Part shown: positions 1-64,000 of the stretch, piece after piece
How positions within the stretch are numbered: the stretch's first letter is position 1
How the letters are laid out: every line of letters starts with the position of its first letter
DNA from: Rhodopirellula halodulae
GTDB lineage: Bacteria > Planctomycetota > Planctomycetia > Pirellulales > Pirellulaceae
Direction: 5' to 3'
Length of the DNA stretch: 64,000 nucleotides
Assembly (NCBI RefSeq): GCF_020966775.1
Contig: NZ_JAJKFV010000016.1
Location: 1 to 64,000, forward strand
Translations under genes and position numbers: made by a program
The notes under the pieces: model-generated
Databases searched by the model: none
The model's input: only the letters and a program-made list of their open reading frames with translations
Told to the model about the DNA's origin: nothing

Positions 1-104
1 ACAATTCTACGACATACTTCCTTGATGTACCTGGCATCTCTGATCCTCCTGTACGAGATGCCGAGAGCATACAAAAAGCATGACAATTAGAGATAGAGCA
101 ACTA

Positions 105-396
105 GTAGGTCAGGTCTCACCTGACGCACCGACCGATGCTTTGGAACAAAGCGAGGCGTCCAAGATTCTAACACGTTAGTAGTCGGCCGGGATGGTGGTA
201 TTGGCTGGCATTTTACCATCGTCAGGCGTGGCCTGACCTACGGTTGCGTGTCGCCGGCAGTAGGTCAGGTCTCACCTGACGCACCGGCCGATGCTTTGGA
301 ACAAAGCGAGGCGTCCAAGGTCCCAACACGTTAGTAGTCGGCCGGGATGGTGGTATTGGTTGGCGTTTTACCATCGTCAGGCGTGGCCTGACCTAC
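105..396. repeat. Two-unit GTAG palindrome array (REPIN-like)
   Basis: Two units about 155 bp apart each open with GTAGGTCAGGTCTCACCTGA (positions 105 and 260) and carry a facing palindrome ending in CTAC; the last ends at 396. The body contains the same TTTGGAACAAAGCGAGGCG segment, in reverse orientation, as the 163-bp array at 12.1-13.0 kb, so both belong to one family. The inverted doublet layout is what is called a REPIN. The final CTAC supplies, on the minus strand, the TAG stop of the neighbouring lipoprotein gene. Bases 1-104 show nothing recognisable. Confidence 0.85.
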
Positions 397-1274
397 TGGT
401 TGAGGCGGGTGGAGGCGGGCAACACTTGTGGTTTACCGGGTTGCTCCGCAATCGACTCATTCGTGGATCGCGAATTCTCCGGCGCATCGGATTGGTTCAC
501 CATGGCAATGTCCAACGCCTTGGATTGGTTGCGAACAATGTTCCAGGTGGAATTGGTTTGCGTTGGCGTGTCACCTGCACGTGTCGGCGTGGTGGGACGC
601 GAAATTGTGGTGGTCGTCAGGCCACTGGTAGGCGTTGTGTTGCCGGCCGCGGCTTGTTTCCAGGCACGGAAATCAGGCGAATAGCGGCGGGCCAAATCCA
701 TTTCCTCGTCGCCTTTGGATCCGGGCAACAAGACCGTGGTTGGTTGCCCCTGCAACATCTTGCCTTCTTCCGTGCGGAAGGAGGCGACCAGCGAGACTTG
801 GCTTTGCTCGCCACCGATTGCGTCCCATGGCACCCAGATGCTGTACGACGCACCCACGTCCGATTGGCTGAAGTGACTGGTCAATTGCTCGGGAGTGAAC
901 TCAAAACGCTTCACCGCGCCCTTGGGATCGGTCGCCCCTTCATCAAAACCATGAATGACAAGCGTTCCATCAACTGGCACCGCGCGAGACTTTTCGTCGT
1001 AGAAGAAAATGCGTCCACCGAACCCTCGCGTAGGGACTCGACCAACCTGTGTCAACGATTCGGTCGACCAAACCGCAGCCAACTTAGCTGGGTTCGGATA
1101 AGGCTCCGGAGCCGTTTCCTTTTTTGCCCATGGCATCCGCTCCATCAGGCTCTTCTTCGGAGCTTCTGAATCCGACTTCGTCATCGACGCACAACCGCCG
1201 CTGAGAGTCAAACTGACCAAGCAAGCCCCAAGCGTCACTCGGGATGCATTTTGGGCGCGAGAAATCAATGACAT
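393..1274 (-). CDS. Predicted lipoprotein of unknown function
   Basis: A 293-residue protein from an ATG at 1274. I prefer this over an in-frame upstream start at 1337 because it puts a normal type II signal sequence at the N-terminus: positive start, hydrophobic stretch, then lipobox L-S-G-G-C with Cys28. It is therefore likely membrane-anchored on the outer face of the inner membrane or in the outer membrane. The middle (about residues 55-200) is beta-rich and contains an IFFYDEKSRAVPVDGTLVIH-type segment that looks like an extracellular domain. The tail is rich in Thr, Pro, Ser and Gln and is probably disordered. I do not recognise a catalytic motif or family. The stop codon TAG is formed by the first bases of the adjacent GTAG palindrome, so the present C-terminus may have been set by repeat insertion. 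Confidence 0.8.
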   Translation of the reverse strand: MSLISRAQNASRVTLGACLVSLTLSGGCASMTKSDSEAPKKSLMERMPWAKKETAPEPYPNPAKLAAVWSTESLTQVGRVPTRGFGGRIFFYDEKSRAVPVDGTLVIHGFDEGATDPKGAVKRFEFTPEQLTSHFSQSDVGASYSIWVPWDAIGGEQSQVSLVASFRTEEGKMLQGQPTTVLLPGSKGDEEMDLARRYSPDFRAWKQAAAGNTTPTSGLTTTTISRPTTPTRAGDTPTQTNSTWNIVRNQSKALDIAMVNQSDAPENSRSTNESIAEQPGKPQVLPASTRLNQ

Positions 1275-1568
1275 GTCTGGGTCTCTGCATTGAAGGTTGA
1301 TCACGGCCGCGCCAACACAGTCTGACTGCGTGGGCACATTCGCGATGACACGGTTAAAGTCACCTTGCCGTCGGTCTCAACACTTGCGGGTTGGCTGAGC
1401 TGGCGACGATGCGGCGATGTTTTCCCCTCCAAAGGTTGCGGGACCTTTCGACGGGATGGACGTCGGCGATGTCGCCTCAGCCCATGATTTGTTGTCAGAC
1501 CATTCGCAATTCGGTGAGATGCGGGGGACTCACCAACGACAAATCGTCCAAAGGTTTAATTCTGCTAC

Positions 1569-1629
1569 GTAGGACGGGCACTCTTGCCCGTCATCTCAGT
1601 TCCTAAATCGGGCACTCTCACCCGTCGAT
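1569..1629. repeat. GTAGGACGGGC palindrome pair
   Basis: In the 414-base gap between the lipoprotein gene and the secretin stop there is GTAGGACGGGCACTCTTGCC (1569 on), whose arms GACGGGC and GCCCGTC pair, followed by a second degenerate palindrome GGGCACTCTCACCCG near 1609-1623. This is a second GTAG-headed repeat family in the window. The rest of 1275-1688 shows no gene that I can support; it should hold the promoter of the lipoprotein. Confidence 0.65.
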
Positions 1630-1688
1630 TCAATGGTCGATGTTTCCAGCGTCAGTCAAAACCGAAGGACGCCGCTCACTGACAAATC

Positions 1689-4600
1689 TCATTTCGATCG
1701 GTTGAAGTTGAACCAGCGTTTCTTGGCCGGTGCAGGCTCATCGGCGGGTTGAGCCGGCGTGCGTGCGGAGACTTGTTTGGCGGGAACCTTCGACGATCCG
1801 CTGGTCGAGTTCGGCTCCGTTGTCGCGGGAGTGTTGAACCCGGCACCGGTCACGTTCACGCCCGATCCAGCGGGAAGGCTGTTAGGTGCAGGCAACGCAT
1901 CGGTGGGAGCCGACATGATCGGTGCTGGCAACTGATCCACGGGCACAGCTGACTGCGGTGCTGGGATCGGTCCGTCCGATCCAATCCAATCGTTGTGAAT
2001 GATCGACTCGCCGGGATTCAGTGGTATGTCTGACGGAAGTGGTTGTGCCGAACCGGGAATCACCTGTCCTTCGGTCGGGTGAATGACCGCTCCCGACGGC
2101 ACCATGCCGCCTTTGATGGCGCGTCCACCACCGGGCATATCCGCGGCGGGGAAGACATCAACGGTGGGATGAATATCGGGATAGATCGTGGGTCCGACCG
2201 CGGGTCCCCAAAGGCCGTAACCACCGGACAATCCAACATCACCGTGCATTTCAACCACGTCGGCCAAGCACCAGCTCATGCGACTGGATTCGACTTGTTT
2301 GACGTATTCCAAGTCCTCGTGACCGGTCACCAAGATTGGCGTCATCACGACCAACAGTTCGCTGCGGGTTTCGATCTCCGAGTCGTATTTGAAGAACGTT
2401 CCGAGCACAGGCACTTCCGACAGATACGGCACGCGACGCGTACGATTTTGTCGGAACTTCTGAATCAGACCACCGAAGACAACGGTTTGCCCGTCGAACG
2501 CGGTGATTGTTGCCTGGGCTTGAGTTCGGTCGATCGCCGGCACAAAGATCGGCACGTCGTCTTGGAACGAACCGATGATCTGTCCCTCGTTGGGATTGAT
2601 GTCACTGCGGCTGGCGTCGATGTCCATCACGATCAACCCATCCGAACCCACGCGTGGCGTGACTCGCAAGATGATCCCGATCTCTTCGTCTTCGATACCG
2701 ATGATCGGTTGCGAAGCCGTCGTTCCATTGCCGCCTGTGAACGACAACTCCGTGGGACGCGGGAAACTTTGACCGACCTGCACGTAACCCTGCGTGTTGT
2801 CCGCCGTCATGATTTCAGGACGACTGAGGATTTGCAGACGGTTGGCAACCCGCAAGGTTCGCAAGAACAAGTTGACCGACTCGCTTGCAGCCGAGAACAC
2901 AAAGCCGCCTGAGTTCAGTCCACTCAATTGGGTCAGCTGACTGGCGGAGGCACCAAAGCTGGTAATGCCCTTTGAGGCCAGATTTTCTTGTCCAAACGAA
3001 TTGTTGTTGGGCAAGTTGACGCTGGTTCCATTGAAGTTGAAACCGGGATCGGACGCGGGATTTCCGGTCGCCAAGCCGCCTGTTGCAACGCCTCGGTCAA
3101 ACAGCAAGGAGTCTTGCAAACCGAACTCACCACCGATTTCGAAACCGTCGTCCAGTTGCACTTCGGCAATCAGGGTTTTGATCAAAATCATCGGTGGTCG
3201 TCGGTCCAAGCGATCGACCAACTGACGGACTTCTTCGTAGATGCGTGGCGATACGCTGAGCAAGATGCTGTTGGTTTGGCCTTCCGCGACCGCAACGATG
3301 TCACGATCGGGCAAGTCCAATGGGCCGAGACCTTGTTGGAATTGAGTGATCACGTTGCGAGACTGCTGGCGTTGCCCCACGTATTCCGTGATGGCGGTGG
3401 CGACGTTCAATGCGGATTGGTTCTTGAGCCAAATCACTTCCGTGATGCGTTCCGCAAAACCTTCGCTGTCCAGTCGCAGCAAGATGCTTTCGACGACTTC
3501 CAAGTCCTCCGCGGATCCGCTGGCGATGATGCTGTTGGTGCGGATGTCGGTCGAAAAACGAAGCGGCGTCAACGCACTTTCTGAGGCACTCAGTGACGGC
3601 AGGTCACCGAGGTTACCTGCACCGACGCTGGTGCCATTGGTCGCCGCATCGTCGCCAAAGAGATTCTGCAAAGCTGTGGTCAATTGCGTCGCATCGCCGT
3701 TCTCGACGGTGAACACTTTGACCAGCGAGTCGATGCCAGGCGTTTGGTCCAATTGGCGAATCAGTTCACCGATCAATGCCATGCCCGCGGCCGGAGCTCG
3801 CACAACCACCGCGTTGACGTTGCTGTCGGCGGTGATGACGGCATTGGCCAGGACGCCGGAATCCAAGATCGGATTGCCGGGTGAAGCCAGTGCAACGATG
3901 GACAAGCTGGACGCTGGTGCGGTGGTGTCACCCGCGATGTTTTCGGGTTCGCCCGAGATGGCGTCTTGCAAGACTTCCACCATGTCTTCCGCGCGAGCGT
4001 TCGTCAGTGGGAAGACTTTGATTTCGGAAGTGGAAGGTGTTTTCTGCACGTCGATCTCTTCGATCAAACGTGTGACCTCGGCCAAATCTCGTGGCGAAGC
4101 ACTGACGATCAACGAATTCGTGCGATAGTCAGCCGTCACGCGAACTCGCACACCCAGGCCGGGGCGATTGTCTTCGTCGCCACCGGGCTGATTCGTGAAG
4201 AAACCCTGAATGGTTGCTTCGGCATCGGTCGCCGACGCGTGCTGCAAGCGGAAAACTCGCAAACGATCCGAATCTGGAATGGGTTGATCGATTTTTTCGA
4301 TCAAGTCATTGATGGCCTCGATGGCTTCTTTGCGGCCGATCAACAGCAATGCGTTGGGAGCATCCAACGCGGTGATGCTGACATCGCCTTGGCGAGCCGA
4401 AAGGACGTCTTCGTAGAGCTGCGTCAACAGTGTCGCGACCGCGTTGCTATCGGCGTGCGCCAATTGACGCACTTCGATCTCTGGTTGCGTGAGCTTGCTC
4501 TTCTCTTCGATGTCTTTGACGATATCCATCACGCGTTGGATATCTCGTTTGTTGCCTTTGACGATGATCAAACCCGATTCGGGAACGAATTGGATTTCGG

Positions 4601-5471
4601 GATCACCGATTGGGCCGGCGGGATCTTCGCCGTCCACGTTGGTATCTGCCGCATCGAGATCAGCGGCTCCGTCCGGTGCACCACCCTCGTTTTGAAATGC
4701 CGCCGTGCGGAAGTTGGGCTGGGTTCGACTGGATGCTGCTCGGGCTGGCGTTCCACCACGAGTCGGTTCCAACGAACGAAGCAATCGAATGGCACGTTGC
4801 ACGGAAGCGATCTTTGCGTGTTGCAACATGTACACGCGAGTCTCTTCACCCGGTTTGCCGGGGGCCTGATCGATGGCCTGAATTGTCTTCCGCCATGTGT
4901 TGTGCATGAGCGGGTTGGACGTCAACGTGACGGAGTTGGCACGTCGGTCGACGACCACGCGGGTCGAGCTGCCACCGCGATTTTCCATCTTCATCGTGAA
5001 GGAAGCTCGCTCGCCATTGCGGCTGGTGGTGACGGGAACGTCTTCGCCAGCCATCGCTCGCAACGCGTCTTCCACCTCGCGCCAAGTGATGTTCACCAAG
5101 TGAACCGTGATTGGCCGAGCGGACTGTGGTCCCGCGATTTGCGAAAGGCGATCCGACAGCGTGGCCGCGTCCGCCGCGATTTTGTTTTGCAGGTCAGGCG
5201 GAGCCAACACCAGCAATCCACCGCCGGGACGATCGTCTGGCGTGATCGAAACGCCAGGCTGGTCGTGGTACTGCAGGCTCAAACGGGTCGCAACCGACTC
5301 GACAACAGCAGTGGGAACATCGAGGTGTTTCAATTGAGGCTGATTCGGACGCTGGGCCGACGCGCCCATCGCGGTCGATGTGGCAATCGCCAAAGCAAGG
5401 GCGACACGCTTCGCAGAAGCCAGCTTTCCAGTCCGGTTGCGTTGTTTGAATCGATTGAGCTTGACGGTCAC
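1689..5471 (-). CDS. Very long secretin (type II/III secretion or type IV pilus outer-membrane pore family)
   Basis: About 1260 residues. I chose the GTG at 5471 because AAGGTGG sits 5 bases upstream and a signal peptide follows (A-L-A-L-A-I-A-T-S-T, cleavage after G-A-S-A); an open frame continues to 5585. Residues about 210-755 hold six copies of the secretin N1/NolW-like repeat, each opening with a strand such as TRVYMLQHA, IEVRQLAHA, LRVFRLQHA, IKVFPLTNA, VKVFTVENG or TEVIWLKNQ and separated by linkers. The pore-forming core runs from about residue 757 (PPMILIKTLIAEV) to about 1050 and includes the family signature VPYLSEVPVLGTFFK. A Pro/Ala-rich tail of about 170 residues follows. Typical GspD or PilQ proteins have 600-750 residues. 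No ATPase, inner-membrane platform or pseudopilin gene lies beside it, so the substrate cannot be inferred. Confidence 0.93.
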   Translation of the reverse strand: MTVKLNRFKQRNRTGKLASAKRVALALAIATSTAMGASAQRPNQPQLKHLDVPTAVVESVATRLSLQYHDQPGVSITPDDRPGGGLLVLAPPDLQNKIAADAATLSDRLSQIAGPQSARPITVHLVNITWREVEDALRAMAGEDVPVTTSRNGERASFTMKMENRGGSSTRVVVDRRANSVTLTSNPLMHNTWRKTIQAIDQAPGKPGEETRVYMLQHAKIASVQRAIRLLRSLEPTRGGTPARAASSRTQPNFRTAAFQNEGGAPDGAADLDAADTNVDGEDPAGPIGDPEIQFVPESGLIIVKGNKRDIQRVMDIVKDIEEKSKLTQPEIEVRQLAHADSNAVATLLTQLYEDVLSARQGDVSITALDAPNALLLIGRKEAIEAINDLIEKIDQPIPDSDRLRVFRLQHASATDAEATIQGFFTNQPGGDEDNRPGLGVRVRVTADYRTNSLIVSASPRDLAEVTRLIEEIDVQKTPSTSEIKVFPLTNARAEDMVEVLQDAISGEPENIAGDTTAPASSLSIVALASPGNPILDSGVLANAVITADSNVNAVVVRAPAAGMALIGELIRQLDQTPGIDSLVKVFTVENGDATQLTTALQNLFGDDAATNGTSVGAGNLGDLPSLSASESALTPLRFSTDIRTNSIIASGSAEDLEVVESILLRLDSEGFAERITEVIWLKNQSALNVATAITEYVGQRQQSRNVITQFQQGLGPLDLPDRDIVAVAEGQTNSILLSVSPRIYEEVRQLVDRLDRRPPMILIKTLIAEVQLDDGFEIGGEFGLQDSLLFDRGVATGGLATGNPASDPGFNFNGTSVNLPNNNSFGQENLASKGITSFGASASQLTQLSGLNSGGFVFSAASESVNLFLRTLRVANRLQILSRPEIMTADNTQGYVQVGQSFPRPTELSFTGGNGTTASQPIIGIEDEEIGIILRVTPRVGSDGLIVMDIDASRSDINPNEGQIIGSFQDDVPIFVPAIDRTQAQATITAFDGQTVVFGGLIQKFRQNRTRRVPYLSEVPVLGTFFKYDSEIETRSELLVVMTPILVTGHEDLEYVKQVESSRMSWCLADVVEMHGDVGLSGGYGLWGPAVGPTIYPDIHPTVDVFPAADMPGGGRAIKGGMVPSGAVIHPTEGQVIPGSAQPLPSDIPLNPGESIIHNDWIGSDGPIPAPQSAVPVDQLPAPIMSAPTDALPAPNSLPAGSGVNVTGAGFNTPATTEPNSTSGSSKVPAKQVSARTPAQPADEPAPAKKRWFNFNRSK

Positions 5472-5649
5472 GATGCCACCTTGAGTTCGAATACGACAGC
5501 GTCCGAGATTTCTCGTCCACCGGTGCAGAACTTCCCTCTGCACAACCCGTTGCATCGTCACAACCGGACCAATCACTGCAATCAAATTGAGAGGCAGCGT
5601 CGGTTGTTACATTTCTGAAGATGAAAAATAGCCGCCAAATTCGAGCACG

Positions 5650-5707
5650 AAAAAAGCCCCGCGTGTTTCACCGTCTCAAAAGACAGCGACCAACGAGGGG
5701 CTTTTTC
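5650..5707 (-). terminator. Rho-independent terminator after tRNA-Leu
   Basis: AAAAAAGCCCC at 5650-5660 faces GGGGCTTTTT at 5697-5706, with an inner GTCT/AGAC pair in the loop region. Read on the minus strand it lies just downstream of the tRNA 3' end and ends in a T run; the symmetry would let it act in both directions, which may also shield the tRNA from the secretin gene promoter region. Confidence 0.7.
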
Positions 5708-5722
5708 AAACTTCAATCGTAG

Positions 5723-5808
5723 TACGGATGAGAGGATTCGAACCTCCACGCCCTTAATCGGGCACTAGATCCTGAGTCTAGCGCGTCTGCCAATTCCGCC
5801 ACATCCGC
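5723..5808 (-). tRNA. tRNA-Leu (anticodon CAG)
   Basis: An 86-nt class II tRNA on the minus strand. The acceptor stem GCGGATG (5802-5808 side) pairs with CATCCGT, with a G-U first pair. The anticodon arm is CTAGA, loop CTCAGGA, TCTAG, giving anticodon CAG for CUG codons. A long variable arm and the T arm GGTTCGAATCC are present, as expected for leucine. The CCA end is not encoded. Confidence 0.95.
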
Positions 5809-5894
5809 GGGCAAAGCGGCAGGATATCGTCTCGACTCAAACTCGACAAGTCTTGCTTTCGCCGGAACTTGCCACGCAGTAGCTTTCTGGAATC

Positions 5895-7388
5895 ATGGTT
5901 GCCCGCACAAACGGAACGATTGCCAAAGACCCGCTGGGCGACCGCCCCGAGCGGGCTTCGCAGGTGGAGAGAACTTCACCGAGCGAGGGAGAGACTCTGC
6001 GTCAACATTGCCGCGGCATGATGCCTTTGGATGCGATTTGGCCGGACTGGATGATGGAATTGCTTCGTGATGCGGCGAACGAAACGAGCCTCTTGCGCGG
6101 CTGGCTGAAGCAATGGGGATCGCCGCTAAACGTGCTGAACGTCGATCCGATGCGGCGGGCCATTCGAGCGATCCAGGATGTTGCCAGCGATCGAGGCTTG
6201 CCCGTGCAATTGCATTTTGCTCGGAAGGCAAACAAGTGCCCGGAGTTCGTTCAGGCTGGCTTGGGTGAGGGAATCGGATTCGACGTCGCCAGCGAACCGG
6301 AATTGCAACAGACGCTGGAGGTGATGCGAAAAGCGGCAGCAAGCCCGCAACAAGACCGACTGGTTTGCACGGCTTCGATCAAGTCGCATTCGCTGATGCG
6401 ACTGTGCGTCGAGAACGATGTGGTGCTGGTGATCGACAATCCGGACGAACTGCAAACGTTGCGTGAAACTCTTGAGGCGATGGGCAGTTCGCAAGCCCGC
6501 GTGGCGTTGCGTTGGCGTCCTGACAGCGAACAAGCCCCCGCGTTTCAATCTCGCTTTGGGATGCCAATGTCAGCCTGGAGCGACGAAGCCAAACGGATCG
6601 CGAGCGAGCAACGAATCAAGCTGGTTGGCGTGCACTTTCACTTTCAACGTTCTCTGTCGCAGTTCGACCCGATTTGGACTCGAACGAGAATTGCAGAAGC
6701 GTTGGTCGCCGTCGACCACTTTCGCGAATGGGGGAACGACCTGCGGTGGTTGGACATCGGTGGCGGCTTCCCAATCAATTATCTTCGCAATGCTTCGCAG
6801 TGGTCGAACTTTTTGTCGGTCTCTCAAAACGACGATTCGGCAAGACGCCTGACATGGGATGGTCAATTGCTTCGAAACGTCGATCCCATGTGGCAACCGT
6901 GGTCCGCGGCGAAGTGGCTGGGAGATGTCCTTCAGTCAGAAACCGTCACCGCCATTCGCAGCCGAGACTTGATCTTGAAGTGCGAACCCGGCAGGAGCCT
7001 GCTGGATGGCTGTGGCATGACGCTGGCTGAAGTCGCGTTTGTGAAGCCGTGCTCCGCGAATTCAAACTCGCAAGGTGATCACTGGATTGGATTGCACATG
7101 AACAGTTCGCAATGCCGAACGACGCGAGACGAGTTTCTGGTTGACCCCATCGTGCTGCCCATGAATGCAGCCGGGCCGCGTGGGCGAGCGTTGGAAGGAT
7201 TCTTCGTCGGGGCCTACTGCACGGAGTCGGAGTATCTGTTTCAACGCCGCTTTCAGTTCCCGAATGGAATTGCTCGCGGTGACTTGGTGGCGATTCCCAA
7301 CACGGCGGCGTATCAAATGCATTTTCAAGAGAGCCAAGCTCATCAAATGCCGCTCGCGAATCATGTGTTCACCGGCAACTTCGTGTGA
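5895..7388 (+). CDS. PLP-dependent decarboxylase, diaminopimelate/ornithine decarboxylase fold
   Basis: A 497-residue fold-type III (alanine-racemase-like barrel) group IV decarboxylase. The PLP lysine is Lys111 in F-A-R-K-A-N. Further family marks are GVHFHFQRS (about 243-251), the phosphate-binding DIGGGFP (about 287-293), EPGRSL (about 365-370) and the C-terminal Cys of GAYCTESEYL (about 441), which in the family comes from the partner subunit of the dimer. Substrate cannot be fixed: diaminopimelate, ornithine/arginine or carboxynorspermidine are all possible, and the sequence is more divergent than normal LysA. The first 40 residues are polar and unlike the family, so the true start may be Met42 or Met43. 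The gene stands alone between the tRNA and a convergent cupin gene. Confidence 0.85.
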   Translation: MVARTNGTIAKDPLGDRPERASQVERTSPSEGETLRQHCRGMMPLDAIWPDWMMELLRDAANETSLLRGWLKQWGSPLNVLNVDPMRRAIRAIQDVASDRGLPVQLHFARKANKCPEFVQAGLGEGIGFDVASEPELQQTLEVMRKAAASPQQDRLVCTASIKSHSLMRLCVENDVVLVIDNPDELQTLRETLEAMGSSQARVALRWRPDSEQAPAFQSRFGMPMSAWSDEAKRIASEQRIKLVGVHFHFQRSLSQFDPIWTRTRIAEALVAVDHFREWGNDLRWLDIGGGFPINYLRNASQWSNFLSVSQNDDSARRLTWDGQLLRNVDPMWQPWSAAKWLGDVLQSETVTAIRSRDLILKCEPGRSLLDGCGMTLAEVAFVKPCSANSNSQGDHWIGLHMNSSQCRTTRDEFLVDPIVLPMNAAGPRGRALEGFFVGAYCTESEYLFQRRFQFPNGIARGDLVAIPNTAAYQMHFQESQAHQMPLANHVFTGNFV

Positions 7389-7434
7389 CGATTTTCTTTG
7401 AGGGTTCGAGGTTTGGGGCATTTGGTTGCCGGGA

Positions 7435-7455
7435 GTCAGGCGGGGCCTGACCTAC
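7435..7455. repeat. Single GTAGGTCAGG palindrome
   Basis: GTCAGGCGGGGCCTGACCTAC is one inverted copy of the same palindrome that builds the arrays at 105-396 and 12069-13020. It sits between two convergent genes, a typical REP position. Confidence 0.8.
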
Positions 7456-7462
7456 GCGCATG

Positions 7463-7492
7463 AAAAACGCGAATGGGAATCCATTCGCGTTG
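7463..7492 (-). terminator. Terminator of the cupin gene
   Basis: AACGCGAATGG and CCATTCGCGTT form an 11-bp stem with a 4-base loop. On the minus strand the stem is followed by five T, immediately after the stop of the cupin gene at 7524. Confidence 0.75.
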
Positions 7493-7523
7493 GAGTGTTT
7501 CGTCGTCGTGGGCGAAGCTTCGC

Positions 7524-8774
7524 TCAGCTGCCGGCTTTGGGCAAATCGTCGTGAGCGTTGGGGCCGAAGTAACGCAGACCAACCAGTGGCTCGCTGCCCA
7601 GGTTTTCGATCTCAACGCCGTTCGTTGCGGCAACGTGGCTGATGAAGACTTCGTCGGTGGTGTTCTCACCAAAGCGGATCATGGCGGGTGTTTGCAGATC
7701 CAAATTGCCGATTCGTCCGCGACCTTGAACCGTGATCCAACTGCTGGCTGCGCCGTCTTTCAAAACGCACTTGGCACCCGGAGCAATCGTCAATTCCTTG
7801 GCACTGAACAGTTGCTCGCCATCAACCGTTCCGTACACGATCCACAAATCCTCGTACCCGTCGCCGCTGCGTTTCTCATCGCGAACCGGTTCGAGGTAGT
7901 TGCTGTTCTTGAAGTGCGTGTCGACGTTCTTGTCCCAGTCCAATTGACCGACGATGAAGTCCAGGTCTTGGTGTTTCTCCTCGGGCATGTCTTTGACCAG
8001 CAACGACCATGGCACGTAGCGGCCTTCGACGATCGACTGATACATCCCGAACACATCGCTGCCCCACTGAGGTTCGTAGGTGCAGAGCGAACCCGGTGCA
8101 TGCAGCACGCCTGGCGGGATCAACCAACCGGTGCCGCGTTTGAGTCGATAAGCGCGGCTGAGATCCAAGATGCCATTGTCGCCCTCGTTCCAGTTCTCCA
8201 GACAACGACGAACGTCTTCCGGTTGTGTGCCGGGTTCCAACCCCATGAACGTGTAGGCGAAGTTGTTGTCGACGTTGTTCAACTGAGGTGGGAAGTAATA
8301 GCTTTCGGGCTTGCCCTCTTGTCCGACCAGTTCCGCGTCCTCGAACGATTGGTGCATGTGGTGAGGAATGGGGCCCATGTTGTCGAAGAACTTCGAGTAC
8401 ACCGGCCAGCGGTTGTACTTCGAAAAGATTGCTTCGCCGACGATGTCATTGCCACGTTCCGCGACGGCGTCTTTCAACATGAACTTCTTGCCTTCGAACA
8501 AGCAGAAGCTTTGACCTTCATGCCACACGCGGCCTTCGTTCGCAGCGTCGGTGGTACTGCCGAACCAACGCTCATCAATCCCGCCGCGATCGGCACCAAA
8601 ACGGTAGTAGTCCGAAGGATGCAGTTTGATGCGGCGTCCTGGGTGCAGGAACGAACGGGGGACCCAGGTCGGCGTCAATCTCAAGACACCACCATGGGCG
8701 TCCATGGCAGAATCGAGGATACTGGAAACGCTGTCGCCCTGAATCAATCCTTCGTCTAACTTCACGGTGCTCAT
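7524..8774 (-). CDS. Cupin enzyme related to class I mannose-6-phosphate isomerase
   Basis: A 416-residue protein with two cupin halves. The metal-site motif HHMHQSFEDAE lies near residue 137 and a second cupin signature, I-P-P-G-V-L-H-A-P-G, near 221, matching the Glu/His zinc-site pattern of phosphomannose isomerases. The C-terminal third is a further beta barrel with the GRG motif of cupin 1. These enzymes interconvert mannose-6-phosphate and fructose-6-phosphate, but this variant is longer and divergent, so another sugar isomerase activity is possible. It is divergent from the aldose-epimerase-like gene at 8965; the 190-base gap should hold both promoters, and the pairing supports a role in sugar metabolism. 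Confidence 0.8.
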   Translation of the reverse strand: MSTVKLDEGLIQGDSVSSILDSAMDAHGGVLRLTPTWVPRSFLHPGRRIKLHPSDYYRFGADRGGIDERWFGSTTDAANEGRVWHEGQSFCLFEGKKFMLKDAVAERGNDIVGEAIFSKYNRWPVYSKFFDNMGPIPHHMHQSFEDAELVGQEGKPESYYFPPQLNNVDNNFAYTFMGLEPGTQPEDVRRCLENWNEGDNGILDLSRAYRLKRGTGWLIPPGVLHAPGSLCTYEPQWGSDVFGMYQSIVEGRYVPWSLLVKDMPEEKHQDLDFIVGQLDWDKNVDTHFKNSNYLEPVRDEKRSGDGYEDLWIVYGTVDGEQLFSAKELTIAPGAKCVLKDGAASSWITVQGRGRIGNLDLQTPAMIRFGENTTDEVFISHVAATNGVEIENLGSEPLVGLRYFGPNAHDDLPKAGS

Positions 8775-8964
8775 CGGGTGCTCGGTTGGAGATGTTGGCT
8801 GAGGTGGGAGGGGGAAATAGGATCACATTAGCATGGAACAATGCCCGTGCACGTTGTTTTTCTCGACATGTTTTAGGCTGACCGCAAGGTCTATACAAGT
8901 TCAGACAGCGGGCGGAGAATGCCTTGCTTCGTTCGCCATCCTCGAAATCAATTGGAAGTTCTTC

Positions 8965-10149
8965 ATGGCCACCGAATCCATCGTTGTTCGCGAAGTCGAT
9001 GACCGTGACCAACGCATTCAGTGGAACTCGAACAGTCCGCTGCACTTGGATTTGTCGACGCGAACCGGTGAATGGACCATCCGCCACGGTTTTTTCCGTG
9101 GCGGCGTCAGCGAGGGCGTTGAGATTGTGCGGCTCCAGAACGAACGCTTGCACGTCGACGTTTTGCCAACGCGTGGCATGTCAATTTGGCGATTGGAATG
9201 CGACGGTGTGCGGTTTGGTTGGCGGTCACCCGTGGTCGGCCCTGTGAATCCCATTCATGTGCCCGTGGAAGAACCCAGCGGTTTGGGATGGTTGTCCGGG
9301 TTCGACGAATTGGTCGTTCGGTGTGGTTTGCACAGCAACGGTGCGCCTCAGCATGATGCCAATGGTCGGCTGGAATTTCCGCTGCACGGGCACATCGCCA
9401 ACACGCCGGCAGATTCTTTGGCGGTTGAGTTTGATGAGGCCAGCGGACGTCTCGAATTGATTGCTGAAACCGTGGAAACGCGACTTTTCTTCAAACGGTT
9501 CCGCATGCGTTCTCGCATTCGCCTTCATGCGGATCGAACGGAAGTCGAGCTGCTCGACGACGTGACCAACGAGTTGGCCACTCCCCAAACAATGCAAATG
9601 CTCTACCACGTGAATCTGGGAGCACCGATCTTGGAGGAGAACGCTCGCGTTGTCGCGGCGCTGGACGAACTGGCACCCAAGGACGCTCATTCGGCCGCAC
9701 AAATGGATCGCTGGGACACGTTTGATGGCCCCACCACCGGCGAAACCGAACGGGTGTACTTTGCTCGCCCCCGCGCAGATGAAACCGGTACCACGCATGC
9801 GATGCTGATGTCGGCAGATCAACAACGTGGTTTTGGTGTCAGTTTCAAAACAACGACATTGCCAGCGTTTATCCTATGGAAGAACACGGCGGCTGAATCC
9901 GATGGCTACGTCACCGGTCTGGAACCCGCGACCGGATTCCCCAATCGACGTGGGTTCGAAGAACAACAAGGCCGATTGGTGGACATCGACGCTGGTGAAA
10001 CCAAATCGTTTCGGGTGAAGTTGCATCCTTTGGTGGAAGCGGAATCGGTCGAATCGATGCGGCAAAAAATCGAAACGCTTGCCGCCGAGGGCGAGCCCGC
10101 CAGCATTTCACAAGATCCGCGAAACGACTGGACTGATCTCGATGGCTGA
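8965..10149 (+). CDS. Aldose 1-epimerase family protein (DUF4432)
   Basis: A 394-residue protein from the ATG at 8965; an upstream in-frame extension to 8833 lacks family similarity and overlaps the promoter region. It has the galactose-mutarotase beta-sandwich pattern of DUF4432: an early L-P-T-R-G-M-S-I-W segment, F-D-E-L-V-V-R-C-G-L near the middle, H-G-H-I-A-N-T as a likely sugar-site histidine motif, and a late GLEPATGFPNRRGFE. The predicted role is handling of an unknown sugar in the cytoplasm; no signal peptide is present. Its last 8 bases overlap the start of the kinase gene, so the two are probably translated from one mRNA. Confidence 0.85.
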   Translation: MATESIVVREVDDRDQRIQWNSNSPLHLDLSTRTGEWTIRHGFFRGGVSEGVEIVRLQNERLHVDVLPTRGMSIWRLECDGVRFGWRSPVVGPVNPIHVPVEEPSGLGWLSGFDELVVRCGLHSNGAPQHDANGRLEFPLHGHIANTPADSLAVEFDEASGRLELIAETVETRLFFKRFRMRSRIRLHADRTEVELLDDVTNELATPQTMQMLYHVNLGAPILEENARVVAALDELAPKDAHSAAQMDRWDTFDGPTTGETERVYFARPRADETGTTHAMLMSADQQRGFGVSFKTTTLPAFILWKNTAAESDGYVTGLEPATGFPNRRGFEEQQGRLVDIDAGETKSFRVKLHPLVEAESVESMRQKIETLAAEGEPASISQDPRNDWTDLDG

Positions 10150-12055
10150 ACCAGAACATCTGGGGCCTTACCAAATCGAAAGCGTCATTGGACGCGGCGG
10201 GATGGGTTCGGTTTATCGGGCTCGGCACGCCAAGAGCGGCGAAGAGGTCGCGGTCAAGCTGATCGCTCAACACGTCGCGGATGACATGCGTTTTCGCCGA
10301 CGCTTCGACGCCGAAGTCGAAACACTCCGACGACTGCGGCATCCCAACATCGTGCGGCTGATCGGTTACGGCGAAGAATCAGGACAGCTGTTCTACTCCA
10401 TGGAATTGGTCCGCGGCGAAACGCTGCAAAAGCGAATTCGTGACGTCAAACGATTGGGCTGGTTGCCGACCTTGGATGTTGCTTCGCAAGTCTGCGCGGC
10501 ATTGAAGCACGCTCATGACATCGGCGTGATTCACCGCGACCTCAAACCGGCGAACTTGATTTTGACGGACGCGGGCGAAGTCAAATTGGTCGACTTCGGC
10601 ATCGCGAAGCTGTTCGGATTCGGCGAGCAAACGTTGCACGGATCCGTGCTGGGCACCGCCGACTACATGGCGCCCGAGCAAGCCGGCAGTCATGCGATCT
10701 CGCCGCGGACGGACCTGTACGCGCTTGGCAGCGTCATGTACGCGATGCTGGCGGGTCGGGCTCCGTTCGCCGGTAAAAAGGTGACTCAGGTGGTCGAAGC
10801 GTTGCAGCGTGATCGGCCGGTTCCGTTGGATCTGATCAACCCGGACTTGCCCGCCGAAGTGGTCGAGATCGTTCATCACTTGCTGGAAAAAGACCCGGCT
10901 GATCGGCCTCCCACCGCGTTGGCGGTGATGAATCGATTGAAAGCCACCCGAGCTGGTTTGCAACGTGGCCGTACGCTGAACGAATTGACCTCACGAACGC
11001 GTTTGGGCGACGACGATGCGACTCCGGGTTTGCCGCCGTCCATCGCGGGCGACTTGGACACCCGCGGGGATCATCAAACCGACGCTTCGCGCGAAATCTC
11101 ACCGGATCTGCCGACGGACGCCACGGGCGGTGATCATGTCACCGGCCGACGTGTTTTGGCCGCGGAACATGCCAGCAACCTGGCGGAACCTCTGACTGAC
11201 CCGGGTAAAACGGACACTCGCGAGTCAATGGCCCGCGCGGCGAACGAATCTCAGTCCAAGAAGACTCACTTCCAAACCATTGATTCTTCGAAATCCCTCG
11301 GTGGTTATCTTTCGGAACAGCATCGCGCGGAACAAGGTGAATCGAACTGGATTCATTACGCTTCCATCATCGGCATGGTCGTCATCTTGTTAGGCGGCCT
11401 CGGATTGTTTGTTTACTCGATTCGCACGCCATCCGCGTCAACGCTGTACGCGTCGTTTGAGAATGCGGAACTCAATGGCACGCTTACCAACGAATTGCCT
11501 CGGATGACGCAATTCCTCGAAAACTATCCGGACGACGAACGCATCGAGCAGGTGATGAATTGGCAACGCTTTGCCAAGTTAGAAGCCACCTATCGCCGTT
11601 TGAAAGCGCGTTCGCGTTCGGGTGGATCCGAGGTTTTGCCCGCCGCCGAGCAAGCCCTGTTGCAAGCATTGTCGTTACGCAACACCTCCACGACCGACGC
11701 AGCCAAACAGCTACAGGCTTGGTTGGATGTGTATTCGATCGAGGTGGATCCTGAGAAGAATGGGATCGTGCTCTCACCCGGTGAGAAGCTGAAACATCGT
11801 TTACGAATGCGAGATCTGGAGCAGCTCAAGGTCTTGGTGGAAGACGAGCTGGCTCGATTGAAGTCGGATCCGTCGAGTGTGGAAGCCAACACCGAACGTC
11901 AGCAAGCGTTGCAGTTGCGACTGACCACCGCCCGAACGCTTCCCACCGAAAAGCAGCGACGCGTCCTCGAAGGAATCGTTGTTTTGTACAACGAGCAACC
12001 TTGGGCAGAGAAGATTGTCAACGAAGCCAAGCAACAGCTCGAGACCCTCCCCTAA
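10142..12055 (+). CDS. Membrane-anchored Hanks-type Ser/Thr protein kinase
   Basis: 637 residues from the ATG at 10142, which overlaps the stop of the previous gene (ATGGCTGA). The kinase domain covers about residues 10-275: G-loop IGRGGMGSVY (17-25), ATP lysine Lys39, catalytic HRDLKPAN (Asp132), DFG (about 151) and APEQ of the activation segment. All catalytic residues are present, so it should be active. A Thr/Asp-rich juxtamembrane linker leads to one membrane span at about 405-427 (IIGMVVILLGGLGLFVY). The remaining 210 residues outside are helical and TPR-like, without PASTA repeats, and may sense a periplasmic partner. The overlap with a sugar-epimerase gene is unusual for a sensor kinase. 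Confidence 0.93.
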   Translation: MAEPEHLGPYQIESVIGRGGMGSVYRARHAKSGEEVAVKLIAQHVADDMRFRRRFDAEVETLRRLRHPNIVRLIGYGEESGQLFYSMELVRGETLQKRIRDVKRLGWLPTLDVASQVCAALKHAHDIGVIHRDLKPANLILTDAGEVKLVDFGIAKLFGFGEQTLHGSVLGTADYMAPEQAGSHAISPRTDLYALGSVMYAMLAGRAPFAGKKVTQVVEALQRDRPVPLDLINPDLPAEVVEIVHHLLEKDPADRPPTALAVMNRLKATRAGLQRGRTLNELTSRTRLGDDDATPGLPPSIAGDLDTRGDHQTDASREISPDLPTDATGGDHVTGRRVLAAEHASNLAEPLTDPGKTDTRESMARAANESQSKKTHFQTIDSSKSLGGYLSEQHRAEQGESNWIHYASIIGMVVILLGGLGLFVYSIRTPSASTLYASFENAELNGTLTNELPRMTQFLENYPDDERIEQVMNWQRFAKLEATYRRLKARSRSGGSEVLPAAEQALLQALSLRNTSTTDAAKQLQAWLDVYSIEVDPEKNGIVLSPGEKLKHRLRMRDLEQLKVLVEDELARLKSDPSSVEANTERQQALQLRLTTARTLPTEKQRRVLEGIVVLYNEQPWAEKIVNEAKQQLETLP

Positions 12056-12068
12056 CAACACCAAACAC

Positions 12069-13020
12069 GTAGGTCAGGCCCCGCCTGACGATGGTGATAC
12101 GCCGTCACAACCACCAACGCCAAACCACGCTTTCCACCGATCAAACCCAGACCACGCCTCGCTTTGTTCCAAAGCATCGGCCGGGCCGTCAGGTGAGACC
12201 TGACCTACACGCAGGAGCGCATCAATCAACCGTAGGTCAGGCCGTGCCTGACGATGGTGATACGCCGTCACAACCCACAACGCCAAACCACGCTTTTCAC
12301 CCATCAAATCCGAACCACTCCTCGCTTTGTTCCAAAGCATCGGTCGGGCCGTCAGGTGAGACCTGACCTACGCGAAGGGACGCATCAATCAACCGTAGGT
12401 CAGGCCATGCCTGACGATGGTAAAACGCCGCCACAACCACCAACGCCAAACCACGCTTTCCACCGATCAAATCCGGGCCACGCCTCGCTTTGTTCCAAAG
12501 CATCGGTCGGGCCGTCAGGTGAGACCTGACCTACACGCGGGGACGCATCAATCAACCGTAGGTCAGGCCATGCCTGACGATGGTGAAACGCCGTCACACC
12601 CACCAACGCCAAACCACGCTTTTCACCCATCAAATCCGAACCACGCCTCGCTTTGTTCCAAAGCATCGGTCGGGCTGTCAGGTGAGACCTGACCTACGCG
12701 AAGGGACGCATCAATCAACCGTAGGTCAGGCCATGCCTGACGATGGTAAAACGCCGTCACAACCACCAACGCCAAACCACGCTTTCCACCGATCAAACCC
12801 AGACCACGCCTCGCTTTGTTCCAAAGCATCGGCCGGGCCGTCAGGTGAGACCTGACCTACGCGAAGGGACGCATCAATCAACCGTAGGTCAGGCCCCGCC
12901 TGACGATGGTGATACGCCGATGCACTCACCAAACCAAAGCCACGCGTGTCAGCGAGCAACTCCCGTGAACTCCTCGCTTGGTTCCAAAGCATCGCCCGAA
13001 CCATCAGGCGAAACCTGATC
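12069..13020. repeat. Six-unit tandem array, exact 163-bp period, of inverted GTAG palindromes
   Basis: Units start with GTAGGTCAGGCC at 12069, 12232, 12395, 12558, 12721 and 12884, spaced exactly 163 bases. Each unit is a REPIN-like doublet of about 140 bp: a left palindrome (GTAGGTCAGGC..GCCTGACGATGG), a conserved centre including CGCCTCGCTTTGTTCCAAAG, and a facing right palindrome (GTCAGGTGAGACCTGACCTAC), then a 23-base spacer. The sixth unit is degenerate and enters the 3' end of the gene at 12949. All the short open frames within the array are repeat shadows. Confidence 0.95.
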
Positions 13021-14307
13021 GTCGGTGGGGAACTCGAGCACTTCCTCATCGTTGTACACGGCCATCTCGTGTGCCATCTCGATCGCTTCGATCAATTCCG
13101 CCCGATGCTGCCGGGTATCGGCGTCGCCCGGATCGAGCTTCTGAACTTCTCGGAGAGTTGCAAGCATCTCTTCCAACACTTCAACCCCCAAATAATTCAT
13201 GTGTCGTCGGATGTAAGACAGGTTGGCGGAACCTTGATACCAATTCGATTGACGCAAAGCGATCTCGTCAGCTTGCACCAGCAATCGATCGACAATCCAA
13301 GGCTCAGCCGACTCGTTTTGCAACGCCTTCGCGATCGCTGAAATCTCAGGCAATCCGTCTCCGCGTTCCGGGTACTTCGGAGGCGGATCCCACACCATCG
13401 GGAATGCTTTTGCCCCGAGACGTTGCATTTGTTGGATCGCCGCGTCGATTTTCCCTGCTCTCAAAAGCTGGTCCACCTCGGCGGCTTGGTAAAGGTTCGG
13501 TTGGAACGCAATTGCAGCGGCACAGAGCACCACACACGCGATTGCCGGCCATGCCCAAACCAAACGTTGCACCGGAGCGGCGTCAAAACCCACTTGCTGC
13601 CAAGCTTCTGGTTTTCGTTTGGCCAGCGTGACGCCGACAATCGCGATGAGTAACGAAGGCAAAAACCCATAAAAGCAAAGTCCGCCGACGAATTCCTGGT
13701 AATCCAAAAGCGTTTGCTGAGTCTCAGTCAACCGAACACCGCCCATCAGCGAAACCATCGACAGTGTTTTGGAGAGGACCGCCACGAAGGCAATCACCAT
13801 GCAAGGTGTGACGATCCACGCCAAGGCTTGCCAAAAACGAACTCCAAATTGAACACTCACCACACGGCTGAACAGCAACACACGCCAGATCGAAACGATC
13901 GACAAAAGAGTCAGATTGAAATTCAAAGCGGTCAGTTCATCCGTCATCGTTTCAATTGGGATCGCATAAAGCCATGCGAGAGGCGCGGTCATCCAGTAAC
14001 CCGAAAGAAACATCCGAAGGTCAACCCACCACGAGGCGGACCTGCGTCCAGCCATGCCAAGGCAAGAACTGACGACGACAAAGAGAATCCCACAAAACAC
14101 CAACGAAGCCGCAAATGGTCCGAGCAGATCGGTAGGCTGGTGCAGCCAACTGACCGCATCGTATTCGCGAGCCATCGCTGCCGTTGCCACCAACAAACCA
14201 CCCAGCAACAACGACCAGCGTGACTGCAAGACTCGCAGAATGGAGTCTCGCGAACCGACCAGGAACAACGCGGGATCACGAAATCGAAGGGACGCAGTGT
14301 CACTCAT
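12949..14307 (-). CDS. Polytopic membrane protein of unknown function
   Basis: A 452-residue protein with about seven predicted membrane spans in residues 30-270 (for example LLLGGLLVATAAMA and VFCGILFVVVSS), followed by a soluble helical domain of about 180 residues containing VDQLLRAGKIDAAIQQMQRL, which resembles a TPR-like hairpin. No family is recognised with confidence. Its ATG overlaps the stop of the radical SAM gene by ATGA, so the two form an operon. The last two dozen residues (D-Q-V-S-P-D-G-S-G-D-A-L-E-P-S-E-E-F) are read from the sixth unit of the 163-bp array and match the minus-strand translation of the other units, so the native C-terminus has been replaced by repeat-encoded sequence. 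Confidence 0.8.
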   Translation of the reverse strand: MSDTASLRFRDPALFLVGSRDSILRVLQSRWSLLLGGLLVATAAMAREYDAVSWLHQPTDLLGPFAASLVFCGILFVVVSSCLGMAGRRSASWWVDLRMFLSGYWMTAPLAWLYAIPIETMTDELTALNFNLTLLSIVSIWRVLLFSRVVSVQFGVRFWQALAWIVTPCMVIAFVAVLSKTLSMVSLMGGVRLTETQQTLLDYQEFVGGLCFYGFLPSLLIAIVGVTLAKRKPEAWQQVGFDAAPVQRLVWAWPAIACVVLCAAAIAFQPNLYQAAEVDQLLRAGKIDAAIQQMQRLGAKAFPMVWDPPPKYPERGDGLPEISAIAKALQNESAEPWIVDRLLVQADEIALRQSNWYQGSANLSYIRRHMNYLGVEVLEEMLATLREVQKLDPGDADTRQHRAELIEAIEMAHEMAVYNDEEVLEFPTDDQVSPDGSGDALEPSEEFTGVAR

Positions 14308-15656
14308 GGGGAAACCTTCCGCCGCGGTCGTTTGGATCGAATGGATTTTTGAATTTGGTCGCGTCGCGATTGAGCTTCGGGCCGATAGACGCGTCCCACC
14401 AATTCGTCGAACGAATCCTGTAGCTGGACGACCGTCATTTGATCGGGTTGATACACGACATCGAACAGGGTGTATCGTGAAAAGTCACCGGGTAGCAATC
14501 GCCCCGCTTTGAGAAGCGATTGGTAGAGGCTGGTACCGGGAAACGGTGTTTGAAGCGTTAGCTGAACTTCGCCCAAAGGAGCCTCGTCCAAAAAGTCACC
14601 GAGACGTTCGATTGACGCCGGTGTTTCTCCTTCGGCTCCAACGATGAAGCAACCGTTGACGACAATGCCCGCGTCTTGAATGGCCAAGACCGCCTCCATC
14701 ATGCGATCCCAGTCGGCGGTTTTGGCTCCCATGCCGGGGTAGCGAAAAACGTTCGATTCCAAACCGACCAGAATCTGCCGACAACCGCTTTCTGCAATCT
14801 GGCGTAGCAACTTCGGACGCAGAGCAATCCGCCAATCGGACTCGGTGAACCATCGAGCTCCGTGCCGCCGCAAAGCATCCAGCATCCAACTGTGATCGCG
14901 ATTGCTCGCAAACGTGTTGTCGTCGGCAAGTTCGATCCACGGTCGAGATTGACGCGTGGTGATCGCGGCAAGTTCACGTTCAAACAATGCATCCGGTTTG
15001 ACGCGGGCCGGACCAAGCAAGCGACTGGCGGCGCAGAACGAACACGACCAGGGGCAACCACGCATCGATTGGACGGTGTAGCGTGGCGGTGCGTGATCGC
15101 CCAACAAGTCCCAACGTGGCATCGGCGAATCGGAAAGCGAATAGTGGCCGCAGGATTGATACTCCGGCTGCATCCGATCACCTCGAAAATCGATTAGCAA
15201 TCGTTCGAACGAGGGTTCTCCGTCGCCGCGGACCACCACATCGAAATGAGGCTGGCAATGATCAGGAGCCGCCGTCGCATGCAAACCACCGATGATGGTT
15301 GTGATCCCGCGTTTGCGAAGTCGCTCGCTCAACCGACAAGCTCGATCTGCTGACGGCGTGAGGGCGGAGAATGCGACCAAGTCAGGCTGGCCATTTTCAC
15401 TTGCCCCGTGTTCACCCGCACTGAGTATTTGGTCCACCGCGGTCGACTCTTCAGCGATGCCATCATCCAGCACCAATTCCACCTCCCAATCGTCAGGCAC
15501 CAATCCGGCGAGGGTGAGCAAACCCAAGGGTGGTAATTGGGAGAGCGCCGTCGCACGGCGCGCTAATCCTGGCAGACGCAACCCACGTTCGAGCAACGCA
15601 TCGTGTCCCACCCGAAGCCCGCTCATGGAAACCAATGTGATTTTTGGGCGTGGCAA
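14304..15656 (-). CDS. Radical SAM protein with N-terminal cobalamin-binding-like domain
   Basis: 450 residues with a TTG start at 15656; Met11 is a possible alternative. The N-terminal third has the Rossmann pattern of B12-binding radical SAM proteins (LPPLGLLTLAGLVPDDWEVE, then IIGGLHATAAP and VVVRGDGEPSF). The iron-sulphur motif CxxxCxxC is Cys201, Cys205, Cys208 in C-P-W-S-C-S-F-C. The barrel continues with WIELADDNTFA, ILVGLESN and GCFIVGAEGETP, all typical of this group. Members methylate unactivated carbons or rearrange lipids and natural products; the substrate here is unknown. It is the first gene of a two-gene operon with the membrane protein at 12949, which suggests a membrane-associated substrate. 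Confidence 0.88.
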   Translation of the reverse strand: MPRPKITLVSMSGLRVGHDALLERGLRLPGLARRATALSQLPPLGLLTLAGLVPDDWEVELVLDDGIAEESTAVDQILSAGEHGASENGQPDLVAFSALTPSADRACRLSERLRKRGITTIIGGLHATAAPDHCQPHFDVVVRGDGEPSFERLLIDFRGDRMQPEYQSCGHYSLSDSPMPRWDLLGDHAPPRYTVQSMRGCPWSCSFCAASRLLGPARVKPDALFERELAAITTRQSRPWIELADDNTFASNRDHSWMLDALRRHGARWFTESDWRIALRPKLLRQIAESGCRQILVGLESNVFRYPGMGAKTADWDRMMEAVLAIQDAGIVVNGCFIVGAEGETPASIERLGDFLDEAPLGEVQLTLQTPFPGTSLYQSLLKAGRLLPGDFSRYTLFDVVYQPDQMTVVQLQDSFDELVGRVYRPEAQSRRDQIQKSIRSKRPRRKVSP

Positions 15657-15808
15657 AAGCGACTCCGGCGGTTCGTAGGCATGTTCTCAATGGACGCATC
15701 GATGACACGCAGAATTGCGTGGAAACTGCATCACCAGAAACGTCGGTTGAATCGCTTCATGTTAAACTACTCGCGTCATCCCCATGCACCTTCCTCCTGA
15801 GACCATCC

Positions 15809-16585
15809 ATGTTCTGTTCACCGCGTCGGCTGCTTCGTGTCTTGTGCGTTTGTTTGGGTGTGGAGTTGGCGTGTGGGTTATCCGGAAACATGCTGCTCGC
15901 GCAAGAAGCGACGACGCAAAAACAATTTTTGATCCCAGAGACCAACGAAGGCATGGCGGGCGAAGGTCCTGTCCGTCGTTACGATTGGATGAAGCAGGTG
16001 TGGCAACGGCGACGAGCAACGTTTCGTTCTCGCCAAGAGCAAGACCGCCATGCGATTGTGTTCTTAGGCGACTCCATCACGCAGGGCTGGGGCGATGATT
16101 TTCGCGGATCGTTGGGAGACCGCCACGTTGCCAACCGTGGAATCAGTGGCGACACCACACGTGGCATGCTGTATCGGTTGGAAGAAGATGTGTTGAGCCT
16201 GGACCCGAAAGCAGTAGTGATGCTGATGGGAACCAACGATTTGGAGGAGCACGCCGAACCGAAGACCGTTGCCGGAAATGTTCGTTTGATTCTTGACGAG
16301 TTGCACAAGCACAACGCCGACATGCCGATCGTGCTGTGTTTGGTGATGCCAAGCAGCGAAACGAAGGCTCGTCCGGCGAAGAAGATCAAAACGTTGAACT
16401 CAATGCTGACTGAGATCGCTGAAGAAGCCGACCATGTGCACCTGGTCGATACCTGGACACCATTTGCCAACGAAAACGGTGATGCGAAGGTGGAGGAGTT
16501 CCCAGACCTGCTGCATCCCAACGAAGCGGGATACGCCAAATGGAAGGCAGCATTGGAGCCAACGCTGAAACAGCTCGGCCTCTGA
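15809..16585 (+). CDS. Secreted SGNH/GDSL hydrolase
   Basis: 258 residues from the ATG at 15809, which gives a signal peptide (R-R-L-L-R-V-L-C-V-C-L-G-V followed by cleavage near M-L-L-A-Q). The catalytic blocks are FLGDSITQGW with Ser89, the Gly of block II in GISGDTTRG, Asn143 in GTND, and Asp233/His236 in D-L-L-H-P-N-E. This is the platelet-activating-factor acetylhydrolase-like subgroup, usually acting on acetylated sugars or small esters. A longer frame from 15644 overlaps the radical SAM gene and is unlikely. It is divergent from the radical SAM operon and convergent with the YdcF-like gene. Confidence 0.9.
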   Translation: MFCSPRRLLRVLCVCLGVELACGLSGNMLLAQEATTQKQFLIPETNEGMAGEGPVRRYDWMKQVWQRRRATFRSRQEQDRHAIVFLGDSITQGWGDDFRGSLGDRHVANRGISGDTTRGMLYRLEEDVLSLDPKAVVMLMGTNDLEEHAEPKTVAGNVRLILDELHKHNADMPIVLCLVMPSSETKARPAKKIKTLNSMLTEIAEEADHVHLVDTWTPFANENGDAKVEEFPDLLHPNEAGYAKWKAALEPTLKQLGL

Positions 16586-16645
16586 AGCAAATCACCGCGA
16601 GGCAACGTGTCAGCAACGCAAAGTGTGCAGCAAGCGTTTCCCCGC

Positions 16646-17683
16646 TCACTGCCCCGCCAGTTTTGCGATCGTTTCTTTTAGCATCTTGCCGACATCGACA
16701 AGATTCTCCGCTCCGGGAACTAAGTCCGATGCAAGCCACGGTTTTTCGTTCGCTTTTGCGCGGAAGGCACACGGAAGTGGTTCCAAATCCAATTGATGGC
16801 GTCTGGACAGACGCATCGCCCGCGGCATGTGAAAAGCACTGGTGATCAGACCGATCGTTCGCGAGTCGGATGAAGATTCGCTTGCTTCCCAAAGAGCGGA
16901 CAAGGCACTCGGTGGGGTCTGAATCAGATCCGCGAGCGATTCCATTTCAGCCTGTGTGTTGACGCCTTCGATCGAGAAAATGATCCCGTCCGGAACCCCC
17001 AGTGACCTCAACAGCGTCCGAGATTGTTTGGTGGGAGGCTCGTAGCCGTCCGTGGCGGAACCAGTGACGATGATCGATCGCGTTGCCCCCGCATGGTAGG
17101 CCTGGGCAGCCGAAATGACGCGTTCACCATCACTGCCCAATTCATAAAATCCAGGTGCGACCGCGTAGGATCCACCACCCAAAACCACAACGGCGTCAAA
17201 CGGTGTCTCCAGCTTTCTCTGTTCGATTGCCGCGTGAGGATCCAACCTCAGTGGTGTCTCCACCGACCGACTGGCCCAATTGGCAAACGATCCATTGGCT
17301 ACAACTCCCCACGCAAGAAAAAGCAACAACGCCCCGAGCGGTTTCCAACCAGATATCGTCCCGCGTCGGTAAGCGCGCAGCCGAGAGGTTGTGAATGCGA
17401 GGAGTCCTAGCCAGACCAAACCCACGGGCTGAATCAGCGCGGTGCCACACCGCATTCCTGCAACAAAACCTTGTTGAAACCAGGTCACCGCGACCAAGCC
17501 CCCAACCAAGGCGGCCGGAACCGCGAGTGGAAGTAGGAATTGCACGCAATATGCGAGACCATTTGGCGTTCGCTTTGAAGTCGATGAAGAATTCGTTGAG
17601 GAGCGGGATGAGGATTCGTCAGACACGTCGAGGCCAACCGGGCGTAGGAAGCGATTGATCCGTTGGAAACAGACCGAGGACAA
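16646..17683 (-). CDS. YdcF/ElyC-like DUF218 membrane protein
   Basis: 345 residues, TTG start. About four hydrophobic spans occupy residues 40-145 (LPLAVPAALVGGLVAV and others), then a DUF218 domain from about 160 to 330 with VVVLGGG, a central GSDGERVISAAQAYHAG, the nucleotide-fold strand IIVTGSATD and the conserved TSAFHMPRAM. The domain family includes SanA and ElyC, linked to envelope integrity and peptidoglycan precursor handling; its chemistry is not settled. It appears to be a single-gene unit. Confidence 0.85.
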   Translation of the reverse strand: MSSVCFQRINRFLRPVGLDVSDESSSRSSTNSSSTSKRTPNGLAYCVQFLLPLAVPAALVGGLVAVTWFQQGFVAGMRCGTALIQPVGLVWLGLLAFTTSRLRAYRRGTISGWKPLGALLLFLAWGVVANGSFANWASRSVETPLRLDPHAAIEQRKLETPFDAVVVLGGGSYAVAPGFYELGSDGERVISAAQAYHAGATRSIIVTGSATDGYEPPTKQSRTLLRSLGVPDGIIFSIEGVNTQAEMESLADLIQTPPSALSALWEASESSSDSRTIGLITSAFHMPRAMRLSRRHQLDLEPLPCAFRAKANEKPWLASDLVPGAENLVDVGKMLKETIAKLAGQ

Positions 17684-17718
17684 TCAGGATATTAATTGCT
17701 CTCGGTAGGCAACGTCAC

Positions 17719-17944
17719 CGGCGGGCTCGCGCCCGTTCCGCTACAGCAATCAATCTTTCAGTAGGTCAGGCCCCGCCTGACGCTACCACCAAAACCATGC
17801 CACCTCACCGGACCTCGCCAAACTCCGTTCATCAAAAATCAACGATTCACCGTTCGTCAAATTCGGTGAACTCTCACCAGAGGGCTCGCGCCCGTTCCGC
17901 TACGAGCAATCATCCTCCCAGTAGGTCAGGCCCCGCCTGACGCT
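17719..17944. repeat. Two composite palindrome units, 160 bp apart
   Basis: Positions 17719-17744 and 17881-17904 carry GGGCTCGCGCCCGTTCCGCT (a CTAC-ended palindrome on the plus strand). Each is followed after about 16 bases by GTAGGTCAGGCCCCGCCTGA (17761 and 17921). Two palindrome families are thus joined in the same order twice with nearly the same spacing as the 163-bp array. This fills the gap between the YdcF-like gene and the terminator at 17969. Confidence 0.85.
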
Positions 17945-17968
17945 TCGACGTTCACACCAAACAGACAT

Positions 17969-17999
17969 AAAAAAACCGCACGACAAAAACATCGTGCGG
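17969..17999 (-). terminator. Terminator of the DUF1559/lipoprotein operon
   Basis: On the minus strand CCGCACGA, an 8-base loop, TCGTGCGG, then seven T. It lies 34 bases after the lipoprotein stop at 18034 and ends the two-gene unit 19562-18034. Confidence 0.88.
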
Positions 18000-18033
18000 A
18001 GTTTGGATAGGCAGGTTGCTGCGATCAGCGAGA

Positions 18034-18207
18034 CTATCGTTTGTTCGCTTCGGCCTGGGCTTCCTTCATCGCGTCTTCCATGGCTCCGGAAGGAGTTTCG
18101 TAGGCGCTCAGATCTTCAGGGGAAACGACCTTTTCCGTCTTCGCTTCGCCGCAACCAACGACGAAAAGAGAAGCGAGGAAAAGACCGGCAAGGGTCGACT
18201 TATACAT
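18034..18207 (-). CDS. Small lipoprotein paired with DUF1559 protein
   Basis: A 57-residue protein starting MYKSTLAGLFLASLFVVGC, a clean type II signal with lipobox V-V-G-C (Cys19). The mature part of 38 residues is charged (E, K, D) with V-S-P-E-D-L-S-A-Y and a helical tail rich in Ala, Glu and Lys. AAAGGA lies just upstream of the ATG. It follows the DUF1559 gene by 95 bases and precedes a terminator. Two other DUF1559 genes in this window also have a small lipoprotein neighbour, so the pairing is probably functional. No known domain. Confidence 0.82.
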   Translation of the reverse strand: MYKSTLAGLFLASLFVVGCGEAKTEKVVSPEDLSAYETPSGAMEDAMKEAQAEANKR

Positions 18208-18302
18208 AGGAGGTTCCTTTGGAATGAAAAAGCCACCGCCGAGGAAAATCCATCGGCGGAGACAGGAGAGATGCTCGAAACTAAATCGATCAAGAACTCA
18301 AA

Positions 18303-19562
18303 TCAGAATTCTTCGTCGATCACTTCTTTGGCTGCACGAGTCCCCAAAGCACCCCACAAACCGTAAGGGCTCTGTGCACCTGGGCGGTTGATGCCCGTGC
18401 CGTCCCAAATGACTGGAGGAGCTTCTTGGTTGCCGGCTTCGATCGAGTCGGTGATGAACTTGACCGCACCGTCGCCCATCAGCATGTGCACACCACCTTG
18501 GTGACGACTACTTGGTGCCACGTTACCGCCATCACGCTCTGGGAACCAATCGCCCGTTTGGAAAACACAAACTGGCGAGTTGGGAGGATTGACGGTGGTG
18601 ACCATCGACTGGGTTGGGTAACCGCTGTGCCAACGGAATCCACGTCCGTATCGCAACGTCCAACCGGTCGCATTGTTGGCACTGAGGTCAGTGGTGTCTA
18701 AGTAGAACTGAGGACGCTGTGGGTCCACGTACGCTTGCTGGAAGTTCACATCCGTTTTGCATTCCGCGTAGTTCGCAGCATTGGTGCGGTTATCAAGGTC
18801 GCCCAAGTCTGTCGCCAATTCACCTGCGGCGATGGTGTTGGACAAACCATCCAGCACGTCGCGGAAGCGAGTGGCGGTACGACCGATAAAGAAACCACGA
18901 GTCGCAGCAGGCGAACGTTCAGCAGGCCAGCCGCGACGAGCCGTCAGGTTCCATTCCCACGTGCCTTGAGTCATGTAATCGAACGCGTCGCCCATGCAGG
19001 CACCGTAGTTCGTTCGGCCGCGAGCAGGCGCTCCCTTTCCAGGGTCGCTGGGGCAGCGGAACCCGGGAACTTCGGTCAACCAAGGATCATAGTTGTTGCC
19101 CGCGTCACTGTCGGCAGCGTAACCGAACGCGGGGACGTCGATATTTCCATCGCCGTTGTTGTCACGAGGGTTGGCGATTTGTTCCCACAAGCCTTGCTGC
19201 TCGATGAAGGGAAGAATGCCGACAAGGAAGCTGTTGGTTCCCATCGCATTGCGATCTGGGTTGCCGCTGTTCCACGCGCTGCCGGCTGGCTCCTGGCTGT
19301 GCAACCAAACGCCTGCCCGGTGAGGACCAGACATTTGAGTTGGCAACATGTTGTAGGCCGAGTGGTAGTTATGCAGGGCCAAACCGATCTGCTTGAAATT
19401 GTTGCTGCAGCTCATGCGACGAGCTGCTTCGCGAGCGGCTTGCACGGCGGGCAGAAGCAGCCCAACGAGAACGCCGATGATCGCGATCACCACCAACAAT
19501 TCGACAAGCGTGAAACCGCTTTGCCGCTGGGGGTGAGTCAGACGGATACGAGAGTGTGTCAT
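18303..19562 (-). CDS. DUF1559 protein with type IV prepilin-like N-terminus
   Basis: 419 residues. The N-terminus has the class III prepilin signature [13 protein letters not shown] with a following hydrophobic helix, so it should be cut by a prepilin peptidase and anchored or assembled like a pseudopilin. The DUF1559 body begins with the invariant [15 protein letters not shown] and ends with the H-x9-G-D-G-A-V-K-F-I box (H-Q-G-G-V-H-M-L-M-G-D-G) and G-A-L-G-T-R-A-A-K. These proteins are hugely expanded in planctomycetes; their role is unknown, with surface fibre, secretion or adhesion proposed. First gene of a unit with the 57-residue lipoprotein. Confidence 0.93.
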   Translation of the reverse strand: MTHSRIRLTHPQRQSGFTLVELLVVIAIIGVLVGLLLPAVQAAREAARRMSCSNNFKQIGLALHNYHSAYNMLPTQMSGPHRAGVWLHSQEPAGSAWNSGNPDRNAMGTNSFLVGILPFIEQQGLWEQIANPRDNNGDGNIDVPAFGYAADSDAGNNYDPWLTEVPGFRCPSDPGKGAPARGRTNYGACMGDAFDYMTQGTWEWNLTARRGWPAERSPAATRGFFIGRTATRFRDVLDGLSNTIAAGELATDLGDLDNRTNAANYAECKTDVNFQQAYVDPQRPQFYLDTTDLSANNATGWTLRYGRGFRWHSGYPTQSMVTTVNPPNSPVCVFQTGDWFPERDGGNVAPSSRHQGGVHMLMGDGAVKFITDSIEAGNQEAPPVIWDGTGINRPGAQSPYGLWGALGTRAAKEVIDEEF

Positions 19563-20206
19563 CTGATTTCCTCAAAAGGACGGATAAGAAACAAAGAAAT
19601 TGCCGCAATGCAAATTTGAACGCGGCGTGTACCTAATCGTACCCGTTTCCCGAAGAACTGAAGGGCGAATAACACGCCCCCACGACACCCTGGAGAGCAC
19701 CAACGTGTCATTAATGGGTGAATCGCTCCATCCCAGTTGAGTGGCTCCGTATCAATTTGAAGCAAAGATGAATTTTGGGTTCAAATATATATATTCAATG
19801 TCTATGCAATTCAGACGACGCAACCACACCGCAAACTGCGAATGAAACCGGTCCCAAAACACCTATTTACTTTGCATGTAAAGTCAATTTACGTAAGACG
19901 TGAACTCACATGGTGGCACAACGAAAAGCGACACGCTCAGAACGAGCAACGTCGACCACGATTCGCCAGTTAGATATTTTGTCACACCCGAGCACGCAGC
20001 GTTGCATTCTGCGACGAGTCATTTTGTCTTTCATTCGACGCTCGAAATTGGACTGAAAATTTTCCGAAATTTTTCTCGATTCCCTCTGAACCAAGTGTCG
20101 CTCTCGAGGTTGGCTAGCCAAAGTCTTCAGCGATACGTTGAAGGCTTCAGCATTCGCGGGTGGTGTTGGCGCCTGCGTGATGACAACATGAATTCATCAC
20201 AGCCTC
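19563..20206. other. AT-rich intergenic region between divergent genes
   Basis: No gene supported. It holds the divergent promoters of the DUF1559 operon and the ASPIC gene. It is clearly more AT-rich than its surroundings, with an ATATATAT run near 19787-19795, an inverted ACTTT/AAAGT and the palindrome TTACGTAA at 19889-19896. Its function is not known. Confidence 0.5.
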
Positions 20207-23188
20207 ATGATCGGAATCAACGGTTTTCAAGCGGGGACATCGGTGGAGCCATTTCGACGCGCTGAACAAAACTGGATTTGGCAGATCACATGGATCCTTC
20301 TGTCGGTTGGATTCGTTGCCGGTTGTCGACCAGACACCAATTCGGAGCCGCCACGCGAGACATTCGCGACGCAGCCCACAATCTCAAACAGTCAACCGGA
20401 GAAGCCCTCACGAGAAACGGGTCAGCCAAATCCTTCTGCCAAGGAAACTCCGCATGACGAATGGACACGCTTGCAAACCGCGGTGGCCGTTGCCGATGCG
20501 AATCGGTTGGCTGAACGGCAAGTGCGATCCGGAACCGCAAGCGTGGATCAATCGCTGTCGCTGTTGACTCGCAATCGAGCCTTTCCTCCAGCCAGTTGGA
20601 GTCGTCCAGGCTTGACCACCCGTTCCCAAGCGATGTGGCACTTTGACCGCAGGGAATATGACGCCGCCCTGAGGTGTGCCTTTCGATCAGTGGACTCAGA
20701 CTCCAACAGCTCAGCCACCGCTGGACCGCAGGATTCTCAAATCGACACCGATTCAGCCGAGTGGCAAGCTTTTCACGGGCGTTTGCTGGCGGAGGCTCAA
20801 CGACTGGACGAGTTGCCAGCATGGTTGGAAGCATGCGACGACGAGACTCGGCGACACGCACACTTCTGGGCGGCTCTTGGGATTTGGTTAGGCAGCCACC
20901 AAAAACACCGTGCGGCAGTCGGAGCTTCTCTGCAAGCGATTCGAATGGACCCGACGGACCAGCTCACGGTGCAACGAGTTGGCAATTGGCTGCATGCGTT
21001 GGACCAAGAAAACGAAGCCGAACTGTTCTACCGACGAGCCCGAGCAATCGCCGAAACCATCGCCTTGCGCGACCAATGGCATCAGCTACAGGAGGTACCT
21101 CAGTCTCCAAAACCAAAACGATTGGCCGACAGCCAGACATTCCAAGTCGCGGATTTGCTTGCCAAGCAATTGATGGAAGCGGGGCGTCCCTTCGAATCCT
21201 TTCAGTGGACCCTGCATCAATTGGATGTTGCCGAAAGTATCCTCAGAGTGTCGACGCAATCGATGCAGAAACGTCGTTTGGTCTTGCAGAAAATGAACGC
21301 CCTCTCCCAAACGCCTGACATCGCGGCGATCCTGGCGGAGGAGCACATCTTGCAAATGCAACCGAGCGAGTTTCCGTTTCAACCGGACTTGCGAGAGGTG
21401 CTCGCAGCCTCCGTTGCCAACCACTCTTCCGAACACAACGACGACTTGCAGGAGATCAATATGGACGCTTCGTCGATCAAACTCCAAGACGTCGCGGGAG
21501 AAGTCGGGTTGCAATTTCGATTCTGGCCACGAGAACATCGTTCACGAACCTCAAACGCTTTCGCAGATGACCTGACGTTGCCAACCGAATCCTTGCGAAT
21601 GCACGAGGCGTTGGGATCCGGAATCGGCGTGTTGGATTTCGATCGGGACGGCTGGCCTGATTTGGTGTTCGGACAAGGTGATTGCGATCCACCCAACCTC
21701 GTTTCGACGTCCAGCGATCAACTGTTCCGAAACCTGGGCGGGACGTTTCGCAACGAGACTCAGCACGCCGGCTATCTCAACCGAAGGTACGCTTTTGGTG
21801 TCGCGGTGGGAGACATCAACCAAGACGGCTTCGACGATCTGTTCATCGCGAATCTTGGCGTGAACGTTCTGTTGATCAACAACGCCGATGGAACCTTCCG
21901 GGAAAGCACGTCGAACCTCGGCGATCAAAGCGTGCCCGGGTTCGAGGGGGCCTTCACGACTTCCGCAGCGATTGCTGATTTGAATGGCGACGGGTTGCCT
22001 GATTTGTTCGAAGCCAATTACGTCGAACGCGAAGGATTGATGCAGCGATTGCCGCCCGATGAAAATGGCCGCGTGCCGCAAAAGACTCCGCGTAGCTTGT
22101 TCGCGGAGCCCGACCGAGTTTGGTTGCAAAAGGGTTCGGGAGGCTGGCGTGTGCAAACCATCGGAAGCGATGTGGCCCGGCCCGGAACATCGTTGGGGTT
22201 GATCATCGGAAACTTGACTCGCGAAGGATCGGCCGAGCCGGACAAACAATTCGACATGCCCCAGGTCAACGAAGTGTTGGTGGGCAATGACGCTCGCCCG
22301 AATCACTTTCTACGTCGATCCAAAGAAATGACGACTTGGTCCGAGAGCGCGACCGTTGCGGGACTGGCCAACAATGTGGAAGGCTTGCCCACCGCTTGCA
22401 TGGGAATCGCTGCCGCCGATTTCGATCAGAACGGCGGCTTGGATTTTTTCATTACCAACTTTTCGACTGAATCTGTTTCGCTATTCCTCAAGAACAATTC
22501 GGGGGCTTACACCGATCAATGCGTTCGCAAAGGTTTGTCGTCGGCGACGCGGCCGATGGTCGGTTTCGGGTGCAAGGCAATGGACCTGAATCGCGACGGT
22601 TGGCTGGATGTTTGTTTGGTCAACGGACACATCGACGACCTGCCCGGTGAAGACTACAAGATGCCGCCGCAGTGCTTTTTGGGTCGAGGCAAGGAGGCAT
22701 CCACCGACACGTCCGATCCTGCCAATCGAACGCTGCTCGATTTTGTCCCAGCGATACCGAACGACCCGAATGGCTACTGGACCACGCCCGCCTTGGGACG
22801 CGTGATGGCGCGAGTCGACTACAACCGCGACGGTCGTTCTGATTTGGTTGTCAATCACTTGGACAAAGACGTGGCTCTGCTTCGCAACGACAGCGAAGGC
22901 GAGGGGCATTCCATTCGCCTCGATCTGATCGGCACAATTTCAGAACGCGATGCGATTGGGGCTCGGGTTGAGGTGCAAACCGACGCAGGCAAACGATTCG
23001 CCGATGTTGTTGCTGGTGATGGTTACATGTGCACCGACGAGTCCGTCGTGGAGATTCCATTGGGGCTCGCCAATCCAGAGACGGTGACCGTTCATTGGCC
23101 GTCCGGGTCCATTCAACAGTTTGCATGGGACAATGAATGGACCGGTCGTCTGATGACGATCGTCGAGGGCCAATCGTTTTGGTGGTGA
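20207..23188 (+). CDS. FG-GAP/VCBS repeat lipoprotein with C-terminal ASPIC/UnbV domain
   Basis: 993 residues with a lipobox V-A-G-C at Cys40 after a hydrophobic stretch. Residues about 60-420 are helical and TPR-like. From about 470 there are at least six FG-GAP calcium-blade motifs: DFDRDGWPD, DINQDGFDD, DLNGDGLPD, DFDQNGGLD, DLNRDGWLD and DYNRDGRSD. The end (about 895-980) is the UnbV/ASPIC domain with G-A-R-V-E-V, V-A-G-D-G-Y-M-C and V-H-W-P-S-G. Such CRTAC-like proteins form a seven-bladed propeller on the cell surface and probably bind partners or polymers; the planctomycete copies are uncharacterised. It stands just before a LolD-like ATPase gene. Confidence 0.9.
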   Translation: MIGINGFQAGTSVEPFRRAEQNWIWQITWILLSVGFVAGCRPDTNSEPPRETFATQPTISNSQPEKPSRETGQPNPSAKETPHDEWTRLQTAVAVADANRLAERQVRSGTASVDQSLSLLTRNRAFPPASWSRPGLTTRSQAMWHFDRREYDAALRCAFRSVDSDSNSSATAGPQDSQIDTDSAEWQAFHGRLLAEAQRLDELPAWLEACDDETRRHAHFWAALGIWLGSHQKHRAAVGASLQAIRMDPTDQLTVQRVGNWLHALDQENEAELFYRRARAIAETIALRDQWHQLQEVPQSPKPKRLADSQTFQVADLLAKQLMEAGRPFESFQWTLHQLDVAESILRVSTQSMQKRRLVLQKMNALSQTPDIAAILAEEHILQMQPSEFPFQPDLREVLAASVANHSSEHNDDLQEINMDASSIKLQDVAGEVGLQFRFWPREHRSRTSNAFADDLTLPTESLRMHEALGSGIGVLDFDRDGWPDLVFGQGDCDPPNLVSTSSDQLFRNLGGTFRNETQHAGYLNRRYAFGVAVGDINQDGFDDLFIANLGVNVLLINNADGTFRESTSNLGDQSVPGFEGAFTTSAAIADLNGDGLPDLFEANYVEREGLMQRLPPDENGRVPQKTPRSLFAEPDRVWLQKGSGGWRVQTIGSDVARPGTSLGLIIGNLTREGSAEPDKQFDMPQVNEVLVGNDARPNHFLRRSKEMTTWSESATVAGLANNVEGLPTACMGIAAADFDQNGGLDFFITNFSTESVSLFLKNNSGAYTDQCVRKGLSSATRPMVGFGCKAMDLNRDGWLDVCLVNGHIDDLPGEDYKMPPQCFLGRGKEASTDTSDPANRTLLDFVPAIPNDPNGYWTTPALGRVMARVDYNRDGRSDLVVNHLDKDVALLRNDSEGEGHSIRLDLIGTISERDAIGARVEVQTDAGKRFADVVAGDGYMCTDESVVEIPLGLANPETVTVHWPSGSIQQFAWDNEWTGRLMTIVEGQSFWW

Positions 23189-23243
23189 TCGAGGGTGAGC
23201 CACTCCATCGCGACGATCCGTGACAACAGTGTTAAACTGAATC

Positions 23244-23969
23244 GTGTCCGTTTCAGTTGCCCATCCGGAGTGCACGGAAGTGTTGCGAGTATCCGATCTC
23301 ACCAAATCCTATCCCACCGCAGGAGAACCGCTGTCGGTGCTTCGCGGCGTTCAGTTGGAGCTGGCTCCGGGGGAGTCCGCCGCGATCGTGGGCCCCAGCG
23401 GTAGCGGTAAAACAACGCTGTTGCAAATTCTCGGCACCTTGGACGAACCGGATTCGGGCAGCGTGACCATTCAGGGCGAAGATCCGTTCGCATTGGGACC
23501 GAAAGAACGAGCCGCGTATCGCAATCAAACCATCGGTTTCATCTTTCAAGATCATCATCTGTTGCCACAATTGTCGGTCACGGAAAACGTGCTGATCCCA
23601 GCACTCGCCAGTGGCAAACCGAGCTCCGATGACGTCACGCGAGCCGGAACGTTGATTGATGCGGTTGGATTGTCGCATCGCGCCGGGCATTTGCCTCGCG
23701 AGTTATCAGGCGGCGAACGAGAACGGGTGGCCATCGCTCGCGCGTTGTTAATGCAACCGGCGGTGTTGTTGGCGGATGAACCAACGGGAAATCTGGATGC
23801 GAAAACCGCCAAAACCATCACCGAGTTGTTGCTGCGTTTGCAGGCCGAACAGAACACGGTCCTCGTCACGGTGACTCACTCGTTGACCTTGGCCGATGAC
23901 ATGCATCAACGCTATGAACTGGTCGATGGCCAATTGGTCCAACGGGAACGATTCGGGATCACCGCATGA
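23244..23969 (+). CDS. LolD/MacB-type ABC transporter ATP-binding protein
   Basis: 241 residues, GTG start. Walker A GPSGSGKTT with Lys56, Q-loop in IFQDHHLLPQ, signature LSGGERERVAIARAL (154 on), Walker B VLLADEP (174-180) with catalytic Glu179, D-loop and His212. The pattern, especially the short loops and ADEPTGNLD, is that of the LolD/MacB/FtsE group that powers lipoprotein release or efflux through an FtsX-like permease. No permease is next to it; instead its stop overlaps the DUF58 start (ATGA). The permease must lie elsewhere or be shared. Confidence 0.92.
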   Translation: MSVSVAHPECTEVLRVSDLTKSYPTAGEPLSVLRGVQLELAPGESAAIVGPSGSGKTTLLQILGTLDEPDSGSVTIQGEDPFALGPKERAAYRNQTIGFIFQDHHLLPQLSVTENVLIPALASGKPSSDDVTRAGTLIDAVGLSHRAGHLPRELSGGERERVAIARALLMQPAVLLADEPTGNLDAKTAKTITELLLRLQAEQNTVLVTVTHSLTLADDMHQRYELVDGQLVQRERFGITA

Positions 23970-24853
23970 GTTCGTCGCTGTCGCCTGAAACGTTGCAGCA
24001 AATCAAGCGGCTGGACCTGAAGGCACGCATGGTGGTGCGCGGATTTTTGCAAGGATTGCACAGCAGTCCGCTGCAAGGTTTTTCCGTCCAGTTCAGTGAT
24101 CACCGCCGTTATTCGCGAGGCGATGACCCGAAGCTGATCGATTGGTTAGTGTACGCCAAGACAGACAAGCACTACATCAAACGCTTCGAGGCGGAGACCA
24201 ATCTGACGGGTTACCTGTTGATGGACTTGTCGAAATCGATGGGGTTTCGCCAAGGCGACTCGATGACCAAGTTTGAATATTCCACTTGTTTGGCCGCCGC
24301 ACTGACCTATTTGATGTCGCTGCAAAAAGACCCCGTGGGTTTGCTGACGTTCGACGACAAATTGCGAGCGATCCTGCCGGCACGCAGTCGGCGAGGGCAC
24401 TTGGGGGATGTTTTGGCGGCGTTGTCAGGCATGACTCCCGAAGGAACAACCGAGCTACCCAAGTGCTTGGTTCAAGTCGCCGCGATGCTGAAACAACACA
24501 GCTTGGTGATGCTGTTTTCCGATTTGTTGGGTGACCCGGAGGAAACACTAGCGGCGCTGGGACGACTTCGTCACGGCGGACACGACGTGATTGTTTTTCA
24601 TGTGATGGACGACGCGGAGGTCCGTTTTCCATACGACGGTCCAATCGAATTTGAAGACCCTGAAACCGGCGAGTTGATCAGCGTGGATGCCACCGGGTTT
24701 CGAGCCGAGTACCTGGATCAAGTCGAAGCGTTTCGCGAAACCTATTCGCGTGGATGTGCCGCCCTGCGAATTGACTATGTTCCGCTCGACACCAGCATGC
24801 CGTTTGACCGGGCTCTCACCGAGTACCTGCAACAAAGACAAGCAAGGCTCTGA
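23966..24853 (+). CDS. DUF58 protein with von Willebrand A-like fold
   Basis: 295 residues, no membrane span. The DUF58 signature is at about 43-65: F-S-D-H-R-R-Y-S-R-G-D-D-P-K-L-I-D-W. The region after it looks like a VWA domain with a MIDAS-like D-L-S-K-S-M (aspartate, serine) near residue 92. DUF58 proteins usually sit with MoxR ATPases and act as adaptors in assembly or activation systems. Here there is no MoxR neighbour; it is translationally coupled to the LolD-like ATPase instead. Confidence 0.9.
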   Translation: MSSSLSPETLQQIKRLDLKARMVVRGFLQGLHSSPLQGFSVQFSDHRRYSRGDDPKLIDWLVYAKTDKHYIKRFEAETNLTGYLLMDLSKSMGFRQGDSMTKFEYSTCLAAALTYLMSLQKDPVGLLTFDDKLRAILPARSRRGHLGDVLAALSGMTPEGTTELPKCLVQVAAMLKQHSLVMLFSDLLGDPEETLAALGRLRHGGHDVIVFHVMDDAEVRFPYDGPIEFEDPETGELISVDATGFRAEYLDQVEAFRETYSRGCAALRIDYVPLDTSMPFDRALTEYLQQRQARL

Positions 24854-24879
24854 GTTCTAAAATTGTCGTCTATTGGCGA

Positions 24880-26110
24880 TGGTCGATCGATTGGGTCCGG
24901 GATCTCGTGTCGCAGGTTGCGATGAAACGCGCCCAATAGCCGACGTGCGTTCGCACCAGTTGCCACAACGTGCGTTTGACGTAACACGTAGGTCCGGTTC
25001 CACCGGACGCTTGAGGTTGACCTCTTCGAGAGATTGTTGTTTCGAGCGAGACGCATCATTGGCAATGGGCAGTCGCTGGGCATAGCGAATGCCAACCGCG
25101 GCTAACGCCGATCGGCTACTGGGTGGCTCGACAGGGTGCGGTTTGTTGGTGATGGTCAATCGATTGGCCTCCGGGATCTCGTGTCGCATACTGCGATGGA
25201 ACGCACTGTATAGCCGACGTGCGTTAGCACCGGTTGTCACGACGAACGCCCAGCCGATGCAAGCTGAGGGAACAGAGGTCGATTGGTCGAGCCGACCAGC
25301 AAAACCGAGCGAGCGAAGCGAGCGACGGCAGGATTGATGGCAAAGTCACTCGGGGCATTTGGTCGGCTGGTTGTGCGATGCAGGCACCGACGGGCACGGC
25401 CAACCGCGGCTAACGCCGAACGGCTACTGGGTTGCTCGATTCAGTTGACTGGATGGCGATTTCAGAGTGCGTGCCGTAGGTCCGGTTCCACCGGACATTT
25501 GCGGTTGGCCACGCCGAGCGGATTGTTATTTCGAGCGAGTCGCATTGTTAGCGATGGGCAGTCGCTCGGGCTGGCAAATGCCAACCGCGGCTAACGCCGA
25601 TCGGCTACTGGGTTGCTCGACAGGGTGCGGTTTGTTGGTGATGGTCAATCGATTGGCGTCCGGGATCTCGTGTCGCATGCTGCGATGGAACGAACCCAAC
25701 AGCCGATGTGCGTTAGCACCGGTTGTCACGACGAACGCCCAGCCGATGCAAGCTGAGGGAACAGAGGTCGATTGGTCGAGCCGACCAGCAAAACCGAGCG
25801 AGCGAAGCGAGCGACGGCAGGATTGATGGCAAAGTCACTCGGGGCATTTGGTCGGCTGGTTGTGCGATGCAGGCACCGACGGGCACGGCCAACCGCGGCT
25901 AACGCCGATCGGCTACTGGGTTGCTCGATTCAGTTGACTGGATGGCGATTTCAGAGTGCGTGCCGTAGGTCCGGTTCCACCGGACATTTGCGGTTGGCCA
26001 CGCCGAGCGGACTGTTATTTCGAGCGAGTCGAATCATTGGCGATGGGCAGTCGCTCGGCCTGGCAAATGCCAACCGCGGCTAACGCCGATCGGCTACGAG
26101 GTTGCTCGAT
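24880..26110. repeat. 489-bp tandem duplication with internal palindromes
   Basis: GCCAACCGCGGCTAACGCCG recurs at 25091, 25580 and 26069, exactly 489 bases apart, and nearly all of the sequence between is conserved, giving two full units plus a diverged partial unit on the left. Each unit contains GTAGGTCCGG..CCGGAC (24988, 25475, about 25964), a second GCTAACGCCGATCGGC palindrome, and GCGAGCGAAGCGAGCGA. The open frames in this stretch repeat with the same period and are not genes. Confidence 0.92.
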
Positions 26111-26176
26111 TTGGTTGATTGAGCGAACGCGCTGGGTATCTCCGGCACGGACGGATCAATTGACTTGGATCTGTCT

Positions 26177-27412
26177 CTAACCTTCGGTTTGATTGACGCT
26201 GGTTGGTTGCGTGGAGGATGCCTTGCGATGTTCGGTGCGGAACTCACCCGGGGCTTGGCCGGTTTCTCGTTTGAACACGGCACCGAGACTTTCCTTGTGC
26301 GTGTAGCCGGCCATGGGGGCGATCTGCTCCAGCGTCATATCCGTGTCAATCAGCAGTTGCTTGACCCGAGCGACTTGTGTCATCGTGATTTGATGATGCG
26401 GGGTGTGACCGAGCACGTCTCGAAAGCGTCGCTCCAATTGTCGGCGCGACAGCGAGGTGATCTCAACAACATCCCCCACGTTGATACCGCTGCACGCGTT
26501 GTGGCGAATGTAGCGGCACACCCTCGCGAGCTCCGCATCCTCCACCGCGACGACTTTGGTCGACAAACGCTCGGTCACCGACAGCGGCGCGATGCGTTCG
26601 GTGTCACGGGCCGGCTTCTGTCCAGCGAGCATACCATCCAAAATTTCCGCCGCGCGGTAGCCGGCACCTTCCGCATCAGGACGAACGCTTGACAACGTCG
26701 GATCGCAAATGGAGCAAAGCGTGTCATCGTCATCCACGCCGATGACCCCGACATCATCCGGCACCGCGATGTTGGCGATACGACATGCATTCAAGACCTG
26801 CTGCCCGCGAATGTCGTTGCATACGAACAAACCGGTGGGTCGCTTGAGCGTGGACAACCACTGCGCCAGAGATTCTTGCTCGACCACGCCGGCTCGTTCC
26901 AGTTCAGTGAGCGCCACACCGGGAGCACCGGGCGATTGATACTCCGTGAACTCACACTTCGCGGCGCGAACCAATTCACGAAACGCGGCCAACCGCTCAT
27001 CCGAATACTTTGCAAACCGAAAGCCGCAAAATGCAAAACGCCGAAAGCCGCGTTCCCACAAATGTTCAAACGCCATTTGCGAAACGCGTTGATTGTCCGC
27101 TTCGACTTGAGGCACGCCCGTGAACTTGCGATTGCAACGCACATCGACGACGGGCACGCGAAGCTGTCGCAAGGGTTCGATCGTGTGTTGATCGACTCGA
27201 GCGATCACGCCGTCAACTCGGGTGCGTGAGATCCAATTCGGCACGCCCGAATCCAGCGTCATCTCCTCGTGCAGCAAGGACCAATCCGCTTGAGTGCGGG
27301 CATACAACGAAATGCCCCGCAACATTTCGCGACCGTACGCTCGCGACACTTCGACCAGCAAAGCGATTCTGGGTCGGTGGTTGGTCTTCAACGATTCCGC
27401 CTCAATCCACAA
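26177..27412 (-). CDS. XylR-like transcription regulator (sugar-binding domain plus AraC HTH)
   Basis: 411 residues. Residues about 14-290 form a LacI/PurR-type periplasmic-binding-protein domain (R-I-A-L-L-V-E-V-S-R, V-I-A-R-V, V-D-V-R-C-N, GLFVCNDIRGQQV and D-V-G-V-I-G-V-D-D-D). A C-terminal AraC/XylS DNA-binding domain follows at about 300-395 with two helix-turn-helices (SLSRRQLERRFRDVLG and TLEQIAPMAGYTHKESLGAV). This is the layout of E. coli XylR, which activates pentose genes. No transport or catabolic gene is next to it, so the inducer and target are unknown. The upstream gap to 27690 shows no gene. Confidence 0.9.
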   Translation of the reverse strand: MWIEAESLKTNHRPRIALLVEVSRAYGREMLRGISLYARTQADWSLLHEEMTLDSGVPNWISRTRVDGVIARVDQHTIEPLRQLRVPVVDVRCNRKFTGVPQVEADNQRVSQMAFEHLWERGFRRFAFCGFRFAKYSDERLAAFRELVRAAKCEFTEYQSPGAPGVALTELERAGVVEQESLAQWLSTLKRPTGLFVCNDIRGQQVLNACRIANIAVPDDVGVIGVDDDDTLCSICDPTLSSVRPDAEGAGYRAAEILDGMLAGQKPARDTERIAPLSVTERLSTKVVAVEDAELARVCRYIRHNACSGINVGDVVEITSLSRRQLERRFRDVLGHTPHHQITMTQVARVKQLLIDTDMTLEQIAPMAGYTHKESLGAVFKRETGQAPGEFRTEHRKASSTQPTSVNQTEG

Positions 27413-27689
27413 TACACACGACGCAAGCTCCGCACCGGACGTCGCAAAACATTACTCCAAGACTCCTTCACCAAGAGTCTATACAGAAACCAGAAATTAG
27501 CAGAGAAATTCTTAGCAAGCAAATGACGACAAGAGCACAAAACACGGGCGTTTAGCCAGCCGAAAACCACGTTGACGCAAAGACCAAATTCCGAGACGCA
27601 AAAAAACATCGTTTTACCGAGATCGTTCACCACCATGAGGTGGCTCTTCTTCACCCCCCTTTTCACTTGATCTCTTCGAAGGTGTTTTT

Positions 27690-28892
27690 ATGAGAACGCA
27701 AAGGAAGCTTGGCTTCACGTTGGTGGAGCTACTGGTCGTCATCGCAATCATCGGTGTATTGGTTGGTTTATTGTTGCCCGCGGTCCAAGCGGCACGGGAA
27801 GCAGCTCGCCGCATGAGCTGCAGCAACAACTTCAAACAGATCGGACTGGCGATCCACAACTACCATTCCGCCTACAACCGAATCCCCGCCAACGGAATCG
27901 GCACGGTTTCCAACCCCAGCAGCGGCAGCGCGTGGTGGAACAGCAACGTCGCCGCCAACAACCGACGTTTGAGCACTCTGGTTGGCATCCTGCCGTTCAT
28001 CGAACAGCAAGGATTGTGGGAGCAGATCAGCAACCCGATGGACATCGACAATGACGGCGTCATCGATTTCCAAGCCATGGGACCAACCCCAGACAACATC
28101 GACTACACGCCTTGGGCCACCGAACTCCCCGCGTATCGATGCCCCAGTGATCCAGGCGTCGGTTTGCCTGCGCTGGGTCGTTCGAACTATGCCGCGTGCT
28201 TGGGCGATGGATCATGGGAAACCATGGTCGGCCCTTGGGACGGTGACTTGCTGGAGCCCGTTTCCAACTATCGATTCACTCGCGCGCAAGCCGGTCACCG
28301 TGGTTTCTTTCGCCCACGAGATGCACGTGGACGCTTTCGCGATATTTTGGATGGCTTGTCGAACACCATCGCGATGGGTGAAATCGCAAGCTACCTCGGT
28401 GACCGTGACGCTCGCTTGAGCCTGCCCAATGATGGTGGAACGCTGGGTGGCAACGGTGCCGCCAACGCCGCGATTCGCGACAACCCTGGCGTCTGTGACA
28501 CCTTTGTTGATCCAGAACGTCCCAGCACTTGGCTCAATGGTGCGTCTCGCGAAACGCGTGCACGCGGATTTCGCTGGGCTGACTTCAAGCAGATCTTCAA
28601 TGGTTGCTTCACGATCCTTCCGCCCAACGACATTTACTGTGCACGCAACAACGGCGACGACTTGTCGAGCACCGCACCGATGTCCAGCCGTCACCAAGGC
28701 GGCGTGCACGTGTTGATGGGCGATGGAGCCGTGAAGTTCATCACCGACTCCATTGACGCAGGCAACCGAAATCATGGCGATGTCTGGGTGAACGGGACGG
28801 GAGCCCGAGCGCCCGGCAGCCAAAGCCCGTATGGATTGTGGGGAGCCCTCGGCACTCGCGCCGCCAAAGAAGTCATCGGCGAAGAATTCTGA
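27690..28892 (+). CDS. DUF1559 protein with type IV prepilin-like N-terminus
   Basis: 400 residues, ATG at 27690 with GAAGG 8-12 bases upstream. The prepilin motif [11 protein letters not shown] and the [11 protein letters not shown] box are almost identical to those of the genes at 18303 and 45224, while the centre is diverged. The end has [12 protein letters not shown] and [12 protein letters not shown]. It is followed by a terminator and then by a small lipoprotein gene. Confidence 0.94.
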   Translation: MRTQRKLGFTLVELLVVIAIIGVLVGLLLPAVQAAREAARRMSCSNNFKQIGLAIHNYHSAYNRIPANGIGTVSNPSSGSAWWNSNVAANNRRLSTLVGILPFIEQQGLWEQISNPMDIDNDGVIDFQAMGPTPDNIDYTPWATELPAYRCPSDPGVGLPALGRSNYAACLGDGSWETMVGPWDGDLLEPVSNYRFTRAQAGHRGFFRPRDARGRFRDILDGLSNTIAMGEIASYLGDRDARLSLPNDGGTLGGNGAANAAIRDNPGVCDTFVDPERPSTWLNGASRETRARGFRWADFKQIFNGCFTILPPNDIYCARNNGDDLSSTAPMSSRHQGGVHVLMGDGAVKFITDSIDAGNRNHGDVWVNGTGARAPGSQSPYGLWGALGTRAAKEVIGEEF

Positions 28893-28926
28893 TCGTTTGG
28901 ATCAGTCGCTTCGTTGCCCAAGCAAT

Positions 28927-28968
28927 GACGAGGGGTGGACCACACCAAGTCTGCCCCTCGTCTTCTTT
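28927..28968 (+). terminator. Terminator after DUF1559 gene
   Basis: GACGAGGGG at 28927-28935 pairs with CCCCTCGTC at 28954-28962, followed by TTCTTT. It lies 35 bases after the stop of the DUF1559 gene, so the next lipoprotein is either read through or has its own promoter. Confidence 0.75.
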
Positions 28969-29024
28969 GTCACGTTGCTTCGCTGCAACACGGTTTCTTC
29001 GCTCATTCATCATGGAATTCCCGC

Positions 29025-29243
29025 ATGCCCAACCAATCTAAATTCAACACATCACAAGACACCTTTCGTTTGCTTCTGTTCGTTCTTTGTCTCGGTGGAT
29101 GGATGACGGGATGTTCCGACGACACGCCGAAACCGGTTACCGAAGGTGCAGACCAGGCAGCGATCGAGGCTTACAAAGCCAAGGAACGCGAATTGGAAAT
29201 GGAATCGATGAAGTCGATGGAAGGTGACAAAGAAATGCCCTGA
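29025..29243 (+). CDS. Small lipoprotein paired with DUF1559 protein
   Basis: 72 residues from the ATG at 29025. Signal region F-R-L-L-L-F-V-L-C-L-G-G-W with lipobox M-T-G-C (Cys30). The mature part of 43 residues holds D-D-T-P-K-P-V-T-E-G and an acidic, Met-rich helix with E-M-E-S-M-K-S-M-E. It has no recognised domain. Size, position and charge pattern parallel the lipoproteins at 18034 and 44971. Confidence 0.82.
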   Translation: MPNQSKFNTSQDTFRLLLFVLCLGGWMTGCSDDTPKPVTEGADQAAIEAYKAKERELEMESMKSMEGDKEMP

Positions 29244-29300
29244 CCGCTTTCGCCGACGAACACCCCGGCGATTGCCGTCGCCCCGGAGGTGATTTGCACG

Positions 29301-29357
29301 ATGAATCTACAAGAAGTGTTTGAATCAAATTTGGCTTGGCGGGTTGGCAATCGATGA
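29301..29357 (+). CDS. Possible 18-residue leader peptide (MNLQEVFESNLAWRVGNR)
   Basis: ATG at 29301 with GGAGGT 10 bases upstream, the best Shine-Dalgarno sequence in this stretch. Its TGA overlaps the ATG at 29354 of the PQQ protein. It could be a translational-coupling leader. It may also be chance; there is no other support. Confidence 0.3.
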   Translation: MNLQEVFESNLAWRVGNR

Positions 29358-30796
29358 TTCTGTCCGTCATGGTGATTGGACTTGGACTGTCTCATTCACC
29401 ACCTAGGAATCACCCCGTGTCGATCCAACCTGTGCCGATTCACCCCGTGCCGATTCAACCTGTGCCCCCCGTGTCCATCCGCCAACGTCTGAGTGGCTCA
29501 CGATCGCTGAGCCTTTGCCTCGCAATTTGTTTTTTGCTGTCATTCGCTAGTAAAATCCAAGCCGAACAAGGCTGGGGCAGCTTTCAAAACGGCGGTTCGC
29601 CGGTTACGGAGCAATCGCTCCCGACCGAATGGTCGCCGGAGGAAAACATTGCCTGGACAGCCGACATCGTCGGCTACGGGCAATCGACACCGATCATTGC
29701 ACACGACCAGATCGTGGTCACATCGACCAGTGGCGAAAACAAAGACAACTACCACCTGACCTCGTTCTCGACCGATGACGGCGAAAAGCTCTGGCAGGTT
29801 GATTTGACCAACCCGTCGCCTTTCAAGAATTCTCCGATGGTCAGTCGTGCCGCCCCGACCGCCATCGCGACGGAAAACGGTTTTGTCGCGTTTTTCGAAG
29901 GCGGTGTGTTGCTGGCCGTTTCGCCCATTGGCGAGACTCGATGGCAGCGAGACTTGGTCGCCGAGCACGGCAAGATCGAAGCCCGCCACGGATTGTCCGC
30001 TTCATTGGAAAGCGATGGACAACGCGTGTTCGTGTGGGTCGAACGGAGCGAAGAGCCTTACATTTTGGCCATCAACCCAACCAACGGAGAAACGATTTGG
30101 AAGACCGATGGATTGGGTTCGACGTCGTGGGCTTCACCAAGATTGATCCCTGTCGAAGACTCGCATCACTTGGTTTGCAGTGCCAGCGGGAAGATCGTTG
30201 GTTTGGATCCCGCGTCGGGTGATCAACTCTGGGAGTTCACCGGCCTTTCCAACAACACCTCTTCGACACCCACGATCGTTGGCAACGGCAAGTTTCTGAT
30301 CGGTGCCTCGGACGGTCGCGGGGAAGAGAACGCCGGCGCGGCGGCGGAAAACAATGGCTTGATCGCCATCTCGCGGGGCGAAAACAATGCCTTCCAAGCC
30401 GACTTCGTTTGGCGAGCCGAAAAGGCGTCGTGCACGTTCGGCAGCCCCATCGTGGCCGGCGACACCGCCGTGATCGTCAATCGAGCCGGAGTGCTCTATC
30501 GATTGGATTTGGAAACCGGTGAACAAGTCTCGGCAAAACGCACCGACGCCGGTGGCATCTGGGCGACGCCGATGGTCGCGGGTGATCACCTGTACCTGTT
30601 TGGATACAAGGGAACGACCAGCGTGTTTTCGTTAGCGGACGGAAAAGAGGTCGCTGAAAATCGTTGCTGGGAAGAAGGCGATGACAGTGACAAAACGCCT
30701 GGATTCGGCGGCGGAAATGTGCTCTATGCGGGCGTCCCCGTGGGAAATCGCCTGCTGATCCGCCGCGGTGAGAAACTATTCTGCATCGGCAAATAA
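29354..30796 (+). CDS. PQQ-like beta-propeller repeat protein (secreted)
   Basis: 480 residues if read from the ATG at 29354. The N-terminus is odd: a short hydrophobic start, then a low-complexity segment alternating I-Q-P-V-P and I-H-P-V-P, and only then a good signal peptide (S-L-C-L-A-I-C-F-L-L-S-F-A, cleavage after K-I-Q-A). One of several in-frame GTG codons at 29418-29480 may be the true start. The mature protein has repeated propeller blades of the PQQ/YvrL type such as NPTNGETIWKTD, DPASGDQLWEF and DLETGEQVSAK. It likely acts as a periplasmic or surface binding protein; no quinoprotein dehydrogenase residues are evident. Confidence 0.85.
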   Translation: MILSVMVIGLGLSHSPPRNHPVSIQPVPIHPVPIQPVPPVSIRQRLSGSRSLSLCLAICFLLSFASKIQAEQGWGSFQNGGSPVTEQSLPTEWSPEENIAWTADIVGYGQSTPIIAHDQIVVTSTSGENKDNYHLTSFSTDDGEKLWQVDLTNPSPFKNSPMVSRAAPTAIATENGFVAFFEGGVLLAVSPIGETRWQRDLVAEHGKIEARHGLSASLESDGQRVFVWVERSEEPYILAINPTNGETIWKTDGLGSTSWASPRLIPVEDSHHLVCSASGKIVGLDPASGDQLWEFTGLSNNTSSTPTIVGNGKFLIGASDGRGEENAGAAAENNGLIAISRGENNAFQADFVWRAEKASCTFGSPIVAGDTAVIVNRAGVLYRLDLETGEQVSAKRTDAGGIWATPMVAGDHLYLFGYKGTTSVFSLADGKEVAENRCWEEGDDSDKTPGFGGGNVLYAGVPVGNRLLIRRGEKLFCIGK

Positions 30797-31059
30797 CGAC
30801 GCAAGGCCTTCTCAGCCGACCGAATTTGCTCAACCGATGTTGACGCAACTTGACCGGCCGCTACCATATTGAGAACGAGTCGCAACAGAGACTCGTGATC
30901 AAGCCAGCGAGCGAACTTCGCCGGCCGCCTTTGACCGCCTTCCGCAGTGGAAGCAACCGTCAAATTCGCGGCCGATTGCGAAGCTGCCAGCCAGCCATGA
31001 CTTTCCAGATTGCCCCATCCGCACATGCGTGGGGCTTCACGTCATTCCAGGTTGGCTCC

Positions 31060-31866
31060 ATGCAAACATCTTCTTCGCACGAATTCTTTGATTCGCCCCT
31101 TCGCAACGTCGCCGCTGAATCGAAGCTTCGCGACGCTCGGATCGCCCTGTCCAACAACGATCCGGAACGGGTCATTCAGCTGTTGGCTTCCGCGAAGCCA
31201 CTTCAGCAATCTCACCACGACATCGAACCAGCGGTGTTGCTCGGGTTGGCCTACCACCATCTTGGCCGGGCACTGGAATCCGCGGACGCTCTGGAAAAGG
31301 CGAGCTTGTTGGGCCCCATTCCAGACGAAGCACGCGTTGCGTTGGCGTCGTCGTATGCCGAACTTCGCCGGACCGACTTGGCTCGCGATTTGTTTTTGGA
31401 ACTCGCAATCAGCCGTCGCTTGCCACCGGGACTGATGCTTCAGGTTGCGGCCGGGCTCGCCGCGATTGATTCGCCTCAGTTGGCCATGAAGGTTTGCGAA
31501 TGGATCACCGAGTCCGACGACACGGTGGCACAAGCCTACTTCGACATGGGCGTTTACTCCGCTCGCTGCGGCAACGAACTGTACATCACCGAAGCTCTGA
31601 CGCGACGCGCGTTGCAATTGGACTCAAAGAACCTGCACTACCAAGTCGGGTTGGCCTCGTTGCTGATTCAATTGCGGCGGGAAGACGAAGCGATCGATGC
31701 CATGGCACTCGTCAACGTGGACAACATTCACCAAGCGACCTGCTTCAGTTGTTTGGAACGCATCGCCGAGTTGCTATCGCGGCGAGAAAGGCACGAACTC
31801 GCATCCGCTTGCCGGACGCAAGCCAAACGCCTACGCGACGATGCATCCGCACCGAAACCATGTTGA
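31060..31866 (+). CDS. TPR-like helical repeat protein A
   Basis: 268 residues from Met at 31060 (Met at 30997 is an alternative). All-helical, with TPR-like hairpins including PAVLLGLAYHHLGRALESAD, D-E-A-R-V-A-L-A-S-S-Y-A-E-L and L-D-S-K-N-L-H-Y-Q-V-G-L-A-S-L-L. There is no signal peptide. It is a paralogue of the next gene: the segments N-L-H-Y-Q-V-G-L-A-S-L-L and N-V-H-Y-R-I-G-L-A-S-L-L align, as do a late cysteine pair motif (F-S-C-L-E-R-I-A versus C-Q-C-C-L-K-R-I-A). The size and shape recall SycD/LcrH-type chaperones, but this is only a resemblance. Confidence 0.75.
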   Translation: MQTSSSHEFFDSPLRNVAAESKLRDARIALSNNDPERVIQLLASAKPLQQSHHDIEPAVLLGLAYHHLGRALESADALEKASLLGPIPDEARVALASSYAELRRTDLARDLFLELAISRRLPPGLMLQVAAGLAAIDSPQLAMKVCEWITESDDTVAQAYFDMGVYSARCGNELYITEALTRRALQLDSKNLHYQVGLASLLIQLRREDEAIDAMALVNVDNIHQATCFSCLERIAELLSRRERHELASACRTQAKRLRDDASAPKPC

Positions 31867-31916
31867 AAAACACGTTCAAAACAAACCTTCTAGAACTCAA
31901 CCAACTCAATCAATGA
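31860..31916 (+). CDS. Possible 18-residue bridging peptide (MLKNTFKTNLLELNQLNQ)
   Basis: The frame starts at ATG 31860, overlapping the stop of TPR protein A, and ends in a TGA that overlaps the ATG of TPR protein B (31913). It closes the 46-base gap exactly by two start-stop overlaps, so ribosomes could reinitiate from A to B through it. No Shine-Dalgarno is needed for this. It is unproven. Confidence 0.3.
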   Translation: MLKNTFKTNLLELNQLNQ

Positions 31917-32704
31917 CAGACAATTTGTTTTTCGCAGACACCGAGTTTGCTGCTGGACGTTTCCATCATGCCATTCAGTTCGCTCAATACACGCTGGCGC
32001 AAGACCCTGAGAACGTGGACGCATTGGTATTGCTCGGCATGGCGTGCCTTTGTTTGTGCGAACACGAAGAAGGCATCGATTCACTTGAGCGGGCAGCACT
32101 GATCCAACCGCTGCCTCGGGCCGTTCAAATTGAACTCGCCATCGCTTACGGGGCGGTGGGTCGCTGCCAGCTTTCGAAAGACTTGCTGATGTCCATCGCG
32201 ACCTCTGGCAAAGTCACCAGCCCTGAACTGCTTCGCGTGGCGGCCGGATTGGAAGCCATCGATGCACCGCGACTGGCGATGGAAGCTTGCCGGCAAGCCG
32301 GGATTCAGAGCCCAGAGATGCCGGAAGTCCACTACCAAATGGGATGCTACGCCCAGCAGTGCGGGCATTCTGCTGACATCATCGAATCGTTGATTCGCCA
32401 CGCCGTTCAGCTCGACCCGCGAAACGTTCATTACCGCATAGGACTGGCGTCTTTGCTGATTCGCTTGGGACGAAAGGACGACGCGGTGACGATTTTGACT
32501 CCGGTGATCCCGAGCCAAGTGGACGAAATTGATTGCCAATGCTGTCTAAAACGAATCGCCAATCTGTTTTTTGACAGCGACGACATCGAGAGGTCTCGTC
32601 TCTGTGCGTCGCGGTTGAAATACCTGACCACGCGAGCCACCCGAGCAAGACAGCTTCCCGCGAGCACGATCAGCGACGTTGAATCCTCGTCAGTAACACG
32701 CTGA
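31913..32704 (+). CDS. TPR-like helical repeat protein B
   Basis: 263 residues from the ATG at 31913. Opens with F-F-A-D-T-E-F-A-A-G-R-F-H-H-A-I-Q-F-A-Q and continues with TPR-like hairpins (V-D-A-L-V-L-L-G-M-A-C-L-C-L). It is a diverged tandem duplicate of the preceding protein, of nearly the same length, with conserved helix order. It is cytoplasmic by prediction. Unusually rich in cysteine for this organism (C-Q-C-C near the end, plus H-Y-Q-M-G-C-Y-A-Q-Q-C), which may indicate a metal site or redox sensitivity. Confidence 0.75.
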   Translation: MTDNLFFADTEFAAGRFHHAIQFAQYTLAQDPENVDALVLLGMACLCLCEHEEGIDSLERAALIQPLPRAVQIELAIAYGAVGRCQLSKDLLMSIATSGKVTSPELLRVAAGLEAIDAPRLAMEACRQAGIQSPEMPEVHYQMGCYAQQCGHSADIIESLIRHAVQLDPRNVHYRIGLASLLIRLGRKDDAVTILTPVIPSQVDEIDCQCCLKRIANLFFDSDDIERSRLCASRLKYLTTRATRARQLPASTISDVESSSVTR

Positions 32705-33093
32705 TTCGCCGTGACCGGCGCTGGCGTGGCCACTTACTATTGACGAGCTTCCTGAATCACGACCTGTGCATGGATTGGTTATTCACACATGCGTCCACTT
32801 CGATGCTCTGATGCGTGAACGCACCCTGCACAGCCCTGGCAAACCAGGCAAGGCAGCAAGGCTAAGCAGCCGTAGCAAGCTGCAACGCCCGCGAAATGTT
32901 CGCACTGGATTCCATGTTGGGTTTTTGACAACAAGGTGGCCTCAACACACCCAGCATGACGGCGAGAGGTTCGCAGTTGCGTTGAATCTTTGGACTCACC
33001 CTTGCTTGTTGTGAACGCCCTCTTGTTGTGAAGGCGCGTTGTGTGGATAACGTGTCTCATTCCTGCACATCTCCCCACGGATCGGATCCTCCC
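32705..33093. other. Intergenic region upstream of the Mrp operon
   Basis: No gene supported on either strand; the 99-codon minus-strand frame has odd composition and no family. A hairpin CCTGG-CAAA-CCAGG occurs near 32840-32855. The promoter of the ten-gene Mrp operon must lie in this stretch. Confidence 0.45.
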
Positions 33094-33576
33094 GTGAGAT
33101 ACGCGTTCGCGCTAACCGTCGCATTGATCGCGACCTGGCTGCTTTGGTCAGGGCACTTTGACAACCCATTCTTGCTCGGACTTGGGGCTCTGTCGGTGCT
33201 GATCAGCATGTTCGTTTCTCTGCGAATGAACATTGTCGACGAAGAAGGGGCTCCCGCTCAGCTCGGCATCCGACCATTCGTTTTCTATGCACCTTGGTTG
33301 GCCAAAGAGATTGTGCAAAGCAATCTTGCCGTGGCCAAAATCATTTTGTCTCGCAAAATGCGTCTCCGGCGCAACTTGGTGACAATCAAATCCAATCAGA
33401 AGTGCGAACTTGGGCGAGTCATCTTGGCGAACTCCATCACGCTGACCCCCGGAACAGTTTCCGTCCAAATGGAAGGCGAGAAGATTTTGATTCATGGATT
33501 GAATCTGCAAGAAACGGAAGAAGACATGTCTGGCGAGATGGATGAACGCATTTGTCGATTGGAGAAATCCAAATGA
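33094..33576 (+). CDS. mrpE: Cation/proton antiporter subunit MrpE
   Basis: 160 residues from the GTG at 33094, the normal MrpE length; the longer frame to 33028 has no family similarity. Two or three N-terminal membrane spans (A-L-T-V-A-L-I-A-T-W-L-L-W and F-L-L-G-L-G-A-L-S-V-L) precede the MnhE core with W-L-A-K-E-I-V-Q-S-N and the conserved N-S-I-T-L-T-P-G-T. MrpE is needed for stable assembly of the complex. First gene of the operon; overlaps mrpF by ATGA. Confidence 0.92.
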   Translation: MRYAFALTVALIATWLLWSGHFDNPFLLGLGALSVLISMFVSLRMNIVDEEGAPAQLGIRPFVFYAPWLAKEIVQSNLAVAKIILSRKMRLRRNLVTIKSNQKCELGRVILANSITLTPGTVSVQMEGEKILIHGLNLQETEEDMSGEMDERICRLEKSK

Positions 33577-34070
33577 GTCCGTCCGGTCTGTTGCTTGAAA
33601 TCCTTTCGCTGCCACAGCGATCAACGAAATGGCTAGCGGTCACCGAGGCGGCCACGGACGCGGCGGTCAGCCATGCTGCCGCGGGCCACGGCGGATCATC
33701 GGCGGAAGGTCTCGCCGGCGGACGCGGGCATGCCAGTTCATCCGATTTGCATCAGATGTTGGTGGATTCGTCGCACACCTTTGGATTGAGCCTGACTCAC
33801 CACGTGATGATGGCGACCTCGGCGGCTGTGTTGATCACGATGACGTTGGCACTCGTCCGCGCGATGGCCGGACCGACCGTGTTTGACCGGGTGCTGGCGT
33901 TGAACATGTTCGGCACAAAGACCGTGTTGTTGATTTGCGTGGTCAGCTTTGTCACCACACGAACGGACTTTTTGGATTTGGCGTTGCTGTACAGCTTGAT
34001 GAACTTCATCGGGATGGTGGCACTGCTGCGATTCACTCAGTACCGCAGCTTCGGCGAGGAACCAGCATGA
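33573..34070 (+). CDS. mrpF: Cation/proton antiporter subunit MrpF, with long N-terminal extension
   Basis: 165 residues. The C-terminal 85-90 residues are a normal MrpF with three spans and the conserved R-A-M-A-G-P-T-V-F-D-R-V-L-A-L-N. Usual MrpF has about 90 residues; this one carries about 75 extra at the N-terminus, rich in Gly, Ala, Ser and His (for example A-A-A-G-H-G-G and G-R-G-H-A-S-S-S-D-L-H). Overlaps mrpE by ATGA; 13 bases before mrpG. Confidence 0.9.
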   Translation: MSPSGLLLEILSLPQRSTKWLAVTEAATDAAVSHAAAGHGGSSAEGLAGGRGHASSSDLHQMLVDSSHTFGLSLTHHVMMATSAAVLITMTLALVRAMAGPTVFDRVLALNMFGTKTVLLICVVSFVTTRTDFLDLALLYSLMNFIGMVALLRFTQYRSFGEEPA

Positions 34071-34083
34071 ACGGGAGTCACGT

Positions 34084-34434
34084 ATGATCGCGTTTGAAAT
34101 TGCCAGCTGGTTCTTTTTGATTGCAGGCTCCTTGTTTTCGATCATCGGCGGGATCGGCATCATTCGACTGCCCGAGTTCTTTTCGCGCATGCACGGCGGT
34201 GGGATCACGGACACGATGGGCGCGGGTTTGATCATCATCGGACTGCTGTGCTTGGCCGGCCCGACCTTGGTCGCCGCGAAACTGATCGCGATTTTGTTCT
34301 TCCTGACGATCACCAGCCCCAGCTCGTGTCACGCGTTGGCTCACTCCGCATTGATTCACGGTGTGAAGCCGGAACTTGACGTGAAGCGTCACCCTGCTCC
34401 ACCGGCGAACTCCACCGAAGGAGACGCGACATGA
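34084..34434 (+). CDS. mrpG: Cation/proton antiporter subunit MrpG
   Basis: 116 residues, close to the family norm. Three membrane spans and the signature I-R-L-P-E-F-F-S-R-M-H, followed by G-G-I-T-D-T-M-G-A-G and T-S-P-S-S-C-H-A-L-A-H-S-A (the family T-x-P-x-x-x-H box). Part of the membrane-embedded antiporter. Overlaps the next gene by four bases. Confidence 0.93.
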   Translation: MIAFEIASWFFLIAGSLFSIIGGIGIIRLPEFFSRMHGGGITDTMGAGLIIIGLLCLAGPTLVAAKLIAILFFLTITSPSSCHALAHSALIHGVKPELDVKRHPAPPANSTEGDAT

Positions 34435-35012
34435 TGAATTGGGTTGTCTTCGCGATCCTGGCGCTGCTGGCTCTCACCGCCGTCACCGTAGCTCGGCTGC
34501 GGCAACTGTGGGCGGCGGTCATGTTCACCGGGATTTACAGTTTCCTCAGTGCATCGTGGATGGTGATCCTCGACGCACCGGATGTTGCTTTTACAGAAGC
34601 CGCCGTGGGCGCGGGGATCTCGACGGTGCTGATGCTCAGCACGTTGGCATTGACCGGCGAACAAGAAAAGCCGACCAAACGATCGCCACTGGTGCCACTG
34701 TTGGTGGTCACGATCACAGGCGGTGCGTTGATCTACGGCACGTTGGACATGCCGCATTATGGCGACCCCAACGCGGTCGTCCACCAACACCCCGATCCGT
34801 CCTTCGTTGAGAAATCGCTGGAGGACATGCATGGACTTCCCAACGTGGTCACGGCATTGCTGGCTTCTTACCGGGGCTACGACACGTTGGGAGAAACCAC
34901 GGTGGTGCTCACCGCGGGAATCGCTGTGTTGCTGATCCTTCGCCGTGATGAATTCGATCGCCCCGCGATTGCCAGCCGTGCCAAACGTCGACAACGGAAG
35001 GCCAACGCATGA
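34431..35012 (+). CDS. MrpA C-terminal-type subunit (DUF4040/MbhD-like)
   Basis: 193 residues. The first 85 match the DUF4040/MbhD region that in ordinary Mrp systems forms part of the C-terminal end of MrpA: R-L-R-Q-L-W-A-A-V-M-F-T-G-I-Y-S and the conserved acidic stretch D-A-P-D-V-A-F-T-E-A-A-V-G-A-G. The rest has two more spans with Y-R-G-Y-D-T-L-G-E-T between, the MbhE-like part. So MrpA is split here, with this piece as an independent subunit. Overlaps mrpB by ATGA. Confidence 0.88.
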   Translation: MMNWVVFAILALLALTAVTVARLRQLWAAVMFTGIYSFLSASWMVILDAPDVAFTEAAVGAGISTVLMLSTLALTGEQEKPTKRSPLVPLLVVTITGGALIYGTLDMPHYGDPNAVVHQHPDPSFVEKSLEDMHGLPNVVTALLASYRGYDTLGETTVVLTAGIAVLLILRRDEFDRPAIASRAKRRQRKANA

Positions 35013-35446
35013 TCAAGTTCCCCATCATCCGGGTGATCACAAAACTGCTGATCCCCTACATCCTTCTATTCGCGTTTTACGTCCAATTCCACGGCGATTA
35101 TGGCCCCGGCGGAGGATTCCAGGCCGGTGTGATCTTCGCGTCGGCGCTAATCCTGTACGGGTTGGTGTTTGGACTGGATGCAATCAAACGGGTGGCTCCA
35201 CCGATTGTCATCGAAAAGTTGATGGCGCTGGGCGTGTTGGTCTACGCGGGCACCGGTTTCGCCACGATGCTGCTGGGCGGCAACTTCTTGGACTACGACG
35301 TGTTGGAACACTCGCTGAACCACAAATACCTTCCCGGTGGCCAACACCTGGGGATTTTTTTGGTGGAAGTCGGCGTGGGTATCACGGTGACCTCGGTGAT
35401 GACGATGATCTTTTACGCCTTTGCTAGCCGGAGTCGATTCGTATGA
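35009..35446 (+). CDS. mrpB: Cation/proton antiporter subunit MrpB (MnhB domain)
   Basis: 145 residues, four spans. It contains the MnhB hallmark H-G-D-Y-G-P-G-G-G-F-Q-A-G and later G-I-F-L-V-E-V-G-V-G-I-T-V. The length is normal. Sits between the DUF4040 subunit and mrpC with four-base overlaps on both sides. Confidence 0.94.
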   Translation: MIKFPIIRVITKLLIPYILLFAFYVQFHGDYGPGGGFQAGVIFASALILYGLVFGLDAIKRVAPPIVIEKLMALGVLVYAGTGFATMLLGGNFLDYDVLEHSLNHKYLPGGQHLGIFLVEVGVGITVTSVMTMIFYAFASRSRFV

Positions 35447-36030
35447 ACGGTGAAGCATTCGAGCAAGCCGCCGGACTTTACAACTACTGGATCGTCATTG
35501 TCCTGATGATGACCGGGTTCTACATCGTTTTGGCTCGGCGAAATCTCATCAAATCGGTGATCGGGCTGAACGTCTTTCAAACGTCCGTGTTCCTGCTCTA
35601 CGTCACGATGGGCAAAGTTCGCGGCGGAACGGCGCCGATCATTCCACCGGAAGTCGCCGCGGCGCAGGCGAAAGCCATGCACGCCGACGAACATTCGACT
35701 CACACCTTGGGCACGGTATCCCACGACATCGTGGGTGGCCACGCCGAACACGCAGCCCTGCCCGGCGCCGACATCATCTACTCCAATCCACTTCCCAGCG
35801 TGTTGATGCTGACGGCCATCGTGGTCGGAATCGCAACGACGGCTCTCGCGTTGGCGTTGGTCGTTCGAATTCGCGAAGACTACGGAACGATTGAAGAAGA
35901 CCGGATCCTAGAAATCGATCGGGCCGACGCTGAGCCGGATGAAGAAGACGAGAGTGCTTGGTTGGACGAGACCGCTCAAACCGTTGTGATTTCGTCGCCA
36001 CCGTCCTCGGATACGGAGTCGGTGAATTGA
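35443..36030 (+). CDS. mrpC: Cation/proton antiporter subunit MrpC with His-rich insertion
   Basis: 195 residues, NuoK-like with three spans and R-R-N-L-I-K-S-V-I-G-L-N in the first part. Between the second and third spans there is an unusual insertion of about 40 residues with several histidines (H-A-D-E-H-S-T-H-T-L-G-T-V-S-H, then G-G-H-A-E-H-A). Typical MrpC has about 115 residues. The C-terminal 45 residues are acidic (D-A-E-P-D-E-E-D-E-S). The stop overlaps the TTG start of mrpD. Confidence 0.9.
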   Translation: MNGEAFEQAAGLYNYWIVIVLMMTGFYIVLARRNLIKSVIGLNVFQTSVFLLYVTMGKVRGGTAPIIPPEVAAAQAKAMHADEHSTHTLGTVSHDIVGGHAEHAALPGADIIYSNPLPSVLMLTAIVVGIATTALALALVVRIREDYGTIEEDRILEIDRADAEPDEEDESAWLDETAQTVVISSPPSSDTESVN

Positions 36031-37505
36031 CGGAACACTTCCCCATCCTATTGATTGCGTTGCCGCTGGTCGCGGCGCCGCTGTGCGTGATCCTGCATCA
36101 ACGCACGATCGCCTACGCGTTGGCACTTGTCGTTTCGTGGATCACGTTCGGTATCTCGCTGAGCTTGGTCTCCGAAGTCAGCCAGTCCGGCGTCATTCGC
36201 TACAACCTGGGCGGCTGGGCTCCGCCCTACGGGATTGAATACCTGGTCGATTCGTTTTCATCCTTCGTGATGATGTTCGTCTCGGGCATCGGAGCCGTGG
36301 TGCTGTGCTACGCACCCAAGTCCGTCGAGAAAGAGATCGCTCCGTCAAAACACTATTTGTTCTACGCCACCTACTTGCTGTGCCTGACTGGTTTGATGGG
36401 CATGTGCGTCACAGGCGACTTGTTCAACGTGTTTGTGTTCTTGGAAATCTCTTCGCTGTCCTCTTACGCGTTGATCAGTCTCGGTCGCACACGACGTGCT
36501 CCGCTGGCGGCGTTCCAATACCTGATCCTCGGCAGCATCGGTGCCACCTTTCTTCTGATCGGTATCGGGTTGCTGTATCAGATGACGGGCACGCTCAACA
36601 TGGCGGACATCGCATCACGCGTTCCGCACGAAAACGGGCCGCGAACGGTGCTGGTTGCGTTTGGTTTTTTGGTGATTGGTTTGTGTGTGAAGATGGCGGT
36701 GTTTCCGCTGCACACGTGGCTTCCCAACGCTTACACGTACGCTCCGTCCGTCGTCACGTGTTTCATCGCGGCCACCGCGACCAAGGTTTCTGTCTACGCT
36801 TTCACGCGAGTCATTTTTGGAATCATCACGTCGTCATTCGCGTTTGATTTCTTGCCGCTGGATACGGAATTGACCGTTCTTGCTTTGATCGGAATCTTTG
36901 TGGCTTCGTCGGCGGCGATCTATCAAGCCAACGTGAAACGATTGCTCGCTTATTCCAGCGTCGCGCAAATCGGGTACATGATTTTGGGGATCGGCATGGC
37001 GACCCAAGCCGGCTTGACCGCGGGCATCGTCCACATGTTCAACCATGCGTTGATCAAGGGCGGCTTGTTCATGATCGTCGGATGCTTTGCCCTGCGTTTG
37101 GGCAGCGTCAAATTGGACGACTGGAAAGGCGCCGGCAAGACCATGCCCTGGACCTCGCTGGGATGGGCCATCGGCGGGTTGGGTTTGATCGGTGTTCCGG
37201 TGACCGCGGGCTTCGTCAGCAAATGGTTGCTGTTGACCGCTGCGATGGACAAAGGCATGTGGCCGGTTGCGGTGCTGATGTTGCTCAGTTCTCTATTGGC
37301 GGTTGTCTACGTTTGGCGAGTTGTCGAAACGCTCTACTTCAGCGAACCGACCGCGAAAGTCAAACAGGCAAAGGAAGCTCCGCTGAGCATGCTGATCCCA
37401 ACCTATGTGGTACTGGCGGGGACGTTCGTCTTCGGCGTCTGGACCACGTATTCCGCTGACCTGGCAGCCGCCGCAGCGGCGGGATTGTTGGGAGGCACGC
37501 AATGA
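36027..37505 (+). CDS. mrpD: Cation/proton antiporter subunit MrpD (NuoN/M-like)
   Basis: 492 residues using the TTG at 36027, which overlaps the mrpC stop as TTGA; the frame upstream of this is antifamily. About 14 spans. Family residues: the glutamate of F-V-F-L-E-I-S-S-L (TM5), the lysine of C-V-K-M-A-V-F-P-L-H-T-W-L-P (TM7), the broken-helix P-x-x-x-x-C-F, and Y-S-S-V-A-Q-I-G-Y with M-F-N-H-A-L-I-K-G. It should conduct protons against Na+ or K+. Overlaps the next gene by four bases. Confidence 0.93.
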   Translation: MTEHFPILLIALPLVAAPLCVILHQRTIAYALALVVSWITFGISLSLVSEVSQSGVIRYNLGGWAPPYGIEYLVDSFSSFVMMFVSGIGAVVLCYAPKSVEKEIAPSKHYLFYATYLLCLTGLMGMCVTGDLFNVFVFLEISSLSSYALISLGRTRRAPLAAFQYLILGSIGATFLLIGIGLLYQMTGTLNMADIASRVPHENGPRTVLVAFGFLVIGLCVKMAVFPLHTWLPNAYTYAPSVVTCFIAATATKVSVYAFTRVIFGIITSSFAFDFLPLDTELTVLALIGIFVASSAAIYQANVKRLLAYSSVAQIGYMILGIGMATQAGLTAGIVHMFNHALIKGGLFMIVGCFALRLGSVKLDDWKGAGKTMPWTSLGWAIGGLGLIGVPVTAGFVSKWLLLTAAMDKGMWPVAVLMLLSSLLAVVYVWRVVETLYFSEPTAKVKQAKEAPLSMLIPTYVVLAGTFVFGVWTTYSADLAAAAAAGLLGGTQ

Positions 37506-39031
37506 ACGATTCCATGCAGATCTGGCTTTCACTGCTTTTGCCGCTGATCGCTTATGTGTTGCTGACTTTGTTCGGCAAATCGCCCAACCTTCGCGAAGGC
37601 TGCACGCTGACCGTTGCCAGCATTTTGTTCCTGCTGACGTGTCGCATGGCGGCTGGCGTCTTCGCTGGCGAGCGTCCGGAATGGACTTGGAGCGAATGGT
37701 TGCCCGGTTTTCAAATAGCGTTCCAAGTCGAACCGCTTGGGATGCTGTTCGCGCTCGTTGCCTCGGGACTGTGGATTCTGACGACGATTTACGCCGTCGG
37801 TTACATGCGAGGGCACAACGAAGACAACCAAACCCGGTTCTTCGGCTGCTTTGCATTCGCCATCTTCGCGGCTCTCGCGGCCGCCTACGCCAAGAATCTG
37901 TTCACGCTGTTTGTGGCCTACGAGATCATGACGATCTCGACCTATCCGTTGGTCACACATCACGGCAACGAAGAGGCTCGCAACGGCGGACGAGTCTACT
38001 TGGGCATATTGCTTTCCACTTCGATCGCATTCTTCATGCTGGCGATCGCCTGGACCTATCAAGTCGCCGGAACACTCGATTTTGCCCCTGGCGGAATCCT
38101 CGCCAATGCCCTCGCAAACGAATCGATTAGCAGCACCGGTTTGGGAATCCTGCTGGCGTTGTTCGCGTTTGGAATTGGCAAAGCCGCTTTGATGCCATTC
38201 CACCGCTGGCTGCCCGCGGCCATGGTCGCGCCGACGCCTGTCAGTGCCTTGCTTCACGCGGTTGCCGTCGTGAAGGTGGGCGTGTTCTCCGTTTTGAAAG
38301 TCGTCGTCTACATCTTCGGCTTGGATTTGCTTGGCCAAACCGATGGCAATCTGTGGCTCGCCTACGTCGCCGGATTCTCGTTGGTCGTCGCTTCGCTGGT
38401 CGCCATGACCAAAGACAACCTCAAAGCGCGGCTGGCCTATTCCACCATTGGACAACTCGCCTACATCACGCTGGGCGCGATGCTGGCAACGCCCAGCAGT
38501 ATCATCGGTGGCGGGATGCACATCGTGATGCACGCTGTCGGCAAGATCACGTTGTTCTTTTGTGCGGGTGCGATCTATGTCGGTGCTCACAAGAAAAACA
38601 TCAGCGACATGCGGGGACTCGGTCGCCAAATGCCCTTCACGTTCGGAGCGTTCCTGCTGGCCTCGGTCAGCATCATTGGACTGCCTCCGGGAGGAGGTGC
38701 CTGGAGCAAATGGTTCCTCGCGGTTGGAACGGTCGAAACGCACCAGTATCTGTTGACGGCGGCACTGATGATCAGCTCGCTTTTGAACATTGCCTACCTG
38801 GTGCCCATTCCAATGTTGGCATTCATGGGCAAACCCAAGTCCACCGATTCGCACTCGGATGACCATCACGATGACCACGGACCGGACCACTCCGGATCAG
38901 GCATTCACGAAGCTCCCATGATGTGCGTCGTTCCATTGTGCATCACCGCAGTGGGCAGCGTCGCCCTGTTCTTCGCCGCCGATTGGATCTACGAAGCCTT
39001 GTTGCCGATCACGCAGACGCAAACGCCATGA
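37502..39031 (+). CDS. Second NuoL/MrpA/D-type antiporter subunit
   Basis: 509 residues, about 14 spans. Has F-V-A-Y-E-I-M-T-I-S-T-Y-P-L-V (TM5 Glu), F-G-I-G-K-A-A-L-M-P-F-H-R-W-L-P (TM7 Lys), the NuoL-like A-P-T-P-V-S-A-L-L-H-A-V-A-V-V-K and A-Y-S-T-I-G-Q-L-A-Y. This probably replaces the N-terminal antiporter module of MrpA. Near residues 448-470 a loop holds D-S-H-S-D-D-H-H-D-D-H-G-P-D-H, a strong candidate metal- or proton-sensing loop. Four-base overlaps on both sides. Confidence 0.9.
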   Translation: MNDSMQIWLSLLLPLIAYVLLTLFGKSPNLREGCTLTVASILFLLTCRMAAGVFAGERPEWTWSEWLPGFQIAFQVEPLGMLFALVASGLWILTTIYAVGYMRGHNEDNQTRFFGCFAFAIFAALAAAYAKNLFTLFVAYEIMTISTYPLVTHHGNEEARNGGRVYLGILLSTSIAFFMLAIAWTYQVAGTLDFAPGGILANALANESISSTGLGILLALFAFGIGKAALMPFHRWLPAAMVAPTPVSALLHAVAVVKVGVFSVLKVVVYIFGLDLLGQTDGNLWLAYVAGFSLVVASLVAMTKDNLKARLAYSTIGQLAYITLGAMLATPSSIIGGGMHIVMHAVGKITLFFCAGAIYVGAHKKNISDMRGLGRQMPFTFGAFLLASVSIIGLPPGGGAWSKWFLAVGTVETHQYLLTAALMISSLLNIAYLVPIPMLAFMGKPKSTDSHSDDHHDDHGPDHSGSGIHEAPMMCVVPLCITAVGSVALFFAADWIYEALLPITQTQTP

Positions 39032-39372
39032 ACCACGACAGCCCATCCACCGCCGACGGTTCGCCTTCCTACCCAAGCTGGTTCGAACGCCCCGAAAACA
39101 TTCAGCGCATCATCACGGCTTTGGTGGTTGCTTGCGTTTTGTTGGTGGTCGCGGATCTGTTCTATGAAAATCCGCACCCACACTTTGGAAAAGTCGAAAC
39201 GTTCTTTGGCTTTCAAGCTTGGTTTGGATTCATCGCTTTTGTGGTCGTGGTGTTTTCGGGCACCTCTATCCGCCCGTTGATTAAGAAACCCGAAACGTAC
39301 TACGACCCCGAACCTGAGAACGATTCGCCACGGCTGGATCGTCCCGACGAAACCCCAGGAGACAAGGCATGA
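39028..39372 (+). CDS. Small two-span membrane protein of the Mrp operon
   Basis: 114 residues from the ATG at 39028, overlapping the previous stop by ATGA. Two spans (A-L-V-V-A-C-V-L-L-V-V-A-D and F-G-F-I-A-F-V-V-V-V-F) flank a short loop with Y-E-N-P-H-P-H-F; both ends are polar, the C-terminus acidic. Not one of the classical Mrp subunits A-G. Its fixed place between two antiporter subunits, with overlaps on both sides, implies it is part of the complex. Confidence 0.85.
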   Translation: MNHDSPSTADGSPSYPSWFERPENIQRIITALVVACVLLVVADLFYENPHPHFGKVETFFGFQAWFGFIAFVVVVFSGTSIRPLIKKPETYYDPEPENDSPRLDRPDETPGDKA

Positions 39373-41108
39373 GCTTTTTGACCTCCTTGCCTCCCGGGTG
39401 GCCGATGATTGTCGGCGGCGTGTTTCTTTGGTTGTTGCCCAAACGCGGGCAAGCCATCGGTGCATTGTGTTTGGCTGTGCTGAGCGGACTGTTGTTTTGG
39501 TTTTCACCCGTCCTGGGCGAAGGCGAATCTGCCGCGACAGTTTCTCTGCTGGGTGCCGAACTCACGCCCATCCGCATCGACTCGCTCAGCCGTCCGTTTG
39601 GGTTGGTCTTCCACATCGCTGCGATCGTTTCGTCGATTTACGCACTGCATGTCCGCGATCCGCGGCAACACATCGCCGGAATGGTCTACGCGGGTGCCGC
39701 GATCGGTGCGTGCTGTGCCGGCGACTTGATGACCCTGTTTGTGTTCTGGGAATTGACCGCCATCAGCAGCGTGTTCTTGGTCTGGGCATCGGACACCCCC
39801 GCCGCCTACCGAGCCGGAATGCGGTACCTGATCATCCAAGTTGGTTCAGGCGTCCTGCTGCTCACCGGAGCGATCATTCAGTATGTCGAGACAGGGTCGC
39901 TGACGTTCTCGTTGTTTGTCAGGGAAGGCCAAACGCTCTTTGGCGCAGACGCCATCTCGCCGGCCGCTTGGTGCGTGCTGCTGGCCTTTGCGATCAAGTG
40001 TGCGTTCCCGCTGCTGCACAATTGGTTGCAGGATTCTTATCCCAAAGCCACCGTCACCGGCACCGTCTTCCTCAGTGCGTTCACGACCAAGCTTGCGGTT
40101 TATTCGTTAGCGCGAGGATTCGCGGGGTTTGATCCATTGATCACCGTGGGCTGCGTGATGACGTTGTTCCCAATCATTTTCGCCGTGATCGAAAACGATC
40201 TGCGCAGGGTGTTGGCTTACTCGCTCAACAACCAACTTGGATTCATGGTGGTGGGCGTTGGCATCGGCACCGAACTGGCGATCAACGGAACGGTCGCTCA
40301 TGCGTTCTGTCACATCATCTACAAATCACTGCTGTTCATGTCCGTTGGTGCCGTGTTGTTTCGCGTCGGCACAGCAAAGGCGACCGAGTTGGGCGGGCTG
40401 CACAAATCAATGCCGTGGACCACCATCTTCTGCATGATTGGTGCGGGAGCCATCTCTGGTTTTCCACTGCTAAGCGGCTTCGTCAGCAAGTCAATGATCA
40501 TCTCAGCCGCCGCCGAAGAACATCTGTTCTGGGTTTGGATCGTGCTCTTGATCGCGTCCGCAGGTGTGATGGAACACTCGGGCATCAAGATTCCGTTCTT
40601 CGCGTTCTTCGCCCATGACAGTGGCAAACGTGTCAAAGAAGCGCCCTGGAACATGTTGGTTGCGATGGGCATCGCGGCATTCTCCTGCGTTGCTCTAGGG
40701 ATCGCTTACCCGCTGCTGTATCGATTGCTACCCTTCGAAGTCGACTACCACCCGTACACGGTGACCCACGTTGTCACCCAACTGCAATTGTTGCTGTTTG
40801 CCGCCTTGGCATTTGTGGCATTGATGAAATCTGGTCTTTATCCGGCGGAACAGCGTGCGGTGAATCTGGACGCCGATTGGTTTTATCGACGTTTGCTTCC
40901 CAAGGCGACTCGCGGTGGAAAAGTCGCGATCGAGCTGGTCGATCAAACGTTCCGCCACGATTTCCTCCTGACCCTTCGAAGCTTGCTTCGTCTCGCGCAG
41001 CGTTCATTCAGCGTCAACGGCTGGATCGGGCAAACCTGGTCCACCAGCACGATGGCGTTCTGGGCAGCGACGCTGCTGGCGGTCAGCTTGGTGCTCTACT
41101 ACACCTAA
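39369..41108 (+). CDS. Third NuoL/M/N-type antiporter subunit
   Basis: 579 residues, about 15 spans. Contains F-V-F-W-E-L-T-A-I-S-S-V-F-L-V-W (TM5 Glu), A-I-K-C-A-F-P-L-L-H-N-W-L (TM7 Lys), K-A-T-V-T-G-T-V-F-L and Y-S-L-N-N-Q-L-G-F, so proton-channel residues are kept. A longer C-terminus (residues about 480-579) has a lateral amphipathic region and a last span (T-M-A-F-W-A-A-T-L-L-A-V), like the tail of NuoL/MrpA. Last gene of the operon. Confidence 0.9.
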   Translation: MSFLTSLPPGWPMIVGGVFLWLLPKRGQAIGALCLAVLSGLLFWFSPVLGEGESAATVSLLGAELTPIRIDSLSRPFGLVFHIAAIVSSIYALHVRDPRQHIAGMVYAGAAIGACCAGDLMTLFVFWELTAISSVFLVWASDTPAAYRAGMRYLIIQVGSGVLLLTGAIIQYVETGSLTFSLFVREGQTLFGADAISPAAWCVLLAFAIKCAFPLLHNWLQDSYPKATVTGTVFLSAFTTKLAVYSLARGFAGFDPLITVGCVMTLFPIIFAVIENDLRRVLAYSLNNQLGFMVVGVGIGTELAINGTVAHAFCHIIYKSLLFMSVGAVLFRVGTAKATELGGLHKSMPWTTIFCMIGAGAISGFPLLSGFVSKSMIISAAAEEHLFWVWIVLLIASAGVMEHSGIKIPFFAFFAHDSGKRVKEAPWNMLVAMGIAAFSCVALGIAYPLLYRLLPFEVDYHPYTVTHVVTQLQLLLFAALAFVALMKSGLYPAEQRAVNLDADWFYRRLLPKATRGGKVAIELVDQTFRHDFLLTLRSLLRLAQRSFSVNGWIGQTWSTSTMAFWAATLLAVSLVLYYT

Positions 41109-41246
41109 ACTCAGCGAGTCAGCACCTGCAGGAAAGGCGACGATTCGAACAATCGACGCCGCGAAACATGGTGAGCAGCAACTTGCTGCAAGTGCCGCAT
41201 CTACAATGGGGTGGTCCGAACCACTCCATCCTCTACTGACATCGCT

Positions 41247-43454
41247 ATGCACTCGAGAAGCATCTGCGTTTCATCCCTTCGCGATCGAAGCCATTGCGTG
41301 GAGACTCGATCGCGAACCACGGCCTCGTCCGTGCGACCGAGACAATTGCGACCAAATTTGGCGACCGTTCGTGTCCTGTTGTGCTGGGCAGCAACACTGT
41401 CCTGCATCGCGATGTGCAGCGAGGTGAATGCGGGAATCAGCGGTGAGAACATCGTGGTTGTGGTCAACGGAGAATCCATGGATTCATTGACGCTGGCCAA
41501 TCACTACGCGGATTTGAGGAAGATCCCCGCATCCAACATGGTTGTTCTGCAAGACATACCTTCTGGATTGCGAATCTCCCTCGACGATTTTCGCGATCGC
41601 ATCCTCAAACCGGTCTTGGAGAAGGTCAACCAACGAGGACTGGCCCGACACACATCCGTCATCGCCTATTCAGCCGGATTCCCAACGGCGGTCGACATTC
41701 GCCCTCACACCAAGCAATTGACGGACGAGAACCAAAAGAAGTACCAACGACCGGTGGCTTCGATCAACTCGATGACGTTCTTCTACCGATGGGTCTTGGC
41801 GGATTCGCCGGAGTACCTGGGCTGGGGCAGCAACTTCTACGCTCGTGGTCGCTTTGAACGACATTTCGCCAACCCGTTCGCCAACGAAGCCGGGGAGCGT
41901 TTCAAAGAAGCCGAGCAAGCTTTTGAATCGGCCGAGACTCAGGAGGACTGGACCGCTGCAGCAACCCTCTGGGCCAACATCGCGGACGAATACCCGACGC
42001 TTTACCCTATGCACCTGCGAACCGCGGAAGCTCATGCGCAAGCAGGCGATCTTCCATCCGCCATGACGCGGTTGCAGCAGAGCGTTTCGGCGGGATGGTC
42101 CAACCGTCGCTACGTCGAAGAATCGGAGGCATTGAGCAAACTTCAAGGCATTGATGGGTACGCGAAGTTGCTCGAGCAACTGCAGGACGTCCCGATGAAG
42201 AACCAGGGGCCGGCATCGTTCAATGGCACGGTCGGATGGACCAGTGCAGGACACCCGATCCCGAGCAACCAAGGCGGCATGCCGTATTTGCTTTCGTGTG
42301 TTCTCGGTGTTGTTCACGAACGCGGCAGCACGTTGCAGCAAGCGATCGAAGTACTGCAAACAGCGGTTCGTTCTGACCGCAGTTTTCCTGATGGCACGGT
42401 TGGGTTTGCCAAGACCAAAGACGTTCGCGTCACCACTCGCGAGCCGCTGTACGTCGATGCACTCACATGGTTGATGTCACGCGACCGCGACGTCGAGATC
42501 TTTTCGTCCACCCTGCCGACATCATCGAACAACTACATCGGGTTGATGCTTGGTTCAGCGAGCCTGAATTGCAAGGCTCGAAAGTGGTCGATGCAGGGTG
42601 GAGCCATTGCCGAAAATTTGACCAGTCTGGGAGGAGCCTTCGAAACGGCTTCGCAAACGAAACTCACGGAGCTACTGCATGCGGGAGCCGCCATCAGCAG
42701 CGGGGCCGTCGCGGAACCCTACGCGTTGGTCCCCAAATTCCCGACTCCGATGTTGCATGCGTACTATGTCGAAGGCGTCTCCGCCATCGAAGCGTTTTAC
42801 CTTTGCACCACGTCGCCCTATCAACTGTTGATCGTCGGCGACCCAGCATGCCAACCCTTTGCAAAGGCTCCCATCGACTTCATCCGCATTGACGTCGGTC
42901 AAGAAAGCGATGGCAAACTTCCCATCGAATTTCATTGGCAAGAATTTCCCCGCAACAATCAGTCCACCGCAACGGCGTCGATCGAGATCCACTTGCAAGA
43001 CAAATTGATCGCGGTCTCACCGGCGACCAAAAAGATCGAAGTCAAGCTGCCCTCCAGCATGGAAGGCGCACTGCGTTGTCGAGCCGTCATGGTCGGTCAT
43101 CATCCAACCCAACCACGCGTTGCAACGATGGAAACGGTGGTCTTGGGCAACCCCAACGCCTTGCCCACCGTGCGACTCGAAACTCAACCCACCGAATCAC
43201 AAGGGACTTCATCAAACGATTCGAGTTCCGGCGAGAAAGCGTTGCGGGTCGCCTGCCCCGACGCGGATCGGATTGAGTTGAAACACTTTGGCCGAGTCAT
43301 CGCCGAAACAAAAGGAAACTCGGGCACGCTTCGCGTCTCGAACGAACAAGTCGGCAACGGCCCTGTTCAGTTGGAAGTCATTGGCTATATCGGCGATCGT
43401 GCCATCCCGGGAAAAACAATCCAGCTCAAGTTTGAAACAACTTCGCGGAATTGA
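41247..43454 (+). CDS. TIGR03790 family secreted protein
   Basis: 735 residues from Met at 41247. A signal peptide-like stretch (V-L-L-C-W-A-A-T-L-S-C-I-A) precedes the family's N-terminal motif: I-V-V-V-V-N-G-E-S-M-D-S-L-T-L-A-N-H-Y with R-K-I-P-A-S-N. The TIGR03790 core continues to about residue 530 with an inserted helical segment (about 215-300; E-A-E-Q-A-F-E-S-A-E). The last 180 residues are beta domains. The family is uncharacterised and spread in planctomycetes and other bacteria with exported-protein expansions. Convergent with the nucleoside hydrolase gene, 20 bases apart. Confidence 0.85.
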   Translation: MHSRSICVSSLRDRSHCVETRSRTTASSVRPRQLRPNLATVRVLLCWAATLSCIAMCSEVNAGISGENIVVVVNGESMDSLTLANHYADLRKIPASNMVVLQDIPSGLRISLDDFRDRILKPVLEKVNQRGLARHTSVIAYSAGFPTAVDIRPHTKQLTDENQKKYQRPVASINSMTFFYRWVLADSPEYLGWGSNFYARGRFERHFANPFANEAGERFKEAEQAFESAETQEDWTAAATLWANIADEYPTLYPMHLRTAEAHAQAGDLPSAMTRLQQSVSAGWSNRRYVEESEALSKLQGIDGYAKLLEQLQDVPMKNQGPASFNGTVGWTSAGHPIPSNQGGMPYLLSCVLGVVHERGSTLQQAIEVLQTAVRSDRSFPDGTVGFAKTKDVRVTTREPLYVDALTWLMSRDRDVEIFSSTLPTSSNNYIGLMLGSASLNCKARKWSMQGGAIAENLTSLGGAFETASQTKLTELLHAGAAISSGAVAEPYALVPKFPTPMLHAYYVEGVSAIEAFYLCTTSPYQLLIVGDPACQPFAKAPIDFIRIDVGQESDGKLPIEFHWQEFPRNNQSTATASIEIHLQDKLIAVSPATKKIEVKLPSSMEGALRCRAVMVGHHPTQPRVATMETVVLGNPNALPTVRLETQPTESQGTSSNDSSSGEKALRVACPDADRIELKHFGRVIAETKGNSGTLRVSNEQVGNGPVQLEVIGYIGDRAIPGKTIQLKFETTSRN

Positions 43455-43474
43455 ATGCTGAATTTGCCGTCGGC

Positions 43475-44554
43475 TCACTTGGTCACGCAACGCGGCGGTT
43501 GGCTCGCCAGTGCACGTTGGACTTCCACCACGCGGATCGTTTGTTTCGGACTCATCTTCAACAGTTGATCTCGCCCATTCTCATCAGGGACGAATTTGGT
43601 CAATCCCTCGTCATCCACCGTGACGCGTCCCCGAGGCGACAAAACAAAATAGTTGTCGTCCGGTCGAACGGCGTGCAGGACACTCGTCAAATCCCAACTC
43701 GGACGATCATGGTTGGGACCGCTATGCATGAGGTAAGCTTCGCGTACCGGATGATGCGTCACATAAGAAAATTCGCGAGCGATGCTTTCACGCGGAAACG
43801 GTGCCGCGATGCCGATCCGAAAATCGCTCCATACAACCGGCACATCGGATGGTGACTTCAATGCGAATCGCTGCATCGCATCCAATCCGTTGACGACATT
43901 TGCTTCCAGGTGCTGTGGTTTGCCCAGGGCCGGGCCAAAGCATCCCGCCATCACTGAAATCAGCTTGCACTTCTGCTGCAACAGTTGCATGCCCGACAGT
44001 GGACTGATCGAGTCGCCTTTCGAATCAAGCAGGTCCGCCAAATTGGTGGCCAAACCAACCTGCACGATCACGATGCTGTTGTCGGCGGCATCGGCTAACG
44101 TCCGTCGCAGGACTTCCACGGCGGTCGGCGCGTCCTCGCTGCGGAGCAGATCATGCGGGTACCGGAACGTATCGCCGTCCTTGATTTTGCACAGTTCCAA
44201 GTACTTGCTGCTGCGACGCTGAGCTTCGCGAGTGGTTCCAATCGGGATCTCGCCACGACCATAAAACGTGTTGATCGCATCCACGAAGGGAGCCGCCAAA
44301 GGATTGACTTTGGAAATTGTGACCGCCTTCAGCTCGCACTCATCACGATCTTGCAACGCGTGCAACATCGCCAGGGCCAGTACATCATCGCAGTCACCGG
44401 TGATGTCGGTATCGAAGATCACCTGAACGGGCATGCTCGTGGATTTCGGTGAATGCGTTGGAGTTTGAGCCGCCGCTTCCGTGACGCAGAATCTCAACGC
44501 CAAAACGAAAACGACCCCAGTCGGGATGCTGATTCGCAGAGCATTTCTCGGCAT
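43475..44554 (-). CDS. Secreted nucleoside hydrolase family protein
   Basis: 359 residues from Met at 44554, which gives a signal peptide (T-G-V-V-F-V-L-A-L-R-F-C, cleavage after E-A-A-A-Q). The calcium-site motif is D-T-D-I-T-G-D-C-D-D-V-L-A-L (Asp48-Asp57), the family variant with a longer loop than DTDPGxDD. F-Y-G-R-G-E-I-P-I-G and R-P-S-W-D-L-T-S-V-L with the late D-D-G region are also present. Expected reaction: cleavage of the N-glycosidic bond of ribonucleosides, here outside the cytoplasm for salvage. A paralogue lies at 59889. The gap 44555-44970 shows no further gene. Confidence 0.88.
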   Translation of the reverse strand: MPRNALRISIPTGVVFVLALRFCVTEAAAQTPTHSPKSTSMPVQVIFDTDITGDCDDVLALAMLHALQDRDECELKAVTISKVNPLAAPFVDAINTFYGRGEIPIGTTREAQRRSSKYLELCKIKDGDTFRYPHDLLRSEDAPTAVEVLRRTLADAADNSIVIVQVGLATNLADLLDSKGDSISPLSGMQLLQQKCKLISVMAGCFGPALGKPQHLEANVVNGLDAMQRFALKSPSDVPVVWSDFRIGIAAPFPRESIAREFSYVTHHPVREAYLMHSGPNHDRPSWDLTSVLHAVRPDDNYFVLSPRGRVTVDDEGLTKFVPDENGRDQLLKMSPKQTIRVVEVQRALASQPPRCVTK

Positions 44555-44970
44555 AAAACGACGCGAGCTTCGTTGGATCATGGGAAGCAACCTGGCAGGA
44601 GACGTGGTGGAGGTGTTTCAAAATAGTGGGTTAGTCCTCCACACCGTACGCCGTGAACGCACCACGGAATAGTGAACCGGTATCTCTCAGATGCGTTGCG
44701 GAAATGGCTGCAACCGGTCCCAAAGGCGACTTACCCACCAGAAAGATCGTTTTTTGACGTTTTCTGGAACTTTCTTGCGCAAAAAGGTATTTGCTCAGAC
44801 TGAATACGCTATAGACTTCGAGGTCATGTTCGCGATCGAACCATCCTGCAGAGGGTTGCTTTTTTCATCTCCCCGCTGGCCCATAAAACATTTCCGTGCG
44901 TGATCGCACGCCTGTTTTTTTAATTTTCGCGAACGACTTCATTCCACTTTTTTCCTTCCTGAGGCCTCTC

Positions 44971-45153
44971 ATGACGCAATCCGTTTTCCATCGGCCGCAT
45001 TGGGCTTTGGCTCTTTTGTGTGCCGCCATGCTGGCTGGATGTGACAACTCACCTTCGGCACCTTCGGACGACGAACTGAGTCAGTACGTCGACGAAAACC
45101 CGCACGACTTTGACAGCAACGCGTCGGTCGATGGTGGCGACACCGCCAACTGA
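44971..45153 (+). CDS. Small lipoprotein paired with DUF1559 protein
   Basis: 60 residues from the ATG at 44971. Signal [12 protein letters not shown] with lipobox L-A-G-C (Cys23). The mature part of 38 residues is acidic: [11 protein letters not shown] and [10 protein letters not shown]. It ends 70 bases before the DUF1559 gene start, so here the lipoprotein comes first, the reverse of the order at 18.0-19.6 kb and 27.7-29.2 kb. Confidence 0.82.
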
Positions 45154-45223
45154 TCCCGCACGAATGATTTTCGATGAGGTTTCTGACCTCGCATTTTGTT
45201 TTTCTATTTTCAAGGAGTCTTTG

Positions 45224-46486
45224 ATGAAACGCTCTTCATCCAACCAGGGTTTCACCTTGGTCGAGTTGCTGGTGGTCATCGCGATCATCGGTGTTTTGGT
45301 CGGACTGTTGCTGCCCGCCGTGCAAGCCGCGCGGGAAGCAGCCCGACGCATGAGTTGCAGCAACAACTTCAAGCAAATCGGCTTGGCCCTGCACAATTAC
45401 CATTCCGCCTACAACATGTTGCCGGCCCACTCGGCGGGCACGACGAACGAATCCAATTCAGGCACTCCGAATCCGTCGCGTCGAGCCGACGGTGGCGGAG
45501 GACACAACCGCAATGAGCTGAGTTGGCTGCCAGGACTGACGCCTTTCTTCGAGCAACAAGCGTTGTGGGAACAGATCAGCAATCCCATGGACGCGAACAA
45601 CGATGGCGTCATTGACTTTCAAGCCATGGGGCCCGACCCACGGATGAATTTGAGCGACCACAACGCAGCGGGAAACCGGTACAACCCTTGGCTCACCAAT
45701 GTGCCGACCTTGCGTTGCCCGAGTGACCCTGGTGAAGGCTTGCCGGCACAAGGACGTACGAACTACGCCGCCTGCCTCGGCGATTCGACTCACCACATGC
45801 ATGTTGGTGCCGAACAAGACCGTGCGAACATTCCCAATAGCGCTTGGGCACAAGCCGAACGCGCCGCTTGCCGTGGCACGTTCGTCGCCAGTCGATCCAC
45901 CGCGTTTCGTGAAATTTTGGATGGTCTGTCCAACACGATCGCGGCCGGCGAAATCATCACCAGTTTGAACGATCGCGACAAACGAGCTTTGCCGCCGGAT
46001 GCTCCCACCAGCATTCAAGCCAACAGCGGTAACCCAGCCGGTCCCGATAACGCACTGGCATGCCGCAACATGATCGATCCGGAACGTCCGCAGTTCTGGG
46101 TGAACGGGGCTCCGTTCGTGGCATCTCCCGCGGTGACCGGTCCTGCCGGTGAAATGGAGCGAGGCTTCAAATGGGCATACGGTCGCCCGCTGTTCTCTGC
46201 CATGAACACGATCCTGCCGCCCAACTCCGAGATCTGCATGCAGGGCAATCGCCACAACGAAGGCATCTTGCCGCCGAGTAGTCATCACCAAGGCGGCGTG
46301 CACGTGCTGATGGCGGACGGAGCGGTGAAGTTCATCACGGATTCGATCGAAGCCGGCAACTCCGGTGCTCCGCCCGTTCGCTGGGACGGTTGGGCGATTA
46401 ACCCAGCCGGATCCAAGAGCCCCTACGGTTTGTGGGGCGCCCTCGGCACACGAGCCGCCAAAGAGACCATCGAAGGCGAGTTCTAA
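45224..46486 (+). CDS. DUF1559 protein with type IV prepilin-like N-terminus
   Basis: 420 residues from the ATG at 45224, preceded by AAGGAG 8 bases upstream, which decides against the frame's longer extension. Prepilin motif [11 protein letters not shown], the [11 protein letters not shown] box, a diverged centre with a Gly-rich insertion, then [12 protein letters not shown] and [12 protein letters not shown] at the end. Third copy of this family in the window; probably co-transcribed with the preceding lipoprotein. Confidence 0.94.
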
Positions 46487-46502
46487 ACCTCCTCCGGCAA
46501 AC

Positions 46503-46809
46503 GTAGCGAAATTCGTGCAGACTTTCGTTGGTCGCATCCATGTAGCGAAAGCCGTGCAGATTTTCGAAGGCTTCGCTTCAAGCCAAATCCCGAAATTCTT
46601 GACGAATTTCGCTACGTGCTTGGCTTTCGAAACGCTTGACGAGTTTCGCTACTTCATCGCGTCGTAGCGAAAGTCGTTGAGACTTTCGGAGGCCTCCATT
46701 CAAGCCGATGCCAAAATTCTTGACGTCATTCGCCACATCATGACATCGAAATTCTGGACGAATTTCGCTACGTGTTTGGCCTTCGAAACTCTTGACGAGT
46801 TTCGCTACG
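46503..46809. repeat. REP/REPIN cluster upstream of the RAYT gene
   Basis: At least seven palindromes of one family: forward copies GTAGCGAAAGTCGTTGAGAC type at 46503, 46542 and 46664, and facing copies of the CGAAATTCTTGACGAATTTC type ending in GCTAC at 46591-46615, 46628-46652, 46747-46771 and 46784-46809. Forward and facing copies combine to doublets, for example 46542-46615 (74 bp). Degenerate copies extend to about 46845. Confidence 0.9.
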
Positions 46810-46915
46810 GGTTCAATCGACTAGGAAACGCTTGACGGATTTCGGGAGGGAGATTGAGGCTGCACTTTTCGCTTCGGGTTTTGAACTCCAAGAGGGACGT
46901 CGGTAGGCTTGCCGT

Positions 46916-47503
46916 ATGTTTCCCCGCAGGTCTGAACGACTGAAGCGACTCCCGCCGGAGTTCTATCAACGCGAGGCGTGGGTGCACTGGGTCCTGACAA
47001 TTGACCGTCGCCGCACCGGTTGGCTGGATGCGAAGCTTCACTGCCGGTTCCGGGAACTGCTCACGCATTCGGCGTTTCGCTACCAATTCGCTTGTCCGAT
47101 TTACACATTGATGCCCGACCACCTGCATCTTCTTTGGGCGGGTTTGTCAGCAAGCACGCGCCAGTTGCTTGCGATGAAACACTTTCACAAAAACATAAAT
47201 GCGTCTCTGCGACGCATCGGCTTTGAGTTTCAACTCCAAGCCTACGACCATGTGCTGAGGGAAGAGGAGCGAGAACGTTCTGCGGTGGAAACGACCGCGG
47301 AATACATCGCTCGAAATGCCGAACGCGAAGGACTGGTTCAGTCCGACGCCTTTGCTACCTATCCCTACACCGGCTGCCTGTTGCCGGGTGCGCCGCAAGT
47401 GAGATTGTTCGGCGAACAAGGTTGGGACGAGGTTTGGCGTACGCTGTCCTTTCTTCGACGAACCGAGTGCTACCGGCTTCCCGATCCGAAGTACAACGCC
47501 TGA
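46916..47503 (+). CDS. REP-associated tyrosine transposase (RAYT, Y1 HUH family)
   Basis: 195 residues, the usual RAYT size. The HUH metal motif is His69-Leu70-His71 in L-M-P-D-H-L-H-L-L-W, and the catalytic tyrosine is most likely Tyr130 in E-Y-I-A-R-N-A-E-R-E-G-L-V, which matches the family pattern Y-I-x-x-N-P-x-x-x-G-L. Both are intact, so activity is plausible. RAYTs nick single-stranded REP hairpins next to a GTAG tetranucleotide and are thought to move or maintain them. The gene is enclosed on both sides by REP doublets of a single family, the expected cognate arrangement. Confidence 0.92.
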   Translation: MFPRRSERLKRLPPEFYQREAWVHWVLTIDRRRTGWLDAKLHCRFRELLTHSAFRYQFACPIYTLMPDHLHLLWAGLSASTRQLLAMKHFHKNINASLRRIGFEFQLQAYDHVLREEERERSAVETTAEYIARNAEREGLVQSDAFATYPYTGCLLPGAPQVRLFGEQGWDEVWRTLSFLRRTECYRLPDPKYNA

Positions 47504-47509
47504 TTTCCC

Positions 47510-47616
47510 GTAGCGAAAGTCGTCAAGACTTTCGGAGCATCCGTTCAAAACAAATTCGAAATTCTTGACGAATTTCGCTACGTGCTTAGCTCAAAATTCT
47601 TGACGAGTTTCGCTAC
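47510..47616. repeat. REP/REPIN cluster downstream of the RAYT gene
   Basis: GTAGCGAAAGTCGTCAAGAC at 47510 and the facing CGAAATTCTTGACGAATTTC ending in CTAC at 47582 make a 73-bp doublet; another facing copy ends at 47616. The adjacent CGCTAC just after gives the TAG stop of the phosphatase gene on the minus strand. Confidence 0.9.
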
Positions 47617-47623
47617 TTACTCG

Positions 47624-48457
47624 CTACGGTTTCGTTTGCAATCGCTGCAGCACGGCGTCGTGGAGGTGGCCGTTGGTTCCGACTCCGTCGCCGCCTCGCA
47701 CGGTGTCGACGCCTTTCCACGAAGTGAAACGTCCACCGGCCTCGGCCAGAATCGGTGCAATGGCGGCAACGTCCCACGCATTGCAAATGGGGTCGACCAT
47801 CAAATCAGCTCGGCCCGTTGCGACCATCGCGTAGCCGTAGCCATCGCCCCAGGTGCGAGTCAACCAAGTGTCTCGCTGCAACGTTTCAAACACGTCGGTG
47901 TCTCCACGATCACCCTCGCCTCGCTCACCAAACGTTTTGGCTTCACTGGTCACGAAAACCGCTCGCGAGAGATCGGATTGCTCCGACACACGGGCTTCCT
48001 TCCACGTTTCCAGATCCGATGTTTGATAAGCGTTCATGTTCAACGCCCCCACGACCATCTGCTGCAACGCCGGCAAATAGATGACTCCCGCAATGGGGAA
48101 TTCATCACACTCGACGGCCAGCAGCGTGCTGTAGAGCGGCACGCCACAAATGAACGACTTGGTCCCGTCGATCGGATCGACGACCCAGCGATACCGGCTG
48201 GCACCTTCGCTGTCGGCGAACTCTTCCCCTGCGATCGCGTCATCCGGAAATTGTTTGGCCACCAGTTCGCGAACCAATTGTTCTGCTTCGCGGTCCGCGA
48301 TCGTGACCGGCGAATCATCCGATTTGTGGTCCACGGACAGCGATGGTTTGCCATAGTGCGTCAACGTGTGCTGCCCGGCTTGGCGAGCGATCTCGACCAT
48401 CGCGGTCAATCGCCCGTCGTGTTCCGATTGCCATTGAGCAGGTGTCCAATCCGACAT
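47624..48457 (-). CDS. Inositol-monophosphatase-family phosphatase (histidinol-phosphatase-like)
   Basis: 277 residues. The metal-binding residues are Glu78/Glu79 in A-G-E-E-F, Asp94 and Asp97 in V-D-P-I-D-G-T-K-S-F, and the late Asp of N-A-W-D-V-A-A. The W-V-V-D-P-I-D-G-T-K-S-F form (Lys after Thr) and the following C-G-V-P-L-Y are typical of the HisN-like subgroup acting on histidinol phosphate; inositol phosphate is the alternative. The stop codon TAG is read from a GTAGCG sequence of the repeat cluster. Confidence 0.88.
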   Translation of the reverse strand: MSDWTPAQWQSEHDGRLTAMVEIARQAGQHTLTHYGKPSLSVDHKSDDSPVTIADREAEQLVRELVAKQFPDDAIAGEEFADSEGASRYRWVVDPIDGTKSFICGVPLYSTLLAVECDEFPIAGVIYLPALQQMVVGALNMNAYQTSDLETWKEARVSEQSDLSRAVFVTSEAKTFGERGEGDRGDTDVFETLQRDTWLTRTWGDGYGYAMVATGRADLMVDPICNAWDVAAIAPILAEAGGRFTSWKGVDTVRGGDGVGTNGHLHDAVLQRLQTKP

Positions 48458-48550
48458 GAATCTCAGAGGTGTTGGAGGTACGAAATCAATTCGCCGACCG
48501 ATTCGGTCGCACCATCTGAAGGGATCGCGGCGGAACGCACCAGAGGTCGC

Positions 48551-50341
48551 TCAGCGAACGGATTCGCCCTCGCCGTTGATGGCGGAAATGGAATTGGCAG
48601 GAATCACCGTGGCATTGGTCCCGCCCAGCATCTCATCAGTAATTTGCAGCACGACCACCTGTTCTTTCAGCGTCACGTTTTCTCTCGAACGCACCTGCAA
48701 ACGCACTTGGTATTTGCCGGCGACCAAATCGTCGGGAACAAAAAACTGCAATTCACGTTTTTGTCCGGGAGCCAACCATCGACCAAAGCCGTCCAGCATT
48801 CGGTGCGGACGCGAACCGTCATCGCGACCCAGCAACAGCTCCGCATGAATCGGCGCGTAACCTTGCCCGTGGTTGGAAAGTTCCATCACGAAACCTTTGC
48901 CGGCTGTCAAATTTGCCCACTGTAGCGGCCCCGCTTCGACCTGCAACGCGGGACGTTCCGCATGCACCAACTCCAGTGGTAATGCGGCGGCCGAGGCGAC
49001 TTCATTGGGCGAATCCAAGTCCCGACGAATGACGTCGAGCGTTCCCCACTCCGCCGACAGATCACTCTTGCCACGCAACATGGCACGGATCGTCTTGGTC
49101 CGCCCAGCGGCGATTTCAAATTTGGACTTTGACAACATCAATCGTTGAATGGGATCGCCCAAGTGATCACGCGGGACCAAGTGAATCTGCTGATCGCTTT
49201 CGCTGTGGTTGCTCACCTGCAACGTGATCATTCGCTGAGTTCCCTCGACGCGCCCGAGTTCAATCTGGGCTGGTTCCAACGTGACACCAGGGCCCAAACT
49301 AGCGATCTTGGTATCCAAAGCTCGGAAGCGATCCGCCATCAAGTTCTGCTGAAAGACCTTCTCTTTCATCGTGCGTCGACCATTGCTGACATGCAGGCTC
49401 AAGTCGTAGGCACCGTTGATGAACGTCGTTTCCAAAGGAGCTTCCAAACGCAACCGTGCATGGGGCATCATTCGCACCAAGTACTTGTCGTCGTCGTTCA
49501 AGTTCGCTCGAGCTGGCATGAACAACGAAACAGGATCCAAGGTTGATCGGCGACGAGTCCCGTTTGAATTGGACTGAGCCAACTCGCTACGCACGCGGCA
49601 TTCCAGAGCAAAGTCCGATGGATTGCGAACGTAGGCTTGGACGTATGGCATACCGTCTTTCGAGATGATGGTTGCGTTCTCCAAAACCAGTTGATCCATT
49701 CCGCTCGTGTCGACGACACCCGTTTCAATGTCCACTCGCAGCACGTACTGCGTGACATAGCGAATGCTTGCCTGAGTCGCCGCGGCGGGTGCGTCGGGTG
49801 TCTCGTTTTCTTTGATCACCCCGTGGTCACGAACCAACAAACCAAAGGACAGGTAGTTGGTCTTGGTCAACGGAACCGTGACCGTGCCTTTCAGCTCGAC
49901 GGTTTCTCCCGCATTCAAAGTGAACCGCGTCGGCGTGCTGAAACGAACTCCGTCCATCGGCGGGCTGTGTTCATCGTGCAAGATGATGCCCGTTTCTTCT
50001 TGGCGTAGCTGAACCGGCGAGACATCGACCTGCATGGTCTTGCCAGTCGAGGTGACTTGGAAAGTAAACGGGATCACCTCCCCGCGTCGTGCTTTGAAAC
50101 GTTGGACAACTGGTTCAATCCGAAACGCGTGCTCGACTCGACGATTGATGCTGACCCGTTTGCCACCAGGCAAATCGCCAGGCACGTTTCCAGCTTGATT
50201 GCCGTCCTGACCGTCTCGCGTCGAACGTGGATTCTGAGCCAACGTTGTGCTGGTCATCAAGACGAAAACCAAACCTGCGAGAAGACCATGGAATAGGAGG
50301 CCACGGGATTTGTATGTGACAAAGGGGGCTAGCGCGGTCAT
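48551..50341 (-). CDS. Secreted beta-rich protein of unknown function, next to a secretin
   Basis: 596 residues from Met at 50341 (frame open to 50413). Signal peptide L-F-H-G-L-L-A-G-L-V-F-V-L-M with cleavage after T-L-A-Q. The mature protein is almost all beta: residues about 65-190 resemble the immunoglobulin-like domains of surface-protein chaperones or DUF916-type proteins (F-R-I-E-P-V-V-Q-R-F-K-A-R-R-G-E, then R-F-T-L-N-A-G-E-T-V-E-L-K-G-T-V-T-V-P), and two or three further sandwich domains follow (E-L-G-R-V-E-G-T-Q-R-M-I-T-L-Q-V-S-N-H-S). I do not recognise a named family. Downstream of the secretin on the same strand, 180 bases apart; a partner or assembly factor is inferred. Confidence 0.75.
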   Translation of the reverse strand: MTALAPFVTYKSRGLLFHGLLAGLVFVLMTSTTLAQNPRSTRDGQDGNQAGNVPGDLPGGKRVSINRRVEHAFRIEPVVQRFKARRGEVIPFTFQVTSTGKTMQVDVSPVQLRQEETGIILHDEHSPPMDGVRFSTPTRFTLNAGETVELKGTVTVPLTKTNYLSFGLLVRDHGVIKENETPDAPAAATQASIRYVTQYVLRVDIETGVVDTSGMDQLVLENATIISKDGMPYVQAYVRNPSDFALECRVRSELAQSNSNGTRRRSTLDPVSLFMPARANLNDDDKYLVRMMPHARLRLEAPLETTFINGAYDLSLHVSNGRRTMKEKVFQQNLMADRFRALDTKIASLGPGVTLEPAQIELGRVEGTQRMITLQVSNHSESDQQIHLVPRDHLGDPIQRLMLSKSKFEIAAGRTKTIRAMLRGKSDLSAEWGTLDVIRRDLDSPNEVASAAALPLELVHAERPALQVEAGPLQWANLTAGKGFVMELSNHGQGYAPIHAELLLGRDDGSRPHRMLDGFGRWLAPGQKRELQFFVPDDLVAGKYQVRLQVRSRENVTLKEQVVVLQITDEMLGGTNATVIPANSISAINGEGESVR

Positions 50342-50521
50342 CGATGTCGTTTTCAAGAGGTGGGCAAGTGGGCACATGAATTGGAGAAGTTGAATTTGCT
50401 CACACAGGTTCATGTGCTACCGGCAGCAGATGAACATGATCGCGAGAAAGAATTCCACTCACCAAGACAGTAAGGGGCTGCAGAAGGTTTGCACTTAAAA
50501 ACGTTGGATGACGACGCGAAT

Positions 50522-52132
50522 TTATCCACCTGCGGTGATGATGGCCGTGTCGGTGGAACGCACGATGCGGGGCGAGATGAAGATCACCACTTCGGCATCA
50601 CGAGTTTGCCGCTCGGTCGTTTGAAACAGCTTTCCAACGCCAGGCAAACGACTGAGCCCTGGGATACGGTTCACTCGGTCCACCGTTTCGCGTTGCACCA
50701 AACCTCCGATCACGATGGTCTTACCGTCTTTGACATTCACGGTCGTTGAAACACTGCGTCGATTGATGATTGGGTACTGATTGATGGACAACTGAGTCGT
50801 CGCGTTTCGCACGTCTTCACTGACTTCCGCTTTTTCGATCTCGATCGTGACTTCATCGCCGCGAATGTGAGGCGTGATGTCCAGCACGATTCCCGCATCC
50901 ACTTTTTGGATGTCCTGTTGGAAGAACACCGAGTTGTTCCCGGTGGATCCAGGCGGTTGCACACTGAAAAACGTTTCGCGATTGATCGCGATGTTGGCTT
51001 GCTCGCCATCTTTGGCCATCACGTGCGGCGTCGCTCGAATGGTCAGATATCCTTTTTCTGAAAGCAGTTTGACAAACGCGGAAGTGCTGCCGAAGTCGGA
51101 AAAGATCGCATCAAGTCCGGCTTGTGACACCTCACCATTGAGTGCCAACCCAGAAGCACTCAAGGACAAACGTTTGACGCCTTCCATTTCCACCGCGTGT
51201 TGCCAATCCAATCCAAATTGGAAACCCGAATCGGGCGACACCACGCAAATGATGGCTTCCAAAACCACCTGCGGAATCGGTTGGTCAATGGTTTGGAACC
51301 GCTCGATGATGTCGTTGGCGATCGTGGGCGGCGCTTCGACAAGCATCGTTTTTGCTTGTTCAACCACGGTCACGTACTGCAACCAAGCCACAGGAACCGT
51401 TTCCAACAGCGTGTTCGGATCCATGTGAGCCGGTTGATAGCGGTGCTTCACTGAAACCAACGGAAACAACGGCGACGCGGGGTCAGGCGGCGCGACAATC
51501 AATTGACGTCCGCGGCGAGTGGACGCCAAGCCCAACGGCAACAAAACCTTTTCAACAGCTTCGTCGATTGTCAGGTCATTGATTTGCGCGTTCACAATCC
51601 CAGAGACGTTGTCATCCAAGACCAGATCCAATTCGGCATCGGCAGCCAACAATGTCAACACTTCGCGAACGTCGGTTTCAATGAACTCTTCTTGAATCAG
51701 AAATTCATCGTTCGGAGTGTCGTTCCATCCGCTGGCGTCTTGAACGAAGGCGGCTTGCTGGATGGGAATCAGGTCATCCCCACGCCGATCGGGCTGCCAT
51801 TCGCTGTAACCGTCCACGGACCAATCGTTCTGGTATTTCGGGATCTCTTGATCCGTTCCGTACTGGAGGTCCATGTTGTCCTGTGGAATAACGAAGGACT
51901 CATCCACCAACACCGGCTCGCCTACGTTGCCGACCATGTCGGGGTCGCCGCCGCGTTCCGCATTGGAATGATCCAATGACTGTTGAATCAGTTCATCGAT
52001 GCTGGTCCGATGGAAATCGGGTCGGTACACGCACCCTGACAGAAGAAAGGTCAGAAATATCCCCATCATCGACGCGTCTATGCAGACGCATCGTTCTCGT
52101 TGAAAGGTCGTGAGGGCAGACCGATGGGACAA
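50522..52132 (-). CDS. Secretin lipoprotein, PilQ/GspD superfamily
   Basis: Up to 536 residues with a TTG start; Met at 52069 is an alternative. Both place a lipobox F-L-L-S-G-C after a short hydrophobic stretch, so it is probably a self-piloting lipoprotein. At about 145-215 there is a secretin/TonB short N-terminal domain (F-I-E-T-D-V-R-E-V-L-T-L-L-A). The core from about 275 to 520 has V-V-L-E-A-I-I-C-V-V, V-D-A-G-I-V-L-D-I-T-P, the G-K-T-I-V-I-G-G-L motif and I-P-G-L-S-R-L-P-G-V-G-K-L-F. Only one N-terminal domain is present, much less than the secretin at 1689. Neighbouring genes encode a pilin-like secreted protein and a beta-rich secreted protein, but no pilus motor. Confidence 0.92.
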   Translation of the reverse strand: MSHRSALTTFQRERCVCIDASMMGIFLTFLLSGCVYRPDFHRTSIDELIQQSLDHSNAERGGDPDMVGNVGEPVLVDESFVIPQDNMDLQYGTDQEIPKYQNDWSVDGYSEWQPDRRGDDLIPIQQAAFVQDASGWNDTPNDEFLIQEEFIETDVREVLTLLAADAELDLVLDDNVSGIVNAQINDLTIDEAVEKVLLPLGLASTRRGRQLIVAPPDPASPLFPLVSVKHRYQPAHMDPNTLLETVPVAWLQYVTVVEQAKTMLVEAPPTIANDIIERFQTIDQPIPQVVLEAIICVVSPDSGFQFGLDWQHAVEMEGVKRLSLSASGLALNGEVSQAGLDAIFSDFGSTSAFVKLLSEKGYLTIRATPHVMAKDGEQANIAINRETFFSVQPPGSTGNNSVFFQQDIQKVDAGIVLDITPHIRGDEVTIEIEKAEVSEDVRNATTQLSINQYPIINRRSVSTTVNVKDGKTIVIGGLVQRETVDRVNRIPGLSRLPGVGKLFQTTERQTRDAEVVIFISPRIVRSTDTAIITAGG

Positions 52133-52453
52133 AGCAGCAACTCAAGGGGCAAACGCGAAGGGGCAGTTTCGCTCGACACCATCCCGCTTTTCCTACGAAA
52201 ACCGACTGGATCCGCGACATTCGCATGCTGAAAACGGCTTGCTGATGTGCAACGAGCCAGCTTTCCTGCAAACGAACAAGGATACGTGAAACGATGTCTA
52301 GGGTTGCTGTTAGCGGTTGTACACTAGTGTGCCAATCCCGATTCCTGCACCGCTTCGGTTTTTTAACGCTCCGTCGGGGGGAGACCGCAGGGCTTGCCAG
52401 CCGACGTCGATTCCGCAAGCGTTCTGATCGTCTCGGTGGCGTTCCGACATGCA

Positions 52454-52481
52454 GACGGCCCGTGATTGCTCACGGGCCGTC
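52454..52481. other. Strong hairpin in the gap between secretin and pilin-like genes
   Basis: GACGGCCCGTG and CACGGGCCGTC form a perfect 11-bp GC-rich stem with a 6-base loop. No T run follows on either strand, so it is not a classical terminator; it might act as an mRNA-stabilising or attenuating element. The remainder of 52133-52780 shows no gene; a 10-bp palindrome ACACTAGTGT lies at 52321-52330 and GGGCAAATCAA repeats at about 52528-52558. Confidence 0.6.
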
Positions 52482-52780
52482 GCATGTTTGAGTGACCGTC
52501 GTTCAAGGACTCATTATTCGGTTGATAGGGCAAATCAATCGATGATGGGGCAAATCAAAGAGTCCTCGCACAAACAGGTGGGCAGCCCGTCCGGTCACTC
52601 AATTGTCTTCTTGTGGGAGTGTCATTGTGGGGCAGATTTTGTGACGGTGTTGATTGCAGGGCGTTGACGACCGGCGTGGATTGTCCATTGTCGCCGGAGT
52701 CAATGACCGGAAATCAACACTCGCCGCAGAAAGCGTTCGATCTGTCGAGATCGAACGAAACAAGTCTCAGTCTCGATCGA

Positions 52781-53326
52781 TCACAGAGCGGTGATCGTAC
52801 CGGTGACGATGGTTTCATACGTCCCTGCGGCGAAGGTGCCGAAGGTTCCCGTGATGAACTCCACCGACAAGTCCAACGTGGCGTTGGAGACGCCATCGCT
52901 GACCGCGGAGACGGTGGCGACGTTGACCGAATTGGCATAATCCGTTTGTGCCGTGGCTTGCGAAACAGTGAACGCGCCGGGACCGGTTTGACTGTTGATC
53001 GACAAACCAAGCTTTGCGTCGCGTTTGAACGTCGCGTCAGCGGTGTTCACGAATGGGCCATTGGTGGCAAAAGAAACACTCACACCGTTTTGGCTGTTTC
53101 CGATCACGGACCATGGTTGAGCCGTGAAGGCTTGGTTCGCGTCGGTCTCATCGTGCGTCAAAACCGCGTCTGATGGAGCGGTGACGCTCATGTTCACCGC
53201 AACGTTGGCGGTGAATTTTTGCGTGTCGGTGGTCGCTGCATCGACGGGAGCGACAACTCCCATGGCAACGGCGATAGCGGACAACAAAGCGATGGGGCGA
53301 AGGGCAAATTTCATTTTCTTACTCAT
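52781..53326 (-). CDS. Secreted pilin-like / spore-coat-U-like protein
   Basis: 181 residues. A clear signal peptide (A-L-L-S-A-I-A-V-A-M-G-V-V, cleavage after A-P-V-D-A). The mature 150 residues are a single beta sandwich: A-N-V-A-V-N-M-S-V-T-A-P at the start, N-G-V-S-V-S-F-A-T-N in the middle, and the final donor-strand-like F-A-A-G-T-Y-E-T-I-V-T-G-T-I-T-A, which strongly resembles the A-G-T-Y-x-D-x-V-x-V-x-V ending of SCPU/fimbrial major subunits. No cysteines. It may be a fibre subunit or adhesin. No usher or classical chaperone gene is near; a secretin follows on the same strand. Confidence 0.75.
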   Translation of the reverse strand: MSKKMKFALRPIALLSAIAVAMGVVAPVDAATTDTQKFTANVAVNMSVTAPSDAVLTHDETDANQAFTAQPWSVIGNSQNGVSVSFATNGPFVNTADATFKRDAKLGLSINSQTGPGAFTVSQATAQTDYANSVNVATVSAVSDGVSNATLDLSVEFITGTFGTFAAGTYETIVTGTITAL

Positions 53327-53702
53327 CCAAGTTGGTTGAACAAAGGGGCAAATTCAAAGGAGCAAATCAAGAGATGAATCAACCGAATCGTGGCTCGAAC
53401 ATCCTTGGGCAGCTCACCGACATGGGATACAAGATCACCATGTTGGCCGGGTGGGCTTCGCACGAAACACGTCGTTCGGTCGACACGGAAACTTAAAACG
53501 CATTTCGCGTCCAACCGGTGAACTTGCAATTTTTCTCCTCGCATCTAGACGAAATTCTGTCCAAAAGTTCAGGCTAGAACCTGCTCAATGTTCACCTTCG
53601 ATCAAATTGGGCTAGCGATGATCGCTCGGGCTTCACTATGGAAGAGAGAACCCTTCAAAACTACGCCTTTGGAAGCACGTACCCGGCAGGGGAGAGACCA
53701 CC
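53327..53702. promoter_or_regulatory. Divergent promoter region of pilin-like and L,D-transpeptidase genes
   Basis: 376 bases without a gene. Just upstream of the pilin-like start are GGGGCAAATTCAAAGG and GAGCAAATCAAGAG (53345-53373), close matches to the GGGGCAAATCAAAGAG copies found downstream of the same gene. They may be regulator sites, or the scar of a duplication. Clear promoter boxes cannot be assigned. Confidence 0.4.
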
Positions 53703-55094
53703 GTGCAGACACTTAAAACAGCCGCCATCGTCGTCTTGATGACTACCGTGCTCTATGGCGCATGGATTTCGATGACGACTCCTCCGGATGCCTTGCCTCC
53801 CGAGGTCGCTCGCGACTTGATTGTTGACGCTGATACGTTTGACATCAGCGATGGCATTCCTGATTCGCTCGACCCACTGGACCCCATCGCTGACCTGGGG
53901 ATCGATGACGGAATGGCTTCATCGGACTTCGCTGGCAATCCGAACGCGACAACGGAAGCTTCGCAGTCCGGCTTTGAAGATTTGGACATGGCTCTCAACC
54001 AAAGTGGCGATGGTCTTGGCTCCGGCTCGTCATTTGACATGCCAAACACAGCCGATTTGAACGCGCCAAACGACACGCTTCCCATGGACTCCGTTGATCG
54101 ATCCTTTGCTGATTTGCCAGCAAACGGTGCCGCATCCACCGAAGCGTCCAATTCGTTCTCGATGTCGGATCTAAACGAGGGGGAGGACGAACCCTCCGCC
54201 AGTCGTTTGCCAGAGGTCGAACCGGGGACCAGCACTCCAATTCAACTGGATCCGAATCAGGAATACGCTTCCACCGGAACTCAATACGAAAATCCTGATC
54301 CAAGCGTTGCGGTATCGGCTACGGAATCGATGGACGACGTGGTGGCAGATGCTTCACCCACCCCAACCGAATCCCAGGCCACCGATTCGCAAATCCAATC
54401 TGCTGGGCTGACGAACGCGATCGCCACCGCCGACCGCCAATATCACTCGGACCGTCGACGCGAGGCTTTGGCGACTCTCAGTCTGTTTTACGAAACGCCA
54501 AACTTGACCAGCGAACAGCGTCAGGAACTCTTGATTCGTTTGGATCCTTTGGCTCGCGAAGTCATTTACTCCGACGAGCACTTGATCGCCGAACCCCACC
54601 GCGTGGGTCCCAATGAAACGTTGATGGACATCGCCAAGCAGTACGAAGTGCCTTGGCAGTTGCTGGCAAACATCAATGAAGTGGAAGACCCGATCACCGT
54701 CCTGCCGGGAACCGATTTGAAAGTCGTCCGCGGACCGTTCCGAGCAGACGTCGATTTGAAAAACCAAGAACTGACGATGTTCTTGGGCGATTTGTATGCC
54801 GGCCGATTCAGTATCGCCGTGGGCAGCGACCCGTCACCGCGTCCCGGGTCCTACACCATCCAAGAAAAACAATCGGCCAAAACCTACTATGACATGTCGG
54901 GCACGCCGATTCCTCCTGGCAACCCACGCAATCCCTATGGCTCGATGTGGATCGATTTGGGATCGGGGTTGAGTATCCATGGCAGCCCTGAAGCGGAAAG
55001 CCCAACCAATCAGGGCTGCATCAGCGTTGCCGGCAACTACTCACGCGACGTGTTTGGCATCCTCTCCGAAGGATCCTCCGTCACGATTCGCTGA
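53703..55094 (+). CDS. L,D-transpeptidase (YkuD) with LysM domain
   Basis: 463 residues, GTG start. One N-terminal span (A-A-I-V-V-L-M-T-T-V-L-Y-G-A-W) anchors it in the inner membrane. Residues about 25-240 are an acidic, Ser/Asp-rich linker. A helical segment at about 240-295 is followed by a LysM-like peptidoglycan-binding domain at about 298-343 (G-P-N-E-T-L-M-D-I-A-K-Q-Y-E-V). The YkuD domain at about 350-463 carries His426 (S-I-H-G-S-P) and the catalytic Cys439 in N-Q-G-C-I-S-V. It should form 3-3 peptidoglycan crosslinks or attach protein to peptidoglycan. Divergent from the pilin-like gene. Confidence 0.93.
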   Translation: MQTLKTAAIVVLMTTVLYGAWISMTTPPDALPPEVARDLIVDADTFDISDGIPDSLDPLDPIADLGIDDGMASSDFAGNPNATTEASQSGFEDLDMALNQSGDGLGSGSSFDMPNTADLNAPNDTLPMDSVDRSFADLPANGAASTEASNSFSMSDLNEGEDEPSASRLPEVEPGTSTPIQLDPNQEYASTGTQYENPDPSVAVSATESMDDVVADASPTPTESQATDSQIQSAGLTNAIATADRQYHSDRRREALATLSLFYETPNLTSEQRQELLIRLDPLAREVIYSDEHLIAEPHRVGPNETLMDIAKQYEVPWQLLANINEVEDPITVLPGTDLKVVRGPFRADVDLKNQELTMFLGDLYAGRFSIAVGSDPSPRPGSYTIQEKQSAKTYYDMSGTPIPPGNPRNPYGSMWIDLGSGLSIHGSPEAESPTNQGCISVAGNYSRDVFGILSEGSSVTIR

Positions 55095-55211
55095 TTGCGA
55101 CGATCGCTTCATCGAAGCGATTCGTTTCAGATACCGTTGGTTCAACCCATCGGTCCAAAGAATCAGTCGCGGGCCGCATTCACTCGTCAGCCGTGACTGT
55201 TTCGCAGTCGA

Positions 55212-56105
55212 TCAATTTGACCGACGATTCAAACGCATCATCGCGGCAAGCTCCACCAGGTTACGAAGCGAATCACAGTGAGCTGTGTAGCGAAGCCGCG
55301 GGCGCAGTTTGTCGGATAGAGCCCGCCCGCCGATCAGCAACGGAACGTCCTCGCCCAGCGATTCGGCGAATTGATTCTGAGCCGCCACGAACATGCCTGG
55401 CTCGCTGACCGACGACACGCTAAGCCAGACCATTTGCGGGTCATAATCGAGTGCCGCTTGGATGAAGCTTTCCATCGGCAGATCATTTCCCAAGCTGGTC
55501 GCATTCCACCCGACTTCGCGTAGCGCCAATTCCACCAACATCGTTGGCAACTGATATGGATCACCTTCGGGTGCACCACCAATTGCAACGGGAGCGGAGC
55601 CGCCGGGAGCCGGAATCTCACTGCGAAGCTCGTAAATCAGTCGCATGGCGATGTCGCATCCTCGACGCTCCTGATAGACGTCAAGCGTATTGCAATCCCA
55701 GGCTTCTCCGAATCCATGCATGGCATCGGTGATCAAAGCCTCGGCCGCTTCACTGCGAGTGGCACCCGAAGCGATCTTTTGTTGCATCAAATCGCGACAG
55801 AGTGATTCGTCACCTTCCGCAAGCGCGTGGCGAAAATTCTCGCTCAGCGGATCCGACGAACCTTCGATCCTGGTTTCTCGCTGGATTGCCAACGGCGGCA
55901 ACCCCAACAACTCCGGCCGGATCAGACAACGATCACCGCCGGAAACGAATGCTTGCAACGAATCGAGCGTGATGCGTCGGTGTCCACCGGCGGTTTTGAT
56001 CACTGGAATCGTACCGTTGTCGCACCATCGTTTGACCGAAGATTCGCTGACATTCATCGCCGCTGCGATCTGCTTCGGCGAAAACTGAGGCTGACGAGCT
56101 GCCAC
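55212..56105 (-). CDS. MerR/CarH-type regulator with degenerate cobalamin-binding domain
   Basis: About 297 residues from a GTG at 56105; an open frame continues to 56216. N-terminal helix-turn-helix of MerR type (F-S-P-K-Q-I-A-A-A-M-N-V-S-E-S-S-V-K-R-W with G-G-H-R-R-I). Then the CarH four-helix B12-capping domain: the W-x9-E-H motif is present as W-D-C-N-T-L-D-V-Y-Q-E-R, so its His is Arg and the residue after Trp, His in CarH, is Asp. The Rossmann domain follows; the D-x-H-x-x-G lower-ligand motif reads D-P-Y-Q-L-P. All three histidines that contact cobalamin in CarH are thus gone. It is divergent from a sigma-factor operon and probably controls it. Confidence 0.85.
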   Translation of the reverse strand: MAARQPQFSPKQIAAAMNVSESSVKRWCDNGTIPVIKTAGGHRRITLDSLQAFVSGGDRCLIRPELLGLPPLAIQRETRIEGSSDPLSENFRHALAEGDESLCRDLMQQKIASGATRSEAAEALITDAMHGFGEAWDCNTLDVYQERRGCDIAMRLIYELRSEIPAPGGSAPVAIGGAPEGDPYQLPTMLVELALREVGWNATSLGNDLPMESFIQAALDYDPQMVWLSVSSVSEPGMFVAAQNQFAESLGEDVPLLIGGRALSDKLRPRLRYTAHCDSLRNLVELAAMMRLNRRSN

Positions 56106-56162
56106 GGGACTAAAGCGATGAGAGGAAGGAAAGAAAAAAGCCAGCGGTTTGGCGAAAGCAGA

Positions 56163-56220
56163 TGAACGTTTTAAACGCACCGCATGAACGTTTCCAGTGT
56201 AAACGGTCGACAACACTGGA
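56163..56220. promoter_or_regulatory. Candidate operator between regulator and sigma-factor operon
   Basis: A perfect inverted repeat TCCAGTGT (56193-56200) and ACACTGGA (56213-56220), 12-base spacer, lies upstream of the regulator start. Two TGAACGTTT direct repeats 21 bases apart (56163 and 56184) precede it, and a third copy is at 56371. Two-turn spacing suits a dimer or tetramer such as a CarH-like protein. The rest of 56221-56571 holds the sigma-operon promoter but no gene. Confidence 0.5.
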
Positions 56221-56571
56221 CGATTTCCGACCAGGCAAACTCCACCTCAGCAGGTGAAATTATTCACGCTAACCGATCACGTGCCGTTTTTTCCGGTCTT
56301 CTAATTCGGTCAAAAACAGCGGGAAAGTGCTTGTCTTCTAAATCGTCCGCCGATATACAAGAGAACGTCTTGAACGTTTTTTCACACCAAAACGTCCACC
56401 ACGGAGTCAAAGACGGCACGGCGATTGCGGACACCGCGTTCCGAAGTCCATTGCGAAAGAGAGCATTCATAGCTCCCCGAGCCTTTTGGATTCATCAATC
56501 GTCGGCCCTCCCAGACTGACACTGATTCACGCTTCAGCCATTCAGTTTTGCCACCTCCTGAAGGTCATCCA

Positions 56572-57594
56572 ATGCCCGCCTTGAAAGCTTCCTCCGTTCC
56601 AGCCCGCCGCCCCGCTTGGATCAACTGTTCGGAATTGGAACAGGCGATGGTCGAAATTCGACCAATGCTGACTGACCTGACGGACGCCGACGCAGCGACT
56701 CTGCGTACGCTCACTCGCAGACGATTGCGAGAAGAGGTCGACTTCATCTCCAACGAGCGATTCACCTCCGTTCGTGAAGGCAAGAAGATCTTTGGTGAAG
56801 AACTCGGACTGGCTCCCCGCGAAACGGCACTTGGAATCGCCACCGTTCGTCGTAGCGGCGCCGACCTCCCCATTCACCTGGGCCGTCTGTGCGAAGCCCC
56901 CCTGTTGAAGCCTCATCAGGAAAAGATGTTGTTCGAACGGATGAACTATCTGCTCCAACAAGCGGCCATGCACCGCAGCGTGCTCAACCCCGAACGCCCT
57001 TCACGCCATCGTCTGGAATTGATCGAATTGCTGATCGCTCTGGCCGATTGGCATCGCGACCGAATCGTGGAAGCCAACCTTCGATTGGTTTTCTCGATCG
57101 TGAAAAAGTTCGTGAACCCCAACAACACATTCGACGACTTGCTCAGCGATGGAATCGTCGCCTTGATGCGAGCGGTTGAGAAATTTGACTTCGATCGCGG
57201 ATTCCGATTCAGCACCTACGCGACTCAAGTTGTTCGACGGAATTCCTACCGCACGGTGGTGCTGAAACAACAAGAGCGCCAAAAGGTGCAGGGGGGACTG
57301 CAGGACATGGACATTGACGTCAGTGAAGAAGATCGGTCATCAGCCATCAGCGAGAAACGTTGGCACGAGTTGCGTAGCCGGCTCAGCGTGATGTTGGGCG
57401 ATTTGGATCGCCGCGAAAAATTCATCATTCGGGCCCGGTTCTCATTGGGACCGCACCGGAAAGTGCACACGCTGCAATCTTTGGCGGACCGCTTGGGCGT
57501 TTCCAAGGAACGTGTTCGTCAACTCGAACGTCGCGCGATGGACAAACTGCGAGCGATGGCCGGCGAAATTCCGTTGGCGGAATTGGAAGCGTGA
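56572..57594 (+). CDS. Sigma-70 family RNA polymerase sigma factor
   Basis: 340 residues from the ATG at 56572, preceded by GAAGG. Region 2 is well conserved (E-A-N-L-R-L-V-F-S-I-V-K-K-F, F-D-D-L-L-S-D-G and F-D-F-D-R-G-F-R-F-S-T-Y-A). Region 4 has L-A-D-R-L-G-V-S-K-E-R-V-R-Q-L-E. Region 3 is reduced to a short linker of about 70 residues, and region 1.1 is replaced by about 120 unrelated residues. So it is an alternative sigma factor intermediate between group 2/3 and ECF types. Six bases separate it from the epimerase gene. Confidence 0.92.
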   Translation: MPALKASSVPARRPAWINCSELEQAMVEIRPMLTDLTDADAATLRTLTRRRLREEVDFISNERFTSVREGKKIFGEELGLAPRETALGIATVRRSGADLPIHLGRLCEAPLLKPHQEKMLFERMNYLLQQAAMHRSVLNPERPSRHRLELIELLIALADWHRDRIVEANLRLVFSIVKKFVNPNNTFDDLLSDGIVALMRAVEKFDFDRGFRFSTYATQVVRRNSYRTVVLKQQERQKVQGGLQDMDIDVSEEDRSSAISEKRWHELRSRLSVMLGDLDRREKFIIRARFSLGPHRKVHTLQSLADRLGVSKERVRQLERRAMDKLRAMAGEIPLAELEA

Positions 57595-57600
57595 TCGGCC

Positions 57601-59106
57601 GTGTCCGTCATCTCCCCCGACCGATCCTCGCTGAACAATCCGTCGCAAGACGCATTACCTAGCGTCGCCGCAAAAATGGATTGCGAACCGGAGTCACCTT
57701 CCTGCTGCGGCAGCGATCTCTACATCGCACGGCAAGAACTCGCGGTCGATCAAACGACCGCCTTCGCATACCACGAGCGTCCAGGCTGTCTGAGTCGTTT
57801 GACGCCACCGTGGGAAAACGTCACCGTCGAACATTCCGATCAATCCATCGAAGTCGGCAGTCGTGTGACTCTGAAAACACGGATCGCGGGGATCCCGCTT
57901 CGTTGGAAAGCACGACATGTGTGGTACGATCCGCCCAATGGATTCGCGGACGTTCAAGACAGCGGCCCCTTTGCTCACTGGCATCACCAGCATCGTTTCG
58001 AATCGTTGGATCATGACCGCAGTTGCCTGGTTGATTCGATTGAATACCGTTTGCCCGCTGGATGGATCGGTCGAACGCTGGGCGGTGGCAAAGCCCGTCG
58101 GACGATCGAGGCCATGTTTGCTTACCGTCATCGCATCACGCGAGACGACCTACAACTGATCGCCGATTATCCCATGCAATCGAAAACTATTGCCGTATCG
58201 GGCGCCACCGGATTGGTCGGCGATGCACTTTGTTCCATGTTGACTTTGTTGGGGCACAAGGTGATGAAGATCACTCGTGACGAAACGGGTGATGCGGACG
58301 AGATCGCCGCCTGGGGCAAGCCAGAGGAAATCAAGAAGTTCGAGGGCGTCGATGCCGTCGTACATCTGGCCGGCAAACCGCTGGTCGGCAAACGCTGGAC
58401 TCCAGAGATCAAAGAACAAATTCGCGAAAGTCGTGTCGAGAAGACTCGTGCACTTTGCGAAGGACTGGCCAAACTCGAAAACAAACCATCCGTTTTCGTT
58501 TGCGCCTCCGCGACCGGCATTTACGGTGACCGCGGGGAAGAAGTACTGGACGAAGACTCCGCGACCGGCGATTCGGATGACTTTCTGCCAAGCGTTGCCA
58601 AACAATGGGAGGACGCATGTTCGCCAGCGAAAGAAGCTGGTATCCGCACGGTCCACACGCGATTTGGAATCATTCTTTCGCCCGATGGCGGTGCCTTGGA
58701 GCAAATGTTGTTGCCCGCGAAAATGATGGGCGGCAAATTGGGTGATGGAAAACAATGGTGGTCGTGGATTGCTTTGGAAGACGCACTCGGTGCCATCGTT
58801 CACTGCATCGCAACGCCGCAGGTCCACGGTCCGGTCAATTTTGTCTCGCCCGAACCGATTCGCAACCGTGACTTCGCACGCACGTTGGGCCGTGTGCTTC
58901 ATCGCCCCGCCATCTTCCCCGCGCCGAAATTCGCTTTGAGGTTGGCACTGGGTGAGATGGCTGACGATCTGTTGCTAGCCAGTTTTCGAGTGCTGCCCAA
59001 ACAGTTGCAGCAGAGTGGCTATCAATTCCGTTTTGCCGAATTGGAGGACTGCTTGCGTTTCTACTTGGGCAAGCATCGCAAACCTTCGCAAGAAGTCCCC
59101 GCATGA
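57601..59106 (+). CDS. SRPBCC domain fused to TIGR01777 NAD(P)-epimerase
   Basis: 501 residues, GTG start 6 bases after the sigma-factor stop. Residues about 35-190 are an SRPBCC lipid- or ligand-binding domain (L-Y-I-A-R-Q-E-L, then F-A-Y-H-E-R-P-G and R-F-E-S-L). From about 195 the Rossmann NAD-binding domain starts (K-T-I-A-V-S-G-A-T-G-L-V-G) and continues to the C-terminal DUF1731 part (L-R-L-A-L-G-E-M-A-D). YfcH of E. coli is the best-known homologue; the substrate is unknown. In several bacteria TIGR01777 genes occur in light-response clusters. Overlaps the next gene by ATGA. Confidence 0.9.
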   Translation: MSVISPDRSSLNNPSQDALPSVAAKMDCEPESPSCCGSDLYIARQELAVDQTTAFAYHERPGCLSRLTPPWENVTVEHSDQSIEVGSRVTLKTRIAGIPLRWKARHVWYDPPNGFADVQDSGPFAHWHHQHRFESLDHDRSCLVDSIEYRLPAGWIGRTLGGGKARRTIEAMFAYRHRITRDDLQLIADYPMQSKTIAVSGATGLVGDALCSMLTLLGHKVMKITRDETGDADEIAAWGKPEEIKKFEGVDAVVHLAGKPLVGKRWTPEIKEQIRESRVEKTRALCEGLAKLENKPSVFVCASATGIYGDRGEEVLDEDSATGDSDDFLPSVAKQWEDACSPAKEAGIRTVHTRFGIILSPDGGALEQMLLPAKMMGGKLGDGKQWWSWIALEDALGAIVHCIATPQVHGPVNFVSPEPIRNRDFARTLGRVLHRPAIFPAPKFALRLALGEMADDLLLASFRVLPKQLQQSGYQFRFAELEDCLRFYLGKHRKPSQEVPA

Positions 59107-59552
59107 ACGCCAACGCATTGGTGCTGCTGAATGCGATGTCCACTTGGTATATGGTCGGTTTGATCTGGATGGTCCAAATCGTCCATTACAAAATGTTCGA
59201 CCGCGTCGGCGAAGACGTCTTTGCCCGCTACGCAATGGATCACGCGAGATTGATCACCCCCATCGTCGCGATTCCGATGCTGATCGAACTGGCGACCGCC
59301 TTGGGACTCTTGTTCACGCGTCCCACCGCGATGCCGTGGGGATGGGCGGTGTTTGGTCTGGTGTTGGTGGGATTGATTTGGATCAGCACAGCGGTTTTGC
59401 AGGTGCCGGCTCACGAGAAACTTGCCAACGGTTTTCAAGCCGACGTTTACAGCACGTTGGTCTCCACCAACTGGATCCGCACCGTCTTGTGGAGCATCCG
59501 CGGATTGTTGATGGCTTGGGTCGTTTGGCAGCTCTTACCAACTCAACCTTAA
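59103..59552 (+). CDS. Four-span membrane protein linked to the epimerase
   Basis: 149 residues with four spans: about 5-27, 48-72, 79-99 and 126-146. Conserved-looking polar residues sit in the first span (W-M-V-Q-I-V-H-Y-K-M-F) and in the second (H-A-R-L-I-T-P-I). It has the size and layout of small DUF1772-like integral proteins, but I cannot assign it firmly. Start overlaps the epimerase stop (ATGA), so it belongs to the sigma-factor operon and probably acts with the epimerase. Confidence 0.85.
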   Translation: MNANALVLLNAMSTWYMVGLIWMVQIVHYKMFDRVGEDVFARYAMDHARLITPIVAIPMLIELATALGLLFTRPTAMPWGWAVFGLVLVGLIWISTAVLQVPAHEKLANGFQADVYSTLVSTNWIRTVLWSIRGLLMAWVVWQLLPTQP

Positions 59553-59589
59553 CCCAAGCGGCCAGGCTCCTTTGCTCCGGTCCTCACCC

Positions 59590-59695
59590 GTAGTGCAGCC
59601 TGCCAGCCAGCATTGCCCTGCCCCTCACCCGTATTGCAGGCTGCCAGCCCGCATTGCTTGCACCTTTTTCGTAGTGCAGGCTGCTAGCCTGCAAA
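59590..59695. repeat. GTAGTGCAGGCTGC palindromes
   Basis: Three copies at 59590, 59631 (GTATTGCAGGCTGCCAGCCC) and 59671 (GTAGTGCAGGCTGCTAGCCT), spaced about 40 bases, pairing GCAGGCT with AGCCTGC. Another GTAG-headed family. The rest of the gap 59553-59888 holds the promoter of the nucleoside hydrolase. Confidence 0.8.
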
Positions 59696-59888
59696 CACCC
59701 TCACAAACCGCGGCACGCCCCGCGCACGATCACCGGAATCTGCTGCATCTCCCCTCGCGATCCCTCCAAGCATTCTCGCGCCCAGTTCTCATCAGAACCG
59801 TGCCTGGGAAAATCAATTGAGCTAAGATGCGTGTTCGTCTCGGCCGCCGGTCGAAGACGGATCCATCCCCACCTCTCTTTCCCACCTG

Positions 59889-60950
59889 ATGCCCACCATG
59901 AGAATGCGTCCAACGTTCCTTTGTTTCGCTCTTTCGCTGGCCGCCGTCGGCTCTTGCCTAACGTTCAGCCACAGCGCCCACGCGGACAAACCCGTTCAAC
60001 TGATTTTCGACACGGACCTTGGCAACGATGTCGACGATGCCTTGGCGATGGGCTGCATCCACGCGCTGCAGTCACGCGGCGAATGTGAACTGCTGGCCGT
60101 CACGATCACCAAGGACCACGAGTTGGCCGCCGCATTCGCGGATGTGATCAATACCTTTTACGGCCGAGGCGAAATTCCCATCGGAGTTTGCCGCAGCGAT
60201 GTAACCAACGGAAAAGGTCGCTTCAACGGCTTGGCGGAGATCCAAGACAACGGCAAGGACCGTTTTCCGCACGACCTGCGAAGCGGCAAAGACGCCCCCG
60301 ATGCCGTCAACCTGCTGCGACGAACCTTGGCCTCCGCGGAAGACAACAGTGTTGTGATTGCTCAAGTCGGTTTTTCGACCAACCTTGCCAATTTGCTGGA
60401 CGCTCCCGCCGATGACATCAGCCCGATGACCGGTCGTGAATTGGTCGAGAAAAAGGTTCAAAAACTCAGTGTCATGGCCGGTGCATTCACGCAAATCAAA
60501 AATGACAAAGGCCAGTTGTACGACCACAAGGAATACAACGTCATCAAGGACATCCCTGCCGCACAAAAGCTGGCGAAGGAATGGCCCACGCCGATTTTGT
60601 GGAGTGGTTACGAAATTGGCATCGCGCTCCGCTATCCGCACGAGAGCATCGAACAGGACTACGGCTACGTCGAACATCATCCATTGGCCGAAGCCTACAT
60701 CGCTTACATGCCGCCGCCCCACGATCGTCCCACTTGGGATTTGACTTGTGTGCTGCAGTTGGTGCGTCCCGATCGCGACTACTTTGGATTGACTCCCGTG
60801 GGCACCGTGACCGTCGCCGACGATGGATTGACCACATTTGAAGAAGATCCTTCTGGACGCGATCAGTACTTCACACTCAACGAATTGCAAATCGCGAGAA
60901 CCGTGGAAGCCTTGCAGTTGTTGTCCAGCGAGCCTCCTCACCAACAATGA
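59889..60950 (+). CDS. Secreted nucleoside hydrolase family protein (paralogue)
   Basis: 353 residues; Met at 59898 or 59904 may be the start. Signal peptide L-C-F-A-L-S-L-A-A-V-G-S-C with cleavage after A-H-A. Metal-site motif D-T-D-L-G-N-D-V-D-D-A-L-A near residue 40, then F-Y-G-R-G-E-I-P-I-G, and R-P-T-W-D-L-T-C-V-L late. It aligns along its whole length with the gene at 43475, including the V-Q-V-G/A-Q-V-G core, so they are paralogues about 15 kb apart. Likely cleaves nucleosides outside the cytoplasm. Confidence 0.9.
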   Translation: MPTMRMRPTFLCFALSLAAVGSCLTFSHSAHADKPVQLIFDTDLGNDVDDALAMGCIHALQSRGECELLAVTITKDHELAAAFADVINTFYGRGEIPIGVCRSDVTNGKGRFNGLAEIQDNGKDRFPHDLRSGKDAPDAVNLLRRTLASAEDNSVVIAQVGFSTNLANLLDAPADDISPMTGRELVEKKVQKLSVMAGAFTQIKNDKGQLYDHKEYNVIKDIPAAQKLAKEWPTPILWSGYEIGIALRYPHESIEQDYGYVEHHPLAEAYIAYMPPPHDRPTWDLTCVLQLVRPDRDYFGLTPVGTVTVADDGLTTFEEDPSGRDQYFTLNELQIARTVEALQLLSSEPPHQQ

Positions 60951-61098
60951 TGAGATTGTGTTTTGACAAGTGAGGTTTCCGTCATCAACGTACGCTTGGT
61001 ACGGATAGTCAGCGTCACGTGAGCTTTTCTATCACGATAGGCTCCGTGACCATTTTCTCCATTGAGCCCCAGCGCGTATTCGTATTGAACGGAACTTC

Positions 61099-61632
61099 AT
61101 GAAACCGAGTTTAATCTCGCTTCGTTGTGATCACTGCGGGGCTCCTATCGACGTGAAGCCCAAAGCCAAGTTTGTGACCTGCGGTTATTGCCGGGCCAGC
61201 TTGGCAATTCACCATACCGGATCGTCTTATTCGACCGAAACGATCGAGGAGCTTCGCGAAACCACCGAAGCTCTCGTCAAAGACGTCCAGCAGATCAAAC
61301 GCAGCACCGAACTCAATCGGCTCGACGACGAATGGGAACGTGAGCGGTTGCGTTTACTAGGAACGAACAAACACGGACGACAAATCACCTCGCCACCGAA
61401 CACCGTGGTATCGACGATTGTCTTTGCGGGAGTGATCCTCTTCGCGATCTTTTGGACGATCATGGCGTCGATGATGTTTGCACCGATGGCATTCTTCGGC
61501 TTGATCTTCATCGTCTTCGCCATCGTGGGCATGATCAGCACTCACAACGCAAAAGGCAAATACGACGCGGCCCATCGGCGATACCAACGCGAGCGAACCA
61601 GTCTGATTCGCGAAATTCAGGGCGACAACTAG
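61099..61632 (+). CDS. Zinc-ribbon, coiled-coil membrane protein
   Basis: 177 residues. A zinc ribbon with C10-x2-C13 and C28-x2-C31 (R-C-D-H-C-G-A and T-C-G-Y-C-R), a charged coiled coil at about 48-95 (E-E-L-R-E-T-T-E-A-L-V-K), then two spans at about 102-147 and a basic helix at the end. Similar small proteins are common in planctomycetes and have no known role. Convergent with the deoxyhypusine-synthase-like gene. Confidence 0.8.
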   Translation: MKPSLISLRCDHCGAPIDVKPKAKFVTCGYCRASLAIHHTGSSYSTETIEELRETTEALVKDVQQIKRSTELNRLDDEWERERLRLLGTNKHGRQITSPPNTVVSTIVFAGVILFAIFWTIMASMMFAPMAFFGLIFIVFAIVGMISTHNAKGKYDAAHRRYQRERTSLIREIQGDN

Positions 61633-61661
61633 CTCGCTCGCGGTCCGTCGCTCCGGCGTGA

Positions 61662-62621
61662 CTACCACCCCAACACGTGGGCGAAGACCAACGGTACACA
61701 AATCGATGCATCGCTTTGGATCATGAACTTGGGCGATTCCGCGTCGATCTTGTACCAAGTGATCTTTTCGTTCGGCACGGCGCCGCTGTATCCGCCGTAG
61801 CTGGTCGTGGCATCGCTGATCTGGCAAAAGTAACGCCACAGCGGGATGTCGCGTTTCAGGTCTTGGATCAACATGGGAACAACGCAGATCGGAAAGTCCC
61901 CCGCGATTCCGCCACCAATTTGGAAGAACCCAATCGGGTCTTTCATCGTGTCCTCGTACCAATGAGCCAACTGCTCCATTTGCTTGGTACCGGACGCATA
62001 GCCACCGTGGCCGGGAACGCTGCCATCAATCACGTGAGCCGTGTAGATATTGCCCAGGGTGCTGTCTTCGAACCCCGGCGTGAAAACTGGGATGCCCGCG
62101 TCCTTGGCTGCCGCGACCCAGCTATTTTCGCGAGGGATTTGGTAGTGCTGGACCAGCCCCTCGTCGTCCAGCAATTCAAACATGTATTCGACAGGCATCC
62201 GAGCCGCATTCTCTTTCGCGGCCTTTTCCCACATCGGCACCAAGCGGTCTTCGAGGTGACGCATGACGGTTTCGGGAATGCAGGTGTCGGTCACACGATT
62301 GAAACCTTGGTCGCGCAACTTCACCTCGTCTTCCGCCGACAAAGCTCGCCAGTTTTCTACGATCTCGTACTCGTCGTGAGCCACCAGGTTGAAGATGTCT
62401 TCCTCCAAGTTCGCCGCGGTGCAAGTGATCGCGTGAACCTTTCCTTGGCGGATCATCTCAGCCAAAGACAGTCCCAGCTCACCGGTGCTCATCGCCCCCG
62501 CGAGTGTCACCATCATCTTGCCGCCGCCATTGATGAACTCTCCATAGGCTTTGGCAGAGGCCAGCAACTCACGGGCGTTGAAGTGACGAAAGTGGGTTTC
62601 CAGAAAGTCCGTGACATTCAT
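61662..62621 (-). CDS. Deoxyhypusine-synthase-like protein
   Basis: 319 residues, NAD-dependent deoxyhypusine synthase fold. Seen: the N-terminal G-K-M-M-V-T-L-A-G-A-M-S-T, T-C-T-A-A-N-L-E-E-D, I-G-G-G-I-A-G-D-F-P and the catalytic-lysine region I-T-W-Y-K-I-D-A-E-S, with Lys291 matching the enzyme-intermediate lysine of the eukaryotic enzyme. The S-D-A-S-I-C-V-P-L motif follows. In eukaryotes and archaea it makes hypusine on eIF5A; bacteria lack that target, and some bacterial members make homospermidine from spermidine or putrescine. A polyamine role is the likeliest here. Confidence 0.9.
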   Translation of the reverse strand: MNVTDFLETHFRHFNARELLASAKAYGEFINGGGKMMVTLAGAMSTGELGLSLAEMIRQGKVHAITCTAANLEEDIFNLVAHDEYEIVENWRALSAEDEVKLRDQGFNRVTDTCIPETVMRHLEDRLVPMWEKAAKENAARMPVEYMFELLDDEGLVQHYQIPRENSWVAAAKDAGIPVFTPGFEDSTLGNIYTAHVIDGSVPGHGGYASGTKQMEQLAHWYEDTMKDPIGFFQIGGGIAGDFPICVVPMLIQDLKRDIPLWRYFCQISDATTSYGGYSGAVPNEKITWYKIDAESPKFMIQSDASICVPLVFAHVLGW

Positions 62622-62932
62622 GAAGATTTGCTACCTAAAGAGGGTGACCAACGGAGGGAACAACGAGGCGCCTGAGACCGGCCGCAGAAGCGAATTGGTG
62701 ACTGGCGATCGAGAAAGCAGCGTTTTTCGGAAAAACGTAGTGCGACGGGCCGCCCTCGATGGCGGCGAATCTTACCGTTCCAAGGAGGCTATGTCGCGAT
62801 GCCATCAATAGCCTTTTTCCGGCCATTTTTTCATCGAAAGATGCGTTGCCAACGTTCCGAGAAGCAACCAAGGTAGACGATAAATTTGAAAGTAAGCCGA
62901 AACATTTTGAAGCCCGAGTGGTTGGATTCACT
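62622..62932. other. Intergenic gap with no feature seen
   Basis: 311 bases separating the divergent deoxyhypusine-synthase-like gene from the next gene. Both promoters should lie here. I find no palindrome family member, RNA or open frame of interest. Confidence 0.5.
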
Positions 62933-64000
62933 ATGAACAAGCTCAACCCACAACAGCTCTCGCTGAACTCTCCGCGACGTCGCTGGATACGGACATCCGC
63001 AACTGTGTTGATTCTCGGCATGCTCATGGGGCTTGCTTGGAAACCACGCTTGCTTTCGGAAACGTATCTGCGAGACGCCTCGCACGTCTTGATAAACGAT
63101 GAGAACCTGTTGCCGATCGGCGAAGCGGCTTCGCAAGAGGTACTCGATCAGTCACAAAGTCAAAAGGCCGCCTCACCACGGCACCTTTGGTACGTCGGCG
63201 GCTTCCCGCTGGACGCCTACCAAACCAAGTTCTCATTGAACGAAGGCCGCGACGGTTTGGAAACGTGGGGTGTCTTTGGCACCGCAATGTGGATCGACGC
63301 TTGGTTCTGCTGCGGCATCCTGGCGTTGGCGGGCATCGCGGCTTTTTTCTACGAACCCGGCTGCAAACCATGGCGATTGCTTTGGACGCCAACGGGTTCC
63401 ACGAACCGTCGCTATCAAGTCAGTTTGGTCGGCTTGACGATCGTTGGATTGCTGGCAACGGTTTGGCATTTTCACAGCACCCAATCGCGACTTCGGTTTC
63501 TGCGTCAACAAGGTTTGACGACGCTGACGTGCTCGACCAAACACCCAATGATCGCGCGGTTGCCGCTGAAGTATCGCGGTCCTTGGACCCACGCATCGCG
63601 AGTGCAATGCACGCCGCGAACGAACTTCAACGAACTGAATTGGAATCACTACCCATCGCTCGAATTTGTTTCGCTCTACGGAAATCTGAGTGCGAACCAA
63701 CTGACGGCGATGGAAGATCTGTCGTGGATGACGACACTTCGTTGGTACGGCATCCCACGAATTGAATCGAGCAACCAACTGCTGCAGGAGCTGCCTGATC
63801 TGCGTTGCGTCTCGTTGTCGTTCCATTTGCCAGAGGAACGACTCCAGTCAGATCAGCCCACGCAACTTCGTGTTGACTCACAGCGTTTGCTTTCTTCGCT
63901 TGCCGTCCGGAAGATCCCACGGGCCGCAATCAATACAGAGGAACTTCTGTCGCCATCGTTGCTGACGTTGGACATCCAAACCACCGGCCCCAGCCCAAAG
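62933..64000 (+). CDS. Membrane protein of unknown function (cut by window end)
   Basis: An open frame from the ATG at 62933 runs to the last base, at least 356 codons without a stop, so the C-terminus is missing. Spans are predicted at about residues 20-36 (T-S-A-T-V-L-I-L-G-M-L-M-G-L), 119-141 (F-C-C-G-I-L-A-L-A-G-I-A-A-F) and 163-181 (V-G-L-T-I-V-G-L-L-A-T-V). The part after about residue 225 contains leucine-rich-repeat-like strands, L-E-F-V-S-L-Y-G-N-L-S and L-P-D-L-R-C-V-S-L-S. This membrane-plus-LRR design is frequent in planctomycetes. Function unknown. Confidence 0.8.
   Translation, partial: MNKLNPQQLSLNSPRRRWIRTSATVLILGMLMGLAWKPRLLSETYLRDASHVLINDENLLPIGEAASQEVLDQSQSQKAASPRHLWYVGGFPLDAYQTKFSLNEGRDGLETWGVFGTAMWIDAWFCCGILALAGIAAFFYEPGCKPWRLLWTPTGSTNRRYQVSLVGLTIVGLLATVWHFHSTQSRLRFLRQQGLTTLTCSTKHPMIARLPLKYRGPWTHASRVQCTPRTNFNELNWNHYPSLEFVSLYGNLSANQLTAMEDLSWMTTLRWYGIPRIESSNQLLQELPDLRCVSLSFHLPEERLQSDQPTQLRVDSQRLLSSLAVRKIPRAAINTEELLSPSLLTLDIQTTGPSPK

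Follow-up and report, generated by a model that had tools for sequence, protein, structure and literature searches.

The window, the whole 64,000-nucleotide stretch of Rhodopirellula halodulae DNA that was analysed, carries between 55212 and 59552 a gene for a CarH-like regulator, a sigma-led operon divergent from it, and putative promoter and operator elements in between. Sequence, conservation, fold prediction, gene order and the operator and promoter statistics were computed here. The features are:

55212..56105, minus strand: CarH-like regulator, 297 aa from GTG 56105, with MerR-type helix-turn-helix (HTH), B12-binding_2 four-helix bundle and Rossmann B12-binding domain
56163..56172, plus strand: operator-like half-site TGAACGTTTT, upstream of the regulator start (from sequence and half-site enrichment)
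56185..56194, plus strand: operator-like half-site TGAACGTTTC, upstream of the regulator start (from sequence)
56331..56336, plus strand: predicted -35 TTGTCT of the sigma-operon promoter, recurring in relatives
56354..56359, plus strand: predicted -10 TATACA of the same promoter, spacer of 17 from the -35
56363..56369, plus strand: extra half-site-like GAACGTC, between the -10 and the palindrome
56371..56398, unstranded: predicted operator, a perfect match to the palindrome TGRACGTTTT-N8-AAAACGTYCA, just downstream of the predicted sigma-operon promoter
56572..57594, plus strand: alternative sigma-70-family factor, regions 2 and 4, with about 160 residues before region 2
57601..59106, plus strand: fusion of SRPBCC (PF03364) and TIGR01777 epimerase/DUF1731
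59103..59552, plus strand: four-helix membrane protein with conserved H28, H47 and H104 and no confident family or fold match

Because a start codon (ATG, GTG or TTG) stands exactly at the place of GTG 56105 in 25 of the 26 closest proteins, window included, and because two operator-like half-sites lie between 56163 and 56194, GTG 56105 is probably the true start, and the 334-aa reading frame open to GTG 56216 (55212-56216, minus strand) probably begins too early. The protein has the full class I CarH/LitR domain set, namely a MerR-type HTH (PF12728), a four-helix bundle (B12-binding_2, PF02607) and a Rossmann B12 domain (B12-binding, PF02310), the last about at the Pfam cut-off of 32.1 (31.0 bits, slightly below it, in one search and 32.1 bits, flagged as above it, in another); with the NCBIfam model TransRegCarH it reaches 39.7 bits against a cut-off of 400. 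Structure prediction, which the sequence-only reading had proposed as a check, returned the CarH fold: the AF2 model has a pLDDT of 95.7 on a 65-row alignment (65 of the group of 99 relatives described below), and its best Foldseek matches are the AdoCbl photoreceptor CtMerR (8jbt/8jbs, TM 0.83-0.85 by target) and T. thermophilus CarH.

Two histidine motifs serve to identify AdoCbl photoreceptors. Numbered from GTG 56105, the regulator reads W136-x9-E146-R147, C150, D182-x-Y184-x2-P187-x41-S229-x-S231-x27-G259-G260: ER stands in place of EH in the adenosyl-side motif W-x9-EH, and Tyr184 in place of the cobalt-ligand histidine, with D, S, GG and their spacing kept and SxS replacing SxT/V. With its HTH, PF02607 and PF02310 domains, ER and Tyr184, the regulator is, judged by its sequence, a CarH/LitR-type protein, as had been proposed, and apparently a new pocket variant without both signature histidines; a literature search of partial coverage found no paper joining CarH with planctomycetes (with or without MerR), though papers in other wording may exist. 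The three substitutions first listed are all present, but they differ in weight. W-x9-E-R in place of W-x9-E-H is borne out by the relatives. The Asp after the Trp is not diagnostic, since AdoCbl photoreceptors differ at this residue: CtMerR has Arg, SasPcob has Gln and AbDPcob has Tyr (PMC11796333). Within D182-P-Y184-Q-L-P187 the change of His to Tyr is informative, but Pro is allowed at the 'G' position of the motif D/ExHx2G/P (PMC9304148). The informative changes are His to Arg in EH and His to Tyr at the cobalt ligand, the others listed not being diagnostic.

Of 119 aligned relatives ordered by similarity, every one of the top 97 carries ER where EH would stand, with 90 Tyr, 6 Phe and 1 Ser at the ligand position, and the remaining 22 are mixed, mostly EH. 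Because ER is unbroken across the 97 closest relatives, which share the substitutions, we reject a local pseudogene or local decay. In a group of 99 selected for ER plus Y, F or S, whose Arg count is therefore true by choice (the ranking of 119 is the unselected view), the G of GxxW is kept in 99, W in 96, the P of GxxxP in 98, D and S in 98 each and GG in 99. Arg and Cys lie three positions apart on a predicted helix and change as a pair, EHxxT becoming mostly ERxxC, and C150 is found in 91% of ER/Y proteins (named by the residues at the EH and ligand positions) without being invariant. All three of R147, C150 and Y184 are found in 105 of 162 aligned proteins, a share that is not a phylum frequency because the phylum regions (40, from a search with matches in at least 241 of 392 genomes) were drawn from the strongest matches; three partial matches from the genome search were left out as separate loci. 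A quick-search tree of 160 of the 162 proteins contains a clade of 122, of which 121 are ER; its root was placed on four EH/H proteins, two of which have long branches. The tree suggests the order EH/His to EH/Tyr to ER/Tyr, with moderate branch support that falls short of proof: 43 of 157 inner branches are open, the deepest fork involving EH/Y has a support of 33, and one EH/H protein (L217) lies inside the EH/Y group.

The operon links seen in the sequence-only reading hold, with a gap of 6 bases (57595-57600) between sigma factor and epimerase and an ATGA overlap (59103-59106) between epimerase and membrane protein. The sigma factor matches PF04542 at 59.4 bits and PF04545 at 50.6 bits, has no region 3 match in Pfam, and scores best with RpoD- and MzaA-type models (among the best 25 of 55 matches), and the fusion protein matches TIGR01777 at 325.3 bits against a cut-off of 207.35. 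We rejected HemJ as an identity for the membrane protein, the match being weak (TIGR00701, 19.1 bits against a cut-off of 138.05; E<=1 in 7 of 15 aligned members, best 8e-5); Foldseek gave no match for it at E<=0.001. Linkage to sigma and TIGR01777 genes, also anticipated, recurs in relatives: 71 of 111 ER/Y loci have a sigma gene in divergent orientation no more than 1.2 kb away, followed further out by an epimerase in 40, and sigma (75) and epimerase (50) are the only counted neighbour families present in more than 40 of the 121 ER/Y loci.

Nine of the ten palindromes with 0-1 mismatch in 13 genomes sit at the regulator/sigma locus, and 4 of 13 close genomes have no palindrome at this stringency. 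The single other strong palindrome (G141:C6:88293, 1 mismatch) is located between two reading frames. At 2-3 mismatches, palindromes do not stand out clearly from the reversed-pattern control, and for this reason they were not used to define a regulon. Among upstream regions of at least 250 bp (96 of the group of 99, 118 of the 121 ER/Y genes), exact AAAACGTTCA occurs within 500 bp upstream of 61 of 118 ER/Y genes, at a density of 1.678 per kb compared with 0.0046 per kb elsewhere in the same loci. The palindrome exceeds the shuffle maximum in only 24 of 118 ER/Y regions, and 21 of 28 regions (of 30 with a palindrome score >=17) reach a promoter score of 9 of 12 or more, compared with 3.75% of shuffles; the controls for both patterns are flattering, because both were derived from these very loci. 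Degenerate half-sites are found in 68 of 75 ER/Y loci with a sigma gene, in 8 of 17 without sigma in a furan-type context, and in 5 of 26 with neither. Loci without a sigma match have half-sites upstream in 7 of 14 EH/Y and 3 of 7 EH/H cases, and the rhodopsin-facing EH/Y loci in 0 of 7. At the locus itself half-sites lie near both divergent promoters. We infer that the regulator represses the sigma operon by way of the predicted operator.

At least two of amine oxidase, DUF1365, CFA-type methyltransferase and DUF1295 are encoded in 35 of the 121 ER/Y loci; DUF1365 is found in UfaO, a protein of furan fatty acid synthesis, and that pathway is under the control of singlet-oxygen sigma-E (PMC7380195, PMC6852236). 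Full-length photolyase-like genes are present in 10 ER/Y loci. We use this label and a count of 10 rather than 11 because one member of the 11-locus neighbour cluster is a 90-aa fragment without Pfam match and because scores are mostly below cut-off: one member (L225) is above the Pfam photolyase cut-offs and the others below, and five members tested align over their length with class II photolyase phr2 and score 331-370 bits, where the NCBIfam cut-off is 550. A rhodopsin gene faces seven EH/Y loci, with lycopene cyclase next in six. Since many relatives stand beside furan-fatty-acid-type, photolyase-like or (in the seven EH/Y loci) rhodopsin genes, a light or photo-oxidative role for the regulator is likely. 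To that extent the light- or stress-response switch first suggested gains support, but its context is borrowed from relatives, because the genome itself has 0 matches to DUF1365 (present in 2 of 13 close genomes); we do not claim a local furan fatty acid regulon, DUF1365 being the family searched there.

The genome encodes an adenosyltransferase, MetH and, over cut-off, an NrdJ-type ribonucleotide reductase, and appears able to make adenosylcobalamin; absence of B12 from the organism is thus rejected as the reason for the altered pocket. Because cobalamin domains can, moreover, hold cobalamin without a His ligand (PMC13331322), the proposal that the regulator has lost the cofactor is not established, and the corrin-tail motif, Trp, Glu and GxxxP are all kept. 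The retained GG, S and D could be structural rather than ligand-linked; compare CarA, in which the B12 motif is preserved although the protein functions without B12. Our best guess is that the pocket is not an empty scaffold but still holds a ligand, most likely a corrinoid that no His ligates.

Domain order and fold are shared with the AdoCbl-dependent photoreceptors CarH (T. thermophilus) and CtMerR (Chloracidobacterium), as are GxxW, Glu, GxxxP, the D...S...GG corrin-tail motif and presumed action as a promoter repressor; the regulator differs in ER for EH, Tyr for the cobalt-ligand His, mostly ERxxC for EHxxT in its group, linkage to a sigma factor, and a predicted operator of TGAACGTTTT type. 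CarA of Myxococcus xanthus, a B12-independent CarH paralogue to which the sequence-only reading had appealed, is likewise CarH-type and would share action without canonical AdoCbl sensing. The analogy is weak, since CarA keeps the B12 motif and EH and lacks the Trp and its flanks (PMC9304148), the opposite of a regulator that keeps Trp and has neither His. Class II LitR proteins (PplR and PmlR2 of Pseudomonas) are also of the CarH/LitR type and regulate light genes, which in P. putida include those for photolyase and furan-fatty-acid methylase (PMC9758184), but in these only the four-helix bundle is recognisable, whereas the regulator has a PF02310 match near the cut-off and a confidently predicted Rossmann fold. 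With RpoE-ChrR (ECF11) of the Rhodobacter singlet-oxygen response the locus shares a sigma-led circuit tied, in relatives, to furan fatty acid synthesis genes; it differs in having a presumed transcriptional repressor instead of an anti-sigma factor, in the RpoD-/MzaA-type scores of its sigma factor, and in a genome without DUF1365.

Taken together, these observations lead us to a model whose repression, signal, ligand and sigma regulon we infer, and which as a whole we hold a little likelier to stand than to fall: the regulator would repress the sigma operon within a light or photo-oxidative stress response, with a rebuilt AdoCbl-derived domain receiving the signal. In a singlet-oxygen-type response of Planctomycetota, the regulator would be dedicated to repressing the divergent operon and probably also its own gene. 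Bound to the palindrome just downstream of the -10, it would block transcription until a signal acts on its C-terminal domain and it lets go; the sigma factor, expressed along with the membrane protein and the TIGR01777/SRPBCC enzyme, would then be made and carry the response onward. The signal-receiving domain would descend from the AdoCbl-binding domain of CarH, its pocket rebuilt by His to Tyr and then by EH-x2-T to ER-x2-C.

The alternatives concern the pocket and the operator. It is rather unlikely that the pocket is empty and the C-terminal domain only oligomerises, with a partner protein (an antirepressor like CarS, or a short LOV protein) bringing the signal independently of B12. Such relays exist, in CarA with CarS (PMC9304148) and in the class II LitR PmlR2 with PmSB-LOV (PMC9758184), and none of the 97 closest relatives has either signature histidine; but 96-100% of the group of 99 retain the corrin-tail motif, W and GxxxP, and the replacing R, C and Y are conserved in their turn, a pattern seldom seen in a pocket out of use; apart from sigma and epimerase, no counted neighbour family occurs in more than 40 of the 121 ER/Y loci. 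We think it unlikely that another ligand (another tetrapyrrole, a lipid peroxide or another photo-oxidation product) fills the pocket, where C150 and R147 would react with it or anchor it. The joint switch of these two neighbours on the predicted helix and the 35 of 121 ER/Y genes adjoined by furan-type fatty acid genes speak for this; that C150 is not invariant speaks against it.

An ordinary AdoCbl photoreceptor, its substitutions being neutral variation of the CarH pocket, would agree with CtMerR as the closest structure, with the variable residue after Trp (PMC11796333) and with the kept GxxW, E and GxxxP, but it is quite improbable: two of the four signature elements (EH and GxxH) are absent, and ER unbroken through the 97 closest relatives, 90 of them with Tyr, argues against neutral drift. 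More doubtful again is that the palindrome belongs to another regulator or to the sigma factor, the CarH-like protein not controlling the operon. In ER/Y loci half-sites are indeed commoner where a sigma gene is present (68 of 75) than where the regulator has neither sigma nor furan-type genes beside it (5 of 26); on the other side, two-fold symmetry, the 8-nt spacer and the place just downstream of the -10 fit a dimeric HTH repressor, both divergent promoters have half-sites nearby, and half-sites occur upstream of the regulator genes in some of the sigma-less EH/Y and EH/H loci.

Beyond the locus, we tentatively propose, as somewhat less probable than not, a Planctomycetota-wide class of CarH-derived sensors in which a Tyr/Arg/Cys pocket holds a Tyr-faced corrinoid or other photo-oxidation ligand and gates a dedicated sigma factor. 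If true, this would be a third route from a B12 domain to a light or singlet-oxygen switch, beside canonical CarH and CarA/class II LitR. A large conserved branch of the CarH fold has replaced both histidine motifs and often heads stress-response genes; it can show whether light sensing by a B12 domain needs a His ligand, whether the fold has been turned to some other photo-oxidative signal, and how a sigma factor could be gated by a repressor instead of an anti-sigma factor, with the EH/H, EH/Y and ER/Y series as natural intermediates. The regulator gene is absent from two of the five other same-genus genomes drawn, and a scan of named genomes returned one relative, in Rhodopirellula europaea 6C.

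The regulator has the architecture of CarH (AlphaFold2 pLDDT 95.7 from an alignment of 65 rows), and the top Foldseek matches of its model are the adenosylcobalamin (AdoCbl) photoreceptors CtMerR (8jbt/8jbs) and T. thermophilus CarH. Among solved structures, 8jbs is also its closest match in sequence (E 1e-29). Two published motifs describe the pocket: the AdoCbl light signature GxxW, EH, GxxH, GxxxP (PMC11796333) and the corrin-tail motif D/ExHx2G/P-x41-SxT/V-x22-27-GG (PMC9304148). The regulator retains GxxW, Glu, GxxxP, the D, the x41 spacing, the first S and the GG at x27, and carries ER in place of EH and Tyr in place of the cobalt-ligand His. Judged from sequence, both signature histidines are thus lost with most other motif positions intact. 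These two replacements are as the sequence-only reading listed them, but its other substitutions are non-diagnostic: the Asp after Trp because photoreceptors vary at that residue, and the Pro of DPYQLP because the corrin-tail motif permits Pro at that position.

Features of the locus:
55212-56105, minus strand: CarH-like regulator, 297 aa, probable start at GTG 56105
56331-56359: predicted promoter TTGTCT-N17-TATACA, 11 bp before the palindrome
56371-56398: predicted operator palindrome, perfect in the window
56572-57594, plus strand: sigma-70-family factor, Pfam regions 2 and 4 only
57601-59106, plus strand: SRPBCC-TIGR01777 fusion
59103-59552, plus strand: four-helix membrane protein

The sigma, fusion and membrane-protein genes point away from the regulator gene and are joined, as had been read from the sequence, by a 6-base gap and an ATGA overlap. 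A longer regulator frame of 334 aa, up to GTG 56216, probably gives way to the shorter one: of the 26 most similar proteins, the window's own counted among them, 25 have a start codon aligned with GTG 56105. The extra stretch upstream contains two operator-like half-sites (56163-56172 and 56185-56194). Similarity of the membrane protein to HemJ and anthrone oxygenase is sub-threshold only, and it has no Foldseek match at E<=0.001.

Relatives of the regulator occur in 100 of 149 same-family genomes and are missing, at the same threshold (E<=1e-8), from 2 of 5 other same-genus genomes drawn; the genome scan yielded one named relative, Rhodopirellula europaea 6C (regulator identity 85%). When 119 aligned relatives are ranked by similarity, the first 97 all carry ER, with Tyr (90), Phe (6) or Ser (1) at the ligand position, and the lower 22 are mixed at the motif positions. 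Among 99 picked for ER plus Y/F/S and counted outside the positions of that choice, the G of GxxW is kept in 99, its W in 96, the P of GxxxP in 98, D in 98, S in 98 and GG in 99. A wider set of 162 proteins, adding strong matches from other Planctomycetota taken from the top of the matches listed and so no census, holds 121 ER with Y/F/S, 26 EH with Y/F/S/T, 7 EH/H and 8 others; in this set R147 goes together with C150 (R-C-Y 105/162, H-T-Y 16/162, H-T-H 7/162). A quick tree of 160 proteins gathers 121 ER proteins and one EA into a single group of 122 (SH-aLRT 93). Because EH/Y proteins surround this group and the EH/H proteins lie outermost, L217 excepted, we read His to Tyr as the probable first change and EHxxT to ERxxC as the second, on a tree with weak support at its root and at several of the deep forks. 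The exceptional relative (L217:7896-8888), which adjoins TIGR01777 and membrane-protein genes, has His at the ligand position despite its placement within EH/Y, possibly a reversal or a misplaced row.

As far as anatomy can tell, the regulator works like a CarH/LitR repressor, and we call it a variant of that kind outside its established types. Class I CarH was rejected, EH, the ligand His and a score at the NCBIfam cut-off all being absent; the protein was also assigned outside the CarA type and class II LitR. Within the literature collection searched, a search on CarH in planctomycetes found no paper, and one on LitR, planctomycetes and light induction returned, among the matches listed, no title on such a planctomycete regulator.

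The 10-mer AAAACGTTCA is present in 55 of 96 upstream regions, where shuffles predict 0.3, and in 61 of 118 ER/Y regions of the larger set (1.678 per kb vs 0.0046 per kb in the remainder of these loci). In close relatives it builds the palindrome TGRACGTTTT-N8-AAAACGTYCA, which scores at least 18 of 20 in 24 of 118 regions (19 of the 24 with spacer 8; shuffled maximum 17), and 21 of 28 regions hold a TTGTCT-N17-TATACA-type promoter scoring 9 or more out of 12, vs 3.75% of shuffles, both patterns having been derived from these very loci, so that the controls flatter them. Thirteen genomes searched whole yielded 10 palindromes with 0-1 mismatch, 9 of them at the regulator locus; 4 of the 13 had none, and those with 2-3 mismatches were not clearly above the reversed-pattern control. 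The remaining one (L250:2994; G141:C6:88293), the sole such palindrome outside a regulator-sigma locus, lies between two minus-strand reading frames. The position of the palindrome just downstream of the -10 suits a repressor site. Among ER/Y loci, degenerate half-sites occur in 68 of the 75 that have a sigma gene, in 8 of 17 where the furan-type context stands alone and in 5 of 26 that have neither. The corresponding counts are 7 of 14 for EH/Y loci lacking all these contexts, 3 of 7 for EH/H loci, 1 of 6 for the remaining loci and 0 of 7 for rhodopsin loci. Because this distribution differs among locus types, that the regulator itself reads the predicted site is something we only infer.

The gene block does recur in relatives: among the 111 ER/Y loci with sequence long enough for the count, 71 have a divergent sigma gene within 1.2 kb, with a TIGR01777 gene next in 40. 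Other neighbours, their family labels checked on further members, recur among the 121 ER/Y loci. At least two of PF01593 amine oxidase, DUF1365, CFA-type methyltransferase and DUF1295 are found in 35, a PQQ-type (PQQ_2) beta-propeller gene in 36 (e.g. L067, L080, L116; in 28 it immediately follows the regulator and shares its strand), and a full-length photolyase-like gene in 10. One of these ten is above Pfam cut-offs; five of the rest were compared with class II photolyase phr2 and gave 331-370 bits, below the cut-off of 550. Seven EH/Y loci (L132, L134, L135, L136, L138, L140, L142; e.g. L134:6887-14754) face a bacteriorhodopsin-like cluster gene, confirmed by Pfam as PF01036 in four (L132, L134, L138, L142). 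Lycopene cyclase follows in 6 of the 7, and 5 add polyprenyl synthase, PF01593 desaturase-like and phytoene synthase genes. In L132 the last two stand at another place in the locus. These carotenoid labels come from one scanned member per family plus a second phytoene synthase. By eye, several of these rhodopsin loci seem to carry CAGTTTT-type repeats upstream in place of TGAACGTTTT.

The furan-forming enzyme UfaO of furan fatty acid synthesis carries DUF1365 (PMC7380195), the Rhodobacter singlet-oxygen sigma-E governs the furan fatty acid pathway (PMC6852236), and in P. putida expression of ufaM and phrB involves class II LitR proteins (PMC9758184). Because the window's own 6.6 Mb genome has no DUF1365, a light or photo-oxidative role for its regulator would be by analogy with the relatives.

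Genes for a cobalamin adenosyltransferase, MetH and an NrdJ-type ribonucleotide reductase in that genome make a supply of AdoCbl in this organism probable. Base-off cobalamin binding without His is described for OxsB, TsrM, CFeSP and Mmp10 (PMC13331322, PMC8828468). A retained B12 motif is no proof of binding, because CarA functions without B12 though it keeps the motif (PMC9304148). The main rival reading would have a partner protein act instead of a pocket ligand. We favour a regulator that holds a ligand in a remodelled pocket, with a corrinoid as the likeliest single candidate.

Elsewhere in the window, 14304-15656 (minus strand) encodes a protein of the radical SAM family (PF04055, 45.7 bits) that also has a B12-binding domain (PF02310, 51.8 bits). 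The same genome has a second CarH-like regulator (G000:C4:144835-145629), divergent in sequence (25% identity), whose motif positions read TQ/D; genes near it group with CheA-like and NtrC-like families.
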